The notes beneath the pieces are model-generated. The model had not been told where the DNA came from and did not search any database. It worked only from the letters and a program-made list of their open reading frames with translations. From positions 1-53,471 of the IMG/VR virus record IMGVR_UViG_3300009169_000028: DNA of 53,471 bases. One strand, 5' to 3'. A program made the translations under genes and the position numbers. The stretch comes from a virus. Shown here one piece after another: positions 1 through 53,471 of the stretch. Position 1 is the stretch's first letter, and every line of letters begins with the position of its first letter.

Positions 1-478
1 CAATCGCTCCGAGCTGCTGGGCGCCAATGGCCTTCCAGGTTTTTTTCTGGTCGCAGACGGCGAGCATGGCTTCGAGATTTTCTTGTGTGAGAGGGTCAAC
101 AGTTGGCTCGCCCGGGTCCGGCGGTTCGATGGCGCGCACGATGCTGGTTGTGAGAAAGCCTTCGTCAACCGCCCAGCGCCAGAGGGCGGAGAGGTCGGCA
201 TGGATGTTGAGGATGCTTTTGGGTGCGAGCTTGCAGGCCGGCCGGGGGGCAATTCCGCCCGGTATGGCGATGTAGTCCTCTCGGAGCCAGACGAAGAAGT
301 CGATGAGTTGAGTGCGGGTGATGTCGGCGATAGCTGGGTCCGGCGTTTCTTTGTCGACCAGGTAGGTGTGCAGTTTGGCGAAGCTGGTGCGGTAGTTGCG
401 CAGGGTGTAGGGGCTGCGGCCGGCAGCGATCTGGTAGTGGATGAAGCCGGCGATGGCTTGTCTGAGGGTGATGTTCAT
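1..478 (-). CDS. int: Tyrosine recombinase (integrase), N-terminal part, cut by window edge
   Basis: The first 159 residues of a phage integrase are visible. They hold a SAM-like core-binding domain (SPYTLRNYRTSFAKL near residue 25) and the start of the catalytic domain (DPLTQENLEAMLAVC near 130). The ATG at 478 has a good ribosome site (AAGGAGA) about 10 bp upstream. The gene lies next to a tRNA-Val 3' half, the usual int-attP arrangement, so it probably drives integration into that tRNA. The last 67 residues match the N-terminal end of the integrase at the other window end with about 8 substitutions. The catalytic Arg/Lys/His/Tyr residues lie beyond the window edge. Confidence 0.85.
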   Translation of the reverse strand, partial: MNITLRQAIAGFIHYQIAAGRSPYTLRNYRTSFAKLHTYLVDKETPDPAIADITRTQLIDFFVWLREDYIAIPGGIAPRPACKLAPKSILNIHADLSALWRWAVDEGFLTTSIVRAIEPPDPGEPTVDPLTQENLEAMLAVCDQKKTWKAIGAQQLGAI

Positions 479-576
479 CCGTGCTGTCTCCTTGTCGGTG
501 GGCGCTTCCGATAATGAGGTCTTTCGGTTCCGAGTATCGGCGGAAGCGTTTTTTTTGACCCGACAGGGAGAATCAA

Positions 577-628
577 GGTATGATATGTGCGGTCACCGGG
601 GAATGGTGTGTGACCGCACGGGTATGAT
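577..628. promoter_or_regulatory. Nested direct/inverted repeat in attP region
   Basis: A perfect 10-bp inverted repeat (GTGCGGTCAC at 587-596, GTGACCGCAC at 610-619) is enclosed by two direct copies of GGTATGAT (577-584 and 621-628). It lies between int and the tRNA fragment. Such clustered repeats are typical of integrase arm sites or excisionase sites; that role is inferred. Confidence 0.5.
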
Positions 629-651
629 TTGGGGGATCCGTGTGGATAAGA

Positions 652-698
652 TGGGCGGGGAGGGACTCGAACCCACGACCTCACGGATGTGAACCGTG
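652..698 (-). other. attP: tRNA-Val(CAC) 3' half, probable attP core
   Basis: Read on the minus strand this is the 3' 47 nt of a tRNA: anticodon stem CACGG/CCGTG with loop TTCACAT (anticodon CAC, valine), variable loop, T-arm with GTGGGTTCGAGTCCC, 3' acceptor strand CCCGCCC and discriminator A. There is no D-arm or 5' acceptor strand upstream, so it cannot be a working tRNA. Phages that integrate into tRNA genes carry exactly such a 3' half to restore the gene. One T-stem pair is a T-T mismatch. Confidence 0.75.
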
Positions 699-826
699 GG
701 GACACGTGGGGGTGGGATCTGTGCGCACGGGTGGGCGGATGGGGTAGCCGTGCGTTCATGGTCTCTGTGGAGTCCGTGCGGGCAGTTTGAGGTTAATCTG
801 TCGGGTGTTGGGTTGGTAAGGTGCTT

Positions 827-846
827 CCGAGTAGTTGGGTTATGGG
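827..846 (+). promoter_or_regulatory. Bipartite motif copy 1 (CCGAGTA-N7-TATGGG)
   Basis: One of 16 dispersed copies with exactly 14 bp between the starts of the two halves. This copy is followed 9 bp later by a terminator hairpin, not by a gene. Confidence 0.7.
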
Positions 847-855
847 TAGTGAATC

Positions 856-880
856 GGGCGCCGTGAGGCGCCCTTTTCTT
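856..880 (+). terminator. Hairpin with GTGA loop and T-run
   Basis: A perfect 7-bp stem (GGGCGCC/GGCGCCC), a GTGA tetraloop and TTTTCTTT. With motif copy 1 it forms a roughly 55-bp motif-terminator cassette that recurs at 3069-3120. Confidence 0.7.
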
Positions 881-904
881 TGTTGTCCGGATAGCGATCC
901 GTTG

Positions 905-1348
905 CTACAAGATGCCCATCCTACTCAACGCAATGGTGGTGAGCACTGACAAGATGAGCGTTACCACTGCCCAAATCAGCTTTGAACGTAGGCTATTACC
1001 AGAACCAAGATCGTCTGTGAGATCTGCCAACCATCTGCCTAGCGGCGACTTTTTAGCATAATCAACATAGTCCTGCGCCCGTTTGGTGATGAACACCTGT
1101 AGGTCATTCCGTGGGCCCACTTCCGCGACTTCAAGATAACCTTTCCGTGCAAGTCCTCGATAGAAGACGTCTTCGCTTGGGACGCCTTTGAGAGTGAACG
1201 CGCCGTTTTCAGCATCCAGACCCAGCATGTCTGAAATGCCCGACGCAACTGCAAGGATGTAGGTGGAGCATCCGTTCTCGCGCCCAGCAGTCACCAATCG
1301 CACCAAAAATTCGCTCTGCTTTGGTGTCAGGTCATCGAATTTACCCAT
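905..1348 (-). CDS. Small protein with C-terminal membrane anchor, partner of R-M gene
   Basis: A 147-residue protein of unknown function. The N-terminal half looks like a winged-helix-type fold (LTPKQSEFLVRLV near residue 8; later GLARKGYLEVAEVG, a typical wing pattern). Residues about 125-145 form one membrane segment. The start at 1348 has a strong GGAGGG ribosome site; longer in-frame extensions would run far into the upstream gene. It follows the methyltransferase-endonuclease gene by 47 bp on the same strand, so the two are probably co-transcribed. Confidence 0.7.
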   Translation of the reverse strand: MGKFDDLTPKQSEFLVRLVTAGRENGCSTYILAVASGISDMLGLDAENGAFTLKGVPSEDVFYRGLARKGYLEVAEVGPRNDLQVFITKRAQDYVDYAKKSPLGRWLADLTDDLGSGNSLRSKLIWAVVTLILSVLTTIALSRMGIL

Positions 1349-1395
1349 TCGCCCTCCAAGCTTGAGCTGCAGGACGCGGAATAGGACATGGCGGT

Positions 1396-3039
1396 TCAGT
1401 CGAATAGGGACGCGGTCTGCGCCGTTTGCTCGCCTGCTTTCGGCGCGCGTTTGAAGGTCGTGGCGCTGGCCGGCATATCCACCTGTGCGCCGGCGAGGAG
1501 CTGCTTCACGGTGAGGATCTGGATGCGGCGGTGACGCGTGCCCCAACCTGGTGAGTCGTAGTAGCCTTCTTTCACGGCTGCCAGCTCCATTTCTTTGGTC
1601 GCCGGCTCCAATGTAATGAACACGCCGATGGCTGCATTCTCAGCCTTCACCGTGCCCACCAGGTCCCGGATCTGGGCGGAGCTGACGTGTCCACTCTTGA
1701 CCTGGACGACGACGCGTTTGCCCTTATGGGTGGCGTCGTCGATGAAGGTGACGGCGCCATCCACCCCCCGATCGCTTCCCTTCTTGCCTGTCTTGCTGCC
1801 CTCATCGCCGCCGAGGGGCTTGGCTTTGATCAGCGAGAGCACCCACCACTGGAACTGGTAGCGATCGTCGGCCGCCAGTTGCTTCGCGCCGGCCAGGTCT
1901 TCGGGCTCGCCGATCACATAGTAGTCCAGGTTGCCGAAGCTGTCTTTGAGTCGGTATTTCAGGAGTGCGATGCTCAGGTGCGTGATGTCAATGCCGATCC
2001 AGCGCCGGTCCAGCTTCTGCGCTGCCGCGATCGCGGTGCCGCAGCCGCAGAAAGGATCCAGGACTACGTCGCCCGGGTTGGAGCTCGCTTGGATGATGCG
2101 TTCCAGGAGGGCAATGGGTTTTTGAGTGGGATAGCCGAGACGCTCTTGAGCCTGCGAGTTGATCGGATTGATGTCAGTCCACACGTTGCCCAACAGTGTC
2201 CCTGCCATTTCGTCCAGGTATCTTTTCAGACGCGGCCGCTTGGACGTATCACTGGGATACCAAATGCGGCCCTCCGCGTCCAACTTCGCCATTGTCTCTT
2301 TCGAGTAGCGCCACCCATTCGGCGGTGAGGCGTGTCCTTTCCATTCGTACATCATATTCGGTCGGGGGTTGGGGCTGGTCATGTTGTCCAAAGTGTACAG
2401 CCGCCCATCCGCATCAGCAGAGCGATACTTGGACTTGAGATGTTCCTCTGAGTGTGGTGCGTAAATCGGATTCCATGTGAAGTTGCCGGCTTTGGAGTAG
2501 AAGAAAATGCTGTCACTGACATTGCTCCAAGTCTTGCTATCGCTATGAACATTCGTGCGTTTCCAGACGACTTCGGTTCGAAAATTCTGCGGTCCGAAGA
2601 TAGTATCCATCACGATTTTTAGGTAATGGCTCGCCGTTGGGTCGCAGTGTAGGTATAGGCTCCCGGTCGGCTTCAGCACCCGATGCAACTCTACGAGCCG
2701 GGCGGCCATCATCACGAGGTAGGCCATCATTTGATTCTCGCCGATGGTGGCGCGCAACGCCTCGATCATCCGCCCCACTCGCCCATTGATGTCCGTGACT
2801 AGCTCGTCATACAACGCCTCGGCCGAGTCCCCCCAGTGCCAGGTGTCGTCAAAGGCGACTATCTGTGACTGGGCATCCTTGCCGCCCTCATCCTTGAAGA
2901 GCACGTTGTAGCTGCGGTTCGAGTTGAACGGCGGATCAAGGTAGATCAGGTCAACGCTTTCATTGGGGATGTGTTCCCGCAGGATGGGCAGGTTGTCGCC
3001 GTAGAACAGGGTGTTCGTCGTGAGTAGTTTAGATGTCAT
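1396..3039 (-). CDS. DNA methyltransferase fused to Mrr-like endonuclease domain
   Basis: A 547-residue site-specific DNA methyltransferase. Motif IV DPPF (residues 35-38) precedes the SAM-binding motif DPFCGCGT (328-335), the order of beta-class enzymes. The C-terminal part (about 395-500) has an Mrr-type PD-(D/E)xK signature: GVDG at 425-428 and VVVQVKSG at 443-450. One chain thus seems to carry modification and cleavage, as in fused type II-like systems, though the nuclease may be inactive. The start is uncertain: ATG at 3039, 3054 or 3078, none with a strong ribosome site. The first is preferred because 3078 lies inside the motif copy at 3069. It may defend the lysogen or protect phage DNA. 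Confidence 0.85.
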   Translation of the reverse strand: MTSKLLTTNTLFYGDNLPILREHIPNESVDLIYLDPPFNSNRSYNVLFKDEGGKDAQSQIVAFDDTWHWGDSAEALYDELVTDINGRVGRMIEALRATIGENQMMAYLVMMAARLVELHRVLKPTGSLYLHCDPTASHYLKIVMDTIFGPQNFRTEVVWKRTNVHSDSKTWSNVSDSIFFYSKAGNFTWNPIYAPHSEEHLKSKYRSADADGRLYTLDNMTSPNPRPNMMYEWKGHASPPNGWRYSKETMAKLDAEGRIWYPSDTSKRPRLKRYLDEMAGTLLGNVWTDINPINSQAQERLGYPTQKPIALLERIIQASSNPGDVVLDPFCGCGTAIAAAQKLDRRWIGIDITHLSIALLKYRLKDSFGNLDYYVIGEPEDLAGAKQLAADDRYQFQWWVLSLIKAKPLGGDEGSKTGKKGSDRGVDGAVTFIDDATHKGKRVVVQVKSGHVSSAQIRDLVGTVKAENAAIGVFITLEPATKEMELAAVKEGYYDSPGWGTRHRRIQILTVKQLLAGAQVDMPASATTFKRAPKAGEQTAQTASLFD

Positions 3040-3068
3040 GAGTTCAGAGCCCATCACCGCAGTTGCTG

Positions 3069-3088
3069 CCGAGTACATGAGTTATAGG
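3069..3088 (+). promoter_or_regulatory. Bipartite motif copy 2 (CCGAGTA-N7-TATAGG)
   Basis: A perfect consensus copy, 14-bp offset. Like copy 1 it is followed 8 bp later by a GTGA-loop terminator rather than a gene. It lies at the 5' end of the minus-strand R-M gene. Confidence 0.7.
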
Positions 3089-3096
3089 TAACGATT

Positions 3097-3120
3097 AGGT
3101 CGCCGTGAGGCGGCCTTTTT
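3097..3120 (+). terminator. Hairpin with GTGA loop and T-run
   Basis: An 8-bp stem (AGGTCGCC/GGCGGCCT, one G-T pair) with GTGA loop and five Ts. It closely resembles the hairpin at 856-880. Confidence 0.7.
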
Positions 3121-3126
3121 GTTGGA

Positions 3127-4170
3127 TCATTCCCGCCATTCGCAGGCTAAGCCATCACTGTCCCGGTCGAGACCATGGATGTCCTGGCCAGTGATCTCTT
3201 TGCAACGGAGGTAACACGCCTGCGCATCCCAGTCAGTGAGGTCGTCGCAGTTGAGGGTGTTGCCAGAGCAATCGCACGTCGAGGCGCTGGCTGCTGGTTT
3301 GCCACGCACCGGCACGGCCGCGGCCGGGGTGGGTTGGCTGACGGTGACGATGGGGACGGCGGCCGGCGGGTTGGAGACGAGGAAGGCGGCGATCCAGGCG
3401 CCGCCGGCGAGCTGATACCAGTCGCTGGCCTGATTGCGGCCCACGATGTCGAGGCCCTGGCCGACTGCGGCGCTGCCGGTCTTGGGGTAGTTGGTGCCAG
3501 GTCCGGAGCGCAGGTTGGCGGCGGTTTTGACGGTGGCGCCTTTCGGCGAGCTCGAGGTCTCAGCGGGAGCCGATGCTGCGGGTGTGCCGGCGGTGATCTG
3601 ATTGATCAGAGTTGTGGCGCGCTGAACGGCGGCATTGCCCTTGCTCAATTCCTCGATGGCCTGGTTGAGCTTTGCGCTGCTAAGCTCGTCTACGCCGGCG
3701 GCGTATAGGTCGCAGGTGTTCTCAAAGTAGCCGGCGGCGGTGAGCATTTCGGAGTGCACGGCAGCGTAGCGCGGGGGCGCGGCAAGATCACGGATGTTCT
3801 GGCAGGCGATCTTGATGGCCGCCAGGTGGGTGGCAGCCTTAATCTTCCAGGCATCGTCAAGGATCAATGACGGGTTGTCGCCGACGGCGCCGGAATCGTC
3901 GCTGATGTCAGATAGGGCTTGGCCCAGGTTTGTGCTGATCTCTCCCATGCTGAGCAGGTAGGCGGACTCTGCGGCAGAGACTCCCTCGGTAGGCTGTGAC
4001 TTTGGGGGGGCGAAAGTCGCACTGGCGACGGCCGTCTTTTGCACCGGGGGCAGATCGGTCGAGGTGGGCGGCGCGGTGGTGCGGGTGGCGGAACTGCCAC
4101 TGCCGCATGCGACGATGGCCAGAAACAGCACACACATAGCGATAATGACGGGAACGGTCTTCGTTGACAT
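3127..4170 (-). CDS. Exported lipoprotein with SH3_3 and excalibur-like domains
   Basis: A 347-residue surface lipoprotein. The N-terminus is a lipoprotein signal peptide with lipobox AIVAC (Cys 22 or so), then a Thr/Pro-rich linker, a helical region, a bacterial SH3 domain (TAANLRSGPGTNYPK to GAWIAAFLVSN, about 215-270) and a C-terminal calcium-binding excalibur motif, DRDSDGLACEW. Such proteins sit on the cell surface. In a phage lysogeny region it is a candidate lysogenic-conversion gene, possibly acting on the envelope or in superinfection exclusion. It is transcribed away from the structural genes. The start at 4170 was chosen because the signal peptide begins there. Confidence 0.8.
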   Translation of the reverse strand: MSTKTVPVIIAMCVLFLAIVACGSGSSATRTTAPPTSTDLPPVQKTAVASATFAPPKSQPTEGVSAAESAYLLSMGEISTNLGQALSDISDDSGAVGDNPSLILDDAWKIKAATHLAAIKIACQNIRDLAAPPRYAAVHSEMLTAAGYFENTCDLYAAGVDELSSAKLNQAIEELSKGNAAVQRATTLINQITAGTPAASAPAETSSSPKGATVKTAANLRSGPGTNYPKTGSAAVGQGLDIVGRNQASDWYQLAGGAWIAAFLVSNPPAAVPIVTVSQPTPAAAVPVRGKPAASASTCDCSGNTLNCDDLTDWDAQACYLRCKEITGQDIHGLDRDSDGLACEWRE

Positions 4171-4301
4171 CCGCTCACTGCTCCAAACCCAACTTCCCGG
4201 GGTGGGCCCGGGGAAGCGATGCACCCCCCAATGAGTACGCCCGACCAGTGGGGGGACCGGCAAAGCCAAAGTTATTACGGATCGCCGCTCGGTGAGGTCA
4301 A

Positions 4302-4571
4302 TCAGTCGCCCAGCACGTGGGCGATGTAGTCTTCACGCGACATGGGACATTCGATGAGGAACTGCAACTGCCGTCGACTGACATTCAACTGGCGGGCGAT
4401 GCGGCTGGCCAAGCTGTCGTCAATCTCGGCATAGGAGCGGGACAGGAATGTGATGGCCACCCTCTGCCCCTCATGCCGGACGACGTATTGTGTATGCTTG
4501 CCGCCTTCGCTTACTTCGGCGGCCAGCTTACCACAAAGCATTTTGTCCAGCGCGACTACTTTGACGGGCAT
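4302..4571 (-). CDS. HicA-like toxin candidate
   Basis: An 89-residue protein with the outline of the HicA double-stranded-RNA-binding-like fold: GGKHTQYVVRHEGQRVAITF (His at about residue 26 in the position of the catalytic His), then DSLASRIARQLNVSRRQL, resembling the HicA C-terminal helix. HicA toxins cleave mRNA. It starts inside the last codons of the upstream HicB-like gene (16-bp overlap), as expected for a toxin-antitoxin pair. The match is by pattern only. Confidence 0.5.
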   Translation of the reverse strand: MPVKVVALDKMLCGKLAAEVSEGGKHTQYVVRHEGQRVAITFLSRSYAEIDDSLASRIARQLNVSRRQLQFLIECPMSREDYIAHVLGD

Positions 4572-4954
4572 GGTATGATGAGCTGCTGCAGGGCTGCGAA
4601 TTGGCGTTGGAGCGGCCTAGCCAGTGATGCCGGGTCGCTGGCCAGTTCTTGATACACCATCACGAGGATTTCCGCCAGGTCGGCCAGGGCGCGCTGGGGC
4701 GAAGATCCCAAGCCGAACCAGAGATCTTCCCGCTCGGCAGTGGCGACGTAGGCGCCGGTTTCCGGCGACCAGGCGACATGAACCACCAACGGCCGCCGCA
4801 GTTTGAGATCGGCCGCGGGCAGTTGATCTAGTGGCAGGACGCCTTGACTGCCTATCATGAAAGTTGCCTCCAGTGGCGCGGCCCGTCCGACCATGACAGC
4901 GACGTGGCGGGTGGGCTGCGAGGCAGGATACCATCCGTAGGTCTGCGGGATCAT
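4556..4954 (-). CDS. HicB-like antitoxin candidate
   Basis: A 132-residue protein whose centre, VHVAWSPETGAYVATAE followed by GLGSSPQRALADLAEIL, matches the HicB pattern (E-x-GxYVA, then G-x-G-x-(S/T) and an amphipathic helix). HicB proteins bind and neutralise HicA. No separate DNA-binding domain is obvious. It overlaps the upstream gene by ATGA at 4951-4954 and the downstream HicA-like gene by 16 bp, so all three form one operon. Confidence 0.5.
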   Translation of the reverse strand: MIPQTYGWYPASQPTRHVAVMVGRAAPLEATFMIGSQGVLPLDQLPAADLKLRRPLVVHVAWSPETGAYVATAEREDLWFGLGSSPQRALADLAEILVMVYQELASDPASLARPLQRQFAALQQLIIPCPSK

Positions 4955-5268
4955 ACAGTGTCATCCGATCCGGTAAGACTATGCCCGGTAAGCTCAACGT
5001 ACTTGCGCATGGCCTCAGTTAGCGCGCGTACGAGGCCCGGCATGAGTGCGGCCGGCACCGAGACGCCGGCCGCCAGGCGAGCCCGCACCTCGGTGGGCGG
5101 TTCGTTGGCATCGCTGACGATCGGCGGCACGATTTGAAAGAACCGCAGATAGAGATTGTGCTCGTCATTCGTGATCCACACCGATTGGGCCAGCGGGAAG
5201 GCGCAGTCGCCATCCGGATCGAGCTTGAGAGCCACGCGCACTTGGCCGGGGCGCAGTTCATCGTCCAT
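4951..5268 (-). CDS. DUF3467-like protein
   Basis: A 105-residue protein starting with ATG at 5268 behind AGAGGGT. The segment SVWITNDEHNLYLRFFQIVPP, then a variable stretch, VPAALMPGLVRALTEAMRKY and a short tail, follows the DUF3467 layout (an N-x-D strand, then a helix with L-x3-L-x3-Y). Its function is unknown. It is the first gene of the operon with the HicB/HicA-like pair. Confidence 0.5.
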   Translation of the reverse strand: MDDELRPGQVRVALKLDPDGDCAFPLAQSVWITNDEHNLYLRFFQIVPPIVSDANEPPTEVRARLAAGVSVPAALMPGLVRALTEAMRKYVELTGHSLTGSDDTV

Positions 5269-5392
5269 AGTGTATACCCTCTTATCAATTGGTTGGTATC
5301 AGGCTGTGTATCGCAGGCAGGATCATGGCGCCCACGGCTGGCGTGAGCTTCCTTGCCTCCGCGGGTTGGGATAATCTTGGGGATACTACCCC

Positions 5393-5421
5393 TTGACGAC
5401 TGCGATATGTTCCTCTACAAT
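5393..5421 (+). promoter_or_regulatory. Sigma70-type promoter TTGACG-N17-TACAAT
   Basis: The -35 TTGACG (5393-5398) and -10 TACAAT (5416-5421) are separated by 17 bp. It would transcribe the small gene at 5459 and run antisense to the 3' end of the repressor gene. Confidence 0.6.
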
Positions 5422-5458
5422 TGGCGAACGCCCGTTCTATTGCATGAAGGCCAGACAG

Positions 5459-5647
5459 ATGCCGAAGAAGAAACGCTACCCCAGCACCTTCGACCAGATC
5501 CGTCAGCTCCCGCCGGCGCAGCGCCGCTCGGTGTGGGCCGCGATGCGCGCACTTATGCGGGCGTTGAGTTACGCCCCTCAATCGCCGCCAGAGTCATCTC
5601 CATCGCCCGCACCGTCAACGCCCGCTGACCCGCCTCCATCCCCCTGA
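5459..5647 (+). CDS. Small basic/proline-rich protein
   Basis: A 62-residue protein beginning MPKKKRYPSTFDQIRQ and ending in a Pro/Ser-rich tail. The start at 5459 follows GAAGG; an ATG at 5444 is an alternative. It has its own promoter at 5393. Its 3' 95 bp overlap the 3' end of the repressor gene on the opposite strand. The function is unknown. It might regulate the repressor by convergent transcription. Confidence 0.5.
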   Translation: MPKKKRYPSTFDQIRQLPPAQRRSVWAAMRALMRALSYAPQSPPESSPSPAPSTPADPPPSP

Positions 5648-5933
5648 GCCGGTCACTCCACGCGCGCACTTCCGGCAGTGGATCGCCCGCGCCCAGCTCC
5701 GGCGCCGGATCGTCCACCTCGCCGATCAGGTAGGCTACGGTTGTGCCAAGCGCGTGAGCGATGGCCTCCGCAACATCAAGCGTAGGCGAACCTTCACTTT
5801 TATTGTTGATGATTTCTGATAATGTGCTTGGCGATAAAGAAGGGCGAAACCGTTTAGCTTGAACGTGCAACTGTCCAAACGTCCAATTCTTCTTTTCTCG
5901 CAAGCAATCTACTCTGTCCCCCTGAATCCTCAT
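5553..5933 (-). CDS. XRE-family CI-like repressor
   Basis: A 126-residue protein with an N-terminal HTH (LREKKNWTFGQLHVQAK to LSPSTLSEIINNKSEGSP, residues 11-52), then DVAEAIAHALGTTVAYLIG, the usual fifth helix of Cro/C1-type repressors, and a C-terminal helical segment for dimer formation. There is no LexA-like protease domain. The ATG at 5933 follows AGGAAG. It faces the Cro-like gene at 6131 across a palindrome-rich interval and is probably the lysogeny repressor. Confidence 0.8.
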   Translation of the reverse strand: MRIQGDRVDCLREKKNWTFGQLHVQAKRFRPSLSPSTLSEIINNKSEGSPTLDVAEAIAHALGTTVAYLIGEVDDPAPELGAGDPLPEVRAWSDRLRGMEAGQRALTVRAMEMTLAAIEGRNSTPA

Positions 5934-5946
5934 AGCTTCCTACTAT

Positions 5947-6113
5947 ATCGCAAATCGAACAACACACAATAGTTTTTCGTTTATTTCGTACCCCAACATA
6001 TCGAACAATCACACGATAGATCGTAAAATCTAACTCCGAATATGATGCAGATCATATTCGATTGTTTCGATAAATCGTATAGTACGAACAGGATTTACGA
6101 TTTATCGAAACAA
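5947..6113. promoter_or_regulatory. Immunity operators between repressor and cro-like gene
   Basis: An AT-rich interval with a perfect 18-bp inverted repeat (TTGTTTCGATAAATCGTA at 6062-6079 and its complement at 6096-6113), a second 10-bp inverted repeat with 4-bp centre (CGAATATGAT/ATCATATTCG, 6037-6060) and degenerate half-sites (TATCGAACAA near 5999, CGATAGATCGTA near 6014, ATCGAACAA near 5953). A TATAGT -10-like box at 6078-6083 is embedded in the operator. The repeats are the expected targets of the repressor and Cro. Confidence 0.75.
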
Positions 6114-6130
6114 GAGCAGGAGAGACACGC

Positions 6131-6343
6131 ATGACCGAACGGGAGCGCCTGGAACAGTTCATGGCCGAGAAGGGCTGGTCTTACAGCGACCTGGCCCACC
6201 GCCTCAAATGGTCGCCGACGTTCATCTTCGGCTTCCTCAGCGGCGCCTGGCCGGCGACGGAGCCGTTCCGCCAGCGGTTCGCCGAAGTCTTCGGCGCTGC
6301 AGCAGCGGCGCAGGTACTCGGTACTGAGGGGCAGCCCGCATGA
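6131..6343 (+). CDS. Cro-like HTH protein
   Basis: A 70-residue protein with a single HTH (LEQFMAEKGWSYSDLAHRLKWSPTFIFGFLSG, given here in part). It starts with ATG behind GCAGGAG and ends in ATGA overlap with the next gene. It is divergent from the repressor, so a Cro role is likely. It is the first gene of the rightward early operon. Confidence 0.7.
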   Translation: MTERERLEQFMAEKGWSYSDLAHRLKWSPTFIFGFLSGAWPATEPFRQRFAEVFGAAAAAQVLGTEGQPA

Positions 6344-6540
6344 ACGCTACCGACACCCCAAACATGACCTACACATTGCCCTTGGGTACGCATGTCACCC
6401 TCCATCCGGAACAGGCTGACGTGATCAGTGCTTTGCGAGCCGAGAATGCGACGTTGCGCCAGACGCTGATCGATGTGACCGGCCAGCGCGACGAGTTGCG
6501 CCAGCAGCTCGACCAGGCGCTGCGGGAGCGTGCCGCATGA
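6340..6540 (+). CDS. Small coiled-coil protein
   Basis: A 66-residue protein; its second half (ISALRAENATLRQTLIDV and on to the end) is a leucine-zipper-like coiled coil. It is linked by ATGA overlaps to both neighbours. Function unknown. Confidence 0.6.
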   Translation: MNATDTPNMTYTLPLGTHVTLHPEQADVISALRAENATLRQTLIDVTGQRDELRQQLDQALRERAA

Positions 6541-7037
6541 CCGCCTTTGCTGCAAGTGGCTGGGGCCTCCGCCGCTGGTTCCAGCTCTCCGGGTTCACCC
6601 GCTCGCGCGGGACGGATGCGTTCTGGTGTCGGGTGGAAAAGCGCCTCGACGCGGCGGCGTGCTGGCCGTGGAGCGGAGGGCAATCGGGTACGGGATACGG
6701 GTATCTGTATTGGCGGGGGCGCCGGCAGTATGCGCACCGGGTGGCGTGGGAGCTGGCCAACGGACAGCCGATTCCGCCGGGCATGTTGGTGCGCCATCAC
6801 TGCGACAACCCGCTGTGCTGCCGACCGAGTCATCTGGCGCTGGGACGGCATCGGGACAATATGCGGGACATGGCGCTACGCGGGCGGCGGGCCAGCTATC
6901 GGCTGTCGCCGGCTGCGGTGGTGATGATCCGCCAGAGCGATCGGCCATCGGCGCATTTGGCGGCGGAGTTGGGTGTGTCGCCGACGGCGATCCAGATGGT
7001 GCGGCGGCAGGAAGTCTATCGCAACGTGGAGGCATGA
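6537..7037 (+). CDS. HNH endonuclease (HNH_3 type)
   Basis: A 166-residue protein with the HNH_3 pattern: AHRVAWELANGQPIPPGM, RHHCDNPLCCRPSHL and GRHRDNMRDM (about residues 62-108). The paired Cys and His residues coordinate zinc and metal. The C-terminal part resembles a DNA-binding HTH (LAAELGVSPTAIQMVRR). It may be a free-standing homing-type nuclease. It sits inside an operon of ATGA-overlapping genes, not next to the terminase as many phage HNH genes do. Confidence 0.8.
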   Translation: MTAFAASGWGLRRWFQLSGFTRSRGTDAFWCRVEKRLDAAACWPWSGGQSGTGYGYLYWRGRRQYAHRVAWELANGQPIPPGMLVRHHCDNPLCCRPSHLALGRHRDNMRDMALRGRRASYRLSPAAVVMIRQSDRPSAHLAAELGVSPTAIQMVRRQEVYRNVEA

Positions 7038-7378
7038 TGAAGACACACATCGGGTCTGATCGGTGGGGGCGGCGTGAGCGCCTGATTGCGGTGATCATTA
7101 TCGGCTGCCTGATTTTGCTCGCCCTGGTGCTGACGGACCGGGCCGACGCCAGCCAGCTCGCGGGGAATAAGGGGGGCTGCGGGACCGGCAACATGATCAC
7201 GCTGTCATGCAATGTGTCGGACGCCGGACAGGGGTTCGTGTCCGGCAAGTGCGAGTATGGACACTGGTTCAGCCGGGTGAGCACGGCCAGGGTATTCACT
7301 ATTGGACAGGTCGTCACGGCCCGCGGCTGCGAGGGGCTGAATGGCGAGTTGTACGCACCTATCAGGATTTCGAAATGA
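7034..7378 (+). CDS. Secreted or membrane-anchored small protein
   Basis: A 114-residue protein with a hydrophobic N-terminal segment (LIAVIIIGCLILLALVLT) ending at an AxA-like site (DADASQ region), followed by a short domain with four Cys (GGCGTGN, SCNVS, KCEYGHW, RGCEG). It starts in an ATGA overlap with the HNH gene; ATG 7037 is an alternative. Function unknown; the Cys pattern suggests disulphides outside the membrane. Confidence 0.6.
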   Translation: MMKTHIGSDRWGRRERLIAVIIIGCLILLALVLTDRADASQLAGNKGGCGTGNMITLSCNVSDAGQGFVSGKCEYGHWFSRVSTARVFTIGQVVTARGCEGLNGELYAPIRISK

Positions 7379-7731
7379 CACCCAGCAAACTGCAGGCTGT
7401 TGCTGCCGGAATGCGCACGAGTGTAGCCCAGCATGACACAGGCTGGACGGCCGCCACGCTGCCGGGCGGGCTGGAGCTGGTGCTCTCCCGCCAGGCCGGC
7501 GACACGTGGCGGCTGGCGCTGCGCCGGGAGCGGGTCTATCCGTCGGACACCGAGGCGAGCATTCTGGCTGAGGTGTTCGGCGTGCCGGAGGGACTCGAAA
7601 CCGCCCGGCGGCGCTCCTGGCTGGATACGCATCCGAAGAGCGCGCGGCAGGTGCGCTGGTGCGTGGTCGAGTTTGTCTGGCGCGAGGTTCCGGAGCACGC
7701 ACCGGCCGCGGTCGCGGCCACTGGGGTCTGA
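7375..7731 (+). CDS. Hypothetical protein
   Basis: A 118-residue protein, ATGA-linked to the previous gene. It has a tidy alternating pattern (WTAATLPGGLELVLSRQ; GDTWRLALRRERVYPSD) suggesting a small alpha/beta domain. No family recognised. Confidence 0.55.
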   Translation: MTPSKLQAVAAGMRTSVAQHDTGWTAATLPGGLELVLSRQAGDTWRLALRRERVYPSDTEASILAEVFGVPEGLETARRRSWLDTHPKSARQVRWCVVEFVWREVPEHAPAAVAATGV

Positions 7732-7754
7732 TCGTCCGGCGCGAGGCCGGACTG

Positions 7755-7868
7755 ATGCCTGCACACACTAGGCTCGAATCGGGTGAAATGCTCACTAGCG
7801 GCGGGCAGGCTATCAGCCCGGGCTCGGACCGGGGGATCGGTGTTGTGGCGGTCTGCGGCACCTCCTAG
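7755..7868 (+). CDS. Possible 37-residue peptide
   Basis: A short open frame beginning MPAHTRLESGEMLTSGG in the 218-bp gap between two genes. There is no convincing ribosome site. It may be noise; nothing else is seen in this gap. Confidence 0.2.
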   Translation: MPAHTRLESGEMLTSGGQAISPGSDRGIGVVAVCGTS

Positions 7869-7949
7869 CGGGGACGCTGGGGGGGATGGTCCCTTGCTGA
7901 CAGGATCGCATGAGTCGGCGCCAGGCGCCAGGAAGGGGAGGCAAGCGGG

Positions 7950-8294
7950 ATGGAACCGGGAATGGCTGTTCTGTTTCGGGTTTTGATCGCGCTGCCGGTG
8001 CTGAGCCTGGCGGCCGTGGGTTACAACTGGCTGATTGCGCATTACGGCAAGCACGGTTATCTGGACGGGTATATGGCGCTCGCCGTGGCGGTGGGGTGCG
8101 CGGGGGTGCTGCTGGTGGCACTGTGGGTCGTGTGGCCGCTGGGGCCGGCGGCTCGGCTGGCGGTGGCGATTATAGCCGGGCTGTTCGTGCCGGCGGGTGT
8201 GGTGATGATCATCGGTTCGATCGGGCGGCACGTGAAGGCCCGGGCGCAGGAGCGGAGCCGGATGGAAGCTGAGGCGCTGAGGTCGGTGCAGTGA
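7950..8294 (+). CDS. Membrane protein, three predicted TM segments
   Basis: A 114-residue hydrophobic protein with segments near residues 5-27, 41-63 and 70-90, then a charged tail (RHVKARAQERSRMEAEA). ATG follows GGGGAGG. It overlaps the next gene by GTGA. It could be a holin-like or exclusion protein, but nothing specific shows this. Confidence 0.55.
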   Translation: MEPGMAVLFRVLIALPVLSLAAVGYNWLIAHYGKHGYLDGYMALAVAVGCAGVLLVALWVVWPLGPAARLAVAIIAGLFVPAGVVMIIGSIGRHVKARAQERSRMEAEALRSVQ

Positions 8295-8518
8295 GCACGG
8301 CGAAGCGGATCGGAGGCTATGTCTATCGACAAGAGGTGGCCCGGGTGCGCGCGGCGACGTCGTCGGCTCGGGGCTATGTGGAGCGCATTCTATCCGAGAA
8401 GCCAGGTCCGGCCTTGACAGCCTTGTACCTGGCGCATGTCGGCCTCGAGCTGGGGGTGATCAGCGAGGCGACTGCCGTTCTGGATGAGATCGGACGGGGA
8501 GCGGCGGCCTCGCAATGA
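8291..8518 (+). CDS. Small helical protein
   Basis: A 75-residue protein with a GTG start overlapping the upstream stop (GTGA). It is mostly helical (RQEVARVRAATSSARGYVER). Its last codons and stop coincide with CCTCGCAATGACAG, the right half of the REP-like element found intact at 32580, 33648 and 40593, so the C-terminus may have been rewritten by that repeat. Confidence 0.5.
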   Translation: MSTAKRIGGYVYRQEVARVRAATSSARGYVERILSEKPGPALTALYLAHVGLELGVISEATAVLDEIGRGAAASQ

Positions 8519-8533
8519 CAGGGTGACCGGGTT

Positions 8534-8553
8534 CCTATAATGGGGATACCCGG
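8534..8553 (-). promoter_or_regulatory. Bipartite motif, reverse copy (CCGGGTA-N7-TATAGG)
   Basis: Read on the minus strand it keeps the 14-bp offset. On the plus strand it contains TATAAT (8536-8541), which with ATGACA at 8514 (16-bp spacing) could also act as the sigma70 promoter of the recombinase gene at 8574. Confidence 0.65.
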
Positions 8554-8573
8554 AAACAAGGGGGGGACTCATC

Positions 8574-9662
8574 ATGTATACCAGGCGGGAAACGGCAACG
8601 GTAGAGGATGTCGAGTTCCGGGTGGCGCCATCATCCGAATGGGAGGTCGTGGTGTCGGCCGGGGCGGAGGCGCCAGCCAGGGGACAGGGGGCAGGGGACA
8701 GGAGTCAGGGGACAGAGAATACGGCGCTCGTGCCGGCCGGCCTGGACATCGAGGGTATCCTGAATCTGTTCGATGAGTGGATGAAGCTGGACGTCGGCGA
8801 TGGCCGGGCGAGTCCGCTGACGCTGATCGCATATCGGAGCGATGTGCGGCAGCATCTCGTGTGGCTGGTGGAGCAGAGGAAGACGCCGGCGCAGGTGACG
8901 ACGTTCGACCTGAAGGCCTATAGAGCGCACCTGGTGGAGAGCTACCAGGTGTCAACCGTCGGGCGAAAGCTGGCCAGCATCCGGCGGTTTTATCAGATGG
9001 CGCAGGCGCACGGGATGCTGCCGGTGAATGCGAGCTACGGGCTGAAGAGTCCGGTCGATAAGACGGAGCAGAGCGAACGGATCAAGTATCTGACGCTGAT
9101 GTCGCTGAAGGCGTTGTTTGCGGCGACAGAGACGGCGAGCACGCCGGCGGCGCAGATCCGGGATAAGGCGATCATCGCGCTGATGGCCATCCACGGCCTC
9201 AGAGTGTGCGAGGTAAGCCGGCTGGACCTGACGGACGTGGATCTGGAGAAAGGCGAGGCCGGGGAGCTGGCCGCGCTGGGCAAGGGGGATAAGCGGCGGA
9301 GTGTGCTGTTGACGGATGACACCCGGCCGGCGTTGGAGAAGTGGTTGGCGGTGCGGCGGCTGATGCACGCCGACTCGCCGGCGCTCTTCCTGGCGCTGAG
9401 CGGGCCAGCGGAGCGGATTAGCACGCGCGGGCTGCGGGCGATGGTGGATCACTACCTGGTGAAGATCGGGGCCAAGAAGACGGGTGTTTCATGCCACGCG
9501 CTGCGGCACACGTATGCGACCCAGAGCCTGGCAGCCGGGGCGAGTCTGCTGGCGATCTCCGGGAGTATGGGACACAGCTCGGTGACGACGACGCAGGTCT
9601 ACGCTCAGATCGTGGACAAAGCCCGAAACAATCCGGCGAAGTTCTTAGTAGGGCTGTTATAG
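8574..9662 (+). CDS. XerC/D-type tyrosine recombinase
   Basis: A 362-residue recombinase with all catalytic residues: Arg 210 (HGLRVCEVSRL), Lys 240 (GKGDKR), His 308 and Arg 311 (HALRHTYATQ), His 334 (GHSS) and Tyr 343 (TQVYAQIVD). Residues 58-155 are the core-binding domain. The first 55 residues are a non-conserved leader containing a translated heptamer repeat (8678-8715). It differs from the integrase at the window ends. It sits in the early operon, not at attP. It may resolve genome multimers or a replicative form, or act on another site. Its last codons overlap a motif copy. Confidence 0.85.
   Translation: MYTRRETATVEDVEFRVAPSSEWEVVVSAGAEAPARGQGAGDRSQGTENTALVPAGLDIEGILNLFDEWMKLDVGDGRASPLTLIAYRSDVRQHLVWLVEQRKTPAQVTTFDLKAYRAHLVESYQVSTVGRKLASIRRFYQMAQAHGMLPVNASYGLKSPVDKTEQSERIKYLTLMSLKALFAATETASTPAAQIRDKAIIALMAIHGLRVCEVSRLDLTDVDLEKGEAGELAALGKGDKRRSVLLTDDTRPALEKWLAVRRLMHADSPALFLALSGPAERISTRGLRAMVDHYLVKIGAKKTGVSCHALRHTYATQSLAAGASLLAISGSMGHSSVTTTQVYAQIVDKARNNPAKFLVGLL
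8678..8715 (+). repeat. Heptamer repeat family A (GGGGACA/GGAGTCA)
   Basis: A run of heptamer units inside the recombinase leader, translated as RGQGAGDRSQG. One of seven copies, all in this orientation. Confidence 0.75.
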
Positions 9663-9663
9663 G
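9644..9663 (+). promoter_or_regulatory. Bipartite motif copy (CTTAGTA-N7-TATAGG)
   Basis: Slightly diverged left half, perfect right half, 14-bp offset kept. It overlaps the end of the recombinase gene and lies 27 bp before the gene at 9691. Confidence 0.55.
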
Positions 9664-9690
9664 TATTCTGCCGTCGAGGGTGATGCAAAT

Positions 9691-9975
9691 ATGAAAAGTA
9701 ATGAAATCGAGACCGCCGACGCTACGATTATCATTCAGTCGTGCGATAACGTTTCGGCGAATATCGGCGTTTTACACGGCGGAACAATAACCTATCGGCC
9801 TGTGGCCCTGCCATCCCTAAAACACGAATGGCACCGGGAACATTTGGCTTGCCTGGAACTGCCGATGGACAAGTTTGACGAAATCTTGCAGAGAAATAGG
9901 GCCGTGCTGCTGGAAACCATAGCCAGGCTAAACGTCCCAACAACGGATCCACCGTGCCGGCTGCGCCGGTGTTAG
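9691..9975 (+). CDS. Hypothetical protein
   Basis: A 94-residue protein of unknown function (MKSNEIETADATIIIQ at the start). Its codons are visibly less GC-rich than its neighbours, suggesting recent acquisition. The ribosome site is weak. The motif copy at 9644 may supply its own transcript. The following 99 bp (9976-10074) hold no gene that I can support. Confidence 0.5.
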   Translation: MKSNEIETADATIIIQSCDNVSANIGVLHGGTITYRPVALPSLKHEWHREHLACLELPMDKFDEILQRNRAVLLETIARLNVPTTDPPCRLRRC

Positions 9976-10074
9976 ACGGAAAAAGGAACCGCCGACGGGA
10001 TCAGCGCCGGCGGGCCAGCGGGGGGGGACCTCGCTGGTGAGCTGATTATAGCATATCTCCACAGGGGGGGACAG

Positions 10075-10272
10075 ATGAGCGAAGAGCAGACAAGCTATCG
10101 GGTGTTCCGGCCGGAGCTGCCCCTGGCCGCCTGGGTGCGGGAGCAGCGGCAGCCGGTGGTCGTCCACCGCCAGGATCTGGCCGCGCTGCGGGAGGCTGGG
10201 GCGGCGAACGTGGTGGCGCTGCCGCATGGCGGGCCGCTGCGCGGCGAGGCGTGGGTCGAGGTGCGGGGATGA
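10075..10272 (+). CDS. Small hypothetical protein
   Basis: A 65-residue protein with a strong purine-rich ribosome site (GGGGGGGACAG). It is ATGA-linked to the next gene. No family recognised. Confidence 0.55.
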   Translation: MSEEQTSYRVFRPELPLAAWVREQRQPVVVHRQDLAALREAGAANVVALPHGGPLRGEAWVEVRG

Positions 10273-10658
10273 ACGATCAACCCAACAGCAGCGGCTCCAG
10301 CGCCGTCTGGGGCATCCTGGCCGGTATCGTGCTGATCATCGCCCTGATCGGCGGGAGCCTCTATCTGATCGGCGATCTGGGCGTGCAACGCGAGCGGGCA
10401 CGCGCTGAGCAGGAGAACGCCAGAGCGCAGGTCGAGACGGCGCGGGCTTATGCGCAGACGCAGATCGCCCAGGCTCAAGTCGAGATGGCACGGGCGCACG
10501 AAGAGGGATCGACAGAACGGATGCAGGTCTTCGCGCTGACGCTCAAGTCGCTGACCGCAGAAAACCAGATGACCATCACGCTGCTATCCGTGGGCGTGCT
10601 GATCCTCGGCATTCTGCAACTGGTCCAGACCCTCACCCGGCCGCGAGGTGGCGCATGA
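10269..10658 (+). CDS. Membrane protein with central coiled coil
   Basis: A 129-residue protein with an N-terminal TM (VWGILAGIVLIIALIGGSLYL), a long Ala/Arg/Glu/Gln coiled coil (ERARAEQENARAQVETARAY) and a C-terminal TM (TITLLSVGVLILGILQLVQ). The layout resembles band-7 or spanin-like linkers, but no family is clear. ATGA overlaps on both sides show tight translational coupling with the next two membrane genes. Confidence 0.6.
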   Translation: MNDQPNSSGSSAVWGILAGIVLIIALIGGSLYLIGDLGVQRERARAEQENARAQVETARAYAQTQIAQAQVEMARAHEEGSTERMQVFALTLKSLTAENQMTITLLSVGVLILGILQLVQTLTRPRGGA

Positions 10659-10882
10659 CGACACAGAGACGCTACAGTCATTACACCTACACCATTACCA
10701 ACAAGGCCAGCATCGTGCTGCTGTGCGTTTTGCTGGTGGCTAGTGGATCGCTGTGGGTGCGCTACTGGGCCAGCATCCCGCCACCTATTGAGGATGCATT
10801 ACGGGTAGCCTGGTCTGTCTGGGCGCTGGCGTTTGTGATCCGACTGTTTGAGGCGCTGATCCGACGCTACGCAGTGAGGTAA
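10655..10882 (+). CDS. Small two-TM membrane protein
   Basis: A 75-residue protein with segments KASIVLLCVLLVASGSLWV and ALRVAWSVWALAFVIRLF. It is coupled by ATGA to the upstream coiled-coil membrane protein. Holin-like in size, but unproven. Confidence 0.55.
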   Translation: MTTQRRYSHYTYTITNKASIVLLCVLLVASGSLWVRYWASIPPPIEDALRVAWSVWALAFVIRLFEALIRRYAVR

Positions 10883-10884
10883 CC

Positions 10885-11571
10885 ATGAAGCAGTTCACTC
10901 AGACATTCGTGCCGCCGGCCCCAGCGCCGGCGCAAATGCCGGCACAGCAGCCACGGGAAGCGGCTTCGATCTGGATGAGCGGCGTCGTGGCGCCGTTCGT
11001 CCAGAACATCATCGGCGGGATCGGCGTGGCGGTCATTGCCGGCCTGATCGGTTTGGCGGTCGCGCCGGGCAATCCGGTGCTGGTAGGTAAGGCGGCCATG
11101 ATCGCCGGTGCGGTCGTGTTCGGCGGCTCCTGTGCGATCCGGGCGTTTCGGGATGAGATCGCGATGATTGTGGCGGCCTATGCCGATGGGCAGCGCGATG
11201 AAACGATCGAGGCGTTGCGGCGGGAGAACGGCCGGCTGCTGGCCGAGGTCGAGCGGCTGAAGGACGAGGGCATGGTGGCGCACGCCTGGGGAGCGCGCGA
11301 GGCGGCGGAGCGGCTGGTAACGAGCTATTTTGCCGCCGTGGCCGCCAACCAGGATGTGCGCGGCCATCTGGCCCGCGCCGAATCTATGCAGCGCGGTCTG
11401 AGCCGTGCTGCATGGGAGCAGGGCGTGCGATTCCTGCAGAATGCCGGCGTGCTCGATCGTGGCACGCTGCTGGCCGTCAGCGAGGAGGCGGCGTTAGCCG
11501 CCATCGCCCGGCACGCCGCCACGTCACGCGTCAGCGTGCGCGCCGCCAACGGCGACATGGCGAGATTGTAA
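10885..11571 (+). CDS. Membrane protein with coiled coil and winged-helix-like C-terminus
   Basis: A 228-residue protein. A Pro-rich N-terminus precedes two hydrophobic segments (IIGGIGVAVIAGLIGLAVA, KAAMIAGAVVFGGSCAI), a coiled coil (RDETIEALRRENGRLLAEVERL) and a C-terminal domain with AWEQGVRFLQNAGVLDRG, a pattern seen in small winged helices. The same membrane-coiled-coil theme as the two preceding genes suggests one membrane complex. Confidence 0.6.
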   Translation: MKQFTQTFVPPAPAPAQMPAQQPREAASIWMSGVVAPFVQNIIGGIGVAVIAGLIGLAVAPGNPVLVGKAAMIAGAVVFGGSCAIRAFRDEIAMIVAAYADGQRDETIEALRRENGRLLAEVERLKDEGMVAHAWGAREAAERLVTSYFAAVAANQDVRGHLARAESMQRGLSRAAWEQGVRFLQNAGVLDRGTLLAVSEEAALAAIARHAATSRVSVRAANGDMARL

Positions 11572-11629
11572 GTTATGTCGAATCATGACCGGGAAGTGGG
11601 ATCGGGATCATCCCAGCCCGGCAAAATGA

Positions 11630-11657
11630 CCCCCTTCCCGCTCAGGCGGGGGAGGGG
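11630..11657 (+). repeat. GC-rich imperfect hairpin before small gene
   Basis: CCCCCTTCCCGC and GCGGGGGAGGGG around a TCAG loop, of the kind found as interspersed REP-like units. Its right arm runs into the ribosome site (GGAGGGGAGAGAGGAAG) of the gene at 11673, so it could modulate translation. Confidence 0.5.
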
Positions 11658-11672
11658 AGAGAGGAAGACGCA

Positions 11673-11936
11673 ATGAGCGGCATGGATCGCTACATTGATC
11701 TGGTTTACGGCGGTGTTACGCCGGATGCGCTCGACTACTACACCGGCCGCGCGCAGATGGCACACGCCGAACGGGATCGGCTGGCCATGCGAGCAGTTGA
11801 TGAGCAACTTGCTGCCGCGCGGCGTAAACAGGCGTGGGCCATCGGCGCACGGCGCCAGCTCGCCGAACTGTGGGCTGGGCTGACACCTGAAGAGCGCCAG
11901 GCCATCATACTGGAAGCGGAAACACTGTCACGATGA
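11673..11936 (+). CDS. Small helical protein
   Basis: An 87-residue, Arg/Ala-rich helical protein (MSGMDRYIDLVYGGVTPD at the start; QLAAARRKQAWAIGARRQL). Strong ribosome site. Function unknown. Confidence 0.55.
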   Translation: MSGMDRYIDLVYGGVTPDALDYYTGRAQMAHAERDRLAMRAVDEQLAAARRKQAWAIGARRQLAELWAGLTPEERQAIILEAETLSR

Positions 11937-11979
11937 ATAGTCATCACAAAGGGAAAAAAGGAAATAAAGGAACAAGCAC

Positions 11980-12354
11980 ATGAGCACCGAACTACTGACC
12001 CAACTCCAATCCCTGATCGCCGGCGCGGAGGCGAACCAGGTCGACGCCGACAAATGGCGCGCGTTGCTAGGCATGGTGGCTGATATGGGCTACGGCCCGC
12101 GTATCACGCCACAACAAATCGCCGATCTGCTGCCGAACGTACACGGCATAAACGAGATCGCCGGCTACTCCCAGGAGGTCGTCCCGGCGCAGCCGGCCGG
12201 CTCCAAAATGCCCAGACGCAAGCTCACACCCGAGGATGAGCACAATATCCGGATCCTGCAGGATCGGTTCTTCTCATCAGAGCAAATCGCCACAGAACTC
12301 GGGATCTCGCTTAAGGCCGTCGTCGCCTTCCTCGAACGTGTCGAGCGTGATTGA
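11980..12354 (+). CDS. HTH protein
   Basis: A 124-residue protein. The C-terminal 45 residues (LTPEDEHNIRILQDRFFS, EQIATELGISLKAVVAFL) form a homeodomain-like HTH. The N-terminal part has ITPQQIADLLPNVHGIN, possibly a second HTH. A DNA-binding regulator of the early operon is plausible. It overlaps the next gene by 8 bp. Confidence 0.6.
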   Translation: MSTELLTQLQSLIAGAEANQVDADKWRALLGMVADMGYGPRITPQQIADLLPNVHGINEIAGYSQEVVPAQPAGSKMPRRKLTPEDEHNIRILQDRFFSSEQIATELGISLKAVVAFLERVERD

Positions 12355-12679
12355 TTTTACCCACGCGCTGCGCCGGGCGGCGCAGCGCGTGCCGGGGCCG
12401 GTCGCCGAGCGCAGCCTGGCGCAGGCCAGGCCGATCCGACTCATGGCGGACTATCACGATGTGCCGCTGCCGGAGCCGATGGTGCGAGCCGGCCCGATGC
12501 GCCTCGGCGCCAGCGAGACCTGGTGTGCGCGCTGCGGGTGCGAAGGCTTTATGCCGGAATCGACATCCGGCAATCGCTCGGCGCAGAAGTCCACGGCTAC
12601 CTGCATCCGTTGTGGCAGCACGAAGCTGGTACCGGCCACGGCGGTGCTGCGACCGGATGAGTATTACGTGGCGCAGTAG
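12347..12679 (+). CDS. Zinc-ribbon protein
   Basis: A 110-residue protein from a GTG start (VIDFTHALRRAAQRVPG) that overlaps the upstream stop. Two CxxC knuckles (WCARCGCEGF and CIRCGSTKLV) form a zinc ribbon. Probably nucleic-acid binding; no further assignment. Confidence 0.6.
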   Translation: MIDFTHALRRAAQRVPGPVAERSLAQARPIRLMADYHDVPLPEPMVRAGPMRLGASETWCARCGCEGFMPESTSGNRSAQKSTATCIRCGSTKLVPATAVLRPDEYYVAQ

Positions 12680-12692
12680 TTTGCGCGCAAAC
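12679..12692. promoter_or_regulatory. Palindrome GTTTGCGCGCAAAC copy 1
   Basis: A perfect 14-bp palindrome directly before the ribosome site of the ParB-like gene at 12706. One of four identical copies in the window; a candidate ParB/KorB-type operator. Confidence 0.65.
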
Positions 12693-12705
12693 ACTGAGGT
12701 GTGTG

Positions 12706-14589
12706 ATGGCCGATTCCCTGTTTCTGCTGGAGCAGATCGACGACAATCCGTTCCAGACCCGGCAAACCTATGACGACGCCGGGATTGCCGAGTTGGCGGC
12801 GGACATCTATGCCCGGGGCCTGCTGCAACCGCCCGTCGGCCGCCTGGTAGACGGCCGGGTCCAGCTCGCCTTCGGCCATCGCCGGCTGCGGGCCTACCGG
12901 CACATCCGCACGCAGATAGATGCGATGGGCTGGAGCGCGATGCCGGTCAACGTGCAGACGCTGAGCGATGAGCAGATGGCGCTGGCAGCGTGGAGCGAGA
13001 ACGCGCAGCGCAAGGACATCACGGCGATCGAGGAGGCGACTGCGATCAAGCGGATGATGGACGGCTTCGGCTGGAGCCAGAGCGACATGGGCAGCAAGCT
13101 GGGCGTGGATCGCTCGACGGTGGCCAATAAGCTGCGGCTGCTGCGCTTGCCGGAGGAGGTGCAGGCACGCATTGCCGGCCGGGAGCTGAGCGAGCGCCAG
13201 GCCGTGGCGCTGCTGCCGCTCTACGAGCTGCCGAAGCCGGCGCTGAACAACGCCGACAAGGCTTACACTTTTCCACGACCGAAGGATGTGATCGAGAACG
13301 CCGGCGCAAAATCATCGGACCGCATCCGGGAGGACGTAGATAGGATTCTGCAGAACGCGACGTGGCGGCTCGATGTGCCGTGGTCCAATCATCCGTTCGG
13401 CGGAAATGGATTGCATGATCCGGTATGCGATAGCTGTGCTAAGCGGATGCGTTTCGAGAAGACGTTCCGCTGCCCACATCAGACCTGCTATGAGCGCAAG
13501 ACGACGCTGTGGGCGGCGCTGCGGGTGGCGTGGGCCAGCACGGCGATGGAGATCCCGGCGGCGCCGGTGGAACTGAGTTACGGCGAGTATGCGACGCTGG
13601 CGAACGTGCCGCAGCCGGACAAGGTGATCGAGAAACGCTGCGAGAATTTGCGGCTGCGTTGGGTCGGGGACGACCGCCATACGGTGACCCGGCTGCGGGT
13701 GGCTGAGTATCCCGACGTGGAGGTCATCTGTCTGCATGGGGAGGATGGCCGGTGCAAGTGCGCCAGCGCAGCGAAGGCCGCGGCGACGAAGGCGGATCCG
13801 GACGTCCAGGAGCAGAAGGCGATCGAGAAGCGGATCCAGACGGAGATCATCGAGCCGGCGCGGGCGGCGGTGCTGGCTGGCCTGGAGAGCGGGCACCTGG
13901 GCGTGTGGCGGGATATGACCAGGGCGATAGTCTACAATCTGCGGCTGCCGGATGACGCCGATCTGGACGCGATCCGGGTGGCATTGGCGAAGGGATTGGC
14001 CGAAAGACAAATCTACTACGGGTCGGACAAGTCCAACCTCGGAGCGGTGAAACAGGCTTACGAGGCGCGCTTGAAGAACCTGGGGCTTGCCGTGCCGTGG
14101 GATGTGCCGCCGGAGGAGAGTCTGCGCCGGCGCTACGAGCGCATCCAGCGCTGGGCGATCAATCAGGAGTGGTGGAAGTGGGATTACGAGACGAACCTGG
14201 AGGCGATCGCCGGCAACCAGGTCAACCTGGCGGCGCTGGCCACGGAGGCGGCAGCGCTGGGTGAGGCGGCGGGTGAGCTGCCGCTGTTGATCGGCGCGCT
14301 GCAGGGGCAGTTGGCCGAGCTAGAGCCCGTGGCGCGGGAGATCAATGCGCGGAGGCAGGCGGGCGGGAATTGGTGGTGCCGTCACGAGATGCCGAGAGTC
14401 CTCTGCAATGATCTGCTGACATTGGAGCCGGGCAGTCTGCATTTCGAGAAGATCCTGGGCGAGGCCGAGGCGATCCACGTGCGGTATGCGCTGATTTTTG
14501 CCAACGGGCTGGAGCGGATCCAGGCGTTGTGTGATCGGCGGATGGCGCTGGAGCCGGAGCGGGCCGGCGAGGCGTTTCCGGTGCTGTGA
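12706..14589 (+). CDS. Large ParB/KorB-type DNA-binding protein
   Basis: A 627-residue protein. The N-terminal ParB domain carries IDDNPFQTRQTYDD, then LLQPPVGRLVDGRVQLAFGHRRLRA in the ParB box position, followed by a KorB-type HTH (MDGFGWSQSDMGSKLGVDRSTVANKL, about residues 120-148). The remaining 450 residues are an unusual extension with cysteine clusters (CDSCAKRMRFEKTFRCPHQTC) and long helices. Typical ParB proteins have about 300 residues. It may organise or segregate the phage genome, or regulate transcription. A palindrome lies 14 bp upstream. The ATG at 12706 follows GAGGTG. Confidence 0.8.
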   Translation: MADSLFLLEQIDDNPFQTRQTYDDAGIAELAADIYARGLLQPPVGRLVDGRVQLAFGHRRLRAYRHIRTQIDAMGWSAMPVNVQTLSDEQMALAAWSENAQRKDITAIEEATAIKRMMDGFGWSQSDMGSKLGVDRSTVANKLRLLRLPEEVQARIAGRELSERQAVALLPLYELPKPALNNADKAYTFPRPKDVIENAGAKSSDRIREDVDRILQNATWRLDVPWSNHPFGGNGLHDPVCDSCAKRMRFEKTFRCPHQTCYERKTTLWAALRVAWASTAMEIPAAPVELSYGEYATLANVPQPDKVIEKRCENLRLRWVGDDRHTVTRLRVAEYPDVEVICLHGEDGRCKCASAAKAAATKADPDVQEQKAIEKRIQTEIIEPARAAVLAGLESGHLGVWRDMTRAIVYNLRLPDDADLDAIRVALAKGLAERQIYYGSDKSNLGAVKQAYEARLKNLGLAVPWDVPPEESLRRRYERIQRWAINQEWWKWDYETNLEAIAGNQVNLAALATEAAALGEAAGELPLLIGALQGQLAELEPVAREINARRQAGGNWWCRHEMPRVLCNDLLTLEPGSLHFEKILGEAEAIHVRYALIFANGLERIQALCDRRMALEPERAGEAFPVL

Positions 14590-14599
14590 GGAAGATGAT

Positions 14600-14893
14600 A
14601 TGTGCAAACATCCGAACGTGAAACTAACGATCTCATGGACGATTGACATGACCACTGAGGGGCCGGAGGTGCTCGACAGCCAGGTCCAGAAGGCGAGCCT
14701 GAGAGCAGTGGTGAATTGTCCTGATTGTGGCCTCATGGGCAACACCTACACAACGATGGGCGAACCGGGCGTACAAAAGTCCTGGCAGGATCGGTGGCCA
14801 AAGTGGTTGAGCAACCGGGTGCGGCAGTTGGCGAACGGAAACGCTTCGCTGCGGCAAGCAGTGCAGAGGTGTATGCCGGGGTTGGTAGAGTAG
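14600..14893 (+). CDS. Small zinc-binding protein
   Basis: A 97-residue protein with CKH near the N-terminus and NCPDCGLMGNTY in the middle, suggesting a zinc site. The start follows GAGGAAG, 10 bp after the ParB-like gene. Function unknown. Confidence 0.5.
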   Translation: MCKHPNVKLTISWTIDMTTEGPEVLDSQVQKASLRAVVNCPDCGLMGNTYTTMGEPGVQKSWQDRWPKWLSNRVRQLANGNASLRQAVQRCMPGLVE

Positions 14894-14895
14894 TG

Positions 14896-14915
14896 CCGAG
14901 TACGGCAGTTATAGG
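14896..14915 (+). promoter_or_regulatory. Bipartite motif copy (CCGAGTA-N7-TATAGG)
   Basis: A perfect copy, 43 bp before the ATPase start. The leader holds a GC-rich hairpin (GGCGCGCTGGGGCGCC) at the position of the terminators at 856 and 3097, but without a T-run. Confidence 0.7.
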
Positions 14916-14958
14916 TAATGCGATTGCGGCGCGCTGGGGCGCCTGGTGGGGGGACATC

Positions 14959-16245
14959 GTGCAACTTAGCAGAACACGGCAGCTTCAACTGATCGTCAAT
15001 TTTTTCAACGGTGTGCCGGCCGACCGGCAGTATCATCCGACGGACTTCGACCGGGACCTCGCCGAGGCGTGGCGCGAGCTGATGGGCTGGGAGCAACCTG
15101 AGCCGGGCGATGCGGAGATGGTCAAGGAGATCCGGACCGAGCTGGCACAGAAGGTGTTTGCATCGCTGCGCAATGGACGCCAGGTGTGGGAGGAGATCGC
15201 CGGGGCGCTCGATGCGGAGCCGGCGCATTACAAGTCGTTGGCGGAGATGGCATTCGAGCCGATCACCTGGCTGTGGGAGAACTGGCTACCGGTGGGAATG
15301 ATCTCGATGCTGGCGGCCAGGCCGGGGACGGGTAAGAGCCTGGTGGCGCTGGATCTGTGCCGGCGGATCATCGCCGGCGAGGGGTGGCCGGACGGCTCGA
15401 CGCAGACCCGGCCGGGGGCCTCGTGCATCTATGTGGATGCCGAGAACGTGCCGGCGATCCTCAATAAGCGTTCGGTTGAGTGGGAGCGCTGGGGTATGGA
15501 TCGCCGGCGCATCTATCCGGTGATCCCGGAGCAGGACCATGACATCGTGAACCTGGGCGATGATCATTATCGGAATCTGTTGTGGGGGATGGCCTGCAAG
15601 CTGAAGCCGGCGCTGATCGTAATAGATTCGCTGCGGGACATTCTGCCGGCCGGCGAATCGGCGGTGGAAGATGTGCGCTCGACGCTGGCCTTCTTGAGCA
15701 ATCTGGCGGTGCAGAACTGCGCGGCGGTGCTGATCGTTCACCACCTCCGCAAGGGGCAGCAGTCCGGCCAACTGGCGCTGATGGACAGCATCGATCTCGA
15801 CCAGGTGAGCGGGTCCGGTTACATCGGCGGGCGGGCGCGGGTGATCATGGGGCTGACGAAGGTGCAGACGGGGCCGGATCCCGACAAGAACGGGCCGCGC
15901 AAGTTGGAGATCGTCAAGACGAACCTGGGTGAGTATCCCGCCGACCTGGGGATCACGTTCGAGCGGATGCCGCCGGACGGGTTGAAGCTGACCTGGACGG
16001 GGCAGGCTCCCAAGCGTTACCAGGAGCCAACGCTGCGGGATGGGGCGGTCGAGTGGCTGCTGGCCTTTCTGGAGGACGCCGGTGAGCCGGTGTCCCCGAA
16101 GGCGGTGGTCGAGGCGGCCGAGGCGGCCGGGTTCAGCCGGGCGACGATCTACCGGGCGCGTGAGGAGTTGGGCGGCCAGATCGCCAACTCGAAGGGCCGT
16201 CAGCACCCACAGAACGCCTGGACGTTGACGGTAGCGGAAGAATAG
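14959..16245 (+). CDS. RepA/AAA_25-type hexameric ATPase (helicase-like)
   Basis: A 428-residue RecA-fold ATPase. The Walker A motif is AARPGTGKS (residues 119-127), the Walker B motif LIVIDSLRD and a sensor-like LIVHHLRKG. This is the layout of RSF1010 RepA-like hexameric helicases and related phage proteins. A C-terminal winged HTH is seen at SPKAVVEAAEAAGFSRATIY. It probably acts in phage replication with host polymerases, as no polymerase is encoded here. The GTG at 14959 behind GGGGGGA is the chosen start; an upstream extension would cross the motif copy and the preceding gene. Confidence 0.8.
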   Translation: MQLSRTRQLQLIVNFFNGVPADRQYHPTDFDRDLAEAWRELMGWEQPEPGDAEMVKEIRTELAQKVFASLRNGRQVWEEIAGALDAEPAHYKSLAEMAFEPITWLWENWLPVGMISMLAARPGTGKSLVALDLCRRIIAGEGWPDGSTQTRPGASCIYVDAENVPAILNKRSVEWERWGMDRRRIYPVIPEQDHDIVNLGDDHYRNLLWGMACKLKPALIVIDSLRDILPAGESAVEDVRSTLAFLSNLAVQNCAAVLIVHHLRKGQQSGQLALMDSIDLDQVSGSGYIGGRARVIMGLTKVQTGPDPDKNGPRKLEIVKTNLGEYPADLGITFERMPPDGLKLTWTGQAPKRYQEPTLRDGAVEWLLAFLEDAGEPVSPKAVVEAAEAAGFSRATIYRAREELGGQIANSKGRQHPQNAWTLTVAEE

Positions 16246-16393
16246 AGCGGGCGGGCGCCTGGTGGCGTAACCTTAAGCCGTCGCAAGTATATCAAGAGAT
16301 CACTATTTTAACACCCCTACCCCCTGATATAGCTAGAGTGGGTGAGACGGTGATATCTCTGCGATAGTCGGGACAGTTCAACGGGAGGCAGCG
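16246..16393. other. Intergenic gap, possible replication or regulatory region
   Basis: 148 bp that are more AT-rich than the flanks, with short repeats GATATAGC and GATATCTC and a run of Cs. No gene, terminator or motif copy is visible. Confidence 0.3.
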
Positions 16394-16401
16394 ATGCGAC
16401 G

Positions 16402-16788
16402 ATGATAGCGATCTCCTATCTGGTGATTTTGATTCTGGCGGGCAGTCTGTTGTACATCGTGATCGCCGGGGTGGGGCCCGGTTTGCGAGAGGGAAGGAAG
16501 AAGGATGAAACGTCTAAACCCGGGCATGATCAGCCACAGCCTGTCGCTGTGCGGGATGAATGCGTATCGTGCGGTCATCCTGGAGATGGCCGAGCAGATC
16601 AACGCGCTTCAGGAAGCAGTCGAGGATCTGCAAGGGCTGGTGAGCGCCGAGATCATGGGCGGCCTGGCCAAGCCCAGCGAATTGCGGGAGGTCGTGGCGG
16701 AGCTGGCCAGGGGACAGGAGTCAGGAGACAGGGGTCAGGGGAACGGGCGCCAGCCATCAAGCATCCCGGACGGAACGGTAACGGGTAG
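16402..16788 (+). CDS. Possible single-TM peptide overlapping next gene
   Basis: An open frame starting MIAISYLVILILAGSLLYIV, a good TM segment, behind GGGAGG. Its later part overlaps the gene at 16505 in another frame for most of its length and looks non-coding. Only the first ~35 residues are believable. Confidence 0.3.
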   Translation: MIAISYLVILILAGSLLYIVIAGVGPGLREGRKKDETSKPGHDQPQPVAVRDECVSCGHPGDGRADQRASGSSRGSARAGERRDHGRPGQAQRIAGGRGGAGQGTGVRRQGSGERAPAIKHPGRNGNG

Positions 16789-16846
16789 CTCCTGGCTTCC
16801 GGATGATTGGGTGAAACAGTACACTGCTGCGGTGGACGGCGAGTGA
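16505..16846 (+). CDS. Helical protein with inserted heptamer repeat
   Basis: A 113-residue protein with a helical first half (ILEMAEQINALQEAVEDLQG), a translated family-A repeat (ARGQESGDRGQGN) and a short tail with WLPDDWVKQY. Strong ribosome site (AAGGAAGAAGG). Function unknown. Confidence 0.55.
   Translation: MKRLNPGMISHSLSLCGMNAYRAVILEMAEQINALQEAVEDLQGLVSAEIMGGLAKPSELREVVAELARGQESGDRGQGNGRQPSSIPDGTVTGSSWLPDDWVKQYTAAVDGE
16708..16742 (+). repeat. Heptamer repeat family A
   Basis: Five heptamer-like units (GGGGACA, GGAGTCA, GGAGACA, GGGGTCA) inside the gene at 16505, same orientation as all other copies. Confidence 0.7.
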
Positions 16847-17079
16847 TGGCGCCGCTCCAGACGCATCGGGCACACTGCGGCGCCTGCAGCGGCCTGATGG
16901 TCCTGCAGAGAGATTATCGCACGATCAATCATCTCCTCTGCTGGATCTACTGGTACGTTTGCCAAACATGCGGAACTCAAACACCGCCATGCCTGACAAC
17001 TGCCGAAGCAGACAATGATGTGGTGTGGGTGCCGATGGCGGCGCCGAAGCGGACGGAGGGAGGGGGGCATGGGCAATAA
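16846..17079 (+). CDS. Zinc-ribbon protein, Lar-like
   Basis: A 77-residue protein with two knuckles (HCGACSG and VCQTCGTQTPPC) separated by about 30 residues, then a TAEAD-x-D-x-VW tail. The layout recalls restriction-alleviation (Lar) proteins, which end in an A-x-W motif, but it is only a resemblance. It overlaps the previous gene by one base (TGATG). Confidence 0.5.
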   Translation: MAPLQTHRAHCGACSGLMVLQRDYRTINHLLCWIYWYVCQTCGTQTPPCLTTAEADNDVVWVPMAAPKRTEGGGHGQ

Positions 17080-17329
17080 TCGTAATCACAGGGCGAAGCG
17101 GCTGTCGGCGGACGAGTTTATCCGCATTTGGCAGGCAGCCGAGACGGTAGAGCAGGTTGCCGAGGAGACGGGGGCGCACTACACGGCAGTCCTAAGCCGG
17201 GCCCGGCGCTACCGGGAGCGCGGGGTACAGCTTCGGGAGTTGCAACGGAGCGTGCGGCCGCATAACTATGGCAACGACTGGGATGCGCTGCGGGCGTTGG
17301 CGGTCGAGCTGCGACCCGGTTCCGAGTAG
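17069..17329 (+). CDS. Small HTH protein
   Basis: An 86-residue protein with a homeodomain-like HTH (LSADEFIRIWQAAETVEQVA, then ETGAHYTAVLSRARRYRERG). Probably DNA binding. It overlaps the previous gene by 11 bp. Its final codons TCC GAG TAG are themselves part of the bipartite motif at 17322. Confidence 0.6.
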   Translation: MGNNRNHRAKRLSADEFIRIWQAAETVEQVAEETGAHYTAVLSRARRYRERGVQLRELQRSVRPHNYGNDWDALRALAVELRPGSE

Positions 17330-17341
17330 GAATCTTATAGG
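17322..17341 (+). promoter_or_regulatory. Bipartite motif copy (CCGAGTA-N7-TATAGG)
   Basis: A perfect copy that includes the stop codon of the upstream gene and lies 30 bp before the start at 17372. Confidence 0.7.
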
Positions 17342-17371
17342 AACCGCTTACGAAAAAGGGGGGAATCAACG

Positions 17372-17974
17372 ATGGAAACGGCTCTGAGCATCATTCAGGA
17401 TATGCGCCAGCCCGTTGTATCGCTCGTTACAGCGTTGGCGGAGGCGGGTGACCTGTCAGCGGACGAGTACCGGGCGATCTACGATCAGGTGGCCGCCGGC
17501 CGCTCGCTGCGCAATGTGGAGCTGGCGCTGCGGTCGGGGGTGACGTTCGGGTGGTGGGCGAAGTATGCGGCCGGGGAGAAGGTCCTCGACCGGGAGCGGA
17601 AAAACGAGCTGCGGACGTGGGCGGGGCTGCCGCTCCTCCCGCCGTCGGTGAGCGAGGCGGTAGCGGCGGGAGCGCATCCTGATGCGGCAGTGTACCAGGT
17701 GGGCGCGTCGCCAGCCAGCCGGGTGGTGCTGGTGGGTGCGGATGTGCCGGCGGTGAGTCTGCGGCTGAACGGCGCCTGCACGGTGGTGAGCGACGGCCCG
17801 GCCCTGGAAGCGCGCCAGCCTGCATGTACCGGGCGGTACAGCCGCAAGCCGGGCGGAACGATACATCTGACTAGGGGCACGTGGGAACGGCTGAATACGA
17901 GGCGTTTGCGTGCGGGGCAGTCGTGGGATGAGTTCCTGGCTGTGTTGGAGGAGAGCGATGGCCAGTCTGAATAA
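17372..17974 (+). CDS. Putative DNA-binding protein
   Basis: A 200-residue protein. Residues about 25-95 (LSADEYRAIYDQVAAGRSL, FGWWAKYAAGEKVLDRERKN, WAGLPLLPPSV) look like an XRE-like fold adapted to a minimal helical module. The C-terminus ends with ERLNTRRLRAGQSWDEFLAVLEE, like small ribbon-helix-helix tails. Function unknown. Confidence 0.55.
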   Translation: METALSIIQDMRQPVVSLVTALAEAGDLSADEYRAIYDQVAAGRSLRNVELALRSGVTFGWWAKYAAGEKVLDRERKNELRTWAGLPLLPPSVSEAVAAGAHPDAAVYQVGASPASRVVLVGADVPAVSLRLNGACTVVSDGPALEARQPACTGRYSRKPGGTIHLTRGTWERLNTRRLRAGQSWDEFLAVLEESDGQSE

Positions 17975-18155
17975 TTTATCGGTCACCTTCGAGGTGGAGC
18001 CGATCGTCAAGCTGCTCTGCGAAGAGACCGAGTGCGAGCATAACCTGGTGAGCAAGCCTGGCGGATGGCTGGCCTGCAATCTGAAGCATGTCGTCATCGG
18101 GCAGGGGGGCGTGTGTGCGGACAGGGCGGTCAAGGTGGTCAAGAAGGAGGAATAA
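17958..18155 (+). CDS. Small Cys-containing protein
   Basis: A 65-residue protein with LLCEETECEHNLVSKPGGWLAC, perhaps a zinc site. It overlaps both neighbours (17 bp and TAATG). Unknown function. Confidence 0.5.
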   Translation: MASLNNLSVTFEVEPIVKLLCEETECEHNLVSKPGGWLACNLKHVVIGQGGVCADRAVKVVKKEE

Positions 18156-18520
18156 TGGTAAAGGTAGCCAGAACATATACCCCACAGGAACTTATTGAGG
18201 GGGGTGCACACATACGGACAAAGGCAAATGTGATGGACGGTGCGCGACCGATAAAGGTCACGCGAGAAGCAGATGGCCGGAATCTAGTGTCCCTGCCGTT
18301 GCCGGACAAACTGTGCATTTCGACATGGACGATCGGTTACGATGACGACTTTGTTGAAACCATCCTGACGTTCAGATTCGCTAACATGCAGGCTCGCTAT
18401 CGCGTGACCGGCGTGGACGATGGCGGCAGAACGCTGATCGGCGAGTTGATCCAGCAGAACGAGAAGCGCCTGGCGCCGTACATCCCGGTGGATCCGGAAA
18501 CGCAGGGCAAGCCATCCTAG
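18155..18520 (+). CDS. Hypothetical protein
   Basis: A 121-residue protein of unknown function, translationally coupled to the upstream gene. The sequence is less GC-rich than the surroundings. Alternating strands (TILTFRFANMQARYRVTGVD) suggest a beta-rich domain. Confidence 0.5.
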   Translation: MVKVARTYTPQELIEGGAHIRTKANVMDGARPIKVTREADGRNLVSLPLPDKLCISTWTIGYDDDFVETILTFRFANMQARYRVTGVDDGGRTLIGELIQQNEKRLAPYIPVDPETQGKPS

Positions 18521-18624
18521 TAGCATGTGTTTATGAGTTGCGTGAGAGCGGCTAGAAATGGGCGGCAGCGCGGGGCCGCCCTTGCGACAAGGATGATCTA
18601 GTGGGGGGGAGAGGGTGGGGCTAG

Positions 18625-18843
18625 ATGGCATCTGAGGCGACGGAGTACACGTCTTATCAACGGGGCGCTCTGGTGATGGCGGAATTGATGCGGGGACGGA
18701 TGCTGACGACGACGGAGGTGATGAAGTTGACGGGGATGAAGCGCAGCGGGGCGTTGAAGCTGCTTGGGCAGTTGTGCGGGCTGCGGGAGTGCGCGGTGTA
18801 TTTCGACGAGCGGTGCGCGACGTGGCGGATACTGAGGCGCTAG
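18625..18843 (+). CDS. Small winged-helix protein
   Basis: A 72-residue protein with a clear HTH (MLTTTEVMKLTGMKRSGALKL) and a short wing (ECAVYFDERCATWRI). It is the last gene before the terminator at 18902, so it could be a delayed-early or late regulator. Confidence 0.6.
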   Translation: MASEATEYTSYQRGALVMAELMRGRMLTTTEVMKLTGMKRSGALKLLGQLCGLRECAVYFDERCATWRILRR

Positions 18844-18901
18844 GCCAGAAAGGAGCTTTAGGGTAACGCGCCGTGGGGGTGCAGTAGTACGGTATGATAA
18901 G

Positions 18902-18931
18902 GCCAGGGTCCGAGACGGGGTCCTGGCTTTT
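18902..18931 (+). terminator. Intrinsic terminator ending early operon
   Basis: A stem of about 10 bp (GCCAGGGTCC/GGGTCCTGGC with two G-T pairs), loop GAGACG, and TTTT running into the palindrome copy 2. Confidence 0.7.
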
Positions 18932-18945
18932 GTTTGCGCGCAAAC
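18932..18945. promoter_or_regulatory. Palindrome GTTTGCGCGCAAAC copy 2
   Basis: A perfect copy immediately after a terminator T-run, the same arrangement as copy 4 at 52742. Confidence 0.65.
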
Positions 18946-18999
18946 ATGGCCGGAGAAAATAGAGTTCGTGTAACAAACAAATTGAGAAGATTCGCCACG

Positions 19000-19023
19000 G
19001 CTGCGACCCTGCGGGGTCGCAGC
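19000..19023 (+). promoter_or_regulatory. Perfect 10-bp hairpin before small-terminase-like gene
   Basis: GCTGCGACCC and GGGTCGCAGC around a TGCG loop, without a T-run. It lies 53 bp before the start at 19077 and may be an RNA or protein-binding structure. The rest of the 18844-19076 gap holds only the terminator and the palindrome. Confidence 0.5.
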
Positions 19024-19076
19024 ACAAGCCCAGAAGAACGGAACTTTTTCGGTACTTTTCTAGACAGGATGAAGCG

Positions 19077-19838
19077 ATGCTGAAACCCTATCAGGTGCCA
19101 CACGAGTGCGAGTCGGCGGAGATCGCTGAGAAGCTGGCGGCGTTGACGCCGCGGCAACGGCGGGCGTTGCGGTCATATGTGTGGCAGGTCGAGTTGGGCG
19201 AGAAGTCGTTGACGGCATGGCTGGCGTCACCGCTGTGCCCGCTGGCGCGCTCGACGTGGTATGAGTTGCGCGACCGTTGGGAGTTTCAGGCTGCGCTGGA
19301 GGCTTACAAGCGGGCGGGTCTGGAATGGCAGATGAGCCAGGAGCGGCGGTCGGTGGAGTCAGCGCAGCGGAAGCTGCGGCTGGCGACGAGCGGGGCAGCC
19401 GAGCGGTTGGTGGAGCAGACAAATGCTGATATTGGCAATCTGTTCAAAGTGGTGGAGCGGTGGACCGATGATCCGCTGCCAAGCCAGGAGATCATCGGGG
19501 AGGAGGAGCGGGAGGTCACGGACAAGAGTGGGAAGACGCAGATGGTGCGCTTCTACCTGGTGCGGCAGGCGGTGGTAGATCTTAATCGGCTGAAGGACCC
19601 CAGTTATTCGAGATTGGTGAGGAAGTTCTCTGATTCTCCGCGCTCAGGGATCAGTATCGAGTTGTACGATGCGCAGGCGGCAGTGGTCAAGGTCTTGGAA
19701 GCGCAGGGGGTGCTGCGCCAGTCGGCGTTGGGACTGAATGTGGATCTGGGCGGGTTGACGGACGAGCAGTTGGAGCGGATTGCGGCAGGCGAGGATCCGT
19801 TGCAGGTGTTGGCGGGACAACGGATGGGGAACGGGTAG
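19077..19838 (+). CDS. Small-terminase-like protein (plus-strand copy)
   Basis: A 253-residue helical protein with an N-terminal HTH-like region (LTPRQRRALRSYVWQVELG, STWYELRDRWEFQAALEAY). Its C-terminus LTDEQLERIAAGEDPLQVL matches the C-terminus of the minus-strand small terminase at 21232 (CTDEQLERISRGEDPLTVL). Such proteins bind phage DNA and recruit the large subunit. Having two in opposite orientation is unusual; this one may be an older or alternative subunit. Confidence 0.6.
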   Translation: MLKPYQVPHECESAEIAEKLAALTPRQRRALRSYVWQVELGEKSLTAWLASPLCPLARSTWYELRDRWEFQAALEAYKRAGLEWQMSQERRSVESAQRKLRLATSGAAERLVEQTNADIGNLFKVVERWTDDPLPSQEIIGEEEREVTDKSGKTQMVRFYLVRQAVVDLNRLKDPSYSRLVRKFSDSPRSGISIELYDAQAAVVKVLEAQGVLRQSALGLNVDLGGLTDEQLERIAAGEDPLQVLAGQRMGNG

Positions 19839-19876
19839 GGGCGGGGTTACCGGGCGGGGCGATCCCGACCCTACAT

Positions 19877-19896
19877 CCGAGTATGCTTATTATCGG
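19877..19896 (+). promoter_or_regulatory. Bipartite motif copy (CCGAGTA-N7-TATCGG)
   Basis: Variant with TATCGG. It lies between convergent genes and points into the 3' end of the large terminase gene. A TATCGG variant in the opposite orientation lies at 27482. Confidence 0.6.
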
Positions 19897-19898
19897 TA

Positions 19899-21245
19899 TC
19901 AGAAGCCAAGGTTGGCAGCGGTGGTGACGACGGGTTTGGCGGCGGAGACGCGGCTGGTGGGGATGGCAAGTTTGTTGAAGGCGCCGGAGGAGGCGTCCAC
20001 CTGGTCGTCATGGGCGCCTTCGGGGAAGCTGGCGATTTCGGCTAGATAGGCAGCATTCCAGTCGGCACGGACGAGCTTGACATTGCCGGCCTCGCATTGG
20101 GCGGAGAAGGCTTCGGCTCGAATGACTTTGTCGGTGGACGGACGTTCGGCGTGGACGATGTAGCCGGCAAGGGTCGTGCGGATGGAGTTTTCGGCGGATT
20201 CTTTGCCGCCGGAGCCTTGCTCCTGTTCGATCCAGACAGGGACGGACCGGCCGTCAAGCTCGGCGGTCTGGCGGATGATTTTCTCTCGTTCGAGTGCTGA
20301 CCATTGGCCCCGCACGACGTCCTCGATGATGTAGATTCCCTCTCTTGTTTTGGCGATCCTGACGCCGGCCGTGTAGTCGTTACGGCCGGCGGATCCCGCT
20401 TTATCCCAGAAGCGGACGCGGGCGACAGCGGAGACAGGGGCTGCGTGGATGATTTCGAACCAGGCGAGTTTGAACATGCCGCCTTCGGCCGGGAGGGGGC
20501 GCTGCTGATAGAGAGCGGTGAAGGCCCACGTGCCGAGGACGGTGCGAATCTTGGCCAGGTCTTCGGCGGTGAAGCGTTTGGGGCATAGGGATTCGCCCAG
20601 GGCACGACCGAGGGGATCGCCCGGTTCGGCCAGGGCCGGGAGGCTCAGGATTTCCCAGTTAGGACCGTCTTCGCTGGCCAGGATGCGGCCGGCGAGGTCA
20701 TCTTCGTGCCAACGGGTCATGATGAGGATCATCGAGCCTCCGGGCTCCAGGCGGGTGTAGAGGTCCTGGGTGTACCAGTCCCAGACGCGCTCACGGTAGG
20801 CCGGGCTGTTGGCTTCTTCCCGTGATTTGACGGGATCGTCGATGATGATGAGGTCGCCGCCCTGGCCAGTGATGCCGCCGCCGACGCCGACGGCGCGCAG
20901 GCCGCCGCCGCGCGTCGTCTCCCAGTCCTCGACGGCGGTGCGTTCCTGGCTGAGGCTGAAGCGTTGGAGGGCGATGCGGCGGGACTTGCGCGAGAACTTG
21001 TCGGCGAGGGTCTGATTGTAGGCGCCGACGATGACGCGCATGGCAGGGTCGCGCTCAAGCCGCCAGACGGGATAGCGAACGGTGGTGAGCTCACTCTTAC
21101 CATGGCGCGGTGGCATGAAGAGCATCAGTTTGCGGACGCGGCCGGCGGTGACCTGGTCGAGTTGGGCCTGGATCAGGCGCAGGTAGGGCCAGTCCCAGGT
21201 CCACCATGGGGTGATGATTGGGAGCCAGGCGTCAAACGAGAGCAT
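19899..21245 (-). CDS. terL: Terminase large subunit
   Basis: A 448-residue DNA-packaging motor. ATPase motifs: Walker A PPRHGKS (45-51), Walker B LIIIDD (132-137), coupling motif LIMTRWHEDD. Nuclease domain: RFWDKAGS followed by DYTAGVRI, VWIEQEQGS, and EGAHDDQVDA near the C-terminus, the three acidic clusters expected. The ATG at 21245 is preferred; a longer TTG-started form (21347) would overlap the small terminase gene by 116 bp and has no ribosome site. It is encoded opposite to all virion genes. Confidence 0.9.
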   Translation of the reverse strand: MLSFDAWLPIITPWWTWDWPYLRLIQAQLDQVTAGRVRKLMLFMPPRHGKSELTTVRYPVWRLERDPAMRVIVGAYNQTLADKFSRKSRRIALQRFSLSQERTAVEDWETTRGGGLRAVGVGGGITGQGGDLIIIDDPVKSREEANSPAYRERVWDWYTQDLYTRLEPGGSMILIMTRWHEDDLAGRILASEDGPNWEILSLPALAEPGDPLGRALGESLCPKRFTAEDLAKIRTVLGTWAFTALYQQRPLPAEGGMFKLAWFEIIHAAPVSAVARVRFWDKAGSAGRNDYTAGVRIAKTREGIYIIEDVVRGQWSALEREKIIRQTAELDGRSVPVWIEQEQGSGGKESAENSIRTTLAGYIVHAERPSTDKVIRAEAFSAQCEAGNVKLVRADWNAAYLAEIASFPEGAHDDQVDASSGAFNKLAIPTSRVSAAKPVVTTAANLGF

Positions 21246-21759
21246 CCCCTGCGTGGTTGCGTCCGCGTGTCGCCGGCGCAGCTCCAGCGCTGCCTCGGCC
21301 CGTAAGGAGAACGGTGAGCGGGTCTTCGCCCCGGCTGATGCGTTCAAGTTGTTCGTCCGTGCATTGAAGGAGGTCCAGGTTGAAGTTGTAGTCTTGCTGA
21401 GTTACCTTCGTGCCCTGCAGTTCGCCGATTTGTTTTTCGGCATCCAGCAGCACCCTCAGCCAGCGCGCGGATTTTGATTTGCTGAACTGATCCCACGCCT
21501 GCATTTTGATCTCGACCAGGTTGGCGATGCTTTGCGCCCGGCTGTCTACAATGGTTTTTTCCGCTTCTCTGCGCCACAGCTCCCGGACTCTCTGCATGTC
21601 TCGCTTGGCTGTGATCAGCGCATAGGGTGTCACATCCGAGTTCAGCGCAGCCTGGATGTCCAGCGATCCTGCCCCGCGCACCATCATGGCGGCTACCGAT
21701 TGCAGCCGTTTGAGGATCTCCGTGTCCTTGTCCCATGCCACACTTTTCTTGTTGCGCAT
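21232..21759 (-). CDS. terS: Terminase small subunit
   Basis: A 175-residue helical protein just upstream of terL (14-bp overlap), the usual position of the small subunit. It carries an HTH-like stretch (LDIQAALNSDVTPYALITAK), a central helix and the C-terminal CTDEQLERISRGEDPL motif shared with the plus-strand protein at 19077. It starts in an ATGA overlap with the ParB-like gene. Confidence 0.7.
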   Translation of the reverse strand: MRNKKSVAWDKDTEILKRLQSVAAMMVRGAGSLDIQAALNSDVTPYALITAKRDMQRVRELWRREAEKTIVDSRAQSIANLVEIKMQAWDQFSKSKSARWLRVLLDAEKQIGELQGTKVTQQDYNFNLDLLQCTDEQLERISRGEDPLTVLLTGRGSAGAAPATRGRNHAGDALV

Positions 21760-22526
21760 CAGCCTATAGTATCACCCTTCCCGTCTGCCAATGCTTTCAG
21801 CGCCAGCCTGGCCATCTCGGCGATGGCCGTCGGCACCGCAACGATATCCAGGTCCTCGCGCACCTTCTGCAGGGCATCTTTCCAGCCCTCGTAACTCTCG
21901 GCGTTCGCCAGGTAGATCTGGTCTACCTCCAGCTTGTTCATGATCGCGTCGACTGCGGCCTGGAAGTCGGTCGCCTGTGTGTTCAGGAAGAGCACCAGTA
22001 CCTGTTTGGCGTACCGTTGCAAGTCCACATCGACTGGCTTGAAGTGCACCGGTTTGGGGATGTCGTCGAAGATTCGGGGGTCTACGAACGCCTCGAAGCG
22101 CGCCTGGATGTCCGTGATTTGGCTCCAGACCCGTTTCACCAGCTCCGGGTCATCCTGGCCTGCGATCGTGTTGTGCGCTAACTGTTTTGCCCGCACCCGC
22201 GAGGGCGCCAGCTCCAGGTAGAGCAGGATCAGGATCAACTTGACCCCGGCCGCCCGCGCCGCCCGGATCCGATGATGGCCCGAGATGATCTGGATCACGC
22301 CTCCAGCTTGCACGCACAGCGGAACCGATTCCAGTGTGCCCGCTTCCTGGACGTTGCGCGTCAACTGTTCCATCATAGCTTGCGGCATGGAACGCGGATT
22401 CACATCCTGCTCGCGCAGCTCGTCCACTTCGACGTAGCGCAGTTCCAGGCCGGGAGGAAAAAGATGCTGGCTCAGTTCGGCCAGGGTCCTGTTCACCTCG
22501 TCTTTGTTGCGAACTTCTGAAGCCAT
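21759..22526 (-). CDS. ParB-like nuclease-domain protein
   Basis: A 255-residue protein with a ParB N-terminal domain: RYVEVDELREQDVNPRSM, then MEQLTRNVQEAGTLESVPL and QIISGHHRIRAARAAGV (the GHHR box). No partition HTH follows, so it belongs to the stand-alone phage ParB-like group often next to terminase and methyltransferase genes. The ATG at 22526 was chosen because the upstream frame is the shadow of the methyltransferase gene. Confidence 0.75.
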   Translation of the reverse strand: MASEVRNKDEVNRTLAELSQHLFPPGLELRYVEVDELREQDVNPRSMPQAMMEQLTRNVQEAGTLESVPLCVQAGGVIQIISGHHRIRAARAAGVKLILILLYLELAPSRVRAKQLAHNTIAGQDDPELVKRVWSQITDIQARFEAFVDPRIFDDIPKPVHFKPVDVDLQRYAKQVLVLFLNTQATDFQAAVDAIMNKLEVDQIYLANAESYEGWKDALQKVREDLDIVAVPTAIAEMARLALKALADGKGDTIG

Positions 22527-23932
22527 AAAGCCAGCGTCTCCTCGCGCGTGCGTTGCACGATGTTTCCGTAGTACGTCAGCTTGAACGTTCCGTCCTTCTG
22601 AGCCGCGCGCTTTGCCATCTCCATCCCTGTACCGCGCGCGGTCTTGTTCTCCGGGTGGGGTGTCAGCATCGTGCTCTGGACCCGCCGCGGGAGACCGGTG
22701 AGATCGACGTGTTTTTCTCGGCTGAAGATATCGTTCCAGAACCACTCAGACAGCATACTCAGCAGTGTGAGCTTGTGCAGCCTTTCGTATCGTTCGTGTG
22801 GCACCGTAAAGGCGAACGTCAGGTTCGCCGGGATGTCGCCGATCTCGTCGTCTTTGCTGCCGTGTCCGCTGCGCATGTTTGCTGTTGTGAACGCGAGGAT
22901 TGCTGCGAGGCAGCCGTCCAACAGCAGACCTACGTATTTTTCAGACATGCTGCCTGGCAAGCGGTGGATGAAAAGGTCCTTGTAGTAGTCAGCGACGTCG
23001 CGTGGGATGACTCTCGCCTCGATCCGTGAATCCGGTTTCACCTCGCCCGTGAAGAGTTTGAATCTGGCCTCGCCCAGCGTGATCTTTGCCCGGCTTACCT
23101 GTGGCGGGATCGGGTTACGATTGGCGACGATCCAGTTGATCGCTGCGCTCTTACTGTTGCTGGGACGATCGGCAAAGACAGACTGCCACGGCTCGCCCCA
23201 CAATGGCGCCGGGTCCTCATTGGGCGTCGCGTAGTACATCAGCGTCAAGGCGGGACTTGCGCCGAGCACCTGCATCAGCCGAGCGTAGTCTTTCTCAGTG
23301 AACTGCGCGACCTTGGGCTCGTCCCAGTCGAAGATCCGTTCGATTCCTTTGAACATCCGGCCATACCCGCCCGTGTACCGAGGCGGATTCACCAGCAGCA
23401 GCGCCTTCGGATCGCCTCGATACTCGTCCAGGGTCAGCCACATATCGCGCGCTTCGTACCGCAGCCCGCGCAGCGCCTGCGCCATCTCGACGATCGCTTC
23501 CATCAGTTGCCCGATGTAGTTTTCCGCCTCCTGCATCAGCTCGCGCTGGACGTGCTGGAGGAAGATCGTCTGATTTTTGCGGTCGTATTGCAGCACCCGG
23601 ATCGCATACATCACCGCAGCCGCTTTGGCGATCGGGGCGCCGTCCACGTATTTCCGCACGAGCTCGCCGATCTCACCGGCCTCGGGCTTCAGATCAAGGC
23701 GCCAATCATTGCTCATGATGGCCATGCCGAGAGCCGTCGAGTATAGCGAAATGTCACCGCAGACGATCCGCTCCGTCGGCGCGCCCGCCTCACGCGCGAC
23801 GGCTGCCAGTGAGAATGAGCCGCAGCACGGCACCACCACCACCGAGGCCTTGCTGGCCATCACTACGCTGGCGGTGTAACCGCGTGTCGGTCCGCGCGGG
23901 ATGCCCCTAAACAGGATGTCTGGATTCGACAT
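22493..23932 (-). CDS. SAM-dependent methyltransferase-like protein (anti-restriction type)
   Basis: A 479-residue protein with a SAM-binding strand-loop (VVVPCCGSFSLAAVA, then IVCGDISLYS) and an NPPRYTGGYGRMF box that resembles motif IV (NPPY) of adenine methyltransferases. This is the pattern of phage putative anti-restriction adenine methyltransferases. It heads the minus-strand packaging operon and overlaps the ParB-like gene by 34 bp. The start ATG at 23932 follows TGGAGGATCG. It may modify phage DNA before packaging. Confidence 0.65.
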   Translation of the reverse strand: MSNPDILFRGIPRGPTRGYTASVVMASKASVVVVPCCGSFSLAAVAREAGAPTERIVCGDISLYSTALGMAIMSNDWRLDLKPEAGEIGELVRKYVDGAPIAKAAAVMYAIRVLQYDRKNQTIFLQHVQRELMQEAENYIGQLMEAIVEMAQALRGLRYEARDMWLTLDEYRGDPKALLLVNPPRYTGGYGRMFKGIERIFDWDEPKVAQFTEKDYARLMQVLGASPALTLMYYATPNEDPAPLWGEPWQSVFADRPSNSKSAAINWIVANRNPIPPQVSRAKITLGEARFKLFTGEVKPDSRIEARVIPRDVADYYKDLFIHRLPGSMSEKYVGLLLDGCLAAILAFTTANMRSGHGSKDDEIGDIPANLTFAFTVPHERYERLHKLTLLSMLSEWFWNDIFSREKHVDLTGLPRRVQSTMLTPHPENKTARGTGMEMAKRAAQKDGTFKLTYYGNIVQRTREETLALWLQKFATKTR

Positions 23933-24367
23933 CGATCCTCCAGAACCGGGCAGGCTGATTTGAACAACCGTTTCCAGATTGAGCGTCTGGCGTCCTGACC
24001 GAGCCATGAGCCGGCTTGCGCCGACCCAGCACTAGACGATACCCGGACACAGCAAAATATACTATAGTCGCCCCACGATTCGGCGCGAGTTTCTGAATGT
24101 CTCCCGATTGTGCCGCTTGTTCACCCGCTGTCAGCAATTCCGGCCTGCGTACAGCCCCGCTAAGCAACGTAGTAACACCGCGCCATACTACCCTTCACCT
24201 GATCTACAATGCCCGCTTCCCCTTCGTATCGCCCCGTTTTTCACCTTAAGACATTGTGCAGTGCGAGATTCCTTTAACATTAACTCTCAAACGTCAGCAA
24301 TCATCGCACACTTGCCGTCCGCCTGCATTCTTGCAGAAACAAAACACAACCCGTTTTCAGTAACCTA
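23933..24367. other. Intergenic region between divergent operons, left part
   Basis: 435 bp without a supported gene. It is pyrimidine-rich on the plus strand and more AT-rich than its surroundings. A TATAGT box on the minus strand at 24061-24066 could be a -10 for the packaging operon, but no good -35 is seen. A TTG-started minus-strand frame (24167-23907) is not convincing. Confidence 0.5.
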
Positions 24368-24395
24368 TTGATTATATTATGCTGTCTGGTATAAT
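24368..24395 (+). promoter_or_regulatory. Sigma70-type promoter TTGATT-N16-TATAAT
   Basis: The -35 TTGATT (24368-24373) and -10 TATAAT (24390-24395) lie in the most AT-rich spot of the region. Transcription would start near 24402, leaving a leader of about 330 nt before the RadC-like gene. Confidence 0.6.
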
Positions 24396-24401
24396 AATAA
24401 T

Positions 24402-24697
24402 GTAGACATAAGAACTTTGACAACCGCATAGCCCTCCCGGAACCTACGGACAAATGCTGACAGTCGGGAAAATCGGGAAACCCGCCCTACACCGCAAGGA
24501 CAAGCGAACCTCCCCTCACTGAGTACCGACCCACAAACGCAAGAGACAACCCGAAAGGCGCAAGGTCCGGAACAAGAGGCAACAGTACGCGAAACGCCCC
24601 GGCGAAAAGCCGGACACCGCCCGACATCACCAGCGCGGCGGGAACATCGCCGGGGTGTCACCGGGAAAGCGGCCCGGTCTGAATGAGCGATTCATAT
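24402..24697 (+). ncRNA. Candidate structured leader RNA
   Basis: About 300 nt of untranslated sequence between the promoter and the RadC-like gene. Stems with purine loops: CCGGC-GAAAA-GCCGG (24599-24613), CGGCG-GGAACAT-CGCCG (24636-24652) nested in GACACC/GGTGTC (24613-24618 with 24654-24659), and CCGGG-AAAGCGG-CCCGG (24661-24677). Unpaired parts are A-rich (GAAA, CAAG, AACA). This is the look of a structured RNA, not of a coding region. No known class recognised. Confidence 0.4.
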
Positions 24698-24717
24698 CCC
24701 ATAATCTGTCTACCCGG
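24698..24717 (-). promoter_or_regulatory. Bipartite motif, reverse copy (CCGGGTA-N7-TATGGG)
   Basis: A reverse copy with 14-bp offset, ending 14 bp before the RadC-like start codon; the ribosome site AAGGAG follows directly. Confidence 0.65.
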
Positions 24718-24731
24718 AAGGAGAACCCACC

Positions 24732-25418
24732 ATGAAGCCCAAACTCACCGCCAAGGAACTCTACTACAGCGATCGTTGCCAGAACTATGAGGCCCTCACG
24801 CCGGCCCAGCAAGCGGTCTTTCGAGGCAGCGTCACCTGGCGCGCCAGTCACGCCTACCTGGGCAGCGAGGAGGCCACGTACATCGAAGCCATCTGCAAGC
24901 GCATCGAGATGCCGGTCCCGTCCATGTTCTCCGCCGAAGAGACGGCTGAGCGCAATGCTCATCCGATGCTCCGCCAGATCATGGTCCCGATCTACAAGCT
25001 GCTGATGGTCAAGGATTCGTCAATCCGGGCCGCCGTCCCGAACAAGGTCAAGCAGCCGGCCGACATCTACAATCTGCTCACGGTCTACTCGCAGGGCTTG
25101 GATCGCGAGCACCTGATCGTCATCATGCTCGACACGAAGAATGCCGTCATCGGCATCAACACGGTGACGATCGGCAGCCTCAATTCCGCAGTCGTCTGTA
25201 TGCGAGAGGTCTTCAAGCCGGCGATCCTGGCCAACGCGGCCGCCATTATCGTCTCGCACAATCACCCGTCGGGTGACCCGACCCCATCCGCTGAGGACGT
25301 GGCAGTCACCCGCCAGATCGTGGATGCTGGGAAGCTGCTCAGCATCGACGTTCTCGATCACATCGTTTGCGGCGATGGGCGCTATGTCTCGCTCAAAGAG
25401 CGCGGGCTCGGATTCTAG
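24732..25418 (+). CDS. RadC-like JAB-domain protein
   Basis: A 228-residue protein whose C-terminal half is a RadC JAB domain: [19 protein letters not shown], then [18 protein letters not shown] with the metal-binding H-x-H-x10-D residues. The N-terminal 100 residues are not the usual RadC helix-hairpin-helix. RadC-type proteins are common on mobile elements; their reaction is unproven. It is followed by a zinc protein and a ParB, a grouping typical of plasmid-like modules. Confidence 0.8.
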
Positions 25419-25441
25419 CCTAGTAGGGGCAGGAGGATAAG

Positions 25442-25660
25442 ATGCCGCAAGATGAGTTGTTCGATACGACGGAGGCCTCGCCGCTGTTCGCCGGCATTCC
25501 GGTGCCGGCGACGCATGATGAGCGACCGGCTAGACATCCCAGCTTCAGCCAGCAGGCTCTGTTCTGCTTTCGGTGCCACACTCAGTCCATTCAATTGCTG
25601 CTGGCCCGCGACGGCCACCGCTACTGCGCTGCGTGCGCACAGACACTGCCGAGGAGATAA
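25442..25660 (+). CDS. Small zinc-finger protein
   Basis: A 72-residue protein with one zinc site (FCFRCHTQ and RYCAACAQT) behind AGGAGG. Lies between RadC-like and ParB genes. Function unknown. Confidence 0.55.
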   Translation: MPQDELFDTTEASPLFAGIPVPATHDERPARHPSFSQQALFCFRCHTQSIQLLLARDGHRYCAACAQTLPRR

Positions 25661-25663
25661 CCC

Positions 25664-26635
25664 ATGACCGAGATCATCTCCATTCCCGTTTCTCAGATCA
25701 TTCCAGGAGCCAATGACCGCAAGATCTTCGACCTGGCGAAGCTACAGGATTTGGCGGCCAGCATCGCCGAGCACGGCCTGGCGCAGCCGATCACCGTGCG
25801 TCCCATCGGCAACCGCTGCCCGGTCTGCGGCAGCATCCTGAGCGGTCAAGAGTTCCTCTGCTATGACCGTTCGCACAAGTCGTTCATCACATCCGAGACG
25901 ATCTACCAGATCGTCGCCGGCGAGCGCCGCTTCAGGGCGATCAGCGAGGTATTGAAGCTGGCGACGGCGCCGTGCATCGTCCGGGAGGACCTGGACGACG
26001 AGGCCGCCAGCGCCATCATGCTGGCGGAGAACACGGGGCGAGCCGATCTGAATCCCATTGAGGAGGCTAACGCCTACCAGGTCCGTAGCGATCGTTTCGG
26101 CTGGACACCGGAGCACATTGCGGAGGTGGCCGGGGTGAGTGTGGAGACGGTGAAGCAGCGCCTCTCACTGCTCCGGCTGATCCCGGATGCGCAGACCCTC
26201 GTGGCGCACGGTCATCTGCCTATCGGCCATGCGGCAGCGCTGGCCACCCTCGACAGCTACCGCCAGGTCATCGCGCTGCGCGTGTACCAGGAGAGCAAAC
26301 ACCTGCTGCCCCTGGCTGATTTCCGCTCCATCGTCTGCCGGCTGGAGGACGAACAGAACCAAGACGCTCTGTTTGATCTCGAAGCCTACTTCGTCGCCGT
26401 CGCCCAGCAATCCGACCAGCCCACGCGCGGCAAGGATGCGGCGGTGCGGGTACCCACCCGAGCCGATCTGCCGCCGGTCAGGTTGCTCCAGAAGAGCAAC
26501 GCCAGCACGATCATCGCAGAATACATCGCTGAGCTACAGCAGGCCGGCCACGACATCGAAGCCGCGACCATCGGCACGCTCTATGATGCATTGATCCGTG
26601 GGAACTTCATGCGCGTTCCGTTGACAGTCCGCTAA
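25664..26635 (+). CDS. ParB/Spo0J-family protein
   Basis: A 323-residue ParB: SIPVSQIIPGANDRKIF, LQDLAASIAEHGLAQPITV, an inserted CPVCGS zinc knuckle, then IVAGERRFRA (ParB box) and an HTH (FGWTPEHIAEVAGVSVETVK). Length and order are those of partition ParBs, but no ParA is encoded nearby. The zinc insertion within the ParB domain is unusual. Confidence 0.8.
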   Translation: MTEIISIPVSQIIPGANDRKIFDLAKLQDLAASIAEHGLAQPITVRPIGNRCPVCGSILSGQEFLCYDRSHKSFITSETIYQIVAGERRFRAISEVLKLATAPCIVREDLDDEAASAIMLAENTGRADLNPIEEANAYQVRSDRFGWTPEHIAEVAGVSVETVKQRLSLLRLIPDAQTLVAHGHLPIGHAAALATLDSYRQVIALRVYQESKHLLPLADFRSIVCRLEDEQNQDALFDLEAYFVAVAQQSDQPTRGKDAAVRVPTRADLPPVRLLQKSNASTIIAEYIAELQQAGHDIEAATIGTLYDALIRGNFMRVPLTVR

Positions 26636-26649
26636 CCGTGCGGTATAGT
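26621..26649 (+). promoter_or_regulatory. Sigma70-type promoter TTGACA-N17-TATAGT
   Basis: A near-consensus promoter (-35 26621-26626, -10 26644-26649) overlapping the end of the ParB gene, 24 bp before the DUF488 gene. It should be a strong constitutive promoter for DUF488 and the HTH gene. Confidence 0.75.
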
Positions 26650-26673
26650 ATTTTCACAACAAGGAGCAATCTC

Positions 26674-27114
26674 ATGTCTGCCAAGCCCAAAATCTACACT
26701 ATCGGCTACAGCGGTCGCACTCCGAGCGAGCTACTGGAGATCGTAGAGCTCCTCGGCGCGCAACTTGTTGATGTACGCTACTCTCCCGCCTCCCGGCTGC
26801 CGCAGTGGTCCGGGCTGCGGCTTCGCCAGCTCTTCGGCGAGCGGTATACTCACCTGCGCCAGTTCGGCAACGTCAACTACAAGAACGGCGGACCGATCCA
26901 ACTCGTGGATTACGCGTCCGGCAAGGTCTATCTCGATGCACTGGAGCGCCCTGCCATCCTGATGTGCGTGTGCTCCAACCCGGCCATCTGCCATCGCACC
27001 ACTATCGCTAACTTGCTGCGGGCCGATGGCTTCGAGGTAGTGGAGTACCATGACGCCCGGCCGCCCAGTGATGCCATGGCCATAGCGCCCAACCCGCAAA
27101 TGGAGTTGTTTTGA
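26674..27114 (+). CDS. DUF488 family protein
   Basis: A 146-residue protein with the DUF488 signature: IYTIGYSGRTPSELLEIV, LVDVRYSPASRLPQW, and CVCSNPAICHRTTIANLL (the conserved Cys-x-C and CHR). The molecular function is unknown. It begins behind AAGGAGC and has its own promoter. It overlaps the next gene by TGATG. Confidence 0.8.
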   Translation: MSAKPKIYTIGYSGRTPSELLEIVELLGAQLVDVRYSPASRLPQWSGLRLRQLFGERYTHLRQFGNVNYKNGGPIQLVDYASGKVYLDALERPAILMCVCSNPAICHRTTIANLLRADGFEVVEYHDARPPSDAMAIAPNPQMELF

Positions 27115-27305
27115 TGGAGCTGTTTTCGACGGCTGAGGCGGCTGCGTATCTCGGTGTCAAGCCGGAGACGGTCAAGTATCATGTGTACCAGGTGAAGGAC
27201 CTGGTCCCTGATAAGCTGGTTGGTAAGACCCTCGTGTTCACGCGGGAGACACTGGACGAGTTCATGACGCGCAAGCGGTCGGTTGGGAGGCCGGCGACGA
27301 AGTGA
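27114..27305 (+). CDS. Excisionase-type (HTH_17/MerR-like) protein
   Basis: A 63-residue protein: FSTAEAAAYLGVKPETVKYH followed by KTLVFTRETLDEFM, the compact winged HTH of excisionase-family proteins. It could be the directionality factor for an integrase here, or a late regulator. It ends 10 bp before tandem terminators. Confidence 0.7.
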   Translation: MELFSTAEAAAYLGVKPETVKYHVYQVKDLVPDKLVGKTLVFTRETLDEFMTRKRSVGRPATK

Positions 27306-27315
27306 CCTGACCTCG

Positions 27316-27356
27316 CGTCCCCTCGCCTACACCGTGTAGGCGAGGGGACGTTTTTT
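27316..27356 (+). terminator. Very strong intrinsic terminator
   Basis: A perfect 15-bp stem (CGTCCCCTCGCCTAC at 27316-27330, complement at 27336-27350), 5-nt loop and six Ts. Confidence 0.9.
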
Positions 27357-27361
27357 GTTTG

Positions 27362-27404
27362 GCGCCCTGCAGTCCCCGGCTGAGGATTGTAGGGCGCTTT
27401 TTTT
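27362..27404 (+). terminator. Second tandem terminator
   Basis: Stem GCGCCCT/AGGGCGC (27362-27368, 27391-27397) with an internal partly paired arm, followed by seven Ts. With the previous hairpin it isolates the late genes from upstream transcription. Confidence 0.85.
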
Positions 27405-27481
27405 GGTTTAACCGTGGGATGAGTTTGAAGATCACGCGCTGTTAAGGCGGTGGGGTGTGATATTTTGGACGACAACAGGTT

Positions 27482-27501
27482 CCGATAAGAGGTGTACTCG
27501 G
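27482..27501 (-). promoter_or_regulatory. Bipartite motif, reverse copy (CCGAGTA-N7-TATCGG)
   Basis: A perfect left half and the TATCGG variant, 17 bp before the first late gene. It is inverted relative to the TATCGG copy at 19877. Confidence 0.65.
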
Positions 27502-27518
27502 TGGTGGGGAGGGGTGGC

Positions 27519-27974
27519 ATGGCAGCTCCATTGTTCAGTGTGTTGAGTCAGGCGTTTAGCGAGGCGTTCACGCTGCTGGCGAGTGCGGCCAGGACGGTGA
27601 CAGTGGGGACGAATGGGGCGGCGGTGGCGGGGTTCGGGCGCTTCCGCCGTTTGATTTTGCTGCTGGATGTGACGGCGGCGGCGACGGATGCCGGGGATAC
27701 GCTCGATGTCTACGTGGACGGGTCGGTGGATAATCTGACCTGGTTCAACGTGGCGCATTTCACGCAGGTGGTGGGCAACGGCGGGGCGAAGAAGTTCGTT
27801 GCGGTGTTGGATGCCTCGAATCCGGGCACATCGGTGTTCGATGTGACGGCGGATGCGGCGGCGGGCGCGGTGCGGCCGGCCGCTTTTGCGTTGTATCTGC
27901 GGGCGCGCTGGGTGATCGTGGATGCGGACGGGGATGGCGGTTTCACGTTCAGCGTGACCGGCTATGGTCAGTAG
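27519..27974 (+). CDS. Minor virion protein candidate
   Basis: A 151-residue beta-rich protein (FGRFRRLILLLDVTAAATDA, LDVYVDGSVDNLTWFNVAHF), of the type found as head decoration or fibre-associated proteins in phage structural clusters. The first late gene, behind GGGGAGGGG. Confidence 0.6.
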   Translation: MAAPLFSVLSQAFSEAFTLLASAARTVTVGTNGAAVAGFGRFRRLILLLDVTAAATDAGDTLDVYVDGSVDNLTWFNVAHFTQVVGNGGAKKFVAVLDASNPGTSVFDVTADAAAGAVRPAAFALYLRARWVIVDADGDGGFTFSVTGYGQ

Positions 27975-27982
27975 GCGGGCGT

Positions 27983-28138
27983 GTGGAACGGGTGTGTCAG
28001 AAATGCGGGCGGGTGTATCGGGGGCTGGTGTGCCAGGCGTGCCATCCGAGGCGGAAGAAGGCGGAGGCTGAGGTCAAGTCGAAGGCTGAGGTCAAGGCTG
28101 AGACTGAGGCTGAGGTCAAGGCGAGTGAGGATGTGTGA
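27983..28138 (+). CDS. 51-residue zinc ribbon with AEVK tail
   Basis: From GTG 27983 the frame reads VERVCQKCGRVYRGLVCQAC (one zinc ribbon), then a Lys/Glu/Ala-rich tail of repeated (K)AEVK units. Its stop overlaps the ATG of the capsid gene (TGATG), a sign of real coupling. Perhaps a capsid-assembly or decoration peptide; unproven. Confidence 0.55.
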   Translation: MERVCQKCGRVYRGLVCQACHPRRKKAEAEVKSKAEVKAETEAEVKASEDV

Positions 28139-30846
28139 TGAAGAAGCAAGTTGCAGTGAGCCGGCCGCTGGCGGAGGTGACGAAGGGATCGTTCGAGTAT
28201 GCGGCGGACGAGGTGGGGCGGGCGTTCCGGAATGAGTTTGGGGCGCCAGAGTCGCCGGGGATGGCGGAGTACTACCCAGTTGAAACGTTCTCGGATGCGC
28301 TGATCGTGTCCGAGTGGTCGAGCGACGAGGGACCGGACGAGTTCTATCGGGTGCCGTACACGAGGGACGCCGACGGGAAGATCGTCTTCGCAGTGCGGGA
28401 TGCGTGGGAGCCGGTGGAGCTGACGTATCAGGCGCGGACGGAAGACGAGGGTCAGGGGACAGGGGTCAGGGGTCAGGAGTCGGTGGAACGGGCGCCAGGC
28501 CAGCGCCGGCGGCTGGAGGAAAACGTGGGGCCGCGGGCGGAGCTGGCGGAAGGGGCTGCGGGCAATGGGGCGACGCGGCGGATTCGGATCGCCGGGCTGA
28601 TGCAGGCGGGAGTGATCAACGGGAACGGGCGGCGCTATCCTGCGCACGTGCTCGAGGCGGCGGTCGCGGAGTGGCGCGATCATCTGCGCGAGAGTGCCGG
28701 GCAGGGCCGTTTGAAGATACTGACGGGCGAGGTGGAACATCCGGGCGACAAGGGGAAGCGGGGCGCGCAGTTCCTGGAGACGGTGGTGCGGTGGACGAAT
28801 GTGACGTTCGACGGCGCTAACGTGGACGTGGCAGGCGAGTTGATCTTGACCACACGGGGACGGGATGTGGCGACGCTGATGGAGTCCGGCGTGCGGCCTG
28901 GCGGGTCCGTCAGGGGTTTCTACGAGGCGAAGGTGGTGCGGGAAGGCGACCGGTCGGTTGAGGATGTGGCGTGGTGCCAGATCACCGGGGCCGATCTGGT
29001 CGGGGATCCGTCGTTCGAGAATGCGGCGGATTTGTTGGAGAGCAGAGCCAGGGGACAGGGGTCAGGGGACAGGAGTCAGGAGTCAGGGGTCAGGAGTCAG
29101 GGGTCCGACCTGGACGAGAGCAATAGGGGAGATGACGAGATGGATGCTGAGACGCTGGCTGAGATGATCAAGGCGCATCCCGAGCTGTTCAAGGGGATCG
29201 TGGCCGAGAGCGTGAAGGAGATGACCGAGGCGCAGCGGGTGGATCTGGAGAAGCAGATCCGCACGGCGCTGGGGGTCGGGGAGTCGGCGGACCTGGTGCA
29301 GGCGCTGACCGAGGCGGCCGAGGCGAAGAAGCAGATGGCCGAGCAGGCCCGGGTGAAGGCGATCACTGAGGCGGTGACCGCGGCGACGAAGGACCTGCCC
29401 TACGGCAAGGCGCTGAACGAGATGTTCGCCGTCGAGCTGCGCGAGAGCGTGCAGGATGCGGGCGAGGTGGCGGCCAGGGCGGCCGGGCTGCGCAAGCGGT
29501 ACGATGCCATGAGGAGCGCCGCGATTCTGGGTGGCATGGGGCATGGCGTCCAGGTGCTGGGACCGGTGATCGAGTCTGAGGCCGGCGTGCCGGAGTTCGC
29601 CCGGGCGAGCCACGAGTTCACCGAGAGCATGATCGCCCGCGGCATCGCGACCCGGCGCAATCTGCGCGAGTCGACGAAGGTCAACGACGTGATGGCGCGG
29701 CGGGTGCTGGAGCGGTTCGACCAGGTCAACCGACTGCCGCTGATGCGCGAGGCGCAGCTCCAGGAGACCGAGCTGAGCACCGATCTGAACCTGCCGTACT
29801 CCGTGAGCCGGGCGATCCTGGCCGAGGTGTGGCCGTCCCTGATCGCCACCAGCATCTTCGATGTGGACGTGACCGATCAGTCCCCGACTCGCGTTTATTA
29901 CGAGGACTACGCGGACGTGAGCGGCAAGCACGTGGCGGTCACAGACGAGGCCGTGACGCTGGAGACGGGCGAGTGGGTGAGCTTCGCTCACAAGATGGTC
30001 CAGCCGGGCACGGTGGTGGTGCAGCTCGCGAACGACACGGGGACCTACGTCGAGGGCACGGACTACGTGATCGACTATCTCGACGGGGCGATCTGGGGGC
30101 TGGGCGCGAATATCGCGGACCATACGGCGCTCCATGTCGACTACCACTATGACTCGGTGCGCGAGGGCGAGAATACCGAGATTCAGCGTGGCAAGGCGAC
30201 GCTGGCCTACGGTACGCTCGACTGCAAGGCCAATCGGCTGGCGACCCAGATCACCAACGAGGCGATCGTGTTCTCCCGCTCGCAGATGGGGTGGGATGCG
30301 ACGGCCCGGACGCTGGCGATGCTGGTGGCTGAGCTGCGCCGGGAGATCGACGCGGCGCTGATGTTCAACGCGCTGGGGCAGGCGTTGAAGGTGGCCACCA
30401 ACTCCGGCGGCACCTGGACGGCGGCCACCGATCCGCTGATCGACCTGGTCAGCTACATCGGCATCGCCAAGGTCAAAGTGGAGAAGCGGTACTTCGAGCC
30501 GACCTTCGTGCTTGTCTCCTCGACGACCTCGGACACCCTGGGCAACTGGGACGGCTTCACCGCGGCGGGCAGCCGCGCCGATGTGGCGTTGAACGCCAAC
30601 GGCTACGTCGGGCGGGTCAAGGGTCTGCCGGTGTTCAAGAGCACCGAGTTCTCCGACGCGTACGCGTTGGTCGGCAACCGGCAGGTGGTGCACTACCGCA
30701 TCTACCAGCCGATGGCGCTGAAGGGGCCGTTCCCGTCCTACGGGACGAACCGGCTGCTGGTGGCGGCGGATCAGTGGTATGCCGAGCAGTACGACGGGGC
30801 GATCAGCCCGGTGGCGGGAAAGGCGAGTTACGCGAAGATTGCGTAG
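28138..30846 (+). CDS. Prohead protease - scaffold - major capsid fusion
   Basis: A 902-residue chain. Residues about 148-300 are a gp21-like (S80) prohead protease: GVINGNGRRYP (158-168), GEVEHPG with His 201, and GGS with Ser 257. Residues 335-465 are a charged helical scaffold (MTEAQRVDLEKQIRTAL region). About 480-902 is an HK97-fold-like capsid domain (RLPLMREAQLQETELST, STTSDTLGNWDGF, GLPVFKSTEFSDAYALVG). Two translated heptamer repeats lie at about 105-115 and 304-323. An in-frame ATG at 29140 (residue 335) behind AGGGGAG could start scaffold-capsid alone. These parts are usually separate genes. Confidence 0.8.
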   Translation: MKKQVAVSRPLAEVTKGSFEYAADEVGRAFRNEFGAPESPGMAEYYPVETFSDALIVSEWSSDEGPDEFYRVPYTRDADGKIVFAVRDAWEPVELTYQARTEDEGQGTGVRGQESVERAPGQRRRLEENVGPRAELAEGAAGNGATRRIRIAGLMQAGVINGNGRRYPAHVLEAAVAEWRDHLRESAGQGRLKILTGEVEHPGDKGKRGAQFLETVVRWTNVTFDGANVDVAGELILTTRGRDVATLMESGVRPGGSVRGFYEAKVVREGDRSVEDVAWCQITGADLVGDPSFENAADLLESRARGQGSGDRSQESGVRSQGSDLDESNRGDDEMDAETLAEMIKAHPELFKGIVAESVKEMTEAQRVDLEKQIRTALGVGESADLVQALTEAAEAKKQMAEQARVKAITEAVTAATKDLPYGKALNEMFAVELRESVQDAGEVAARAAGLRKRYDAMRSAAILGGMGHGVQVLGPVIESEAGVPEFARASHEFTESMIARGIATRRNLRESTKVNDVMARRVLERFDQVNRLPLMREAQLQETELSTDLNLPYSVSRAILAEVWPSLIATSIFDVDVTDQSPTRVYYEDYADVSGKHVAVTDEAVTLETGEWVSFAHKMVQPGTVVVQLANDTGTYVEGTDYVIDYLDGAIWGLGANIADHTALHVDYHYDSVREGENTEIQRGKATLAYGTLDCKANRLATQITNEAIVFSRSQMGWDATARTLAMLVAELRREIDAALMFNALGQALKVATNSGGTWTAATDPLIDLVSYIGIAKVKVEKRYFEPTFVLVSSTTSDTLGNWDGFTAAGSRADVALNANGYVGRVKGLPVFKSTEFSDAYALVGNRQVVHYRIYQPMALKGPFPSYGTNRLLVAADQWYAEQYDGAISPVAGKASYAKIA
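28449..28481 (+). repeat. Heptamer repeat family A
   Basis: GGGGACA, GGGGTCA and GGAGTC units inside the capsid fusion gene, before the protease domain. Confidence 0.75.
29048..29103 (+). repeat. Heptamer repeat family A at protease-scaffold junction
   Basis: Eight heptamer units translated without a stop, exactly between the end of the protease domain and the start of the scaffold; the longest copy in the window. Confidence 0.8.
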
Positions 30847-30847
30847 A

Positions 30848-30917
30848 GTTGTCAGTTGTCAGTTTTCAGTTGTCAGTCCGGGGGGCGTGACTGAAAACTG
30901 AAAACTGACAACTGAAG
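30848..30917. repeat. Inverted TCAGTTG/TCAGTTT heptamer array
   Basis: Units of TTGTCAG and TTTTCAG on the left face complementary units on the right around CCGGGGGGCG, forming a long hairpin after the capsid gene. It may act as a transcript processing or attenuation signal. Confidence 0.7.
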
Positions 30918-30923
30918 ACGTCT

Positions 30924-30943
30924 CCGAGTATCTTCGTTATGGG
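30924..30943 (+). promoter_or_regulatory. Bipartite motif copy (CCGAGTA-N7-TATGGG)
   Basis: 14-bp offset kept, 17 bp before the start at 30961. Confidence 0.7.
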
Positions 30944-30960
30944 AAGCGTGGAGGGGTGAG

Positions 30961-32553
30961 ATGAATAGGCCAAGCAAGGGGCAGATGGGCTGGGGCATTG
31001 TGGTGGTGGTGATGGTGCTGGCCAGTCTGTTCTTCGGGGTGAAGTTGCCGATTCCGCCTGAGCCGGAGCCGGAGCCGGTGGTGGAGAGCGGGACGTCGCG
31101 TGCGCTGGCGGACAGGTACTTCGAGTCGCTGATCGTTGACAAAGAGCTGATCGTCAACGGGACGACGAATCTGACGGGCTCGGCGAGTTACGGGGCGAAT
31201 GCGGTGTTCGAGGGCGCGACGGCGGACGCTTACGAGACAACGCTGGCGATCACCGACCCGACGGCGGATCGGACGATCACGTTCCCGAACAGCTCGGGGA
31301 CGGTGACGTTGAATCCGCTGGGCGAGAGTACGGAGTTTGAGGGCGCCACGGCTAATGAGTTTGAGACCACGCTGGCGGTGACGGATCCGACGGCGGACCG
31401 GACGCTGACGCTGCCGGACGAGACGGCGGCGGTGATGGTGTCGAGCCTGACAACGAACGCGACGGATGCGGCTAACGCGGTGACCGGGGCCTCCAACGGG
31501 CTGGTGTTCGAGGGGTCGGGGGTAGACAACTTCGAAACTACGGTGTCGGCGACCAATGCCACGGCAGATCGCAGCGTAGTGCTGCCGGACGCCGGCGGGA
31601 CGCTGATGCTGTCGAGCCTGGCGACGAATGGGGCCGACGCGGCGAATGCGGTGACGGGGGCCTCCAATGGGCTGGTCTTCGAGGGCGCCACGGCGAATGA
31701 TTTCGAGGCGACGATCACGCCGACCGATCCGACGGCAGATCGCACGGTTACACTGCCGGATGCGTCCGGTACGGTGGCGCTGACGTCGCAGGCTGTGGAC
31801 ATGACGCTGACGGCCGATGCGACCGGCGGCAATGCGGGCGCCAAGACGGAGTACATCGGGTTGCCGCGCATCAAGCTGATCGGCGGCGGGCAGGGGACGA
31901 ATCCCGGCTCGCAGACGATCGCGCTGGTGGACGATACGCCGGATGGGGAGTTCGCGCCGGTGGACGCCAGCGTGACCGAGAGCCTGGAGGCGGTGTACTA
32001 CAAGCACGGCACCAAATCCTACGGGGCCGCCTGGGACGTGGGCGCGGTGGCGACGGATGGGTTTATCGACGCGAACCTGGGCGCGGGTGCGGCCTGGGAT
32101 GACATGGAATCGGTGGGTCTGCTCGTCTACTCGACGGCGACGTGGGCGGCCGGCGATCTGACGCTGGTGCTGACGGATGACGGCGGCGCGCGCACATACA
32201 ACATCCCGGCGTTGACGGCGGCGAATGTCTGGACGTGGCTAGAGGTAGACATCTCCGCCGGCGATCTCAGCGCGGTGTCGGATGTGGCGATCCTGATGTC
32301 AGCCCAGGGCGAGACGAACCTGGGCGCGTTCACGATGTACCTGGACATCGGCTATGTCTGGGATGCGGCTGATGAAGAGGCGCTCGGCGTGGCGATTCAG
32401 CAGGACGGCGTGCTCGGGGTGATCAATACGGAATCCGGGGCGCAGCTCGCCGAGTTGACCGACTACATCGTGCATTACGAATCCGGCGTCGATTTCCTCG
32501 TGTACATCACCGATCAATCGACGGCGGATATCGCAGTGCTGGCGGCGTACTAG
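30961..32553 (+). CDS. Repeat-containing virion protein with N-terminal TM
   Basis: A 530-residue protein. Residues 10-27 are a TM segment (WGIVVVVMVLASLFFGVKL), then an E-P repeat, then four repeats of about 50 residues with FEGATAN-x-FETTLAVTDPTADRTLTLPD as the core (written in part), and a beta-rich C-terminal domain (about 300-530). The repeats are typical of phage fibre or head-decoration proteins. The TM anchor is odd for a virion protein and could place it in the host membrane. Confidence 0.6.
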   Translation: MNRPSKGQMGWGIVVVVMVLASLFFGVKLPIPPEPEPEPVVESGTSRALADRYFESLIVDKELIVNGTTNLTGSASYGANAVFEGATADAYETTLAITDPTADRTITFPNSSGTVTLNPLGESTEFEGATANEFETTLAVTDPTADRTLTLPDETAAVMVSSLTTNATDAANAVTGASNGLVFEGSGVDNFETTVSATNATADRSVVLPDAGGTLMLSSLATNGADAANAVTGASNGLVFEGATANDFEATITPTDPTADRTVTLPDASGTVALTSQAVDMTLTADATGGNAGAKTEYIGLPRIKLIGGGQGTNPGSQTIALVDDTPDGEFAPVDASVTESLEAVYYKHGTKSYGAAWDVGAVATDGFIDANLGAGAAWDDMESVGLLVYSTATWAAGDLTLVLTDDGGARTYNIPALTAANVWTWLEVDISAGDLSAVSDVAILMSAQGETNLGAFTMYLDIGYVWDAADEEALGVAIQQDGVLGVINTESGAQLAELTDYIVHYESGVDFLVYITDQSTADIAVLAAY

Positions 32554-32579
32554 ACCAGGGTCGCAACACGAAGCGTAAG

Positions 32580-32615
32580 ATTGCTTCGTCGGGTTGCGAA
32601 CCTCCTCGCAATGAC
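32580..32615 (+). repeat. REP-like element (ATTGCTTCG...CCTCGCAATGACAG)
   Basis: An interspersed hairpin element; the left and right ends pair (ATTGCTTCG with the complement in TCGCAATGA). Other copies at 33648 and 40593, and a right half at 8505. Confidence 0.7.
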
Positions 32616-32730
32616 AGGCTACAGGGCCAGTGCTGGGGCGGTGGGGTCCTCCTCTCCATCCGCCGGTTGCACCAGCACGGGAGATGTGGGAATCCGAAGG
32701 CCGGATGCGCAGGCCTGCTGGCCCTTTTTG

Positions 32731-32760
32731 AGACACGGAGACACGGGGACACGGGGACGG
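32731..32760 (+). repeat. Octamer repeat family B (GACACGGG/GACACGGA)
   Basis: Three to four 8-bp units just before the gene at 32769; the last unit runs into GGAGGTGAG, its ribosome site. Confidence 0.7.
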
Positions 32761-32768
32761 AGGTGAGT

Positions 32769-32969
32769 ATGCGGGTGGTGTTGACGCAGAAGCGGGTGGT
32801 GGGGCATGTGATGCGGTATCCTGGTGAAGTGGTCGAGATCCAGGAGACAGAGGACAGGGGTCAGGAGTCAGGAGTCAGGGACCAGGAATCAGGTGATACG
32901 GGGGTCTCCATGCCTATCGTGCCGGAAGCTGCGCCGCTCAAGTCTTCACGTCGGGGACGTAAGCTATGA
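32769..32969 (+). CDS. Small protein with inserted repeat
   Basis: A 66-residue protein (MRVVLTQKRVVGHVMRYPGE) whose middle is a translated family-A repeat and whose tail is basic (SSRRGRKL). ATGA-linked to the next gene. Similar small genes between capsid and connector genes are common in siphophages. Confidence 0.55.
   Translation: MRVVLTQKRVVGHVMRYPGEVVEIQETEDRGQESGVRDQESGDTGVSMPIVPEAAPLKSSRRGRKL
32841..32893 (+). repeat. Heptamer repeat family A
   Basis: Seven units in the small gene at 32769, supplying about a quarter of its codons. Confidence 0.75.
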
Positions 32970-33619
32970 GCACGGCGCTGACGACATTGTCGGCGCTGCT
33001 GACGACGGCGGTGCCGGCGCAGAACGGGGTGCCGTCGACGGCGCAGTATACGCAGTGCTGCAAGGACGCGGCGGCGGACTACGGGGAGCGGCGCCCGGTC
33101 AAGAAGGTGGCAACGATCGCTATCGTGTCGGGGACGGCGGCGTATGCGCTGCCGGCCGATTTTGTGCGCGAGATCCAATTTGATTCGCTGATGGGATCGG
33201 GCGAAACGCTGGTGACGGCGACCGGTCTGATTGCCATGGATGCGGACCTGGATGAGATCTATACGTTTGCGGGCGGTTACCTCACGATTTACCCCACTCC
33301 AAGTTATTCGCTCGACCGGGATCTCCTCTATGCGGCCGGGCACGTGCTCGATGTGAATAGCTCCTATCCCGACATGACCGCGGCGGATGCCCGGATCGTG
33401 CTGCTGAAAGCCCAGCAATTGGCGCTCGATCTGCAGGGGAATGTATCGGCCCAGAGCGGGTGGAAATACCAGATCGGCGACGAGATGGTGGACAAGAGCG
33501 GGCTGGCCGGGAAGTACCGGGATCAGGCGGCGTATCTGCAGAAACAGTACGAGGATGCGATCCTCAAAGCGGCCGGGTCAGTGTATGGGCAGCGCGGGTG
33601 GGTGTCGGCGACGCGGTAG
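32966..33619 (+). CDS. Head-tail connector (adaptor-like)
   Basis: A 217-residue protein with LPADFVREIQFDSLMGSG and a helical C-terminus; the size, helical pattern and position after the capsid gene fit the gp6-like adaptor ring that seats on the portal. Confidence 0.6.
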   Translation: MSTALTTLSALLTTAVPAQNGVPSTAQYTQCCKDAAADYGERRPVKKVATIAIVSGTAAYALPADFVREIQFDSLMGSGETLVTATGLIAMDADLDEIYTFAGGYLTIYPTPSYSLDRDLLYAAGHVLDVNSSYPDMTAADARIVLLKAQQLALDLQGNVSAQSGWKYQIGDEMVDKSGLAGKYRDQAAYLQKQYEDAILKAAGSVYGQRGWVSATR

Positions 33620-33621
33620 TT

Positions 33622-33641
33622 CCGAGTAGTGTGATTATAGG
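33622..33641 (+). promoter_or_regulatory. Bipartite motif copy (CCGAGTA-N7-TATAGG)
   Basis: A perfect copy directly after the connector stop codon. A REP-like element separates it from the next gene. Confidence 0.7.
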
Positions 33642-33647
33642 CAGGGA

Positions 33648-33711
33648 TTGCTTCGGCCTCCCACTCCGCTCCGCTTCGGGGACAGGTGTGCGGGCCTCGC
33701 AATGACAGGTA
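33648..33711 (+). repeat. REP-like element with longer loop
   Basis: Same ends as at 32580 (GATTGCTTCGGCC ... GGCCTCGCAATGACAGG), with a GC-rich interior that can form an inner hairpin. Confidence 0.7.
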
Positions 33712-33717
33712 AGAGAG

Positions 33718-34041
33718 ATGTTGAGCGCGGCGGACTGGACGCAGATGACGGCGGATTTGGCGGCGGTGCGCGGGGATAACCCGGTGAGCATCACGCTGCG
33801 CCGCGGGGCGACGACGGTGGCGGCGCAGACGGTGCGGGTGGCCAGGATTACTTCGGCGGCCGGGGCGGCCGGGGGGAATCGGTCGGAAGAGTACCGGGGA
33901 AGGGCAGTAATCCTGGGATCGACGACGCTGGACATTCAGGTGCAGGATCGGTTTACGATTGCGGGGGCGGTGTATCGGGTGACGATCGTGCGGCCGAACC
34001 GGCGCGCGGGGGTGATGGCTGAGGCGGAGATGGTGGAATGA
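33718..34041 (+). CDS. Head-tail joining (stopper-like) protein
   Basis: A 107-residue beta-rich protein (ITLRRGATTVAAQTVRVARI; VQDRFTIAGAVYRVTIVRP) at the place of the head-completion/stopper protein. Assignment by size, strands and context. Confidence 0.6.
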   Translation: MLSAADWTQMTADLAAVRGDNPVSITLRRGATTVAAQTVRVARITSAAGAAGGNRSEEYRGRAVILGSTTLDIQVQDRFTIAGAVYRVTIVRPNRRAGVMAEAEMVE

Positions 34042-34086
34042 CGGGGACGGGGCGACACGGGGACCACGGGGACGGGGAGAGACGGG
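34042..34086 (+). repeat. Octamer repeat family B
   Basis: Imperfect GACACGGG/GACGGGG units filling the gap before the gene at 34088. Confidence 0.65.
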
Positions 34087-34087
34087 G

Positions 34088-34456
34088 ATGGCGAGGTCGG
34101 GGTTTACGTGGACGAAGCCGCCGAGTGCGGAGCTGATTCCGGGGGTGCTGGCCTACGGCGAGAAGGTCAAGGTGGCGATCCGGGCGGTGGCGGAGTACAT
34201 CGCGCAGAAGACGCAGGCGGAGATGCGCCAGTCGGCGCCGTGGGAGGACCGGACCGGGAACGCTAGGACAGGCCTGTTTAGCGTGGTGGATGAGGCAGCG
34301 GGCGACCTGGTGACGATCTGGCTGAGCCACGGGCATACGATGTATTACGGGGTGTTCCTCGAGCTGGCGCACGGGAAGAAGTATGCAATCATTATGCCGA
34401 CGATTGAGGCGAATCTGCCGGTGATCGAAGGGATGTTGAAGCGGGTGTTTGCGTGA
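34088..34456 (+). CDS. HK97 gp10-like tail-completion protein
   Basis: A 122-residue protein with YIAQKTQAEMRQSAPWEDRTGNAR, then a beta segment and YGVFLELAHGKKYAIIMPTI, the signature pattern of gp10-like neck proteins (short split of the motif given). Confidence 0.75.
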   Translation: MARSGFTWTKPPSAELIPGVLAYGEKVKVAIRAVAEYIAQKTQAEMRQSAPWEDRTGNARTGLFSVVDEAAGDLVTIWLSHGHTMYYGVFLELAHGKKYAIIMPTIEANLPVIEGMLKRVFA

Positions 34457-34457
34457 T

Positions 34458-34509
34458 CCTTCGACTGCGGGCCGCGGAGTGATGCGGCCCTCCGCTCAGG
34501 ATGACAGGC
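34458..34509 (+). repeat. REP-like element (CCTTCGACTGCGGGCC...CTCAGGATGACAGG)
   Basis: GCGGGCCGC and GCGGCCCTCCGC arms form a hairpin; this type ends in GATGACAGG, like the GCAATGACAGG family. Confidence 0.65.
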
Positions 34510-34531
34510 GATGCGTAGGGTAGGGTGAGCG

Positions 34532-35857
34532 ATGGGACTGATTGATCGGATCGCGGCGGTGTTCAGGCGAACGGAGGTGGCTCCTACGCGGACGACGAGC
34601 GCGGAGATGCCGCAGCCGGGCCGTGGGCCGCTGGAGCTGGCGGGCGAGTGGCGCGCGGCGAGCGATCGGAAGGCCATCGTGAAGGCGTGCCGGGAGATGT
34701 ACGCGAATGACCCGCGCGGCGAGGCGGTGATCACCACGTTGGGGCGCGATATCGTGCGCGGCGGGTTCGATGTCGAGGTTACGGCTCCTGCTGGCCAGGC
34801 CGAACGGGCGGAGCAGATTGCCGACGATTTGACGGTGCGGCTCGACCTGGCGCAGCGGCTCGACGACTGGGTGCGGCTGACGCTGCGGGACGGCGATTCG
34901 TTCCTCGAGCTGTCGGTGGACGACAGCCTCAATATCAGCCAGGTGACCCGGAAGCCGACGCTGGAGGTGCGGCGCTACTCGAACAGCCGGGATCAGTTCG
35001 ACGATCCCCGGCGGGCGTTCTGGCAGGGTGACGAGTGGGCGGTGGAGCCTCCGGGCGATGCGGTGTGGTTCGCGCAGTGGCAGATCATCCACGCCCGGTG
35101 GGCACACGACGAGGGGAGCCGCTACGGGCGGCCGCTGTTTGCGAGCGCGACGAAACCCTACAAGCGGATGAGCGAGGGGGAGACAGACATTGCGGTCAGG
35201 CGCAAGACGCGGGCAGGGATGAAGTATCTGCATCAGTTCCCGGCAGGCACCGACCGCACGGTCATCGAGGAGTACAAGCTGCTGAACCGGGATAGCATCG
35301 ACAATCCGCTGGCGGCGATTGCCGATTACTTCGGGACGGTGGACATCAAGGCGATCAGCGGGGATGCGCAGCTCGGGCAGATCGAGGACGTGATGCACCA
35401 CATCCGCACCTGGTGGCTGGCCTCGCCGGTGGCGATGAGCCTGTTGGGCTATGGCCAGGACCTGAACCGGGATGTGCTCGACAAGCAATCCGAGCAGTAC
35501 CAGATGGCGTTGATGGGTCTGACGGCGTTCCCGGAGATAGAGATCGTGAAACCGTTGCTCGAGCGGCAATGGCTGCTGCAGGGCATCCTGCCAGCGGGGC
35601 TGACCTACCGGATCAAGTGGCGCAATAAGCAGCTCATCACGGCGGCGACGGTTTCGCAGGCGACGGATGCGGCGCTGAAGCTGATGGCGCTCGGACGGCC
35701 GGATGTCGCGGCGCAGGTGCTGGCGTTGTTGTTGCCCGGGCTGGACATCGATCCTGCTGTGAGTCCTGAGCCGCCGGCCACGCGCCAGGCTCCGGGTCCG
35801 GAGACGCGGGCGCGGCCGGCCCGGATGGCGCAAGTCGCTGATGAGCTTGGGGTATAG
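34532..35857 (+). CDS. Portal protein
   Basis: A 441-residue portal. Evidence: N-terminal MGLIDRIAAVFRR, LTLRDGDSFLELSVDDS in the wing region, PGDAVWFAQWQIIHARW, SRYGRPLFASATKPYKRM and a helical stem/C-terminal part (IEIVKPLLERQW). Portals form the dodecameric DNA entry ring. It lies after the connector genes rather than beside the terminase, which is an unusual order. Confidence 0.8.
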   Translation: MGLIDRIAAVFRRTEVAPTRTTSAEMPQPGRGPLELAGEWRAASDRKAIVKACREMYANDPRGEAVITTLGRDIVRGGFDVEVTAPAGQAERAEQIADDLTVRLDLAQRLDDWVRLTLRDGDSFLELSVDDSLNISQVTRKPTLEVRRYSNSRDQFDDPRRAFWQGDEWAVEPPGDAVWFAQWQIIHARWAHDEGSRYGRPLFASATKPYKRMSEGETDIAVRRKTRAGMKYLHQFPAGTDRTVIEEYKLLNRDSIDNPLAAIADYFGTVDIKAISGDAQLGQIEDVMHHIRTWWLASPVAMSLLGYGQDLNRDVLDKQSEQYQMALMGLTAFPEIEIVKPLLERQWLLQGILPAGLTYRIKWRNKQLITAATVSQATDAALKLMALGRPDVAAQVLALLLPGLDIDPAVSPEPPATRQAPGPETRARPARMAQVADELGV

Positions 35858-35859
35858 GC

Positions 35860-37035
35860 GTGGCTGAGCGGACGCTGGCGGATATTCCGGCATCGAAGGT
35901 GTGGCAGGCGCAGCAGGCGGCGCTGATGCGGTTGCAGCTCTACCTGGTGGTGCGGACGCATGAGGTGCTGAGAAGCGTGCTGGCGGATTGCCGGGACGCG
36001 CTGGAGAAGGCGTATCAGGGGGCGGGCGTCAGCGGTCAGGATGCCGGCGTGTGGGATGCGCTGAGCACGTACCTGGCGATCGAGGGGGTGACGAAGGCGT
36101 GGCGAAAGGGCTTCGACGAGTGGAAGTCGCTGTTTGAGGCGCTGCGCTGGGAGGCGGGGACGCTGCCGTTCGGGACGTTGGCGGTGTTGCATCGGGAGGC
36201 GTTCGCCGATCTCACGCAAAGTCGCAAAGTCGCAAAGGAATCATTGTCTCCTCTTCAGGAGGCCGGGTCCGGCGTGGTGTTTGAGCCGCAGTTGCAGGGG
36301 TTGCTCAACGCGGCGCGGGATCGGGTGTGGGGGGATGGGTTCAATCTGTCGCAGCGGATTTGGCGGTTGGACCAGGAGGGCCTGGAGGGGATCCGGCGGG
36401 TCGTGTACGAGGGCGTGGCGAAAGGGGATAGCGCCTGGAATGTGGCGAAGAAGCTGGAGCCGTTCCTGGGAGCGGGGCAGGATTGTCCACGGTGGGGCCG
36501 AAGCCGGTTGTCGAAGCTGACGAAATCGGACATTGCCGGCGGGGATCGAACGGCGCTGTACACGGGGGATGCGTGCGACGGACAGGGGGTGGCGTACAAC
36601 GCATTGCGCCTGGCCCGGAATGAGATCCAAATCGCGCATCACCGGATGACCGATGAGCTGATGAGCCGGGTGCCGTGGATCGAGAAGGAGCAGGTGCATC
36701 TGTCGCCGGCGCACCCGGAAGAGGACATCTGCGACGACGTGATCAGTAACGGGGAGAAGGGCGAAGGGATCTATCCTGCGGGAGAGATCCAGTTGCCGCT
36801 CCATCCTCAATGTCTTTGCTACAAGACGGCGCTGCAGATGAAGCCCGACGAGTTTGCCGATAAGCTGAACGGGTGGCTGAAGGGTGAGAGTTGGCCTGAG
36901 ATGGATGAGTACGGAGCGAGCCTGGGAACGGGGCGCAGCGGGATTGCGGACGTGAGCCTGGCGGTGGGGATCACACAGCGGATTCTGGTGTGGCTGTGGG
37001 GCAAGGCGGACGATCTGGACGCGGCGGTGGGGTGA
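35860..37035 (+). CDS. MuF-like head morphogenesis protein
   Basis: A 391-residue protein directly after the portal (GTG start, 2-bp gap). The C-terminal half has NALRLARNEIQIAHHRMTDE, HLSPAHPEEDICDDV and LPLHPQCLCYKTAL, the MuF/gp7 pattern (including H-P-x-C). The N-terminal part is helical and holds a translated CGCAAAG array (LTQSRKVAKES). Probably a minor capsid protein ejected or used in head assembly. Confidence 0.8.
   Translation: MAERTLADIPASKVWQAQQAALMRLQLYLVVRTHEVLRSVLADCRDALEKAYQGAGVSGQDAGVWDALSTYLAIEGVTKAWRKGFDEWKSLFEALRWEAGTLPFGTLAVLHREAFADLTQSRKVAKESLSPLQEAGSGVVFEPQLQGLLNAARDRVWGDGFNLSQRIWRLDQEGLEGIRRVVYEGVAKGDSAWNVAKKLEPFLGAGQDCPRWGRSRLSKLTKSDIAGGDRTALYTGDACDGQGVAYNALRLARNEIQIAHHRMTDELMSRVPWIEKEQVHLSPAHPEEDICDDVISNGEKGEGIYPAGEIQLPLHPQCLCYKTALQMKPDEFADKLNGWLKGESWPEMDEYGASLGTGRSGIADVSLAVGITQRILVWLWGKADDLDAAVG
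36216..36238 (+). repeat. CGCAAAG heptamer array (family C)
   Basis: Three units (CGCAAAGT, CGCAAAGT, CGCAAAGG) inside the MuF-like gene. A second array is at 39878. Confidence 0.75.
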
Positions 37036-37036
37036 T

Positions 37037-37050
37037 GTTTGCGCGCAAAC
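37037..37050. promoter_or_regulatory. Palindrome GTTTGCGCGCAAAC copy 3
   Basis: A perfect copy just after the MuF-like stop codon; a half copy (GGGCAAAC) follows at 37063. Confidence 0.65.
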
Positions 37051-37072
37051 GGGCGCGACGGCGGGCAAACGT

Positions 37073-37092
37073 CCGAGTAGCGGCATTATGGG
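37073..37092 (+). promoter_or_regulatory. Bipartite motif copy (CCGAGTA-N7-TATGGG)
   Basis: 14-bp offset kept, 17 bp before the CHAT-like gene. Confidence 0.7.
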
Positions 37093-37109
37093 AATGGAGT
37101 CGGTGATGT

Positions 37110-37913
37110 ATGGGCGTGCTGGTGGTGGCTCCGAACCGGCCGGATTTGCCGAACGTAACGCAAGAAGCGGCGGCGGTGGTGAATGCGCTGGGCGGGCGCC
37201 TGCTGCAGGGGCCGGTGGCGGAACAGGATGTGCGCGACGCAGCCGCCGAGGGCGGCTTCGACGGGATCTGGTTCGCCACACATGCCGGGCTGACGCCGGA
37301 GGGGGAGGTGCGGGTGCAGCTCTCCTCGGAGCTGCTGAGCGAGGCGGCGGTGGTGGCGTATGTGGCGGCGTCGGGGGCGTCCTGGTGTTTTCTGAATACG
37401 TGCGGGTCCAACGTACTCGGGCTGCGCATCCTGGACGAGACGCCGGCGGATGTGATTTGCACGGTGAGCCCAAACCCGGACCCCACGGCGATGCGCACGG
37501 GCGTGCTGTTCGCCAGGCAGTTGGCGCTGTTGGGCGACCCACGGGCAGCCTATGAGCGGTCGAAACCGGGCGGGAATCGGCTTTACACGTACCTGGACAA
37601 CTACAGGCGGCGCGAGATGGCAGCGGTAAACAACAATCCAGCCGGCAATTTTGTGGGGTATCCGGCGTCAGACCGATTGCAGGCGACAATGGATGATATG
37701 CGGAAAGACATGGCAAAGGTCGGGGCAGACGTTGAGGTACTCAAATCACAGACGGCCCGGATCGAGACGCGCCAGCAGCGGATGGAGGACCGGCTCGATG
37801 AGATCGAGCGGGTTTTGCAGCCGGCGCCAACCTGGCAGACGTGGGCGATGTTGCTCTTCGGCTTGATCGCCTGTATCGGGATCGTGTTTTTGTTGATGCG
37901 CGCGGGGGGTTGA
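37110..37913 (+). CDS. CHAT/caspase-like protein with coiled coil and C-terminal TM
   Basis: A 267-residue protein. Residues 1-150 fit a caspase-like (CHAT) fold: a strand ending in FDGIWFATHAG (His 58) and another in ASWCFLNTCGS (Cys 98) give the His-Cys dyad; then VICTVSPNPDPTAMRTGVLF and LALLGDPRAAYERS, as in CHAT C-terminal helices. Residues about 185-235 are a coiled coil (VEVLKSQTARIETRQQRMED), and 243-262 a TM helix (TWAMLLFGLIACIGIVFLLM). The likely topology is a cytoplasmic peptidase head on a membrane stalk. It has its own motif copy upstream and a 3-TM partner 3 bp downstream. Substrate and role are unknown; it may be an exclusion or abortive effector, or act in lysis. Confidence 0.65.
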   Translation: MGVLVVAPNRPDLPNVTQEAAAVVNALGGRLLQGPVAEQDVRDAAAEGGFDGIWFATHAGLTPEGEVRVQLSSELLSEAAVVAYVAASGASWCFLNTCGSNVLGLRILDETPADVICTVSPNPDPTAMRTGVLFARQLALLGDPRAAYERSKPGGNRLYTYLDNYRRREMAAVNNNPAGNFVGYPASDRLQATMDDMRKDMAKVGADVEVLKSQTARIETRQQRMEDRLDEIERVLQPAPTWQTWAMLLFGLIACIGIVFLLMRAGG

Positions 37914-37916
37914 TCT

Positions 37917-38198
37917 ATGCCGATCGTTTACGCGCTGCTGTGCGGGATGCTGATCTACGTTGCGATCCTGGCGCTATTCGGGCGGCGGATGATCTGCAAT
38001 CGTTGGGCGCTGGCGGTGGGCAGCCTGTCGCTGGCGGTGTCGTTCGCGATGCTGGCGCTGAGCACGTCGGGGATCACCCGGCATGGGACACATACGCTGC
38101 TCACGCGGGCCGGTTTTATCGGGTACGGGGTGAGTCTGGCGGTGATCATCGGCTGGTATTGGCTGGCGGCCTGGCGGTCCAGGGGGCGCGCTGAGTGA
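37917..38198 (+). CDS. Three-TM membrane protein, partner of CHAT-like gene
   Basis: A 93-residue protein with TM segments IVYALLCGMLIYVAILALFG, WALAVGSLSLAVSFAMLAL and AGFIGYGVSLAVIIGWYWLA. Size and topology would suit a class I holin. The 3-bp spacing to the CHAT-like gene suggests that the two act together. Confidence 0.6.
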   Translation: MPIVYALLCGMLIYVAILALFGRRMICNRWALAVGSLSLAVSFAMLALSTSGITRHGTHTLLTRAGFIGYGVSLAVIIGWYWLAAWRSRGRAE

Positions 38199-38201
38199 GT
38201 G

Positions 38202-38221
38202 CCGATAAGGGCGATACTGGG
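38202..38221 (-). promoter_or_regulatory. Bipartite motif, reverse copy (CCCAGTA-N7-TATCGG)
   Basis: A reverse copy with 14-bp offset, ending 2 bp before the ATG of the tail-terminator gene. Confidence 0.55.
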
Positions 38222-38223
38222 TA

Positions 38224-38649
38224 ATGAGAGACACGATTCGGGCTTATTTGGCGGCTGACACGACGTTGATGGCGATTCTCACCGGGGGGCTGTACGCAGG
38301 CGGAGAGATCAGCCGGCAGGATACGGCCGCGGCGTTCGATGCGAACAAGGAGATTTTGCCGTGCGGGTTGGTAGCCCTCGAGGCGCAGGTGCCGGGCGGG
38401 CCGTTCACGGCGAGCGGGATGACGAGCGAACGGCTGTTCTTCACAGTAACGTTTTGGCAGCGGAGTGGGTACACGTCCATCGATGCGGCGCTCGACGAGA
38501 CGTTCGTGCGGCTGCATGATTCGAAAATCGGGCAGGGGACGAAGCTGTGGACGGTGCGGCACGCGGAGGATTCGGCAGACCTGATGGATCCGGGGCTGCT
38601 GTGTCCGATGAAATACGGGCGGTACGAGATGATCCGGAGAAGGTCGTGA
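38224..38649 (+). CDS. Tail terminator-like protein
   Basis: A 141-residue protein with the layout of gpU/DUF3168 tail terminators: MRDTIRAYLAADTTLMAIL at the start, ERLFFTVTFWQRSGYTSID in the middle and a late strand pair. It caps the tail tube. It overlaps the next gene by TGATG. Confidence 0.65.
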   Translation: MRDTIRAYLAADTTLMAILTGGLYAGGEISRQDTAAAFDANKEILPCGLVALEAQVPGGPFTASGMTSERLFFTVTFWQRSGYTSIDAALDETFVRLHDSKIGQGTKLWTVRHAEDSADLMDPGLLCPMKYGRYEMIRRRS

Positions 38650-39473
38650 TGTTGCGGTCGTGCATGTGTACGCAGGCGCAGTTGGAGTCTAGGATGTTCC
38701 AGGCGTGGGGAGCGCGCTTGGGGGAGCGGCCGCGACATTTGCACCGCAAGGTGTGGGAGTATTGCTACATCAGCCAGGCGCTCGACGAGCGGGGGTTGTT
38801 GGGGCCGGGGCGGCGAGGGTTGGGGTTTGCGGTGGGGCAGGAGCCGCTGCCGGCGATGTTCGTCAGCCTGGGCTGCAATGTCGTGGCGACGGATCTGGAC
38901 GCGACAGAAGCGGGCGCACAGGAGTGGGCGGCGCGGGGAATGCACGCCGATTCGTTGGAGTCGCTGAACGGCCGGGGGCTGTGCGAGCCGGCGCTGTTCC
39001 GGGAGCGGGCGAGTTTTCGTTGCCTGGATATGCGGGCGCTGCCGCCGGTGGCCGAGCTGGGCCGGTTCGATTTCATCTGGTCGGCGTGTGCGCTGGAGCA
39101 CCTAGGGACGCTGGAGCGTGGAGAGCACTTCATTTTCCAGTCACTCCGGTATCTGCGGCCGGGCGGGGTTGCGGTGCATACGACAGAGTACAACGTGGCG
39201 TCGAATACCTCGACGATCACGGCGGGGCAGAGCAATATCTTCCGGCGCCAGGACCTGGAGCGGATCGGGGCCGATCTGCGCTGGATGGGGTACGGGGTGG
39301 ACCTGGATTTTGCGGATGGGGATCGGCCCGGTGATGGGGTAGTGGATCCGTTTCCGTACACGGGTGAGGTGCATTTGAAGCTGCTGCTGGGCGGGTATGT
39401 GGCGACGTCGTTCGGGTTGATTATCGAAGCCCCTTCGACGAGCTCAGGGCGCGGGGATAAGGGGGGAGAGTGA
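38649..39473 (+). CDS. SAM-dependent methyltransferase
   Basis: A 274-residue class I methyltransferase: GLGFAVGQEPLPAMFVSLGC (motif I region), VVATDLDAT (acidic strand 2), FDFIWSACALEHLGTLERG (motif IV region) and LRPGGVAVHTTE. The motif I loop is atypical. Its C-terminal residues derive from a REP-like unit (39431). It is paired with a glycosyltransferase, so small-molecule or glycan methylation is more likely than DNA methylation. Confidence 0.75.
   Translation: MLRSCMCTQAQLESRMFQAWGARLGERPRHLHRKVWEYCYISQALDERGLLGPGRRGLGFAVGQEPLPAMFVSLGCNVVATDLDATEAGAQEWAARGMHADSLESLNGRGLCEPALFRERASFRCLDMRALPPVAELGRFDFIWSACALEHLGTLERGEHFIFQSLRYLRPGGVAVHTTEYNVASNTSTITAGQSNIFRRQDLERIGADLRWMGYGVDLDFADGDRPGDGVVDPFPYTGEVHLKLLLGGYVATSFGLIIEAPSTSSGRGDKGGE
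39431..39456 (+). repeat. REP-like unit (CCCTTCGACGAGCTCAGGGC)
   Basis: A palindromic interspersed unit forming the 3' end of the methyltransferase gene (translated APSTSSGRG). Confidence 0.7.
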
Positions 39474-40483
39474 CGAAGACGTTCATGGGGCATCAGATGC
39501 CGATGGATGGGTACGGCTACGGGACGATCAAGATCGCCGAGCAGCTCCGGCCGGCCGGGTGGGAGGTGATCGATATGTGCACGGCCCACGGCGCGTACGA
39601 TCTTGGGGATGGCCGGAGCTGGTGGTTGGATGGCCAGGTCGTAGCGCTGTGTATGCCGGACTGGCTGCCACGGATCGACGCGTCCGATGGGGTGATCGCG
39701 TACACGATGTTCGAGGCGACGAAGCTGCCGGCGGGCTGGGCAGCGGAGATCAACCGGTACGCCAGGGCGTTGATCGTGCCGTGCCAGTGGAATGTGGATG
39801 TGTTTCGGGAGAACGGGGTGACCGTGCCGATTCATGTGGCGAAGTGGGGGGTGGATGCGGAGGACTATCCCCTCTCACGCAAAGGCGCAAAGACGCAAAG
39901 GGGACCTTACACCTTCTTATGGAGCGGGACGCCCGATAGGCGGAAAGGGTACGATTTGGCGTACCGGTGTTTCTTCCAGGCGTTCGGGCATGATCCCGAT
40001 GTGCGGCTGGTGATGCACTTCCGGCGGCGGCCGCTGGGGTTGACGGGAGTGCGGGACCCGAACGTGAAGATCATCGAGGGGATGTTCGACCGGCCGGTGC
40101 TGCGCTCGATGCTGCGGCGGGCGGATGCGTATGTGTTTCCCTCGCGCGGCGAGGGGTGGGGATCGCCGCCACGCGAGGCGGCTGCGACCGGGCTGCCGGT
40201 GATCGCGACGAATTACGGCGGACTGGCAGATGAAATCGAGCACTGGGCGCTGCCGTTGCGGGTGGCGGGATTTTCGCCGGCGGATTATGGCTGCGCTGAG
40301 TGGGATGATCTCGGCGAGTGGGCGGAGCCGGATCCGGAGCATCTGATTGAGCTGATGCGCTGGTGCGTCGAACATCGGGACGAGGCGGCGGCCGGCGGGC
40401 GAGCGGCGGCCGAGTGGCTGCAGGCGAATGCCGGGTGGGAGCGGACGGCGCGGCGGGTGGCTGAGGTGGCGGCGGAGACCTGA
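39470..40483 (+). CDS. GT4-type glycosyltransferase
   Basis: A 337-residue glycosyltransferase (GT-B): FLWSGTPDRRKGYDLA (start of the C-terminal Rossmann fold), ADAYVFPSRGEGWGSPPREA and ATGLPVIATNYGGLADEI, the nucleotide-sugar binding EX7E-like region. A CGCAAAG array is inserted between the two domains (PLSRKGAKTQRGP). GTG start behind GGGGGGAG, overlapping the methyltransferase stop. It may glycosylate virion, DNA or host surface. Confidence 0.8.
   Translation: MTKTFMGHQMPMDGYGYGTIKIAEQLRPAGWEVIDMCTAHGAYDLGDGRSWWLDGQVVALCMPDWLPRIDASDGVIAYTMFEATKLPAGWAAEINRYARALIVPCQWNVDVFRENGVTVPIHVAKWGVDAEDYPLSRKGAKTQRGPYTFLWSGTPDRRKGYDLAYRCFFQAFGHDPDVRLVMHFRRRPLGLTGVRDPNVKIIEGMFDRPVLRSMLRRADAYVFPSRGEGWGSPPREAAATGLPVIATNYGGLADEIEHWALPLRVAGFSPADYGCAEWDDLGEWAEPDPEHLIELMRWCVEHRDEAAAGGRAAAEWLQANAGWERTARRVAEVAAET
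39878..39899 (+). repeat. CGCAAAG heptamer array (family C)
   Basis: CGCAAAGG, CGCAAAGA, CGCAAAGG in the glycosyltransferase gene, at a domain boundary and in frame. Confidence 0.75.
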
Positions 40484-40508
40484 CAGATTTGCGAAACCTG
40501 TCAGGTCT
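40476..40508 (+). repeat. Perfect 11-bp inverted repeat at glycosyltransferase stop
   Basis: AGACCTGACAG and CTGTCAGGTCT around an 11-nt loop; it contains the stop codon. Probably an interspersed hairpin element; no T-run follows. Confidence 0.7.
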
Positions 40509-40592
40509 GGCCCAGCGGCGGCGGCGATTGTGGGGAGCCTACGGCCCCCGGTCGCGGCGGTGCGCTGTGGGATGTGGGTGATGAGAGTAGGG

Positions 40593-40632
40593 CGAGAGAT
40601 TGCTTTGGCGCTGCGGCGCCTCGCAATGACAG
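40593..40632 (+). repeat. REP-like element (GATTGCTTTGGCG...CGCCTCGCAATGACAGG)
   Basis: Third intact copy of the family at 32580/33648, 20 bp before the tail tube gene. Confidence 0.7.
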
Positions 40633-40651
40633 GACGATAGGAGATAGGGAG

Positions 40652-41188
40652 ATGGGTGAGATTGCGATGGCAGGGTACGGGCAGTATCCGTTCGGGATCC
40701 GGCAGATCATCATCGTCAACAGCGGCGGCACGAGCTACACGGCGCTGCCGGCGGCGCAGACGTTGAAATTCGGTGAGCGGATCGTGAGCGAGGAGCTGCA
40801 GGGCAACGATCAGGTCAGCGCCCTGGTGGCGATGACCGACGCGGTGGAGTGGGAGCTGGAGCACGGCGGGATCTCGCTGGAGGCGTATGCGCTGATGACC
40901 GGGCGCACCGTCACCGAGAGCGGGACGACGCCTTCCCAGATCAACACGCTGGCGGCCAGGGCCGGCGCCAATATGCCGTATTTCAAGATCTACGGCAAGG
41001 CGCTCGGCGAGGGTCTCGACGACATCCATGTCAAGCTCCCGAAGTGCAAGATCACGGACACCATTGAAGGCGAGTTCGCCAACGGTGGGTTCTTCGTGAC
41101 GAAGTGCAAGGGGATCGCGCTGGACAACGGGTCGAACCTGTTCGAGTTCGTGCAGAACGAGACGGCGGCGGCATTGCCGACGACGTGA
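40652..41188 (+). CDS. Major tail tube protein
   Basis: A 178-residue protein: FGERIVSEELQGNDQVSALV, VEWELEHGGISLEAYALMTG and IEGEFANGGFFVTKCKGIAL are typical of tail tube proteins of the siphovirus type, and the tail chaperones follow directly. Confidence 0.75.
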   Translation: MGEIAMAGYGQYPFGIRQIIIVNSGGTSYTALPAAQTLKFGERIVSEELQGNDQVSALVAMTDAVEWELEHGGISLEAYALMTGRTVTESGTTPSQINTLAARAGANMPYFKIYGKALGEGLDDIHVKLPKCKITDTIEGEFANGGFFVTKCKGIALDNGSNLFEFVQNETAAALPTT

Positions 41189-41189
41189 G

Positions 41190-41236
41190 ACTGGGACACG
41201 GAGACACGGAGACACAGGGACGGGGCGACACGGGGA
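41190..41236 (+). repeat. Octamer repeat family B
   Basis: GACACGGA/GACACAGG/GACACGGG units in the gap between tail tube and tail chaperone. Confidence 0.7.
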
Positions 41237-41261
41237 TCCCCGTCCCTAACAGGAGGATTTG

Positions 41262-41720
41262 ATGACGGATAAGAGACTGGCGCTGGCTGCGTGGCGCGCG
41301 GGGCGGACGGAGGAGGTGGCGCTGCCGTCGGGGTTGACGGTGACGGCGCGGCGGATCACGTTGGAGGATGTGATCATGTCCGGGGATATTCCGAAGCCGC
41401 TGCTGGGGATGATCGATACGTTGCGTTCTGAGGGGTCCATCGATGTGTCGAACATCGAGCGCATAATGGAGTTCATGCCGCTGATCAATCACACGGTGCG
41501 AATGGCGATCGTCGAGCCGCCGATGGCGGACATGGCCGATGACGAGCACATGAGCATCGAGGAGCTGCCGGCGGGGGATCGGTTGGCGCTGTTCTCGTGG
41601 CTGGTGCAGCCGGCGGCAAAGATTGCCCCCTTTCGTCCGGAACCGGGAGGAACTGTGGCTGCTGCACCAAGTGGCGCAGACGTACAGCAGCCGGCCAAGC
41701 GCGATCCTGTGCCTCTCTGA
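41262..41720 (+). CDS. Tail assembly chaperone, upstream frame (gpG-like)
   Basis: A 152-residue protein behind AGGAGG. Core: VALPSGLTVTARRITLEDVI to ADDEHMSIEELPAGDRLALF; the last ~30 residues (after AAKIAP) are low-complexity. It lies between tube and tape measure. The overlapping second frame begins at a run of Cs, so the functional product is probably made partly by frameshifting. Confidence 0.7.
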   Translation: MTDKRLALAAWRAGRTEEVALPSGLTVTARRITLEDVIMSGDIPKPLLGMIDTLRSEGSIDVSNIERIMEFMPLINHTVRMAIVEPPMADMADDEHMSIEELPAGDRLALFSWLVQPAAKIAPFRPEPGGTVAAAPSGADVQQPAKRDPVPL

Positions 41721-41961
41721 TTCATGGCTGGCGTACGAGGTGGATGTGGCGGCGCTGCTGTTGGGGCGGCGGGTCGAGGCGCTGATAGCCGATGGGAAGA
41801 CGAGCGTGGCTGAGGCGCTGAGCAGACTGGAGCAGGAGTCAGGGGTCAGGGGACAGGGGTCAGGGGTCAGGGATCAGGGGGCGTGGGCGAATCAGAAGTG
41901 GCGAGATCCACGGCCGTATGTGTCGAAGAGGATGGAGATACCCGAAAGTGGGATCTGGTGA
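41623..41961 (+). CDS. Tail assembly chaperone, downstream frame (gpT-like)
   Basis: A 112-residue open frame that overlaps the first chaperone by 98 bp and has no good start of its own (TTG only). It contains RPSAILCLSDSWLAYEVDVA, the RPS-x5-D-x2-A pattern common in gpT-like domains, then a translated family-A repeat and a short tail. Most likely expressed as a gpG-T fusion. Confidence 0.65.
   Translation: MPPFVRNREELWLLHQVAQTYSSRPSAILCLSDSWLAYEVDVAALLLGRRVEALIADGKTSVAEALSRLEQESGVRGQGSGVRDQGAWANQKWRDPRPYVSKRMEIPESGIW
41625..41634 (+). promoter_or_regulatory. Putative +1 programmed frameshift site
   Basis: In the gpG-like frame the codons read GCC CCC TTT C. A +1 slip of the prolyl tRNA on CCC-T would enter the frame that encodes the gpT-like domain. 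Phages use both -1 and +1 sites between these two genes. Confidence 0.55.
41832..41880 (+). repeat. Heptamer repeat family A
   Basis: Seven units in the gpT-like frame, translated QESGVRGQGSGVRDQG. Confidence 0.75.
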
Positions 41962-41973
41962 CAAGCCTCTCCT

Positions 41974-41993
41974 CCGGGTAGAGCCATTATAGG
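41974..41993 (+). promoter_or_regulatory. Bipartite motif copy (CCGGGTA-N7-TATAGG)
   Basis: 14-bp offset kept, only 9 bp before the tape measure ATG; AGGAAG at its end also serves as the ribosome site. Confidence 0.7.
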
Positions 41994-42002
41994 AAGTGCT
42001 GG

Positions 42003-45000
42003 ATGGCGATCGAGCTAGGGTCGGCGGTCGGTAAAATCGAGATCGACAGCTCCGGTGTGACGGCTGGGATCGAGGCGGCTAAGAGGGGCCTGCAGGGCGC
42101 GCAGACGTCGCTGGCGTCCTTTGGCAGCTCGGCGAAGCAGGCGGGCGCGGGGCTGATGTCGATGGGCGCGCCGCTGGTGGCGTTCGGCGGGATCGCGGCG
42201 AAGGTGGCCGGCGATTTTGAGAGCCAGATGAACATCCTCTCCGTGGCGGCCCGAGGCGGGAGCACGAGCCTGGAGGACCTGCGCAACGTGGCGATCACGG
42301 CAGGCCAGGATGTACGACTGGTGGGGGTGAGCGCGGCGGATGTGGCCGGCGCCATGACCGGCTTCGCCAAAGCAGGACTCAACACGAACCAGATGCTCGG
42401 CGACATGCAGGGCTATCTCGCCGGGACGACGGAGATGGGCGGCGCGCTGAGGGCGGCGATTGATCTGGCCGCGGCCAGCGAGCTGGATCTGGGTCAGGCC
42501 TCTGACCTGGTGACGATCACCATGAACACGTTCGGGCTGAGCGCCGACCAGGTAGTGGGCGCGATGAGCAACTACGTGCAGGCGGCAGACGCCAGCGTGG
42601 CCAGCGTGAGTGATCTGCGGGATGCGATGATCAACATCGGGCCAACGGCCGCGTCGTTCGGTTTCAGCCTGGCGGATGTGAACACGGCGCTGGCGCTCCT
42701 CTCCACGCGCGGCATTCAGGGCGCAGAGGCCGGGACGGCGCTGAAGAGCATGCTGACCAACATCATGCGCGGGTCGAAGGAGAGCGAGCAGGCGCTCAAG
42801 GATCTGAATATCACGCTCTATGACGAGCAGGGCGCCATGCGGTCGCTGCCGGAGATCATCAGCCAACTCCAGTATGCGCTCAACGGGCTCACAGACGAGC
42901 AGCGGAACGCCTATATCCAGACGCTGGCCGGCACCTACGGCATGAAGGCGATGAACACGCTGCTGGCCGACGGCGAGGACGCCTGGAATAATATGGAGAG
43001 CTCGATTGCCGGTGCGGCGACGATGCAGCAGAGCGCGGCTGCGCAGACGAAGGGTTTCAATGCTGCGATGGAGAACCTGAAGTCGAGCATCGAGACGTTC
43101 ATGATTACGGCCGGGACGCCGCTGATCGAGAACGTGTTTACGCCACTGGTGAAGATCCTGACCGAGGTGATGGGCAAGCTGGCGAAGATGAACCCGAACT
43201 GGATCAAGTGGGCGGTGATCATCGGTGGGGTGATCACCGCGGTCGGCGGGTTCCTGATGATCGTGGGCCAGGCGGCGGCGGGGATCTCGGCCATCGCCGG
43301 GCTGGTCGGGCTGGCCGGGCCGCTCTTTGCTGGGTTGGGCGCGGCGGTGGCGGCTGCTGCGGCGGCGATCGGGGCGGCGCTGGCGCCGGTTCTGCTGATC
43401 GTGGCGGCCGTGGCGGCCGTGGCGGCGCTGTTGTACCTAGCCTGGAAGAATAACTTCCTGGGCATTCGTGATATTGTCGAGCAGCTTGGCTATGCGGTCG
43501 AAGCTGTTTTTGCATTCATCAAGGAATCGTTCGCAGCCATTGGTGCGTTTCTTCGAGGTGACATTTCTTTCGAACAACTTGTCGATAAGGTGAAGAGTGC
43601 CTTTGGAGATCTGCGAGACGCGCTTGATGAAATCCTGCCGAATATCAAAGCCACGATTGACAAACACTTCGGTCGCATACGTGATGCCGCCGGTAAAATC
43701 TGGGACAAGCTTATCGAATCGCTTGGCCCGCTTGGGCAATTCATCGATGGCATTCGTGTCGTTTTTGAAAACGTGTTTGGAGTAATCCAAGACGCTCTCG
43801 GCAGAATCGTCGAAACAATCGGCGCTTTTTGGAAGCTGATCACCGGCAAGCTCAGTTGGAAAGACTTCGTTGGCGAACTTGGCGGTATTTGGGACACGTT
43901 TGGCGACGTGATTGACGAGTCCTGGACAAACATCCTCGCCGTGATAACCCGTGCCTGGGAAGCGATCAAAGTCGTGATTCGCGCTGCAATCTCGGCAGTT
44001 GGCGGAATCATTTTGAATGGTATCGCTGAGTTCATCGCCCCGCTCGTGGGTGGAATGGACAACGCCAAGCGGATCGTGACTGAGGCGTGGGAGAATATCA
44101 AGACGTTCCTGGCTGGGGTGTGGGAGACGATCTCGACCTCGGCGGCAGCAGCGTGGGAGGCATTGAAGGGGATCATCCAGACGGCCATCGAGGCGCTGCG
44201 GACGGTGATCGCCGTGGTGCTGGCCGGGATCTCCGGCGATTGGGGCACGGCCTGGGAGGCGCTGAAGAGTGGCGTCGGCCGGGTGTTCGGGGAGATCGCC
44301 GAGACGGTGGGCCGGGTGGCGGAGACGATCCGCACGGGGCTGGCGGGTAAGTGGGAGAGCATCCGGGCCGGGGCGGCGGAGAAATGGGAGGCGGTCCGGG
44401 CGGGGGCTTCCGAGAAGTGGGAGTCGGTCTGGACGACGATCTCCGGCGTGGTCGGGCGGATCCGTGATTTCGTGGTGACGACCCTCGGCGAGCTGGTGAC
44501 GGCGGCGGCTGGCCTGTTCGGGAAGGTGTTGGATGCGATCGCCGGCAGGGGCGCGGGCGAGGGGGCCGGCGGCGCCGGGTTGGGCGGGCTGTTGAACGTG
44601 GAGCAACTCAGGCTCACGATTACGCAGGTGGTGACGGCGCTGCAGGGGATGCAGGCGCAGATCGGGTTGATCTGGGCGGGGATCCAGCTTAGCACGACGA
44701 CGGCGTGGACGGCGATCCAACTTTTCTTCACGACCTGGCTGCTGACGCAGCAACTCGCTTTCATGCTCTGGCTGCAGAATCTACAGCTCATGTTTGCTTT
44801 GGCTTGGGCGACGATGCTGGCGAATACGCTGGCGCAGTGGGAGGCGATGCGGGCCGGAGCGGTGGCCGCGGCCCAGGCGCTCTATGACCAGGTGACCGTT
44901 ATCCTGAATCAGTTGGTGAGCGACGCTTACGACGCCGGGGTGGCGTTCGGCGAGCAGGTGGCGGAAGGCATCTATGATTCGATTGGTGCGGCGGTCGCGG

Positions 45001-45368
45001 CAGCGCAAGCACTGGCGAATGCGGTGAACGCGGTGCTTCCGCACTCGGATGCGGAAGAGGGGCCGCTGAGCCACCTGACGGCTTCGGGGCGGTCGATCCC
45101 AGAGACGCTGGCGAAGGGAATGCTGGCGGGCGCGGGTGTGCTGATGCAAGCGATGAATGGGATGCTGGCCAAGCCGATGTTACCAGCGCCGGCATTTGCT
45201 GCAGCGGCTCCGTATCCGGCCTCCGCCAGCCCGGCAGCGGGCAATGGGCGCGGCCAGACGCAGGCGCAGGCAATCAATGTGACGATCAACAATCCGGTGG
45301 GGGAGCCAGTGGAGACGAGCATCGTGCGGCAGTTGCGGAATTTGCAGTATGTCGGGGTGCTGAGTTGA
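42003..45368 (+). CDS. Tail tape measure protein
   Basis: A 1121-residue protein, implying a tail of ordinary siphovirus length. The N-terminal half is the TP901-type tape measure core (FESQMNILSVAARGG; AAIDLAAASELDLGQASDLV; LSTRGIQGAEAGTALKSMLT). A hydrophobic block (WAVIIGGVITAVGGFLMIVG and a following Ala-rich segment, about 400-480) may enter the membrane during ejection. Residues about 479-685 are encoded by clearly less GC-rich DNA than the rest. Repeated W-E-x-I/L units follow. Confidence 0.9.
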   Translation: MAIELGSAVGKIEIDSSGVTAGIEAAKRGLQGAQTSLASFGSSAKQAGAGLMSMGAPLVAFGGIAAKVAGDFESQMNILSVAARGGSTSLEDLRNVAITAGQDVRLVGVSAADVAGAMTGFAKAGLNTNQMLGDMQGYLAGTTEMGGALRAAIDLAAASELDLGQASDLVTITMNTFGLSADQVVGAMSNYVQAADASVASVSDLRDAMINIGPTAASFGFSLADVNTALALLSTRGIQGAEAGTALKSMLTNIMRGSKESEQALKDLNITLYDEQGAMRSLPEIISQLQYALNGLTDEQRNAYIQTLAGTYGMKAMNTLLADGEDAWNNMESSIAGAATMQQSAAAQTKGFNAAMENLKSSIETFMITAGTPLIENVFTPLVKILTEVMGKLAKMNPNWIKWAVIIGGVITAVGGFLMIVGQAAAGISAIAGLVGLAGPLFAGLGAAVAAAAAAIGAALAPVLLIVAAVAAVAALLYLAWKNNFLGIRDIVEQLGYAVEAVFAFIKESFAAIGAFLRGDISFEQLVDKVKSAFGDLRDALDEILPNIKATIDKHFGRIRDAAGKIWDKLIESLGPLGQFIDGIRVVFENVFGVIQDALGRIVETIGAFWKLITGKLSWKDFVGELGGIWDTFGDVIDESWTNILAVITRAWEAIKVVIRAAISAVGGIILNGIAEFIAPLVGGMDNAKRIVTEAWENIKTFLAGVWETISTSAAAAWEALKGIIQTAIEALRTVIAVVLAGISGDWGTAWEALKSGVGRVFGEIAETVGRVAETIRTGLAGKWESIRAGAAEKWEAVRAGASEKWESVWTTISGVVGRIRDFVVTTLGELVTAAAGLFGKVLDAIAGRGAGEGAGGAGLGGLLNVEQLRLTITQVVTALQGMQAQIGLIWAGIQLSTTTAWTAIQLFFTTWLLTQQLAFMLWLQNLQLMFALAWATMLANTLAQWEAMRAGAVAAAQALYDQVTVILNQLVSDAYDAGVAFGEQVAEGIYDSIGAAVAAAQALANAVNAVLPHSDAEEGPLSHLTASGRSIPETLAKGMLAGAGVLMQAMNGMLAKPMLPAPAFAAAAPYPASASPAAGNGRGQTQAQAINVTINNPVGEPVETSIVRQLRNLQYVGVLS

Positions 45369-45370
45369 GG

Positions 45371-45409
45371 GCGGGACGCGGGGACACGGCGACACGGGGA
45401 CACGGGGAT
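45371..45409 (+). repeat. Octamer repeat family B
   Basis: GACACGGC, GACACGGG, GACACGGG units after the tape measure gene. Confidence 0.7.
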
Positions 45410-45410
45410 T

Positions 45411-45430
45411 CCGGGTACGCACATTATAGG
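45411..45430 (+). promoter_or_regulatory. Bipartite motif copy (CCGGGTA-N7-TATAGG)
   Basis: Ends 5 bp before the ATG of the Dit-like gene; TATAGGAG doubles as the ribosome site. If TATAGG were a -10 box, the transcript would be leaderless. Confidence 0.7.
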
Positions 45431-45435
45431 AGCTG

Positions 45436-46227
45436 ATGGTGGCGCAGGCGTGGGAGTATGACGGGATCGATCTGACCCAGACGGGGTATAACGTGCGGTT
45501 GCTGGGGGCGCCGTTCGTCACGCCGGCGCGGCGCGGGGATAACGTGGTAATTCCAGGTAAGCCTGGGCGCTTTTACGTGTCGAAGCAGATCGATCAGCGG
45601 GTGCAAACGCTGGCGATGTGGGCGATCGACGAGCCAGTGGGGGGCGGAACGGAGTCCGAGGCGAACATGCTGGCTAACCTGGACGTGCTGCGGGGCTTGT
45701 TCGCCAGGGCTGGCCAGCACACACTGAAGCAGCAGTTCGGCTCGGCAGTGCGGACGGCGACGGTCGAGGTGGTAAACCAGGTGACGTTCGAGCCGAAGGT
45801 GGGGAACCTGGCGTATGTGTTCATGGTGGACTTCCTGATGGCCGATCCGCTGTGGTATGCGGAGTCGAAGACGACGGTCGGTCCGACGACGATCACAATG
45901 GCGTCGCAGAATATCACGGTGACGAACGCGGGGACGTATCAGAGCGAGAAGGCGATTTTCACGCTGGCGGGGCCGTTGAGCAATCCGAAGCTGACGATCG
46001 GCAGCGTCTGGGTGCAGTATACGGGAGCGATCGCCAGCGGGCAGAGCCTGGTGTTGACGTGCGAGACGTGGACGGCGCTGAAAGCCGGAGTGGATGTCAG
46101 TGGGGACATCACACACGAAGGGGCGCTGAGCTGGCTGCTGATCCCAGTCGGGGCGAATACGATGAATGTGGCAACGGGGACGACGGGCGGGAGCGTGAAG
46201 GTGGAGTTCTACGCGCCCTACGTGTGA
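45436..46227 (+). CDS. Distal tail (Dit)-like protein
   Basis: A 263-residue protein: NVRLLGAPFVTPARRGDNVV, GKPGRFYVSKQIDQRVQTLA and FMVDFLMADPLWYAE match the N-terminal belt domain of phage tail (Sipho_tail) proteins; the C-terminal part is beta-rich. It links the tube tip to the baseplate. Confidence 0.75.
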   Translation: MVAQAWEYDGIDLTQTGYNVRLLGAPFVTPARRGDNVVIPGKPGRFYVSKQIDQRVQTLAMWAIDEPVGGGTESEANMLANLDVLRGLFARAGQHTLKQQFGSAVRTATVEVVNQVTFEPKVGNLAYVFMVDFLMADPLWYAESKTTVGPTTITMASQNITVTNAGTYQSEKAIFTLAGPLSNPKLTIGSVWVQYTGAIASGQSLVLTCETWTALKAGVDVSGDITHEGALSWLLIPVGANTMNVATGTTGGSVKVEFYAPYV

Positions 46228-46258
46228 CACGGAGACGCGAGGACACGGAGACGCGGGG
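46228..46258 (+). repeat. Octamer repeat family B
   Basis: GACACGGA, GACGCGAG, GACACGGA, GACGCGGG units; the last ones provide GGGGAGAG, the ribosome site of the next gene. Confidence 0.65.
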
Positions 46259-46268
46259 AGAGCGGATC

Positions 46269-47327
46269 ATGGCTAGATTGCTGACGGCGGGGTTTGAGAC
46301 GGGGTCGATCCAGGAGCTGAACGGCGCGACATATGGGGCCGTGGCCGTTAGCGCGGCTGGGGTTCGGACGGGGACATATAGCCTGAATTTGCCGGGTGGA
46401 TCGCTGCTGGGGGCGACGACCTACCAGGGGCATGTGTTTGACGCAACTGTGACCGAATTTTTCTTTCGCATCGCCTGGGAACTGGACGCGAGCGGGATAG
46501 CCGGGTATCCCTATGTGCAATTTGTGGACGAAAACGGTTCACCGCAACTGACGCTGCGCTTCAATGGTCCGACCCAGTCGTTTCGGCTCTATCGCGGCGG
46601 GATTGATTACAACACCCCAGGCAACAACGTGCTGCTGGCATCCGGAAACATTGTGCTGCGCGCAGGCATTTTGTATCTACTGGAAGGTACGGCCATTATC
46701 GACGATGCATCCGGGACGTTCCTGCTGAAAATCAATGCGGTGACTGACATCTCGTATAGCGGAGATACTAAAGCGACAGCGACGGCTGGGGTGCGCAGTC
46801 TGATGTTCCTCGGTCCGTGGGGCGGTGGCAATCTGTACATCGACGATATTGCATTCAACGACACGAGCGGATCGTTCGAGAACAGCTATCCTGGACTGGG
46901 CGGGATTTTCTTCTTGAAGGCCAACGGGGCGGGAGCGACGCAGGAATGGACGCCCAGTGCGCTTTTGGCTCACCATACGCTGGTAGATGATGTGCCGGCG
47001 AACACGACAGACTGGGTGCAGGGGGAGAATGCCGGGGATCTCGAGCTGTTTGACATCGAGGATACGCCAGACTATGTGACGGCGATCAATGTGGTGCAGC
47101 CGGCGTTCCAGGCAGCGGTGGCGGTGAGTGGGAGCAACGAGATCCGGGATGTGGTGTCGGATGGAACGGAGTATTCGGGCGATACGACCCACACGGTCAT
47201 TTCGATCGCACCGAGTTACGTGCTGTATCTGGGGAAGACGTACTACGAGCAGCCGGATGGGGTGAGCGGGGCGTTCGATGCGACGGCGTTGGATGCGCTG
47301 CAAATGGGGTTTGAGATTCCGGCGTGA
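46269..47327 (+). CDS. Tail tip protein, lectin-like
   Basis: A 352-residue protein. The first ~200 residues look like a concanavalin-like jelly roll (FETGSIQELNGATYGAVAVS; YIDDIAFNDTSG), possibly glycan binding. The second part (FFLKANGAGATQEWTPS; DVPANTTDWVQGENAGDLEL) occurs in tail-fibre-associated proteins. Confidence 0.6.
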   Translation: MARLLTAGFETGSIQELNGATYGAVAVSAAGVRTGTYSLNLPGGSLLGATTYQGHVFDATVTEFFFRIAWELDASGIAGYPYVQFVDENGSPQLTLRFNGPTQSFRLYRGGIDYNTPGNNVLLASGNIVLRAGILYLLEGTAIIDDASGTFLLKINAVTDISYSGDTKATATAGVRSLMFLGPWGGGNLYIDDIAFNDTSGSFENSYPGLGGIFFLKANGAGATQEWTPSALLAHHTLVDDVPANTTDWVQGENAGDLELFDIEDTPDYVTAINVVQPAFQAAVAVSGSNEIRDVVSDGTEYSGDTTHTVISIAPSYVLYLGKTYYEQPDGVSGAFDATALDALQMGFEIPA

Positions 47328-47329
47328 CG

Positions 47330-47360
47330 CAGGAGACAGGGGACAGGGGTCAGGAGACAG
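47330..47360 (+). repeat. Heptamer repeat family A (intergenic)
   Basis: GGAGACA, GGGGACA, GGGGTCA, GGAGACA units, the only family-A copy outside a gene. Confidence 0.7.
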
Positions 47361-47364
47361 AGTA

Positions 47365-47384
47365 CCTATAAGTTGAGTACTGGG
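47365..47384 (-). promoter_or_regulatory. Bipartite motif, reverse copy (CCCAGTA-N7-TATAGG)
   Basis: One mismatch in the left half; 14-bp offset kept; 23 bp before the gene at 47408. Confidence 0.6.
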
Positions 47385-47407
47385 AAATTAGGTAAGGAGA
47401 CAAGGAG

Positions 47408-47827
47408 ATGAGCGGGCAGCTTACGCAGTTCGGGGCAAATCGGGCGGTGCAGGCCGGAGTAGGTGAGACTGTGACGGCGACGGCGGCGATGTATCTGGCG
47501 CTGATCACGGCGCTGCCGGCCGGGCCGGATACGGCGACGCTGGCGGATTTCAGCGCCAATGAGCTAGCCACAGCGGGATACTCGCGGCAGGAGGTAGGCT
47601 GGAGCAGCCCGGCGGGCGATCCGAGCGCGATCGCTAACGACGCAGAGATCGTGTTCGGGCCGTTTACGGCAGATCCTGCCAGCGTGCAGTATCTGTTCCT
47701 GGCCGACACGTCCATTGGGACGAGCGGGAATGTGATGGCCTACTGGACGGCTGACGCGCCGCAGGATGCGGGCGACGGTGACAGCATCCGCATTGCGGCG
47801 GGCGATCTGACGATCAGCGTGGATTAG
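47408..47827 (+). CDS. Tail-fibre-associated protein
   Basis: A 139-residue protein (YLALITALPAGPDTATLADF; NDAEIVFGPFTADPASVQYL), the pattern of small phage baseplate/fibre proteins that bind along tail spikes. Function inferred from pattern and context. Confidence 0.55.
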   Translation: MSGQLTQFGANRAVQAGVGETVTATAAMYLALITALPAGPDTATLADFSANELATAGYSRQEVGWSSPAGDPSAIANDAEIVFGPFTADPASVQYLFLADTSIGTSGNVMAYWTADAPQDAGDGDSIRIAAGDLTISVD

Positions 47828-47837
47828 GGGAGCCAGG

Positions 47838-48527
47838 ATGACAACCTACTATGTGCGTAAGACTGGTTCCGACGCTGCGAATGGACTCTCGGCTGGTACG
47901 GCTTGGCTAACCATAGACAAGGCGGCAAACACGGTCGCGGCTGGCGATACCGTATACATCGGCGCGGGAGTATACCGCGAACTGGTCACGATGGACACGG
48001 CAGGATCAGTCGGTAGCGTGATCTCTTACATCGGTGACATATCCGGAGAGCAGACTGGAGATGGCGGATTGGTCGTTATCTCTGCCCACGATAACGATCG
48101 TCAATCAGCTACTCGCGCTTCCTGTTTGGATGTAAACGGCAAAGAGTTCCTACTTTGGAAGCATATAGTCTTTGCCGGATGCACCACGGCGGGTGCACCT
48201 GTATTTAGTTCGGTAGGAACCAACACCGCGTATGAGGGCGTGATTTTTCGAGGTTGTTCAGCGGTATCTGATACGGTTCAGTACGCTTTTTCGTTGGATT
48301 TACACCAAGCCCCTACCCCTACCGGAGAGGGTTTGGTGATCGAGGACTGTGTAGCTTTTGGCGGAATCAAGCTAACGGCTGCAGACAATGCGACGGCTGA
48401 ACGCAACGCTAAAGTTAGAATTTCACGATCTCTGGTGCTGGCAACGCGGGGGCAGGTTGGGGTATATATCACCATCGATTCCCACAACGCTTCCGGTCCG
48501 TGTGGTGGTTTCACTGTTGAAAACTGA
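47838..48527 (+). CDS. Right-handed beta-helix tail spike, part 1 (ends at in-frame TGA)
   Basis: A 229-residue beta-helix segment (YYVRKTGSDAANGLSAGTAW start; AGDTVYIGAGVYRELV; GLVIEDCVAFGGI). The frame is stopped by TGA at 48525-48527 after TVEN, but reading continues in the same frame as TILGSGQNGVYGQNLDSTNY into the next segment. The DNA here is much less GC-rich than the rest of the late operon. Confidence 0.7.
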   Translation: MTTYYVRKTGSDAANGLSAGTAWLTIDKAANTVAAGDTVYIGAGVYRELVTMDTAGSVGSVISYIGDISGEQTGDGGLVVISAHDNDRQSATRASCLDVNGKEFLLWKHIVFAGCTTAGAPVFSSVGTNTAYEGVIFRGCSAVSDTVQYAFSLDLHQAPTPTGEGLVIEDCVAFGGIKLTAADNATAERNAKVRISRSLVLATRGQVGVYITIDSHNASGPCGGFTVEN

Positions 48528-48596
48528 ACGATTCTGGGGTCTGGACAAAATGGGGTTTACGGGCAAAACCTGGACAGTACCAATTACCCACTGACT

Positions 48597-49775
48597 GTGC
48601 GAGATTGTTACGTAGTGGGCTTTTTCTATGCGTTGGAGCGTAGCGGCGGGGCATCGGGCGGCATGATATCCGGGGGCGGAAATGTCTACAATACCAATAC
48701 CGTCTATTCGTCGGTTACCGGTAAAACGCAGGACTCTATAACCAATCTAACCCCGTTCTTGCTAGGCGGTATAGCTGATTTGCCGATGTACCATGCATTG
48801 GGGTGGTCTCCTTTCAAGCCGTGGGAACCCATTGTCATTTCTGGCATGTATTCCGCAGGGGCTGGTGAAAGTGAAGCTACTACTGCCCCTACTGTGCTTG
48901 ATCTGTATGGTAATTCCCCAAACCAGGGTCTGGGTATCTCGTTTGCCTTTTTCAACGCGTCAGATGATGCCGTGTCCGATCCGGATAGTAAATGGTCTAG
49001 CGATGCAAATGCTGTAGACGGCAATGCGGCGACGGCTGCTTGGACAACTACATCGGGATCTGCAGCAAGCAACTTTTTGACGGCAGGAGGAACCAACTTC
49101 CCAGACGTTGAAGCCGGTATTGTGCAGGTTCGTGCACGGGCGTACGGCGGCACGGACTATGAAGGCTCCTCAGCTACAGTTACAATCTATACAGATGGAT
49201 TCGCAGAGGCACTGGGTACGATCACAGTCACTGTGTTCGCTGGTTGGGCGCAGGGGTGGTCCGGCTGGACGACGCTTGCTACTCCTTCCGGTGGGTGGAC
49301 GGCGGCAAAAGTAGCGGCGCTGGAATTCAAAGCGTGGGAGGTTGCTTCTTCTGATACGTATTTAGCGAAGGTTCAGCTAGAAGTAACTACCCGCGGACGT
49401 GCATCTACTGGCGCAGTACAGCAGCGGGTAAGACCCGTGGCAGAAGCAACAATCACGCACGCTGGCGACACTTCGTTGGAGTTTGCGGGTCCGGGTTATC
49501 ATGACATGTTGGTTCCGGTGGATGCAACTAGCACTACGGTTTCCGTGTGGGTTTATCGGGATACTGACTATTCCGGGGATAACCCAATATTGGAGGTTCT
49601 GAACATTCCTGGTTATGCAGATCAATCGGACGCACAATCGGGGGGAGCAGGGGAGTGGGAGCAACTAAGCTGCACTATCGTGCCAACTGTTGCTGGTTGG
49701 TGTCGAGTAAGGTTGCGCAGCCGTGACACTAGCGGGGTGGGAAAGTGCTATTTTGATGATATAGCGGTGGCGTGA
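48597..49775 (+). CDS. Beta-helix tail spike, part 2 (same frame after TGA)
   Basis: 392 residues from a GTG (open in fact from 48528). It continues the helix (RDCYVVGFFYALERSGGASG, ISGGGNVYNTNTVYSS), then a beta-sandwich part (VRARAYGGTDYEGSSATVTI) and a carbohydrate-binding-like C-terminal domain. The GTG has no ribosome site. With readthrough or a corrected base the whole would be a 645-residue spike. Confidence 0.65.
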   Translation: MRDCYVVGFFYALERSGGASGGMISGGGNVYNTNTVYSSVTGKTQDSITNLTPFLLGGIADLPMYHALGWSPFKPWEPIVISGMYSAGAGESEATTAPTVLDLYGNSPNQGLGISFAFFNASDDAVSDPDSKWSSDANAVDGNAATAAWTTTSGSAASNFLTAGGTNFPDVEAGIVQVRARAYGGTDYEGSSATVTIYTDGFAEALGTITVTVFAGWAQGWSGWTTLATPSGGWTAAKVAALEFKAWEVASSDTYLAKVQLEVTTRGRASTGAVQQRVRPVAEATITHAGDTSLEFAGPGYHDMLVPVDATSTTVSVWVYRDTDYSGDNPILEVLNIPGYADQSDAQSGGAGEWEQLSCTIVPTVAGWCRVRLRSRDTSGVGKCYFDDIAVA

Positions 49776-52561
49776 TGGCGGATACGAGCGGTTTTGAATT
49801 CTGGCAGGCGGGAGAGCTGCCGCTATCAGGCGCCGGGGGCGCGGATAGCGGCGGTTTTGAATTCTGGCAGGCCGGTGAGCAACCGCCGGCATTCACAGCG
49901 CCGACGTCGATTCCGCCGTTGGAGTTCGCAGCGTCGGGAGCAAGCGCATCGGCCGGTACGCTGAGATTAACGATACATAGTCCATTTGCGGTTGGCGTTT
50001 CGACCTCATCTGGGTCGTTGCGGATGCGGATCGGGCGGCATTTTGCGGCGAGCGGGGCGTCTACCTCAGCCGGGTCGCTGCGGGCGACGGTGCTAGGCGT
50101 CGGGATGGCGCTGGTGACGCAGGCCGGGCTGCTGATCGACGTCGAGCGCACGGCGCCGATCAACGTGACGCAGTCAGGCGCGCTGCTGGATGCGATCCGC
50201 ACACCACCGATCAACGTGACGCAGGCGGGGGCCATCCTCGATGCCGAACGCACGCCGCCGATCCAGGTGACGCAGGCGGGCGTGATCGTCGATGTGAACA
50301 GCACAGCGCCGCTCCGGGTGACACAGGCCGGACTGATCATCGATGCCCGGTATCAGCGGCCGGAAAGCCTCCTCAACTGTTGGGAGTTCCACGTCCTCGA
50401 TCCCAACACGCACTATCTCACCTTCCTCGATGCCGCGTTCAGCAAGGCTTACATGGGCGCGCTGAGCGACTGCGGCGGCGGCGCGTTCACGATCCACCGG
50501 GACGATCCGAAGGCGACGACGGCGAACCTGGCCGTCGGCAACGTCGTGATGGTGCGCTATAAGAACGTGGACATCGGCGCCTGGGTGATGGAGAACTTCG
50601 AGGAGACGCTGGTCGACCAGGGCGAGGGGCCGGCTGAGGTAATTGTGGTGAGCGGCCGGGGGCTGCTGGGGTTCCTAGAGAAGGGGATCGTCTATCCGAG
50701 TGACCTGGCGGATGCGGGGACGGCCGAGCGGGCCTTCGATGGGGTCACAAAGGCGAGCATCTTCCTGGATCTATATAACGAGTATCTGCTGCGCGGGGGC
50801 GGCGAGCTGAACGTCGATTTCACGGCGGTGAACGATAGCCGGGCACTGCCGTGGACGGACTCGGCATACCTGAAATACAAAGCCGGGCAGACGTTGCTCG
50901 ATGTGGCGCGTAACCTGGCCGGCCAGGGGCTGGAGTTGACGGTGGATCCCGACCGCACGCTGCGGGCGTGGATCCAGGCCGGGACCGATCTGAGCGCGAC
51001 GGTCCACTTCCGGGAAGGTCAAAACCTGTTGAGCAGCCGGAAGAGCACCGAGGGAACGGGACTGGCGAACGTAGTACTGGGAGAGGGGCAAGGGATCTTT
51101 GTCGAGACCACGGACGCGACGAGCATTGCCAGCCATCACCGGCGGGAAACGTATCTGGCGGTGCGCAACACGGCGGACACCGGGCAGGTCGCGACCGCCA
51201 ACACGATCTTACTGAACGGATGGGCTGAGCCGCGCGCAGCGCTGACGCTCGAGGTGTTGGCCGATCCGTTCTACCCATTCTTCGACTACCAGATCGGCGA
51301 CGTGGTCCACATCGATGTGCCGGGGGAAATCGACGCCGATTACCGGGTGCTGGCGATCGCGATCAACGAGGGGCAGGGGCCGTGCGATCTGCGGGTGACG
51401 CTGTCGATCAACGATCTGGCGACGGAGTATCTGCAGCGGTTGCAGCGGGCGTTTGATGCGTCGTTGCAGAGTGTGAAGCCGGGGCCCGGGTCCAGTGGGT
51501 CGCTGGCCAGCAGCGGGACGGAGCCGGGGGTAGGGGCGAGCGGGACCGGGCTGGCGAACGGGGCGATCAAGAATAATCACATCGATTGGGGACTCGGGCC
51601 GAACCAGGTGGACGCGGCGGATGTGCCGATCACCGATACCGGTAATTACTATACTGGGAACCAGGTCGAAGCGGCGCTGCAGGAGATCGGGAGCAGTCTG
51701 GGGAGCCTGGGCGGGTCGAGCCATGCAGCGGTGACGCTGGGCACGGATGCGGATACACTGCTGGGGTTGACGGGGCAGCAGATCACGATCGACACGCAGG
51801 CGGCTAATCTGGTGCTGGCCGGGCCGACGACTGGGGCCGCGGCTGATCCGGCGTTCCGGGCGCTGGTGGAGGCGGATCTGCCGGCGACGGCGCTCTTGAC
51901 GGACGGCAGCCGGGACGGCGCGACGAGCGGCGCGCAGCAGTTTGTGTCAGGCAGCCGGCATGGGGACGATACGAATCATGCTGATTTCGATGGTACGGGG
52001 CATCTGACATTCGCCGGGACAGCCAGGCCGTGGCGGGATGAGTTAGGCGAGTTGCTGGGGAAAAAGCGGATTGGCGTACGTATCACTGAGGATCTGGCTG
52101 AGGGCACGCTGTTGTTTTCGGATAGCTGCCAGATCGCTGATGATTACGTCATCACGAATGTGCAGCTCAATCACGACAAAGATTTGACGGTCTCGATCTA
52201 TCCTCACTTGCACTGGTTCCAGGCATCGGCAAACGTGCCGAACTGGCTACTGCAGTACCGCTGGCAGGTCAACGGCGCGGCGAAGACGACGTCATGGACG
52301 CCGGTGAAGTCTACCGGGCTGGCGTTCGCGTATTCGGCTGGGACACTGCATCAGATTTCACTCTGGGCGGCGATCGCTGTGCCGGGTGGCTCGACGCTCT
52401 CTGATATTGTGCAGTTTCGTATCATGCGAGACACGGACAACGACTCCGGGCTGTTTGGGACACCGGGGACGGATCCATTGAGCGGAAATGCGAGTGCACT
52501 GATGTTCGATGTGCATTTCCAGATCAACAGCCTGGGCAGCACGGACGAGTACACAAAGTAG
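49775..52561 (+). CDS. Tail-associated (gp37/Tal-like) protein with repeats
   Basis: A 928-residue protein. The N-terminus has two GFEFWQAGE repeats, three ASGAS-T/S-AG-x-LR units and five exact 17-residue repeats beginning VTQAG (50114-50368). About residues 200-580 form a ReqiPepy6 gp37-like baseplate domain (WVMENFEETLVDQGEGPAEV, VVSGRGLLGFLEKGIVYPSD). The C-terminal part (NNHIDWGLGPNQVDAADVPI; GVRITEDLAEGTLLFSD; FQINSLGSTDEYT) is a fibre-type receptor-binding domain. It is the last late gene. Confidence 0.75.
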   Translation: MADTSGFEFWQAGELPLSGAGGADSGGFEFWQAGEQPPAFTAPTSIPPLEFAASGASASAGTLRLTIHSPFAVGVSTSSGSLRMRIGRHFAASGASTSAGSLRATVLGVGMALVTQAGLLIDVERTAPINVTQSGALLDAIRTPPINVTQAGAILDAERTPPIQVTQAGVIVDVNSTAPLRVTQAGLIIDARYQRPESLLNCWEFHVLDPNTHYLTFLDAAFSKAYMGALSDCGGGAFTIHRDDPKATTANLAVGNVVMVRYKNVDIGAWVMENFEETLVDQGEGPAEVIVVSGRGLLGFLEKGIVYPSDLADAGTAERAFDGVTKASIFLDLYNEYLLRGGGELNVDFTAVNDSRALPWTDSAYLKYKAGQTLLDVARNLAGQGLELTVDPDRTLRAWIQAGTDLSATVHFREGQNLLSSRKSTEGTGLANVVLGEGQGIFVETTDATSIASHHRRETYLAVRNTADTGQVATANTILLNGWAEPRAALTLEVLADPFYPFFDYQIGDVVHIDVPGEIDADYRVLAIAINEGQGPCDLRVTLSINDLATEYLQRLQRAFDASLQSVKPGPGSSGSLASSGTEPGVGASGTGLANGAIKNNHIDWGLGPNQVDAADVPITDTGNYYTGNQVEAALQEIGSSLGSLGGSSHAAVTLGTDADTLLGLTGQQITIDTQAANLVLAGPTTGAAADPAFRALVEADLPATALLTDGSRDGATSGAQQFVSGSRHGDDTNHADFDGTGHLTFAGTARPWRDELGELLGKKRIGVRITEDLAEGTLLFSDSCQIADDYVITNVQLNHDKDLTVSIYPHLHWFQASANVPNWLLQYRWQVNGAAKTTSWTPVKSTGLAFAYSAGTLHQISLWAAIAVPGGSTLSDIVQFRIMRDTDNDSGLFGTPGTDPLSGNASALMFDVHFQINSLGSTDEYTK
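50114..50368 (+). repeat. Five tandem 51-bp repeats (17 residues each)
   Basis: In-phase repeats VTQAGLLIDVERTAPIN, VTQSGALLDAIRTPPIN, VTQAGAILDAERTPPIQ, VTQAGVIVDVNSTAPLR and VTQAGLIIDARYQRPES. A likely beta-solenoid or stalk of variable copy number. Confidence 0.85.
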
Positions 52562-52572
52562 GAGCGTGAGGG

Positions 52573-52648
52573 CGCCGGGTTGATTTTCGCCGCTGGAGGG
52601 TTGAGATCGCCGGGTTGATTTTCGCCGCTGGAGGGTTGAGATCGCCGG
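52573..52648 (+). repeat. 35-bp tandem duplication
   Basis: Two identical 35-bp units (starting CGCCGGGTTGATTTTCGCCG) plus a 6-bp partial, between the last late gene and its terminator. The rest of the 52562-52759 gap holds a degenerate motif half (CCGAGTA, 52659) and an AT-rich patch. Confidence 0.8.
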
Positions 52649-52709
52649 CGCTCTCGCTCCGAGTACTCAACATAATTATAACATAATGTGTCAACTCCAT
52701 CACCCCCTT

Positions 52710-52741
52710 CCCCCTCGCCCGTCGTCGGGAGAGGGGGTTTT
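52710..52741 (+). terminator. Terminator of the late operon
   Basis: Stem CCCCCTC/GAGGGGG with inner CCCG-TCGT-CGGG and one mismatch, followed by TTTT that runs into palindrome copy 4. Confidence 0.8.
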
Positions 52742-52755
52742 GTTTGCGCGCAAAC
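52742..52755. promoter_or_regulatory. Palindrome GTTTGCGCGCAAAC copy 4
   Basis: A perfect copy between the late terminator and the 3' end of the integrase gene. Confidence 0.65.
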
Positions 52756-52759
52756 GCCA

Positions 52760-53471
52760 TTACAGCCGCCAGTTATCGACCGGCGAGGCTTTGGCGTGGG
52801 CGCGGGCGATGTCGGTCTGAGCAATGCGGGCGTAGCGGCGGACCATGGCCAGGTCGGAATGGCCGAGCAGAGCCTGGAGCGTGAACAGGTCGCCGCCGTT
52901 GCGCAGGTAGGTGATAGCAAAGGTGTGGCGAAAGCGGTGGGGGTAGACATCGGCGACGCCGGCGCGTTCGCCGATGCGGGCGAGCTGGAGGCCCAGGGCG
53001 CGGCGGTCCATCGGCCGCTGATCGTCTTTGGGACCGACGGTGATGAAGTAGTCTTCGGGCTTGGTCGGCAGACGCGGGGTTAGATAACGCCAAATAGCCT
53101 TGGCAGACCGCTTGCCGAACTGGACGTAGCGGTCCTTGTTACCTTTGCCGTGATGGATGGTGATGCGGTTGCGGGTCATGTCGATGTCGGCGATGTGAAG
53201 GTTGCAGAGTTCCGAGGCGCGCATACCGGTGTCGATGAGCAGGAGGAGGATGCAGCGGTCGCGATCGGCAATCGCTCCGAGCTGCTGGGCGCCAACGGCT
53301 TTCCAGGTTTTTTTCTGATCGCAGACGGCGAGCATGGCTTCAAGCTCCTCCTGGGTGAAGGGGTCCACGGTCGGCTCGCCCGGGTCCGGCGGCTCGATGG
53401 TGCGAACGATGTTGATTTCGAGAAAGCCTTCGTCGACCGCCCAGTGCCAGAGCGCGGAGAGGTCGGCATGG
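52760..53471 (-). CDS. int: Tyrosine recombinase (integrase), C-terminal part, cut by window edge
   Basis: 236 residues open to the window end. Catalytic residues: Arg in DTGMRASELCNL, Lys in GKGNKDRYV, H-x-x-R in PHRFRHTFAI, His in LGHSDLAMV and Tyr in RRYARIAQ. The first 67 residues align with the end of the partial integrase at 1-478. Joined at the overlap they would give a complete enzyme of about 328 residues next to attP. Confidence 0.85.
   Translation of the reverse strand, partial: HADLSALWHWAVDEGFLEINIVRTIEPPDPGEPTVDPFTQEELEAMLAVCDQKKTWKAVGAQQLGAIADRDRCILLLLIDTGMRASELCNLHIADIDMTRNRITIHHGKGNKDRYVQFGKRSAKAIWRYLTPRLPTKPEDYFITVGPKDDQRPMDRRALGLQLARIGERAGVADVYPHRFRHTFAITYLRNGGDLFTLQALLGHSDLAMVRRYARIAQTDIARAHAKASPVDNWRL

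What the first reader, a model, noticed from the sequence alone, without database searches (positions are those of the whole stretch)
28138..30846. Prohead protease, scaffold and capsid joined in one frame through a heptamer repeat
The protease domain ends near residue 300, then comes a stop-free heptamer array (29048-29103), then ATG 29140 behind AGGGGAG begins the scaffold and capsid. The most economical reading is that a repeat insertion removed the protease stop and fused two genes. Internal initiation could still give a separate scaffold-capsid product.
Basis: partly seen in the sequence, partly recalled or inferred. Interest (0 to 1): 0.65.

Follow-up and report, generated by a model that had tools for sequence, protein, structure and literature searches.

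The report
Nested phage protease-scaffold-capsid gene
One phage gene encodes the head protease, the internal scaffold and the shell protein in a row, and about a hundred related viruses keep a hidden second start signal at the junction, so the shell protein is probably also made alone in bulk; the short DNA repeat in this virus only lengthens the spacer and did not cause the fusion.

Summary
In detail: one stop-free 902-codon frame (28138-30846) encodes an S77 (T4 gp21-type) prohead protease, a helical scaffold and a gp23-type/HK97-fold capsid protein, with a heptamer array at 29049-29105 between protease and scaffold. The proposed origin does not hold. In all 99 distinct proteins whose junction could be read (window plus 98 relatives; 59 clusters at 70% identity), the three parts share one frame, without a stop. 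The fusion is therefore old, and the array only expands a spacer that is shorter in every relative. Two features flank that hypervariable spacer. On its left is an invariant glutamate (E301, 99/99) in a context like the T4 gp21 cleavage motif. On its right is an in-frame start with a Shine-Dalgarno (SD) sequence (ATG+SD in 95/99; 42/43 in a held-out set). Synonymous codon choice there favours the SD (z = -7.1; control windows +0.6). Best reading: a nested gene, as in lambda C/Nu3, extended to the capsid protein: a minority fusion product brings protease into the prohead, internal initiation supplies most scaffold-capsid subunits, and the protease cuts at E301 and E543. Products and cuts were not observed. 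Protease-scaffold-capsid genes are known (phage MD8); this is a new variant.

The parts
28138..30846 (+). Protease-scaffold-capsid gene, 902 aa, one open frame
   Evidence: same architecture in 98 distinct relatives
28127..28130 (+). GAGG before the first start ATG 28138
   Evidence: duplex energy -8.0
28449..28481 (+). Shorter heptamer array in the linker between the N-terminal part and the protease
28507..29004 (+). S77 (gp21-type) prohead protease domain, residues about 124-289; H201 codon 28738-28740, S257 codon 28906-28908
29038..29040 (+). Codon of invariant E301, predicted protease cleavage site (DLLE/S)
   Evidence: E in 99 of 99; T4 motif L/I-X-E; cleavage itself inferred
29041..29124 (+). 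Hypervariable spacer, expanded here by the array
   Evidence: pLDDT below 50
29049..29105 (+). Heptamer array CAGGRGN, 8.1 copies
29125..29131 (+). Internal Shine-Dalgarno AGGGGAG, 8 nt before ATG
29140..29142 (+). Internal in-frame start ATG (M335) of the predicted scaffold-capsid product
   Evidence: ATG with SD in 95 of 99
29146..29766 (+). Helical scaffold domain, residues 337-543, ending at invariant E543 (codon 29764-29766)
29767..30843 (+). Gp23-type / HK97-fold major capsid protein, predicted mature part

Best explanation
This is an ancestral nested head gene. From ATG 28138 a protease-scaffold-capsid polyprotein is made. From the internal SD and ATG (29125-29142) the same frame also gives a scaffold-capsid protein without protease. 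The short product supplies most of the shell; the long one co-assembles as a minority and so places protease inside the prohead. After assembly the S77 protease cuts after E301, freeing itself, and after E543, removing the scaffold. The spacer between E301 and the internal start is under little sequence constraint, which is why a dispersed heptamer repeat could expand there (34 codons here, median 10). Shown: the shared frame, the conserved start signals, the invariant glutamates, the predicted domain folds. Inferred: that both products are made, their ratio, and the two cuts.
For: Every protein with a readable junction, 99 distinct in 59 clusters at 70% identity, has all three parts in one frame. 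The second set came from a scan with the capsid domain alone, which did not require a protease. An ATG with at least a 4-nt SD core lies within 40 codons after E301 in 53/56 first-set and 42/43 held-out sequences; 3 of the other 4 have GTG with GGAGG. The background is 6% of equal windows in the same ORFs. With the protein sequence fixed, synonymous codons at the junction favour the SD: mean duplex energy -9.43 against -6.96 in resampled sequences, z = -7.05, 0 of 1000, 58 clusters; control windows z = +0.55. Glu before Glu/Asp is GAG 21 of 21 at the junction and 149 of 285 elsewhere. The internal SD is as strong as that of the gene's own start (-9.17 vs -8.97, n = 36). E301 is E in 99/99 and E543 in 97/97; T4 gp21 cuts after L/I-X-E. 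T4 proheads hold 72 protease and 930 capsid copies (PMC9026906), so a strict 1:1 fusion would be far from that ratio.
Against: No protein or transcript data exist for any member. For the window alone the synonymous test is not significant (p 0.32); the signal is a family one. L051 has only a weak SD, and three sequences use GTG. The anti-SD used is the common bacterial one while the hosts are unknown. Part of the SD match comes from the acidic residues themselves, which could be kept for another reason. E301 and E543 might be invariant for structural reasons; P3 at E301 is L or I in only 60 of 99.
Confidence: 0.82

Rival explanations
1. Recent fusion by repeat: insertion of the heptamer array removed a protease stop codon and joined two genes.
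For: The array lies exactly at the domain junction and its unit is stop-free in all + frames.
Against: 98 distinct relatives are fused without a stop, with spacers made of other sequence; the closest, L005 (86%), has no array at the junction.
Confidence: 0.01
2. Single polyprotein: only the full-length product is made, protease and capsid are 1:1, and processing alone separates the parts; the SD-like sequence is a by-product of an acidic stretch.
For: MD8 gp5 is described as a single propeptide. Acidic residues give SD-like codons by chance: the synonymous null mean is already -6.96.
Against: Codon choice at the junction is biased to the SD beyond the protein sequence (z = -7.05; GAG 21 of 21); the ATG is kept while residues around it vary; the SD is as strong as at the true gene start.
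Confidence: 0.12
3. Two products arise by another route, for example an internal promoter or mRNA processing, with the internal SD used on a shorter message.
For: Not excluded by the sequence; the internal SD and ATG would be needed in either case.
Against: No evidence was sought for an internal promoter, and it is not required.
Confidence: 0.1

Closest known systems
Pseudomonas phage MD8 / F10 gp5 and relatives such as mEp213 and mEp460
   Same: Protease, scaffold and capsid protein in one gene (PMC8508860). In the seven members checked here an ATG with a GAGG- or GGAG-like sequence upstream also lies just after the protease domain.
   Different: ClpP-type protease and a Mu/HK97-type capsid. 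The word 'internal' does not occur in that paper's text, and a later paper calls the product a single propeptide.
Virus Rctr41k gene 30 (KX853513)
   Same: Same family, 42-45% identical over the full length, annotated 'putative phage capsid protein and protease'.
   Different: Very short spacer, no array. The source paper's text names only a prohead protease for this genome (PMC5099504).
Lambda C/Nu3 nested protease-scaffold gene
   Same: Protease and scaffold in one gene (PMC8508860); in-frame internal start for the scaffold (own knowledge).
   Different: In lambda the capsid protein is a separate gene; here the nested product includes it.
T4 gp21 / gp22 / gp23
   Same: Protease family and fold, capsid family, cleavage after glutamate in T4.
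   Different: Separate genes in T4.
Fused protease-capsid genes of Arthrobacter phages (clusters AM, AU, AN) and Rhodobacter phage RcBaka
   Same: Protease and capsid in one gene (PMC5513430).
   Different: Not related by any search made here; nested starts are not discussed in the passages read.

Membership tests
Peptidase S77 (T4 gp21 prohead protease) | Pfam PF03420 above gathering score | tested here: met
   49.6 vs 27 bits; all 39 aligned members match
Peptidase S77 (T4 gp21 prohead protease) | gp21 fold | tested here: met
   Foldseek 5jbl, E 1.7e-9, TM 0.70 by target length
Peptidase S77 (T4 gp21 prohead protease) | conserved His and Ser of the active site | tested here: met
   H201 97/97, S257 99/99; both align with alanines of the 5jbl chain, which I take to be inactivating replacements (inference)
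Peptidase S77 (T4 gp21 prohead protease) | cleaves after glutamate | not testable with these tools
   only the invariant E301 and E543 are seen
Gp23 major capsid protein / HK97 fold | Pfam PF07068 above gathering score | tested here: met
   30.0 vs 24.4 bits; but only 11 of 39 members match at E 0.01
Gp23 major capsid protein / HK97 fold | HK97 fold | tested here: met
   many HK97-fold capsids at E below 1e-6; TM is low by query length because the model holds several domains
Nested in-frame protease/scaffold gene (lambda C/Nu3 kind) | in-frame internal start with ribosome-binding site | tested here: met
   comparative evidence
Nested in-frame protease/scaffold gene (lambda C/Nu3 kind) | two protein products observed | not testable with these tools
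   needs proteomics or expression
MD8-type protease-scaffold-capsid gene | all three functions in one gene | tested here: met
   scaffold assigned from position and helical prediction only
MD8-type protease-scaffold-capsid gene | ClpP-type protease domain | tested here: not met
   S77 instead

The most novel reading that the evidence does not exclude
Unrelated phage lineages that fused protease, scaffold and capsid (S77/Gp23 here, ClpP/HK97-type in the MD8-F10-mEp group) each keep an internal start at the junction, so dosage control by nested initiation would be a general requirement of protease-capsid fusions rather than a lambda peculiarity.
Probability: 0.45. Interest if true: 0.6.

Novelty: new variant of a known kind. 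Interest (0 to 1): 0.47.

Why it matters
Annotation treats such genes as one 'protease' or one 'capsid' protein. If the internal start is used, the real shell precursor is the shorter nested product, and the enzyme-to-shell ratio is set by two ribosome-binding sites on one message. The family gives a clear, testable prediction: a product beginning at M335 and cuts at E301 and E543. It also shows how a repeat can expand without apparent harm in an inter-domain spacer.

Tried and rejected
Repeat-made fusion: rejected by 98 fused relatives. Split relatives: none found; L131 looked split but its upstream DNA encodes what reads like part of a cellular PEP carboxykinase (my own recognition), so it is taken as a chimeric contig. 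L105, L142, L157, L158 and L163 are cut by contig ends before the junction. L063 and L057 have frame breaks elsewhere in the gene, not at the junction. A per-sequence synonymous test had little power (median p 0.41, combined Fisher p 0.35), because the null is discrete and bimodal; the summed test, which also avoids choosing the ATG, is the one relied on. In one search the apparent lack of a start in L045 and L058-L060 was an artefact of the search window; one search finds ATG with SD there. Paper searches for internal starts in fused capsid genes found none. Lactobacillus phage SA-C12 (a third fusion type) has an in-frame TTG behind AAGGAGG near the protease end, a single unreplicated case.

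Full report
WHAT IS THERE. The window is a viral contig of 53,471 bases. One frame runs from ATG 28138 to the stop at 30846. It holds a Peptidase_S77 domain (T4 gp21 type, residues 149-295) and a Gp23-type capsid domain (564-848), both above Pfam's cut-offs; PHROG agrees for the protease. A 39-sequence AlphaFold model (mean pLDDT 74.6) shows a protease at about 124-289, residues 291-338 below pLDDT 50, a helical stretch at 337-543 and a capsid fold from about 553. Foldseek matches T4 gp21 (5jbl, TM 0.70 by target length) and many HK97-fold capsids. The array is real: 29049-29105, period 7, 8.1 copies.

THE FUSION IS OLD. I scanned viral contigs with the whole protein, with an alignment, and with the capsid domain alone. 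The last scan cannot favour fused genes. In all, 99 distinct proteins including the window have a readable junction (56 plus 43), in 59 clusters at 70% identity. In every one the protease, scaffold and capsid share one stop-free frame. L005, the closest (86%), has the spacer GGVTPPGHGQGQ; Rctr41k (45%) has almost none. Most columns under the heptamer array are occupied by only a few sequences. So no stop was removed by the repeat; the repeat lengthened a spacer. The distance from E301 to the internal ATG has a median of 10 codons and is 34 in the window, the longest seen.

TWO CONSERVED ENDS AROUND A VARIABLE SPACER. Spacer residues 303-330 have a mean top-residue frequency of 0.02, against 0.67 in the protease and 0.63 in the capsid. 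Left end: E301 is glutamate in 99/99, followed by S in 82. T4 gp21 cleaves after L/I-X-E and is itself processed at its C-terminus (PMC9026906). A second invariant glutamate, E543 (97/97, followed by A in 90), ends the helical part just before the capsid fold. Right end: an in-frame ATG with an SD core. First set 53/56, held-out set 42/43; 3 of the other 4 have GTG with GGAGG, and L051 has only a weak SD. Equal windows elsewhere in the same ORFs have one in 6%.

IS THE SD MORE THAN A SIDE EFFECT OF ACIDIC RESIDUES? I resampled synonymous codons with each gene's own usage, keeping the protein, and took the best SD over all in-frame ATGs in the region, so that no start had to be chosen. Over 58 clusters the mean is -9.43 against -6.96 kcal/mol (z = -7.05, 0 of 1000); random control windows give z = +0.55. 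An earlier version with chosen starts gave z = -5.1 over 33 clusters. Glutamate before Glu/Asp is GAG 21 of 21 at the junction and 149 of 285 elsewhere. The internal SD is as strong as the gene's own first SD (-9.17 vs -8.97, n = 36). For the window alone the test is not significant (p 0.32); the evidence is that of the family.

HOW IT PROBABLY WORKS. Two products from one frame: a protease-scaffold-capsid protein, and the nested scaffold-capsid protein from ATG 29140. T4 proheads hold 72 protease and 930 capsid copies (PMC9026906); a second start lets one gene give unequal amounts. The long form would carry the protease into the prohead as part of the assembling shell. Cutting at E301 would release it and cutting at E543 would remove the scaffold. 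The start signals and glutamates are shown by comparison; the products, the ratio and the cuts are inferred. H201 and S257, invariant in the family, align with alanines in the T4 gp21 crystal chain, which I take to be inactivating replacements of the active site.

COMPARISON. One-gene protease-scaffold-capsid proteins are described for phage MD8 (PMC8508860), and protease-capsid fusions for Arthrobacter phages (PMC5513430). MD8-type genes have a ClpP-type protease, so this family is not a member of that group, though it works alike. Seven MD8-type genes checked here carry an ATG with a GAGG- or GGAG-like sequence upstream, just after the protease domain; this was not tested statistically. Nested protease/scaffold starts are classical in lambda (C/Nu3) and herpesviruses (own knowledge). 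I found no paper in the held library that reports a nested start for a protease-capsid fusion, which is weak evidence of absence.

VERDICT. Observation confirmed; repeat-fusion interpretation refuted; internal initiation strongly supported by comparison but not observed. New variant of a known kind, moderate interest.

Noticed in passing
window 8678-8712, 16708-16742, 28453-28480, 29049-29104, 32841-32896, 41833-41881, 47330-47357: Seven arrays of the same heptamer (CAGGRGN), all on the + strand. The unit reads open in every + frame; the forms CAGGGGT and CAGGAGT carry a stop on the reverse strand. Records behind L005 and L007 have arrays of their own, each record on one strand only.
   Followed up: partly
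window 30847-30874 (+) and 22559-22579 (-): A second heptamer type, AGTTGTC/AGTTTTC, directly after the capsid gene stop and once on the other strand.
   Followed up: no
window 29911-30243 (residues 592-702): A segment of the capsid protein resembles phage tail-tube / Ig-like domain models (NF052337 below its cut-off, PHROG 807), perhaps a beta domain shared by capsid and tail-tube proteins.
   Followed up: no
L006 2673-3100, L007 3596-4000, L008 3590-4000: Some relatives carry an extra N-terminal domain of about 130 aa before the protease part; the window and L005 lack it. The front end of the gene is modular.
   Followed up: no
L092 (DYIV01000104.1): A contig filed in a MAG named Slackia heliotrinireducens from a mine sample encodes a protein identical to that of viral contig L027; the host label is doubtful.
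   Followed up: no
L131 1-380: Chimeric-looking contig: sequence resembling PEP carboxykinase runs into the scaffold-capsid part (identification from my own recognition).
   Followed up: partly
L171 4522-6711 (Lactobacillus phage SA-C12): A third type of protease-capsid fusion has an in-frame TTG behind AAGGAGG near the end of the protease part.
   Followed up: no
window 31339-31760: The gene after the capsid (530 aa, tail-fibre-like) contains a 171-bp coding repeat, 2.5 copies.
   Followed up: no
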